DNA from: Campylobacteraceae bacterium
GTDB taxonomy: Bacteria; Campylobacterota; Campylobacteria; Campylobacterales; Sulfurovaceae
Reading direction: 5' to 3'
Length of the DNA stretch: 11,797 nt
Assembly (NCBI GenBank): GCA_027002665.1
Contig: JALWZK010000283.1
Coordinates: forward strand, 1-11,797
Part shown: positions 1 through 11,797 of the stretch, in pieces
Layout: the number at the start of each line of letters is the position of its first letter
How positions within the stretch are numbered: the stretch's first letter is position 1
Notes under the pieces: generated by a model
Databases searched by the model: none
What the model was told of the DNA's origin: nothing
The model's input: only the letters and a program-made list of their open reading frames with translations
Translations under genes and position numbers: made by a program

Positions 1-2
1 AT

Positions 3-140
3 ATTAGCCCATATATAAAAATAGTAATTCCTAAAAAGGTAAAAGAGGCTTATAGGGTAGCTAAGATTCCACCTAAGATTAGAGGATATTGCTATCAAGA
101 GAATCTAACTAAACTCCCCCATAAAAATCTTTCTTTTTAA
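3..140 (+). CDS. Possible C-terminal end of a plus-strand gene, cut by the window edge
   Basis: An open frame enters from the left edge and runs 45 codons to a TAA at 138-140. The peptide is rich in Lys and Pro (for example IPKKVKEAYRVAKIPPKIRGY) and ends in HKNLSF, which reads like a cytoplasmic protein tail. It would converge with napD and overlap its last 32 nt tail to tail. I do not recognise the family. An opposite-strand frame over about 1-108 is also open, with an aromatic-rich translation, so this could be chance in AT-rich DNA. No terminator hairpin for napD or for this gene is visible here. Confidence 0.3.
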   Translation: MSPYIKIVIPKKVKEAYRVAKIPPKIRGYCYQENLTKLPHKNLSF

Positions 141-474
141 GGTCTCCATGATAGACAACTTTATCTACATCAACATCTTTTTTGGTTAAAATTTCAGGAA
201 CAGGATTACTCTCATTTAAATTTTTTATCTCTTCATCTAACTGCTCCTCTTGATATGTCATCATCATATCGGCTGTAATGACAGTTGGAAGTTGTTGAAT
301 TTTTACAAGTTTTTTAATCTCATCTTCAACAGTTTCACCCTCTATTGTCACAATAATTTTCCCTTTTGTCTTATCGCTAAAGTGATAATCTACAAAATCT
401 GCATTTTTAAAATACTCTATTAACTCGTCAATATGTTTGGGTAGTGCTTGAACTACAATACTTGATATATTCAT
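109..474 (-). CDS. napD: NapD, chaperone for the NapA Tat signal peptide
   Basis: This is a 121-residue cytoplasmic protein of the NapD family, which binds the twin-arginine signal of NapA and delays export until cofactor insertion is complete. The family pattern is visible: N-terminal ISSIVVQALP, a central GKIIVTIEGE strand at about residues 38-47, and TVITADMMMTYQ at about 64-75. Escherichia coli NapD is about 87 residues, so roughly 35 residues (VPEILTKKD onward, ending DFYGGV) are a charged C-terminal extension. The ATG is preceded by a good AGGAG Shine-Dalgarno, which overlaps the napL stop codon; the gap to napL is 9 nt. It is the last gene of the nap operon. The identification rests on sequence pattern and operon position together. 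Confidence 0.92.
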   Translation of the reverse strand: MNISSIVVQALPKHIDELIEYFKNADFVDYHFSDKTKGKIIVTIEGETVEDEIKKLVKIQQLPTVITADMMMTYQEEQLDEEIKNLNESNPVPEILTKKDVDVDKVVYHGDLKKKDFYGGV

Positions 475-483
475 ATTTCACTC

Positions 484-1440
484 CTATTTTTGATTTAAAT
501 CCCATACCATAATACTACTATCATCGCTTGCTGAGAAAATTCTATTCTCATCTCGGAAAATAATCACATTTAGTGTGCTTTTCTGCCCTTTAAGTATAGC
601 TATTTTGGATTTAGTTGAACTATTATAGATATGGATATTATTCTGTTCGTCCATAGCAAAAGCCACTTTTTTAGCACTTGGACTAAGAGCAGTAGAATAG
701 ATTAAAAAATTCCCTGCAATATAGGTTCCCTTACCGGTAGCCACATTATAGATAGAGCCTCTTCTATCCTGTCCTGCCCCACTCACTATTCCATTTTTAA
801 AATCAACTCTATAGACATTATCGACATTTTGACCTTTAAGCACCTTTATAACCTTACCTGTTTGGACATCAACAACGGTTAGGACACCACTTTCACAGGA
901 GAAGACCACTTGAGTTTTATCTCTATTTAGTGCAAAATCCGAAAATTTAGATTCACTAAGTTGAACTCTATAACTCTCTTTTTTACTATTTAAATCTAAA
1001 AGTGACACCTCATTACTTAAATAACCCAATAGAATATGCTCCTTATCTATAAATCGAGCCTTAATTAGAGCCTTTTTATCCTCAGCAGAGAGTATCTGTG
1101 TAAGATTTTTATCATAGATATATAGGTCTGAATATCCATTTTTGCCACTATCGCTAAGAAGTAGATACCTGTTGCCTATCTTATCGACACTCATAACCCG
1201 AGCTGGTATCTCATCTCCCATAAAATCTTTTACATTGGGAATTGAGATGTTTTTTATATTCTGTCTTGTGGTAATATCTTTTATCTCTATATGACCCATA
1301 TCGGTAGCAATAACAAGTATATTGTCTCTTAGCACCATATCTCTAACTGTGCCATTTACCTCAATGCTATCTATCGGTTTGATAATTGGAACAGCCCATA
1401 TAATAGTAGTCCAAAATAGTAGAAAAAATATATATCTCAT
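484..1440 (-). CDS. napL: NapL, periplasmic beta-propeller accessory protein of nitrate reductase
   Basis: The protein has 318 residues. It begins with a Sec-type signal peptide (MRYIFFLLFWTTIIWA, cleavage expected near residue 16), so the mature protein should be periplasmic. The body shows repeated WD40-like beta-propeller blades of about 40 residues, with strands such as VVFSCESGVLTVVDVQTGKV and a C-terminal blade RIFSASDDSSIMVWDLNQK. NapL is characteristic of Campylobacterota nap operons; its exact biochemical role is not settled, and it is generally treated as an accessory factor for full NapA activity. Its ATG overlaps the stop of the upstream acidic ORF by 4 nt (ATGA), indicating translational coupling. 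No Cys pairs, haem sites or metal motifs are seen. The assignment depends strongly on operon position and the propeller fold. Confidence 0.88.
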   Translation of the reverse strand: MRYIFFLLFWTTIIWAVPIIKPIDSIEVNGTVRDMVLRDNILVIATDMGHIEIKDITTRQNIKNISIPNVKDFMGDEIPARVMSVDKIGNRYLLLSDSGKNGYSDLYIYDKNLTQILSAEDKKALIKARFIDKEHILLGYLSNEVSLLDLNSKKESYRVQLSESKFSDFALNRDKTQVVFSCESGVLTVVDVQTGKVIKVLKGQNVDNVYRVDFKNGIVSGAGQDRRGSIYNVATGKGTYIAGNFLIYSTALSPSAKKVAFAMDEQNNIHIYNSSTKSKIAILKGQKSTLNVIIFRDENRIFSASDDSSIMVWDLNQK

Positions 1441-1778
1441 GATAAAATACCTTCAATTTGATTTAATATTAACTCCTCTATCTCCTCTGTTGAGAGGTCG
1501 CTTTTAACTCCATAGAGGTCAATTTCACTAACCATAAAATTCTCGAAAGAGCTATTTTCACTCAATTTTGCAATCAGCTCTTCCATCTTATCTCCCCCTA
1601 AGGCCTCTTGTGTAAGTTCTGAAATATAGATAATAAAGTTATACTCATCAACATCAAACTCAAACTCTTCCGAATCGTAATCTACATAGTTCTCATCAAC
1701 GCTAAGCAGATGTCTTAACTCTATCTCTTTATCCTCTAATCTATCAAAAAGTTTCGGATATTTCTGTTGTAGTCTCAC
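1437..1778 (-). CDS. Unassigned acidic 113-residue protein within the nap operon
   Basis: This small protein is strongly acidic: about 30 Asp/Glu against 9 Lys/Arg in 113 residues, with the run SEEFEFDVDEY near residues 36-46. It has no signal peptide, no membrane segment and no Cys, so it should be a soluble cytoplasmic protein, probably mostly helical. It starts with GTG, not ATG. The GTG overlaps the napF stop as GTGA, and a good GAGGAG Shine-Dalgarno lies 6 nt upstream inside napF. Its own stop overlaps the napL start as ATGA. That tight coupling on both sides makes it a real gene of the operon. I do not recognise the family. An accessory or maturation role for a Nap component, perhaps for the neighbouring NapF, is inference from position only. 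Confidence 0.85.
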   Translation of the reverse strand: MRLQQKYPKLFDRLEDKEIELRHLLSVDENYVDYDSEEFEFDVDEYNFIIYISELTQEALGGDKMEELIAKLSENSSFENFMVSEIDLYGVKSDLSTEEIEELILNQIEGILS

Positions 1779-2296
1779 TTACTCTCCTCTTGAGGTATTA
1801 CTATGTAACTAATTGCCTCTGTAGGGCATCTTGAGATACAAAATCCACACGCTGAACAACTCTCATTATCTATAATAGGATTCAACATACCATTAAACAG
1901 AATTGCATCATCTATACATGGCTCTTTACATGAGTAACATATAACTCCTTGGTGGGCTACACAACTCTCTATAGAGATTTGAAATATGGCATTTAAATAT
2001 GGACTACTATTAGTTAAGGATAAAACATCTTTTTCACATGCGATAGCACACTCATCACAAAAGGTGCAACCATTTTTATCAAAAGTTAAAGTAGGAGTTT
2101 TTGTATTTTCATCAATATAGATAATCTTTTCATCACAAGAAGTGACACAAGCTTGACTTTCACAACTTGGACACTCACTCTGAAAAAGAGATTCACTTTT
2201 CCCATAGGGGGGACGAATCAGAAAAGGAGTCTCCTCCTCTTCCGATTGTCGTAAAGGTTTAGTAATGGATTTAAAAAAACCTCTTCTACTTACCAC
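1775..2296 (-). CDS. napF: NapF, cytoplasmic ferredoxin-type iron-sulfur protein
   Basis: This 173-residue protein carries four Cys quartets: C42/45/50/54, C77/80/83/87, C112/120/123/127 and C147/150/153/157, matching the four [4Fe-4S] sites of the NapF family. NapF is known from other bacteria as a cytoplasmic protein that interacts with NapA and is thought to help its maturation. The N-terminus SRRGFFKS fits the twin-arginine consensus, but a charged stretch (LRQSEEEETP) follows and not a hydrophobic helix, so export is unlikely. The start is GTG at 2296, sharing one base with the napB stop (TAGTG), and only a weak Shine-Dalgarno precedes it, so translation is probably coupled to napB. It ends inside the GTG of the next ORF. 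Presence of napF separates this operon from the typical Campylobacter arrangement. Confidence 0.9.
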   Translation of the reverse strand: MVSRRGFFKSITKPLRQSEEEETPFLIRPPYGKSESLFQSECPSCESQACVTSCDEKIIYIDENTKTPTLTFDKNGCTFCDECAIACEKDVLSLTNSSPYLNAIFQISIESCVAHQGVICYSCKEPCIDDAILFNGMLNPIIDNESCSACGFCISRCPTEAISYIVIPQEESK

Positions 2297-3246
2297 TACT
2301 CTACACCATCATTCATCATATCAGCAAGATTGGAGTGTGATTTTAAATCACCTGTCAATCCATCTGGCTTAAAGGTATTTCCCACTAAGGTTTGAACATT
2401 TGCTTGAGGGGCATGACACTGTGAACAGTTAAATCTACCCGGATAGAGATGGTCTAATTTTTTTACTGTTGCTAACTTAATATCACCAACATTTCCAATA
2501 TCACCTTTTGGTCCAACTTTGTGACCCTCTTTAACAAACTCTCCATTTTTAAGAGTTGTCGTTGGTCTATAGTTGGTAAAGTGAGTTGCTGGAATTGGAG
2601 TTGCACCCATACTTTTTGCAACATTAGGCATATGACACCCAAGACATTTATTGTCCTTTTGAGTAATAGGTAATAGTCCTTCAACAGAGTGAGGAATCAT
2701 CGGTGGAGCATTTACAAAAGCTCTCTCAAATCTCGGAGCAGCCCCCGGAGCTGGTCTATCATATTTAACATCAGCCGGTTTTACATCTTCCTCTTTAAAG
2801 ACAGATTTTTTTCTTAAACCTAAGAGCGTCTCATCAACTTCGTTTTTATTTCCCAAATCCTCTTTTTCAAGTCTTGCTTTATCAGCTACTTTTGCATTAA
2901 TATCAATCACTTTCGGAGCAGATTTAGCTTCAGCTTTTGCAGGAGCTTTAGTAGCTCCACCACCCTTAATTGAACTAGCAATAGAGTCAATATCTGCCTC
3001 ACTTAATGGTGCTACCTGCCCTTTCATAATCCCCTTCATAGAGCCACCATAAGAGCCATCTTTATACCCTTTAAGTGCCTTTACAATCTCCTCTTTTGAC
3101 ATATCTTTTACAACCTTAGATACGCCCATAGCCTTCTTTTCAAAATTTGCTCCATGACACCCTTTACAAGCAGTTGTATTCGCACTATAGAGTGCTGAAG
3201 CAGTCAATAATGAACCCAATGCCACTATCTTAATAACTCTTGTCAT
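2296..3246 (-). CDS. napB: NapB-type nitrate reductase cytochrome fused to an N-terminal cytochrome c553-like domain (three haems)
   Basis: The protein has 316 residues, about twice the usual NapB length. The start chosen is the ATG at 3246, where AAAGGAG precedes it and a clean Sec signal follows (MTRVIKIVALGSLLTASALYSA). A further ATG frame extending into napH was not used. After the signal comes a monohaem c553-like domain at about 23-95: CKGCH at 27-31, the GYKDGSYGG region, Met70 or Met74 as likely sixth ligand, and APLSEADI. Residues 96-112 form a linker rich in Ala, Lys and Pro. The NapB domain fills about 137-316, with PPMIPHS (His186), CLGCH at 201-205, ATHF (His222) and CSQCHAPQ from 274. 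NapB passes electrons from NapGH to NapA in the periplasm; the extra haem domain may be an additional entry point for electrons. The gene lies 10 nt after napH and shares one base with napF. Confidence 0.93.
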   Translation of the reverse strand: MTRVIKIVALGSLLTASALYSANTTACKGCHGANFEKKAMGVSKVVKDMSKEEIVKALKGYKDGSYGGSMKGIMKGQVAPLSEADIDSIASSIKGGGATKAPAKAEAKSAPKVIDINAKVADKARLEKEDLGNKNEVDETLLGLRKKSVFKEEDVKPADVKYDRPAPGAAPRFERAFVNAPPMIPHSVEGLLPITQKDNKCLGCHMPNVAKSMGATPIPATHFTNYRPTTTLKNGEFVKEGHKVGPKGDIGNVGDIKLATVKKLDHLYPGRFNCSQCHAPQANVQTLVGNTFKPDGLTGDLKSHSNLADMMNDGVE

Positions 3247-3256
3247 TTTCTCTCCT

Positions 3257-4069
3257 TTAACTTTTTTTATTTTTATTAAAATCTCTAATAGCAAAACTTA
3301 GAGCATCTTCTCTACAGACATCAATACAGCGACCACAATTGGTGCACTCTCCATCTGTTACTGAGATACTCTCTCTATTAATCATTTTTAATACCTGATT
3401 TTCTGGACAGACAGCTTTACACTCCATACAGTTGGTGCATACCTCATGGTCATGTTTAACTCTAATAATACTCTTTTTCCCAATAATTGAATAGAAAGCA
3501 CCGAGAGGACAGAGATGTCCACACCAACCATTTTTAACTCCAAAAAGATCAAATAGGAAAATTGCGACTATCACTGAAATACCTGCACCAAAACCGAAGA
3601 TAATACCTCTCTGCATAATAGTTATAGGACTAAATACTTCAAAAGCGGCAATTCCTACAATAGCAGAGACAATAAGTCCCAAAACCATAATCCAATATCG
3701 AGTTCTTCGTTTTAAGAAGCGATAATTTACCTCTTCCTTATCTAATTTCAGTTTGCGTCTAAGCCAATTTGATAAATCTGTCACCATATTGATAGGACAT
3801 ACCCAACTACAAAAAGCTCTTCCACCTACTATCATATAGAAGAGTGTAATAAGTAATGCTCCTATCAGAACATCTGCCCCTATTAGAAAACCTGCAGATA
3901 GAACTTGTAGTGTAGTATAAGGGTCGGCCAGTGGAATAAAACCAAACAGTTTTGAAGAGCCGAAAGTTCCCTCTAAGATATGCCAACCATAAGCATTAGC
4001 AGAGAAGTAGAGAAACATTAACCCAATCTGTGTTACTCTTCTCAGGAGTAGATATTTAAACTTTTTCAT
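3257..4069 (-). CDS. napH: NapH, membrane iron-sulfur quinol dehydrogenase subunit
   Basis: NapH has 270 residues and at least four hydrophobic membrane spans (about 12-28, 55-82, 126-146 and 155-177). The two Cx3CP motifs of the family are present: CSWVCP at 87-92 and CGHLCP at 183-188. The soluble C-terminus holds two [4Fe-4S] quartets at C211/214/217/221 and C242/245/248/252. NapH is known to form, with NapG, a membrane complex that oxidises menaquinol and feeds NapB, replacing NapC where that gene is missing, as here. Its start overlaps the napG stop by one base (TAATG), so translation is coupled. The C-terminus is Lys-rich (FNKNKKS). Length and all cysteines match an intact family member. 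Confidence 0.96.
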   Translation of the reverse strand: MKKFKYLLLRRVTQIGLMFLYFSANAYGWHILEGTFGSSKLFGFIPLADPYTTLQVLSAGFLIGADVLIGALLITLFYMIVGGRAFCSWVCPINMVTDLSNWLRRKLKLDKEEVNYRFLKRRTRYWIMVLGLIVSAIVGIAAFEVFSPITIMQRGIIFGFGAGISVIVAIFLFDLFGVKNGWCGHLCPLGAFYSIIGKKSIIRVKHDHEVCTNCMECKAVCPENQVLKMINRESISVTDGECTNCGRCIDVCREDALSFAIRDFNKNKKS

Positions 4070-4899
4070 TAATACTCTATCCCCCTATTTAAATAATCTG
4101 ATGGTTTCTGTTTACTTCTCTCATCATGCGTCTCAATTTCATCAATTTTTCTATCTCCTACTCTCTGTTGGTCTTTTATATCCCAACCTTTTACATAGTG
4201 GTCGCCCACTTTTCCTGTGGAGTATTTTCTTGGAAGCACAAAAATAGCAGGTTTTTCAGTTACACAAGCCTTTTCACACAAACCACAACCGGTGCAGATA
4301 TCTGAGTGAACTACTGGAAGTAGAAAAGCGTGTTTTCCTGTCCGTGCATTCTTTTGATATTCAAGTGTAAGTGCCTCATCAAGTAGAGGACAGGCTCTAT
4401 AACAGGCATCACACTGTAAACCCCAATAGGCTATACACGACTCCTTATGCACTACTGCCAGACCCATCTTAGCCCTATTAATATCGAGTTCCCTCTTCTC
4501 ATTCAGGAGAGACTCCATATCTAATGCCTCTGATGGACAGACCGGCACACAAGGAATATCATCACACATATAACAGGGAACCTCTCGAGGGACAAAGAAA
4601 GGTGTTCCAATAAGTTTATGATCACCTCCCTTAGCTATTTTAAGTGTTCCTTCCCTTTGAGTTCCATCTCTATTTTTATTACTTTCACGATTCACACAAG
4701 CTTCAGCACAGAGTCCACACTTAATGCAGACATCTATAAACTGCTCTTCAGGTATCGCCCCCGGTGGTCTAAGCACCAGAGGTGAACTCTTTGCCTCATC
4801 ACAATAACCACTCCACAACAATCCACCAAGAGCTGTAAGACCTACGCTTTGAAGAGTCGTTGCCATAAACTTTCGTCTATTGTTGTTGGAGCTTTTCAT
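4069..4899 (-). CDS. napG: NapG, periplasmic four-cluster ferredoxin with Tat signal
   Basis: The protein has 276 residues. The N-terminus NNRRKFMATT followed by a hydrophobic stretch (about 13-30) is a twin-arginine signal, so the folded protein is sent to the periplasm. Four [4Fe-4S] quartets are visible: C58/61/64/68, C109/112/117/121, C155/163/166/170 and C202/205/208/212. NapG partners NapH and carries electrons from the membrane quinol site to NapB. The wide C155-C163 spacing (CIAYWGLQC) is the family's usual pattern. The start lies 3 nt after the napA stop, with an AAGG Shine-Dalgarno inside the end of napA. No key residue is missing. Confidence 0.96.
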   Translation of the reverse strand: MKSSNNNRRKFMATTLQSVGLTALGGLLWSGYCDEAKSSPLVLRPPGAIPEEQFIDVCIKCGLCAEACVNRESNKNRDGTQREGTLKIAKGGDHKLIGTPFFVPREVPCYMCDDIPCVPVCPSEALDMESLLNEKRELDINRAKMGLAVVHKESCIAYWGLQCDACYRACPLLDEALTLEYQKNARTGKHAFLLPVVHSDICTGCGLCEKACVTEKPAIFVLPRKYSTGKVGDHYVKGWDIKDQQRVGDRKIDEIETHDERSKQKPSDYLNRGIEY

Positions 4900-4902
4900 A
4901 AC

Positions 4903-7716
4903 TTATGCCTTAGTAATCTTTACAGCACACTTCTTGTAGTCTGTCTGTTTTGACATTGGACAAGTTGCATCAAGAGTTACTTTATTGATAAATACCTTCT
5001 CATCAAACCAAGGCACAAATACCAATCCTTGAGGTGGTCTATTTCTTCCTCTTGTCTCAACTCTCGCTTTTACTCTACCACGGCGAGACTCAACCCATAC
5101 AAGTTCACCTCTCTTAATACCCTTAGCTTTTGCATCTTTAGGGTGCATATAACAGAGTGCCTCTGGAACAGCACGATATAGTTCTGGAACTCTCATTGTC
5201 ATAGTTCCAGAGTGCCAATGCTCGAGAACCCTACCTGTGCATAACCAAGTATCATAGTTGCTATCAGGCATTTCTGGCGGGTCCATATATGGTCTTGCAA
5301 ATATTTTTGCCTTATTTGGTAGAGCATATTTACCAAGTTTCTTATCCGGAGCTGTTAGAGTTCCTTGAAGAATCTTCTTAGCGAGTGGACCATAGAATGC
5401 GTGGGTTGAGTTACTTCCACTCTTTTTAACCGCCTTAGCTGCATAAGGGTCATATTTAACATTAAATCTCCACTGTGTCTCTTTACCATCAACAACAGGC
5501 CACTTAAGTCCTCTTACTTTATGGTAAACTTCAAATGGAGCTAAGTCATGTCCATGTCCTCTACCGAATGAAGCATACTCTTCAAATAGATACTCATGAA
5601 CCATAAATCCATAACCCTTAAATACTTTTCCATCTCCACCTTTAACATTTCTGCTATCACCGATACATTCAGAATTATCAAAACCTTTTTGTGGGAATTT
5701 ATTAAGGTCTATTTTGTATTTTTTACCTTTATTTGCATAGAGAATTTCAAACATGGTAGTATCCTCTTTGTAACCCATCTTCTTAGCATCTTCAATTACA
5801 TTTGGAAGTTTTTTACCATTTCTAAGTGTATATTCTCCCCAAAGGTCTTTAACTGTAAATCTTTTTGAGAACTCCATCCACTGCCAAGTATCAGACATCG
5901 CTTCACCTACCGGTAAAACTTGTTGTCTCCAGTGTTGTGTTCTTCTCTCTGCATTTCCATAAGCACCCCACTTCTCATAAATCATAGCTGAAGGAAGCAC
6001 AAGGTCGGAAACCATAGCAGAAATTCCCGGATAACCATCTGAGGTTACAATAAAGTTATCCATCTCTCTTGCTGCCTTAATCCAATGTTTTGCACTGGCA
6101 CTATCTTGATACGGGTTACACACATTTACCCATGCAAACTTAACTACACCATCTTCAATATCTCTATGGATTTTCATAATGTGTTGATTACCCACTGGAT
6201 TGAGTGTTCCCGCTGGAAGTCCCCATACCTTTTCCACTTTTGCTCTATGTTTAGGGTTTTTAACCATCATATCTGCAGGGAGTCTATGACAGAATGTTCC
6301 AACCTCTCTCGCCGTTCCACAAGCTGACGGTTGTCCTGTCAATGAGAATGCTCCATTACCCGGAAGTGCCTGTTTATTGAGTAGGAAGTGAACATTATAG
6401 GAGAGAGTATTTACCCAAGTTCCTCTTGTGTGTTGGTTCATACCCATAGTCCAGAAGGAGACAACTTTTCTACCCTTTTCAATATATAAAGCCACTAAAT
6501 CTTGGAGTTTTTTCTTAAAGCTATCAAGAGACTCATTTGGGTCACCTTTTGCTATCTTAGCAACATAGTCAAGCGTAAACGGCTCTAAAGATTTTTTATA
6601 CTCCTCAAAAGAGATTTTCCAATGTTTCAATGTCCCCGGAGTATTTTTCATAGTGTCACCCTCTTTATACCCATAAGGTGCAAGTGCAGGTGCCTCCTTA
6701 GCAGATACCTTTTTCTCCATCTCCTTAGAGATTGTCTCCATCTCTTTTGCACTATATTTACCCTCTTTAAGTGACTTTTCACCTGCCCTTCTCATACCGT
6801 AACCGATATTTACAGGTCCAGCAGCAAAGACAATATTTTTCTTCACAAAGTCCCAATCGATAGCTTCTGGGTGGTTATATACAATCTCATGTGCAATATA
6901 GTTCCAAATTGCAAGGTCAGTGTTTGGAGAGAATATAATATTAAAGTCACCAAGGTCACAAGTTCTATTTGTATAGGTTTGGATATTTACAACTTTTACT
7001 CTATCAGGGTCAGAGAGTTTTCTATCGGTGACACGAGACCAAAGAATTGGGTGCATCTCTGCCATATTTGAACCCCAAGTCACAATAGTATCTGTAAGTT
7101 CAATATCATCATAACAGCCACTTGGCTCATCGATACCGAATGTTTGATAGAAACCAACAACAGCACTTGCCATACAGTGTCTAGCATTTGGGTCAATAGC
7201 ATTTGAGCGGAAACCACCCTTCATCATCTTTTGGGCAGCATACCCCTCCATAACTGTATATTGTCCAGAAGCAAATACAGCTACACCCTCAGGTCCAGAC
7301 TCTTTAAGTGCTTTCTTAGCATGCTTCTCCATCTCATCAAATGCTCTTTTCCAAGATACAGGTTTAAATTTACCTTTTTTATCAAATTCACCTTTATCAT
7401 TCATACGAAGAAGAGGAGTTTTAAGTCTATCTGCTCCATACATAATTTTTGCATTAAAATACCCTTTAATACAGTTAAGTCCTCGATTTACTGGAGCAGC
7501 AGGGTCACCTTTTACAGCAACGATTCGCCCATTTTTTGTTGCAAGCATAATTCCACAACCGGTTCCACAAAATCGACAAGCAGCTTTGTCCCATCGCCAA
7601 CCTGATTCAGCCTTCTCTGCCTTTGCTTGAGCCTCTTGGGGGACAGCAATTCCTACAGCAGAAGCTGCTGCTACAGCTGCTGAACTCTTTAAGAAATCTC
7701 TTCTATTTAAAGCCAT
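4903..7716 (-). CDS. napA: NapA, periplasmic nitrate reductase catalytic subunit
   Basis: NapA reduces nitrate to nitrite in the periplasm using a Mo-bis-MGD cofactor and one [4Fe-4S] cluster. The 937-residue protein begins with a Tat signal (NRRDFLK, then an Ala-rich helix ending PQEAQA near residue 31). The cluster ligands are C47, C50, C54 and C82, and Lys84 in CIKG is the conserved electron-transfer lysine. C181 in ARHCMASAV is the expected Mo ligand. It is longer than the Escherichia coli protein of 828 residues; part of the excess is a Lys/Glu-rich insert at about 312-358, as is usual for long Campylobacterota NapA. The ATG has a strong AGGAGG Shine-Dalgarno 7 nt upstream. It is the first gene of the operon, directly behind the FNR-like promoter. 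Confidence 0.98.
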
Positions 7717-7765
7717 TCTTCTTCCTCCTAAGGATAATTAGTTTGCTATAAACAAATATAACATG

Positions 7766-7779
7766 GTTATAAGAATAAC
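7766..7779 (-). promoter_or_regulatory. Perfect 5-4-5 palindrome covering the napA -10 region
   Basis: On the minus strand the sequence GTTAT-TCTT-ATAAC is a perfect inverted repeat with a 4-nt spacer, the same geometry as Crp/Fnr-family boxes. Its centre is 34 nt downstream of the FNR-like box, and it covers the proposed -10 element. A factor bound here would block RNA polymerase, so a repressor role is possible. In this AT-rich gap some symmetry is expected by chance. Confidence 0.4.
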
Positions 7780-7780
7780 A
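7772..7780 (-). promoter_or_regulatory. Extended -10 element of the proposed nap promoter
   Basis: The minus strand reads TGT-TATTCT, an extended -10 (TGn) joined to a hexamer matching TATAAT at 4 of 6 positions. If the hexamer occupies -12 to -7, transcription starts at about 7765. That leaves a 49-nt leader before the napA ATG and puts the FNR-like box at exactly -41.5. No -35 hexamer at normal spacing is evident, which suits an activator-dependent promoter. Confidence 0.5.
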
Positions 7781-7799
7781 TAACTGTTTTAAATAAATA

Positions 7800-7813
7800 T
7801 TGATATTAGTCAA
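7800..7813 (-). promoter_or_regulatory. FNR/CRP-family binding site upstream of napA
   Basis: The sequence TTGAC-TAAT-ATCAA differs at one position from the FNR consensus TTGAT-N4-ATCAA. It lies 6 nt beyond the serS stop codon, in the only gap before the nap operon. Its spacing to the extended -10 element gives the class II activator position. Campylobacterota are known to use Crp/Fnr-type regulators for nitrate respiration (NssA/B/C in Wolinella, NssR in Campylobacter). Which family member binds here cannot be read from the sequence. Confidence 0.6.
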
Positions 7814-7818
7814 TAGTA

Positions 7819-9063
7819 TTAGATATATTTTTTTAAAACTTCTGGAATATCGATGGTTCCATCTGCATTTTGATAGTTCTCCATAATAGCTACCAAAGTT
7901 CTACCAACAGCAAGAGCCGAACCATTTAAGGTGTGGAGAAGTCTATTTTTTTTACCATCTCTAAATCTTATTTTGGCTCTTCTCGCTTGAAAATCTCTTG
8001 TGTTCGATATTGAGCTAATCTCTCTATATCTATTCTGTCCGGGTAACCAAACCTCTATATCAATGGTCATAGATGCCGAAAATCCTAAATCTCCACTACA
8101 AAGCTCTACTAATCGATGAGGTAACTCAAGCATAGTTAAGAGATTGGAAGCATTCTCCACCATCATATTAAATATCTCTTCACTCTCTTCAGGTAGAGAT
8201 AGGGCTACCATCTCAACTTTATCAAATTGATGTTGTCGTATCATACCTCGAGTATCTTTACCTGCTGAACCTGCCTCCTTTCTAAAACATGGAGTATATG
8301 CCGTCAGAAGTATTGGAAGTTGCTCTTTTTTTAAAATTTCATTATTATATATATTTGTAAGTGGAACTTCAGCAGTTGGGATTAGATATAGCTCTTCACC
8401 CTCAATCTTAAATAGGTCATCAGCAAATTTTGGGAGTTGTCCTGTCCCCTGTAACATATTGGAGTTATTGATGAATGGGACATAGACCTCCTCAAATCCC
8501 CTCTTTCTATTCTCATCTAAGAAGAAGTTTATTAAGGCTCTCTCCAATCTGGCAGCCTCTCCTCTCAAGAGAGAAAATCTGCTTTTGGCTAACTTTACAC
8601 CCCTTTGAAAATCTATCCAACCATTTATCTCTGCCAACTCCCAATGCTCTCTTGGTCTAAAATTAAATTCTCGTGGAGTTAAAACTCGCTTTATCTCTAC
8701 ATTATCATCTTCATCTTCACCATAAGGGACAGATTCATCTGGAAAGTTTGGAATATTTAATGCTATATTTTGTAGTTCCTCATTTGCAATATTAACCTCA
8801 TCTTGAAGAGAGGCTATAAGCTCCTTATTCTTGCTTAATTTAGATTTGAGTTCAGATATATCCTTCCCCTCTCTTCTATACTCTCCAAACAGTTTTGAGA
8901 CTCTATTTTGAGTTGCTCTCGCCTCTTCTAATCTCCTATTTATCTCTTTTAACTCTCTAAATTTATATTTTAACTCCTCTAAGAGGGTGTTATTTATACC
9001 TCTCTTAGTGAGTCTATTTGTAGCCTCATCAAAATTTTTCTCTAAATATTTTAAATCTATCAT
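7819..9063 (-). CDS. serS: Seryl-tRNA synthetase
   Basis: SerS charges tRNA-Ser (and selenocysteine tRNA where present) with serine in the cytoplasm. The 414-residue length is normal. The N-terminal tRNA-binding arm is a long antiparallel coiled coil at about 27-105. The class II catalytic core follows: a motif 1 helix around 174-190 ([17 protein letters not shown]), the serine-binding TAEVPL at 230-235, motif 2 at 260-280 with [14 protein letters not shown], and motif 3 at 379-398 with [18 protein letters not shown]. The ATG at 9063 gives the standard N-terminus [13 protein letters not shown] and has a modest AGG element 9 nt upstream. It is a housekeeping gene with no functional link to nap. 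No terminator is visible between it and napA, so some readthrough is possible. Confidence 0.98.
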
Positions 9064-9089
9064 ATTAAGATACCTATTCTTTTTTCAAA

Positions 9090-9095
9090 ATTATA
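9090..9095 (-). promoter_or_regulatory. Candidate -10 box of serS
   Basis: A perfect TATAAT on the minus strand lies in the 43-nt gap between the lipoprotein stop and the serS ATG. Transcription would start near 9083, leaving a leader of about 20 nt. No good -35 is seen, only an A-rich stretch upstream, which is common for sigma-70 promoters in Campylobacterota. In AT-rich DNA a lone -10 match is moderate evidence. Confidence 0.4.
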
Positions 9096-9106
9096 TCTTT
9101 TTTGAT

Positions 9107-10933
9107 TTAGAATTTATCAATAAAACTACTAACTTGACACTCATTAAAGGTCATAGTCCCCGCCTCCTCTGGATTTATTAATCGTAGTTGAATAGTCCAA
9201 TATGCAATCTCTCCAGCCTCACTACTACCACAATCGGAAATATCTTTTATCTCGCTATTCTGCTCAAAATGGACAATCTCTAAATTTTTTAAGTCATAAT
9301 CACATACAACTCTTGCATTTTTTACCCAAAATCTATCCTCTGTCCCTGTATCTATCTCAAATGCAAACGATTTTGGAGGGATAACAGTTGTATTTGCATC
9401 AATATTTATAGCTTCTGGAACCTTCACCCCCTCAAAGCTATGAAGTGTCTCAAAATGCACTTCTCCACTTCGTTTACTTTTACTTGAGAAGTTTACACCG
9501 AGAGCTATCTTCTTACCTATCATATATGCAGGAAATTTTAGAGTTACATAGGTTTTTCCCTCTTCGTCGAGTTGATATATCCCATCTGTGGAATCTATTT
9601 TTAACTCCCACTCTTTAGACTCACTACTACATATCTCACTATAGTAGTTGTGACCTACTGCAAAGCCTAAATTATTGTGACTATCTCCATGATAGGAGTC
9701 GATTAAGCTGAGAGTTTTTTTGGTATAGTTATATGGGTCTATATCCCATTTTCCAAGTGCCTCATTTGCATTAACCGAGCCAAATAGAAATAGAAAATCT
9801 CTTGTTGTATCTATATTATCAAATAGCTCTCTATCTATTTTAAATGATGCACTACTACTCTCTTTATCTGCTACAATTTGTCCCTTAACTGAGCCAAATT
9901 TTCCATATAGGATTCTATTGCCACTGCTATCTTTTGCAAAATCTGCCATAGCAGAGACACTAATTTTAGATTTAATATTTACCACATTATTATATTTATC
10001 TGATGCCGATATTAAGAACTTCTGCTCAAACCACTTTGTATCCTCTTTATACTCAACACCTGCAGAGTTAATGGAGAAGGCAGACGGCTCTCCAGATAGC
10101 ACAGTTAGTGAAGTTGTGGTATTTAAATCATAAATCTCACCCCTATTATTGGTATAGTTTACAGAGACATCAAAATTTACAACTCCCGATTTATTATATG
10201 TCTGGATATATAAATCTATATCATTCTTCTCTTTAAATGTCAAACTATCATGTGTTGCCCCACCATCATTTATATAGTTATTTGGGTCGATAAATTTTAC
10301 TTTTGATGGGTCACTACTTCTAATTGTAATTAAGTGAACCCTATCTTCTCTTACACTCTTATTATTATCCAGATTTACAAATGAGAGTTTATATCTCTTT
10401 TTACTATTTAACTCTATCTTAGGTTGATTATCTTTTGCCAATAGAACTACTCCATAATCAAAGATTGAGGTTGTATCCTCATGGGTTAAGTTTCCATCTA
10501 TTACTATCGGCTTATAGTGTGAGCTATACTTTACCACATTTGAAGTTCCATCATAATTTAAGTGGCTATTGGCAGTTATCTTATAACTATTTGGGGTGCA
10601 AGGTTTTATAAACTTAGCCATAAGTGTAATGGTCTTTGTCTCATACTGCTTATTAAACTTAATTGTATGGTTTGAAATATCGAGGGAGTAGTCACTTATC
10701 TTACATGCATTTAAATCAATAGCAACATCGGATAACTCAACTGCTACCCCATTGGAGTAGTTATTTTTCATAGAAAACTCCATATAGAACTCATCTTTAG
10801 TAGGAGTAAGTAGAGCTTTACCTGTTGTAATCTCTATACTATTTTCAGAAGTAGAATCTTTTGAATTTATCTCTCCACTTCCACAACCTATAAACCATAT
10901 TATCATTAAAAATATTAAAATAGTTCTTCTCAT
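9107..10933 (-). CDS. Large lipoprotein of unknown function, probably beta-sandwich rich
   Basis: This 608-residue protein starts MRRTILIFLMIIWFIGCGSG: a positively charged start, a hydrophobic stretch and a lipobox-like FIGC with Cys17 as the likely lipidated residue. The mature part is rich in Asn, Asp, Ser, Thr and Lys, with alternating strand-like segments and no membrane span. A segment from about 277 (LTVLSGEPSAFSINSAG) to about 320 (LISASDKYNNVVN) resembles the start of bacterial Ig-like domains, where an SG-P turn and a D-YNN-V motif recur. Other Cys are C77, C112, C435, C544, C568 and C599; C77/C112 and some of the last three could form disulfides. I do not recognise the family. An AAGGAG Shine-Dalgarno lies about 8 nt upstream and overlaps the stop of the preceding barrel gene, so the two are probably co-transcribed and may act together at the outer membrane. 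Confidence 0.85.
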   Translation of the reverse strand: MRRTILIFLMIIWFIGCGSGEINSKDSTSENSIEITTGKALLTPTKDEFYMEFSMKNNYSNGVAVELSDVAIDLNACKISDYSLDISNHTIKFNKQYETKTITLMAKFIKPCTPNSYKITANSHLNYDGTSNVVKYSSHYKPIVIDGNLTHEDTTSIFDYGVVLLAKDNQPKIELNSKKRYKLSFVNLDNNKSVREDRVHLITIRSSDPSKVKFIDPNNYINDGGATHDSLTFKEKNDIDLYIQTYNKSGVVNFDVSVNYTNNRGEIYDLNTTTSLTVLSGEPSAFSINSAGVEYKEDTKWFEQKFLISASDKYNNVVNIKSKISVSAMADFAKDSSGNRILYGKFGSVKGQIVADKESSSASFKIDRELFDNIDTTRDFLFLFGSVNANEALGKWDIDPYNYTKKTLSLIDSYHGDSHNNLGFAVGHNYYSEICSSESKEWELKIDSTDGIYQLDEEGKTYVTLKFPAYMIGKKIALGVNFSSKSKRSGEVHFETLHSFEGVKVPEAINIDANTTVIPPKSFAFEIDTGTEDRFWVKNARVVCDYDLKNLEIVHFEQNSEIKDISDCGSSEAGEIAYWTIQLRLINPEEAGTMTFNECQVSSFIDKF

Positions 10934-10943
10934 CTCTCTCTCC

Positions 10944-11471
10944 TTAATATAAATAATTCACAGCAAATACAATAGTGCCTATATCATCAACCTTATTTAG
11001 ATTTGAAATTGAATATCTATATCCTAAATCAAAATCAACCTCTCTTAGGACATTCCATGCGAGTCCAACCTCTCCGCCATATATATATCCGCTATCCTCT
11101 ACGGAAGCTTTGCTATCTACATACTTTACCCAACCGATATGTCCTCCAATATATGGCTTAAAGATGATATTATCGGTTTTATATAGATTAGTCCATATAA
11201 ATCTATCGAAGGAAATCATTCCTCTAAAATAGTTTTGATTATCTTGATTAAATTTACCCCCAGATATAGTTGTCCTCCACTCCTCATTTTGTGCCCCAAT
11301 CCTGAAACCAAACTCAATTCCATTAGTTGAGCTTGGAACACCTATCACATTTCTGGATTGAACACTCCCATAACCCGCTTCAATACCAAGAAATCTCTCT
11401 GAACTAAACTCTTCCCTTGCAAAAATAAGGGTAGTAAATAGAATAGTTATTAATAGTATTTTGTGATACAT
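10944..11471 (-). CDS. Small outer-membrane beta-barrel protein
   Basis: The protein has 175 residues and no Cys. Residues 1-18 form a Sec signal peptide (MYHKILLITILFTTLIFA). The rest shows repeated short amphipathic strands with aromatic and glycine residues: FLGIEAGYGS, GIEFGFRIGA, PYIGGHIGWVKY, YIYGGEVGLAW and VDFDLGYRYS. It ends IVFAVNYLY, an aromatic-ended final strand as in BAM-inserted porins. The size suits an eight-stranded barrel of the general OmpA-N/OmpW-like type, but the exact family is not clear. The ATG follows an AAAGGA Shine-Dalgarno at about 8 nt. It is first in a likely two-gene unit with the lipoprotein 10 nt downstream. Function is unknown; structural, adhesive or pore roles are all possible. 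Confidence 0.85.
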   Translation of the reverse strand: MYHKILLITILFTTLIFAREEFSSERFLGIEAGYGSVQSRNVIGVPSSTNGIEFGFRIGAQNEEWRTTISGGKFNQDNQNYFRGMISFDRFIWTNLYKTDNIIFKPYIGGHIGWVKYVDSKASVEDSGYIYGGEVGLAWNVLREVDFDLGYRYSISNLNKVDDIGTIVFAVNYLY

Positions 11472-11516
11472 TTTATAATCCTTTACAGCTTAAACTTATT
11501 CGTTTCTTAAAATTTA

Positions 11517-11544
11517 ATATTACTCTCTTTATTTGAGAGTTCAA
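11517..11544 (-). promoter_or_regulatory. Candidate promoter of the barrel-lipoprotein unit
   Basis: On the minus strand TTGAAC (11539-11544) and TAATAT (11517-11522) are separated by 16 nt, each matching 4 of 6 sigma-70 consensus positions. Transcription would start near 11510, giving a leader of about 39 nt before the barrel-protein ATG. The match is moderate and the region is AT-rich. The inverted repeat in the spacer makes it more interesting as a regulated promoter. Confidence 0.4.
11522..11540. repeat. Inverted repeat ACTCTC-N7-GAGAGT
   Basis: A perfect 6-bp inverted repeat has a 7-nt AT-only loop (TTTATTT on the plus strand). It fills the spacer between the proposed -35 and -10 of the barrel-protein promoter, so it could be a regulator's operator. 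Neither strand has a T-run directly after it, so it does not look like an intrinsic terminator. Confidence 0.5.
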
Positions 11545-11797
11545 TTAGGTTATTCAAATATTTATCAGATGAATTATTATCAAAGGAAAAAGGATTAGGA
11601 AAATATTTAACTGAAGATGTAAAGAAAAATATTCAGGATGTATTAAATGAACTTGCTAATATAGATTTAGGTGCTATAAAATTACCTGTAAGATTAGAAA
11701 AAGCATCTGATTTAATAGATGTAACTACATTAACATTAACTCCTACATGGAATCCAACTGCAAACTCTTTTGTAAGAGCTGATCTCATCTGGAGAAC
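11541..11797 (+). pseudogene. Open plus-strand coding fragment without a start codon, running off the right edge
   Basis: From 11541 the plus strand is open to the window edge (about 85 codons; the frame is open from 11511, after a TAA at 11508-11510). A 95-codon open run is unlikely by chance in DNA this AT-rich. The peptide looks protein-like: a helical part, SDELLSKEKGLGKYLTEDV and DVLNELANIDL, then IKLPVRLEK, then TLTLTPTWNPTANSFVRADL. The last piece resembles two amphipathic strands joined by a turn, as in an outer-membrane barrel. No ATG, GTG or TTG occurs in this frame and no Shine-Dalgarno is visible. The 5' end therefore seems lost or frameshifted, or an unusual start is used. I do not recognise the family. 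It is the only substantial plus-strand coding signal in the window and diverges from the barrel gene. Confidence 0.5.

Follow-up and report, generated by a model that had tools for sequence, protein, structure and literature searches.

A three-haem NapB with a tethered c553-type domain in the nap operon of a Campylobacteraceae bacterium and its relatives

NapB, in its standard form, is the dihaem cytochrome of the Nap nitrate reductase. However, the nap operon of a Campylobacteraceae bacterium (GenBank assembly GCA_027002665.1, contig JALWZK010000283.1; the whole stretch of 11,797 nucleotides analysed here is referred to as the window) encodes a NapB with a third haem-binding motif, placed in an additional domain at its N-terminus. 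This locus raises the question of whether such a protein is real, how the additional domain is distributed and inherited, and from which donor it would take electrons. The last point touches on a matter already under discussion in Campylobacter jejuni: passages of a study of that organism (PMC6195509) present nitrate respiration as dependent on QcrABC, call the route from Qcr to NapB uncertain and state the role of NapGH as open. A napGHCAD cluster is described in a second paper (PMC12780646), in passages from which the term NapB is absent.

Here we show by computation that the gene encodes a functional-looking class I cytochrome c553 (ligands His31 and Met74), a flexible linker and a dihaem NapB, and that in the course of evolution each of the two modules has been separated, recombined and exchanged as a unit. 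The value of the fusion lies in opening an unsettled question of electron routing to experiment: fused NapB, its unfused close relatives and the natural hybrids between them constitute matched pairs for testing the route from Qcr to NapB. It also clearly exemplifies the movement of an electron-transfer domain, as a unit, within an operon.

The fused napB gene and its operon

The window contains a nap operon with the gene order napA-napG-napH-napB-napF-orf113-napL-napD (Table 1), in which the fused gene is encoded together with napA. The name napL for the beta-propeller gene is our assumption. The orf113 product has no match among Pfam or NCBIfam families, and orf113 is present in many nap operons of the window's family.

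Table 1. Features of the nap operon in the window and of the fused napB gene
Feature	Position	Strand	Basis
napD, chaperone	109..474	-	PF03927, E 1.9e-20
napL-like beta-propeller	484..1440	-	WD40-type matches; position
orf113, acidic 113-aa protein between napF and napL	1437..1778	-	sequence; position
napF-like ferredoxin	1775..2296	-	TIGR00402, 84 bits, below cut-off 102; position
fused napB	2296..3246	-	316 aa and stop: signal peptide, c553 domain, linker, dihaem NapB
NapB extension and dihaem NapB domain, residues 115-316	2299..2904	-	PF03892; 1jni/3o5a/1ogy; invariant residues
Ala/Lys/Pro linker, residues 96-114	2905..2961	-	length and sequence variable in alignment; pN/pS 0.41; low pLDDT
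c553-type monohaem domain, residues 18-95, CKGCH 27-31, axial Met74	2962..3195	-	Pfam; 1c53/1dvh by sequence and fold
putative signal peptide, about residues 1-20	3187..3246	-	inferred from sequence; N-terminal helix in AlphaFold2 model
napH	3257..4069	-	NF007013, 383 bits, cut-off 234
napG	4069..4899	-	NF007012, 345 bits, cut-off 269
napA, catalytic subunit	4903..7716	-	TIGR01706, 1341 bits, cut-off 930

The fused frame spans 951 nt from an ATG start to a TAG stop, is preceded by AAAGGAG and lies 10 nt from napH. It contains three CxxCH motifs (starting at residues 27, 201 and 274) and no further cysteine. The two motifs of the dihaem part are CLGCH (201-205) and CSQCH (274-278), and His186 and His222 of this part, which we take as the candidate distal haem ligands, are invariant in 27 aligned proteins. 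By Pfam search the protein belongs to the NapB family (PF03892, 114.2 bits against a cut-off of 25.1), with residues 135-316 matching the family and its fold (1jni, 3o5a, 1ogy), and residues 18-91 match both Cytochrome_CBB3 and Cytochrom_C above their cut-offs. The score against NF008609, the NCBIfam equivalog of standard dihaem NapB, is 68.6 bits, below the cut-off of 230, so that the protein is not filed in that equivalog; having three CxxCH motifs instead of two, it is a variant of NapB and not the standard form.

The best solved relatives by sequence are Haemophilus influenzae NapB and Desulfovibrio vulgaris c553. Alignment to the latter (1c53) is ungapped with an offset of 17, and Met74 thus coincides with the methionine that we take to be the axial haem ligand in D. 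vulgaris c553. This methionine is kept in all 27 aligned proteins and in all 30 fused genes compared, the window's gene included. The domain therefore has the CxxCH motif, axial Met and fold of a class I c553; it departs from that class, a free soluble protein, in sitting within the NapB chain. An AlphaFold2 model built from 99 sequences (pLDDT 81) agrees with the solved c553 and NapB structures and falls below pLDDT 50 at linker residues 100-108; an earlier model from 27 sequences (pLDDT 44) was not used. Across 153 pairs from the 30 fused genes, mean pN/pS is 0.19 for the c553 domain, 0.41 for the linker, 0.19 for the NapB extension and 0.15 for the dihaem part. Both haem modules are under purifying selection, and the linker is loose and drifts freely, as expected of a tether.

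The first-pass annotation had described a three-haem NapB composed of signal peptide, CKGCH domain, linker and a dihaem part with CLGCH and CSQCH, which the frame, the Pfam matches and the model bear out. It had also held this to be a working fusion and not an artefact, and the conserved methionine, the pN/pS values and the complete chromosomes agree. With the window's genome fragmented into 343 contigs, a sequencing or assembly join of two genes might be suspected, but the same frame occurs in at least 68 of the 175 genomes of the family and in two complete chromosomes, those of Sulfurovum sp. NBC37-1 and S. lithotrophicum. This refutes a join, to which we give practically no credence.

Several nap operons of other genomes are arranged in unusual ways. 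The napA of G096 appears as two frames (L095, 4525-5295 and 5447-7339, plus strand), the gene being broken or the assembly in error. The cluster in G176 (L130) has napA, napB, napF and napD, with napG and napH unmatched within the stretch examined. G472 (L269, L270) and G482 (L271, L272) have two nap operons each with a fused NapB in both; in the second operon of G482 (L272) the stretch from napA to napB showed just a napH fragment.

The c553 block and the NapB half separate and swap as units

NapB was found in 332 of the 397 sampled genomes of the phylum. Among 84 of these that were re-queried for frame lengths, 13 have NapB frames of fused size: 12 belong to family f1 and one, G047, to family f9. 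G047 (L109) is the sole fused NapB outside the window's family in this set; its NapB half groups beside that of the window (support 83/89), and it has the other type of NapH (61%), a mismatch that suggests transfer between families. Within the window's family, at least 68 of the 175 genomes have a fused NapB (67 with full-length matches, plus G514) and at least 38 an unfused one (37 from the matches, G517 among them, plus G313), six are at contig edges or unclear (G484, G434, G423, G415, G536 and G401), and 63 have no NapB among the matches listed. The best 80 of 478 confirmed loci carry the labels Sulfurovum, Nitratifractor or another Campylobacterota-type name, apart from one Sulfurospirillum and one labelled just 'bacterium'. 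The unfused NapBs of our first tree set (n = 27) are 174-234 residues long, compared to 316 for the fused protein. A fixed, clade-defining trait is ruled out, as genera with fused NapBs also have unfused ones, and the window's own genus has them in G515, G534 and G517.

A tree built from the NapB half of 78 rows, 36 of them fused, requires 10 changes of the fused state, and well-supported branches force 8 of these; the rows were partly picked for oddness, with L131 and a short G415 frame left out, so these changes describe the sample and not a rate. A single origin followed by simple descent was rejected: in a 40-row set, from which L131 was dropped for its long branch, the 14 fused rows as one clade gave p-AU 0.019.

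Individual operons reveal how the modules part. In G424, of the genus coded g2, the first 138 NapB residues are 87-88% identical to the fused NapBs P0029 and P0023, and the remainder of the operon matches g2 genomes best, namely the NapB core (86% to G238), NapG (88%), NapH (81%), NapF, orf113, NapL and NapD. G424 carries a Sulfurovum-type c553 block within the otherwise native nap operon of another genus. A simple assembly join is less likely, as a native operon on a single metagenome contig holds two breakpoints. The g2 genomes G003, G058 and G131 contain just distant c553 matches (43-47% identity), so the block was probably acquired from outside the genus.

The converse exchange is found in G316. 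Its NapH and c553 are up to 87% and 80% identical, respectively, to those of fused-type operons, and NapD is also nearer the fused type (65 versus 57), whereas the dihaem half is nearer to unfused proteins (61% versus 56%), as are NapF (57 versus 52) and NapL (48 versus 41). The same swap pattern is seen in G462, G532 and G511 when compared against the window's proteins, and the NapB halves of all four, together with that of the unfused G403, form one clade (96/99). On these comparisons, the four operons appear as hybrids that retain a fused-type NapH and c553 over a foreign NapB half. That the c553 was kept while the NapB half was swapped argues that it serves Nap. No orf113 was found in these four chimeric operons. 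Two chimeric operons have a small frame between napL and napD (L265, 2648-2974, minus strand; L267, 6718-7050, plus strand), presumably thioredoxin-like, whose CEPCH is probably not a haem site.

The c553 also occurs as a free gene next to napB. In G517, of the window's genus, napH is followed by a free c553 gene of 94 residues and then by an unfused napB of foreign type that has its own signal peptide. In eight loci a free c553 gene separates napH from a fused napB (G225, G481, G486, G487, G495, G471, G458 and the record L289). In the first tree the main fused clade has the unfused NapB of G191 as its sister (94/86); that genome carries a free c553 gene about 640 nt past napD, and in G515 and G534 NapB is unfused in operons otherwise of the fused type. 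Some unfused NapBs may thus be losses of the block. As for the source of the domain, free c553 copies elsewhere in the window's and related genomes, some of which adjoin napB, are at most 79% identical to it, and a comparison over 77 columns gave weak support for any particular free paralogue. The window's own genome has a soluble c553 of 97 residues (L163, 10665-10958, plus strand) near a gene that, from its sequence, we take to be ruvA-like, and a lipoprotein-like c553 on a long Glu/Ala/Lys/Pro linker (L164, 74-598, plus strand); in G534 the two kinds stand in tandem (L254).

Taken together, related bacteria appear to have repeatedly gained, lost and exchanged the c553 add-on. Many gains and losses, and relatives that live without the domain, are also what an electron buffer or near-neutral passenger would produce, one that is kept without altering the electron route. 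We consider this quite improbable, given a pN/pS of 0.19, a haem-binding set intact in 30 of 30 genes and the retention of the c553 over swapped NapB halves.

Candidate donors of the tethered domain

The explanation that we favour, with our confidence evenly divided, sees the protein as a NapB whose tethered domain is the electron entry, with QcrC of a bc1-type menaquinol complex as the main donor. The c553 domain would dock on its donor, swing on the linker and hand electrons to the haems of NapB and from there to NapA, with which a NapB of the fused type would form a complex and which it would reduce; tethering would substitute for a diffusing c553. Were QcrC the main donor, of which we are less sure, nitrate reduction would be coupled to a proton-pumping Q cycle, and NapGH might be retained for another or parallel role. 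Since close relatives carry Nap without the c553 domain, the domain is optional and not needed for Nap as such, which counts against this explanation.

The gene content of the window's genome is compatible with Qcr. QcrA, QcrB and QcrC are all encoded (L356), and no NapC/NrfH-type protein (PF03264) was matched in this assembly, which is 86% complete; at that completeness, it has the content of a Qcr-dependent Nap of the C. jejuni or Wolinella succinogenes type. A bc1 complex, one of the donors named by the first-pass annotation, is thus plausible, the more so as nitrate respiration in C. jejuni is reported to depend on Qcr (PMC6195509). A further parallel comes from the monohaem TorB of C. jejuni, the equivalent of the fused end of E. 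coli TorC, which passages of PMC6195509 propose to accept electrons from QcrC: by analogy, though not as proof, a c553 on NapB would suit Qcr. However, the same passages favour direct transfer from QcrC to NapB in C. jejuni, with no c553 involved, and find CccB and CccC dispensable (CccA could not be tested). Moreover, a cytochrome b match is present in 154 of the 175 family genomes and Qcr also occurs in unfused ones; being near-universal, its presence does not discriminate.

The distribution of NapC/NrfH-type proteins also weighs against Qcr as the specific donor. PF03264 matches 30 of the 175 family genomes, 27 above cut-off. Twelve matches are strong (E 1.5e-11 or better), 11 of them near full length and G454 partial, with NapC and NrfH not distinguished; the remaining 18 are weak (E 1e-4 to 1e-3) and mostly short pieces in long frames. 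Nine of the 12 genomes with strong matches have a fused NapB (G485, G506, G505, G445, G539, G285, G469, G540 and G454). Such genomes speak for a tethered general entry point, in which the c553 would accept electrons from any reduced periplasmic donor (a free c553 pool, Sox, hydrogenase, formate or a NapC/NrfH-type protein) and not from Qcr specifically. Promiscuity is common among class I c553 proteins. A model also exists of the nearest solved structure, D. vulgaris c553, in complex with a hydrogenase (1e08), so the fold indicates no single donor. The window's genome, for its part, encodes SoxB besides the soluble and lipoprotein-like c553s described above. We nevertheless hold a general entry point to be possible but doubtful. 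In the mapped operons no haem-motif gene is a regular member besides the free c553 genes, and SoxB shows no association with the fusion. SoxB exceeds the cut-off in 30 of the 68 fused genomes and in 22 of the 38 unfused ones, genes split over contigs and thereby under the cut-off being scored absent (G527, G461, G480 and G540); at 95% completeness or more the counts are 14 of 30 and 15 of 24 (Fisher p 0.28, uncorrected for kinship). A tie to thiosulfate oxidation by Sox was dropped, as SoxB does not track the fusion, and the sulfur-oxidation route put forward in the first-pass annotation is not seen.

That annotation had also proposed delivery of electrons to NapA without NapGH. The window has intact copies of both napG and napH, and both proteins are encoded beside fused napB in every mapped locus whose upstream operon part is available and intact; G471 and G420, on whose early-ending contigs napH is present and napG is not reached, are uninformative on this point, as is the second operon of G482 with its napH fragment. 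Gene content thus does not indicate a bypass of NapGH. The company of NapG and NapH in these loci, and the strong conservation of NapH across many fused operons, would instead suit a domain that extends the reach from NapG to NapB and NapA, with NapG reducing the c553. Against it, fused NapB pairs with two unlike NapH groups, one about 76-87% identical to the window's NapH and the other about 58-61% (G208, G234, G047, G365, G424, G417 and G412), and we consider a reach extender improbable.

Returning to Qcr, the donor that we favour, the exchanges described above allow a further reading. The c553 block, comprising signal peptide, c553 domain and linker up to the conserved LGLRK of NapB, could be a transferable plug-in that rewires Nap to a bc1-type Qcr. 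Gained and dropped by recombination inside napB, it would toggle the enzyme between a c553-mediated, energy-conserving route and another route with NapA unchanged. We put this forward tentatively, as a rather unlikely reading.

Novelty and comparison with known systems

In the titles and abstract openings of the literature searched, with subscription papers outside its scope, we found no description of a fused or three-haem NapB; fused proteins that carry a name in their source records are called NapB or a c-type or c550-type cytochrome subunit of nitrate reductase. The constituent parts are known, and that literature appears to contain no account of the tethered form or of its plug-in behaviour. 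Of the possibility, raised at the outset, that three-haem NapB is the normal and already described form in this clade, one half is true: the form is common in the window's family, but it does not figure in what we searched. As sulfidic vents and sediments are habitats where Sulfurovum-type bacteria are prominent, the fusion bears on nitrate use there.

Three known systems invite comparison. With NapB (PF03892; 1jni, 3o5a, 1ogy) the window's protein shares family, fold, both CxxCH motifs and the candidate distal His186 and His222, and it differs by the additional N-terminal monohaem domain and linker. Compared to cytochrome c553, whether that of D. vulgaris (1c53/1dvh) or the free c553s of the same order, the window's domain is tethered to NapB instead. 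The closest parallel in arrangement is the C-terminal domain of TorC and its C. jejuni counterpart TorB, as presented in passages of PMC6195509, where a one-haem relay is likewise fused in one lineage and free in another. The protein families differ, however, and the relay there joins a quinol dehydrogenase, whereas here it joins the small subunit of the reductase.
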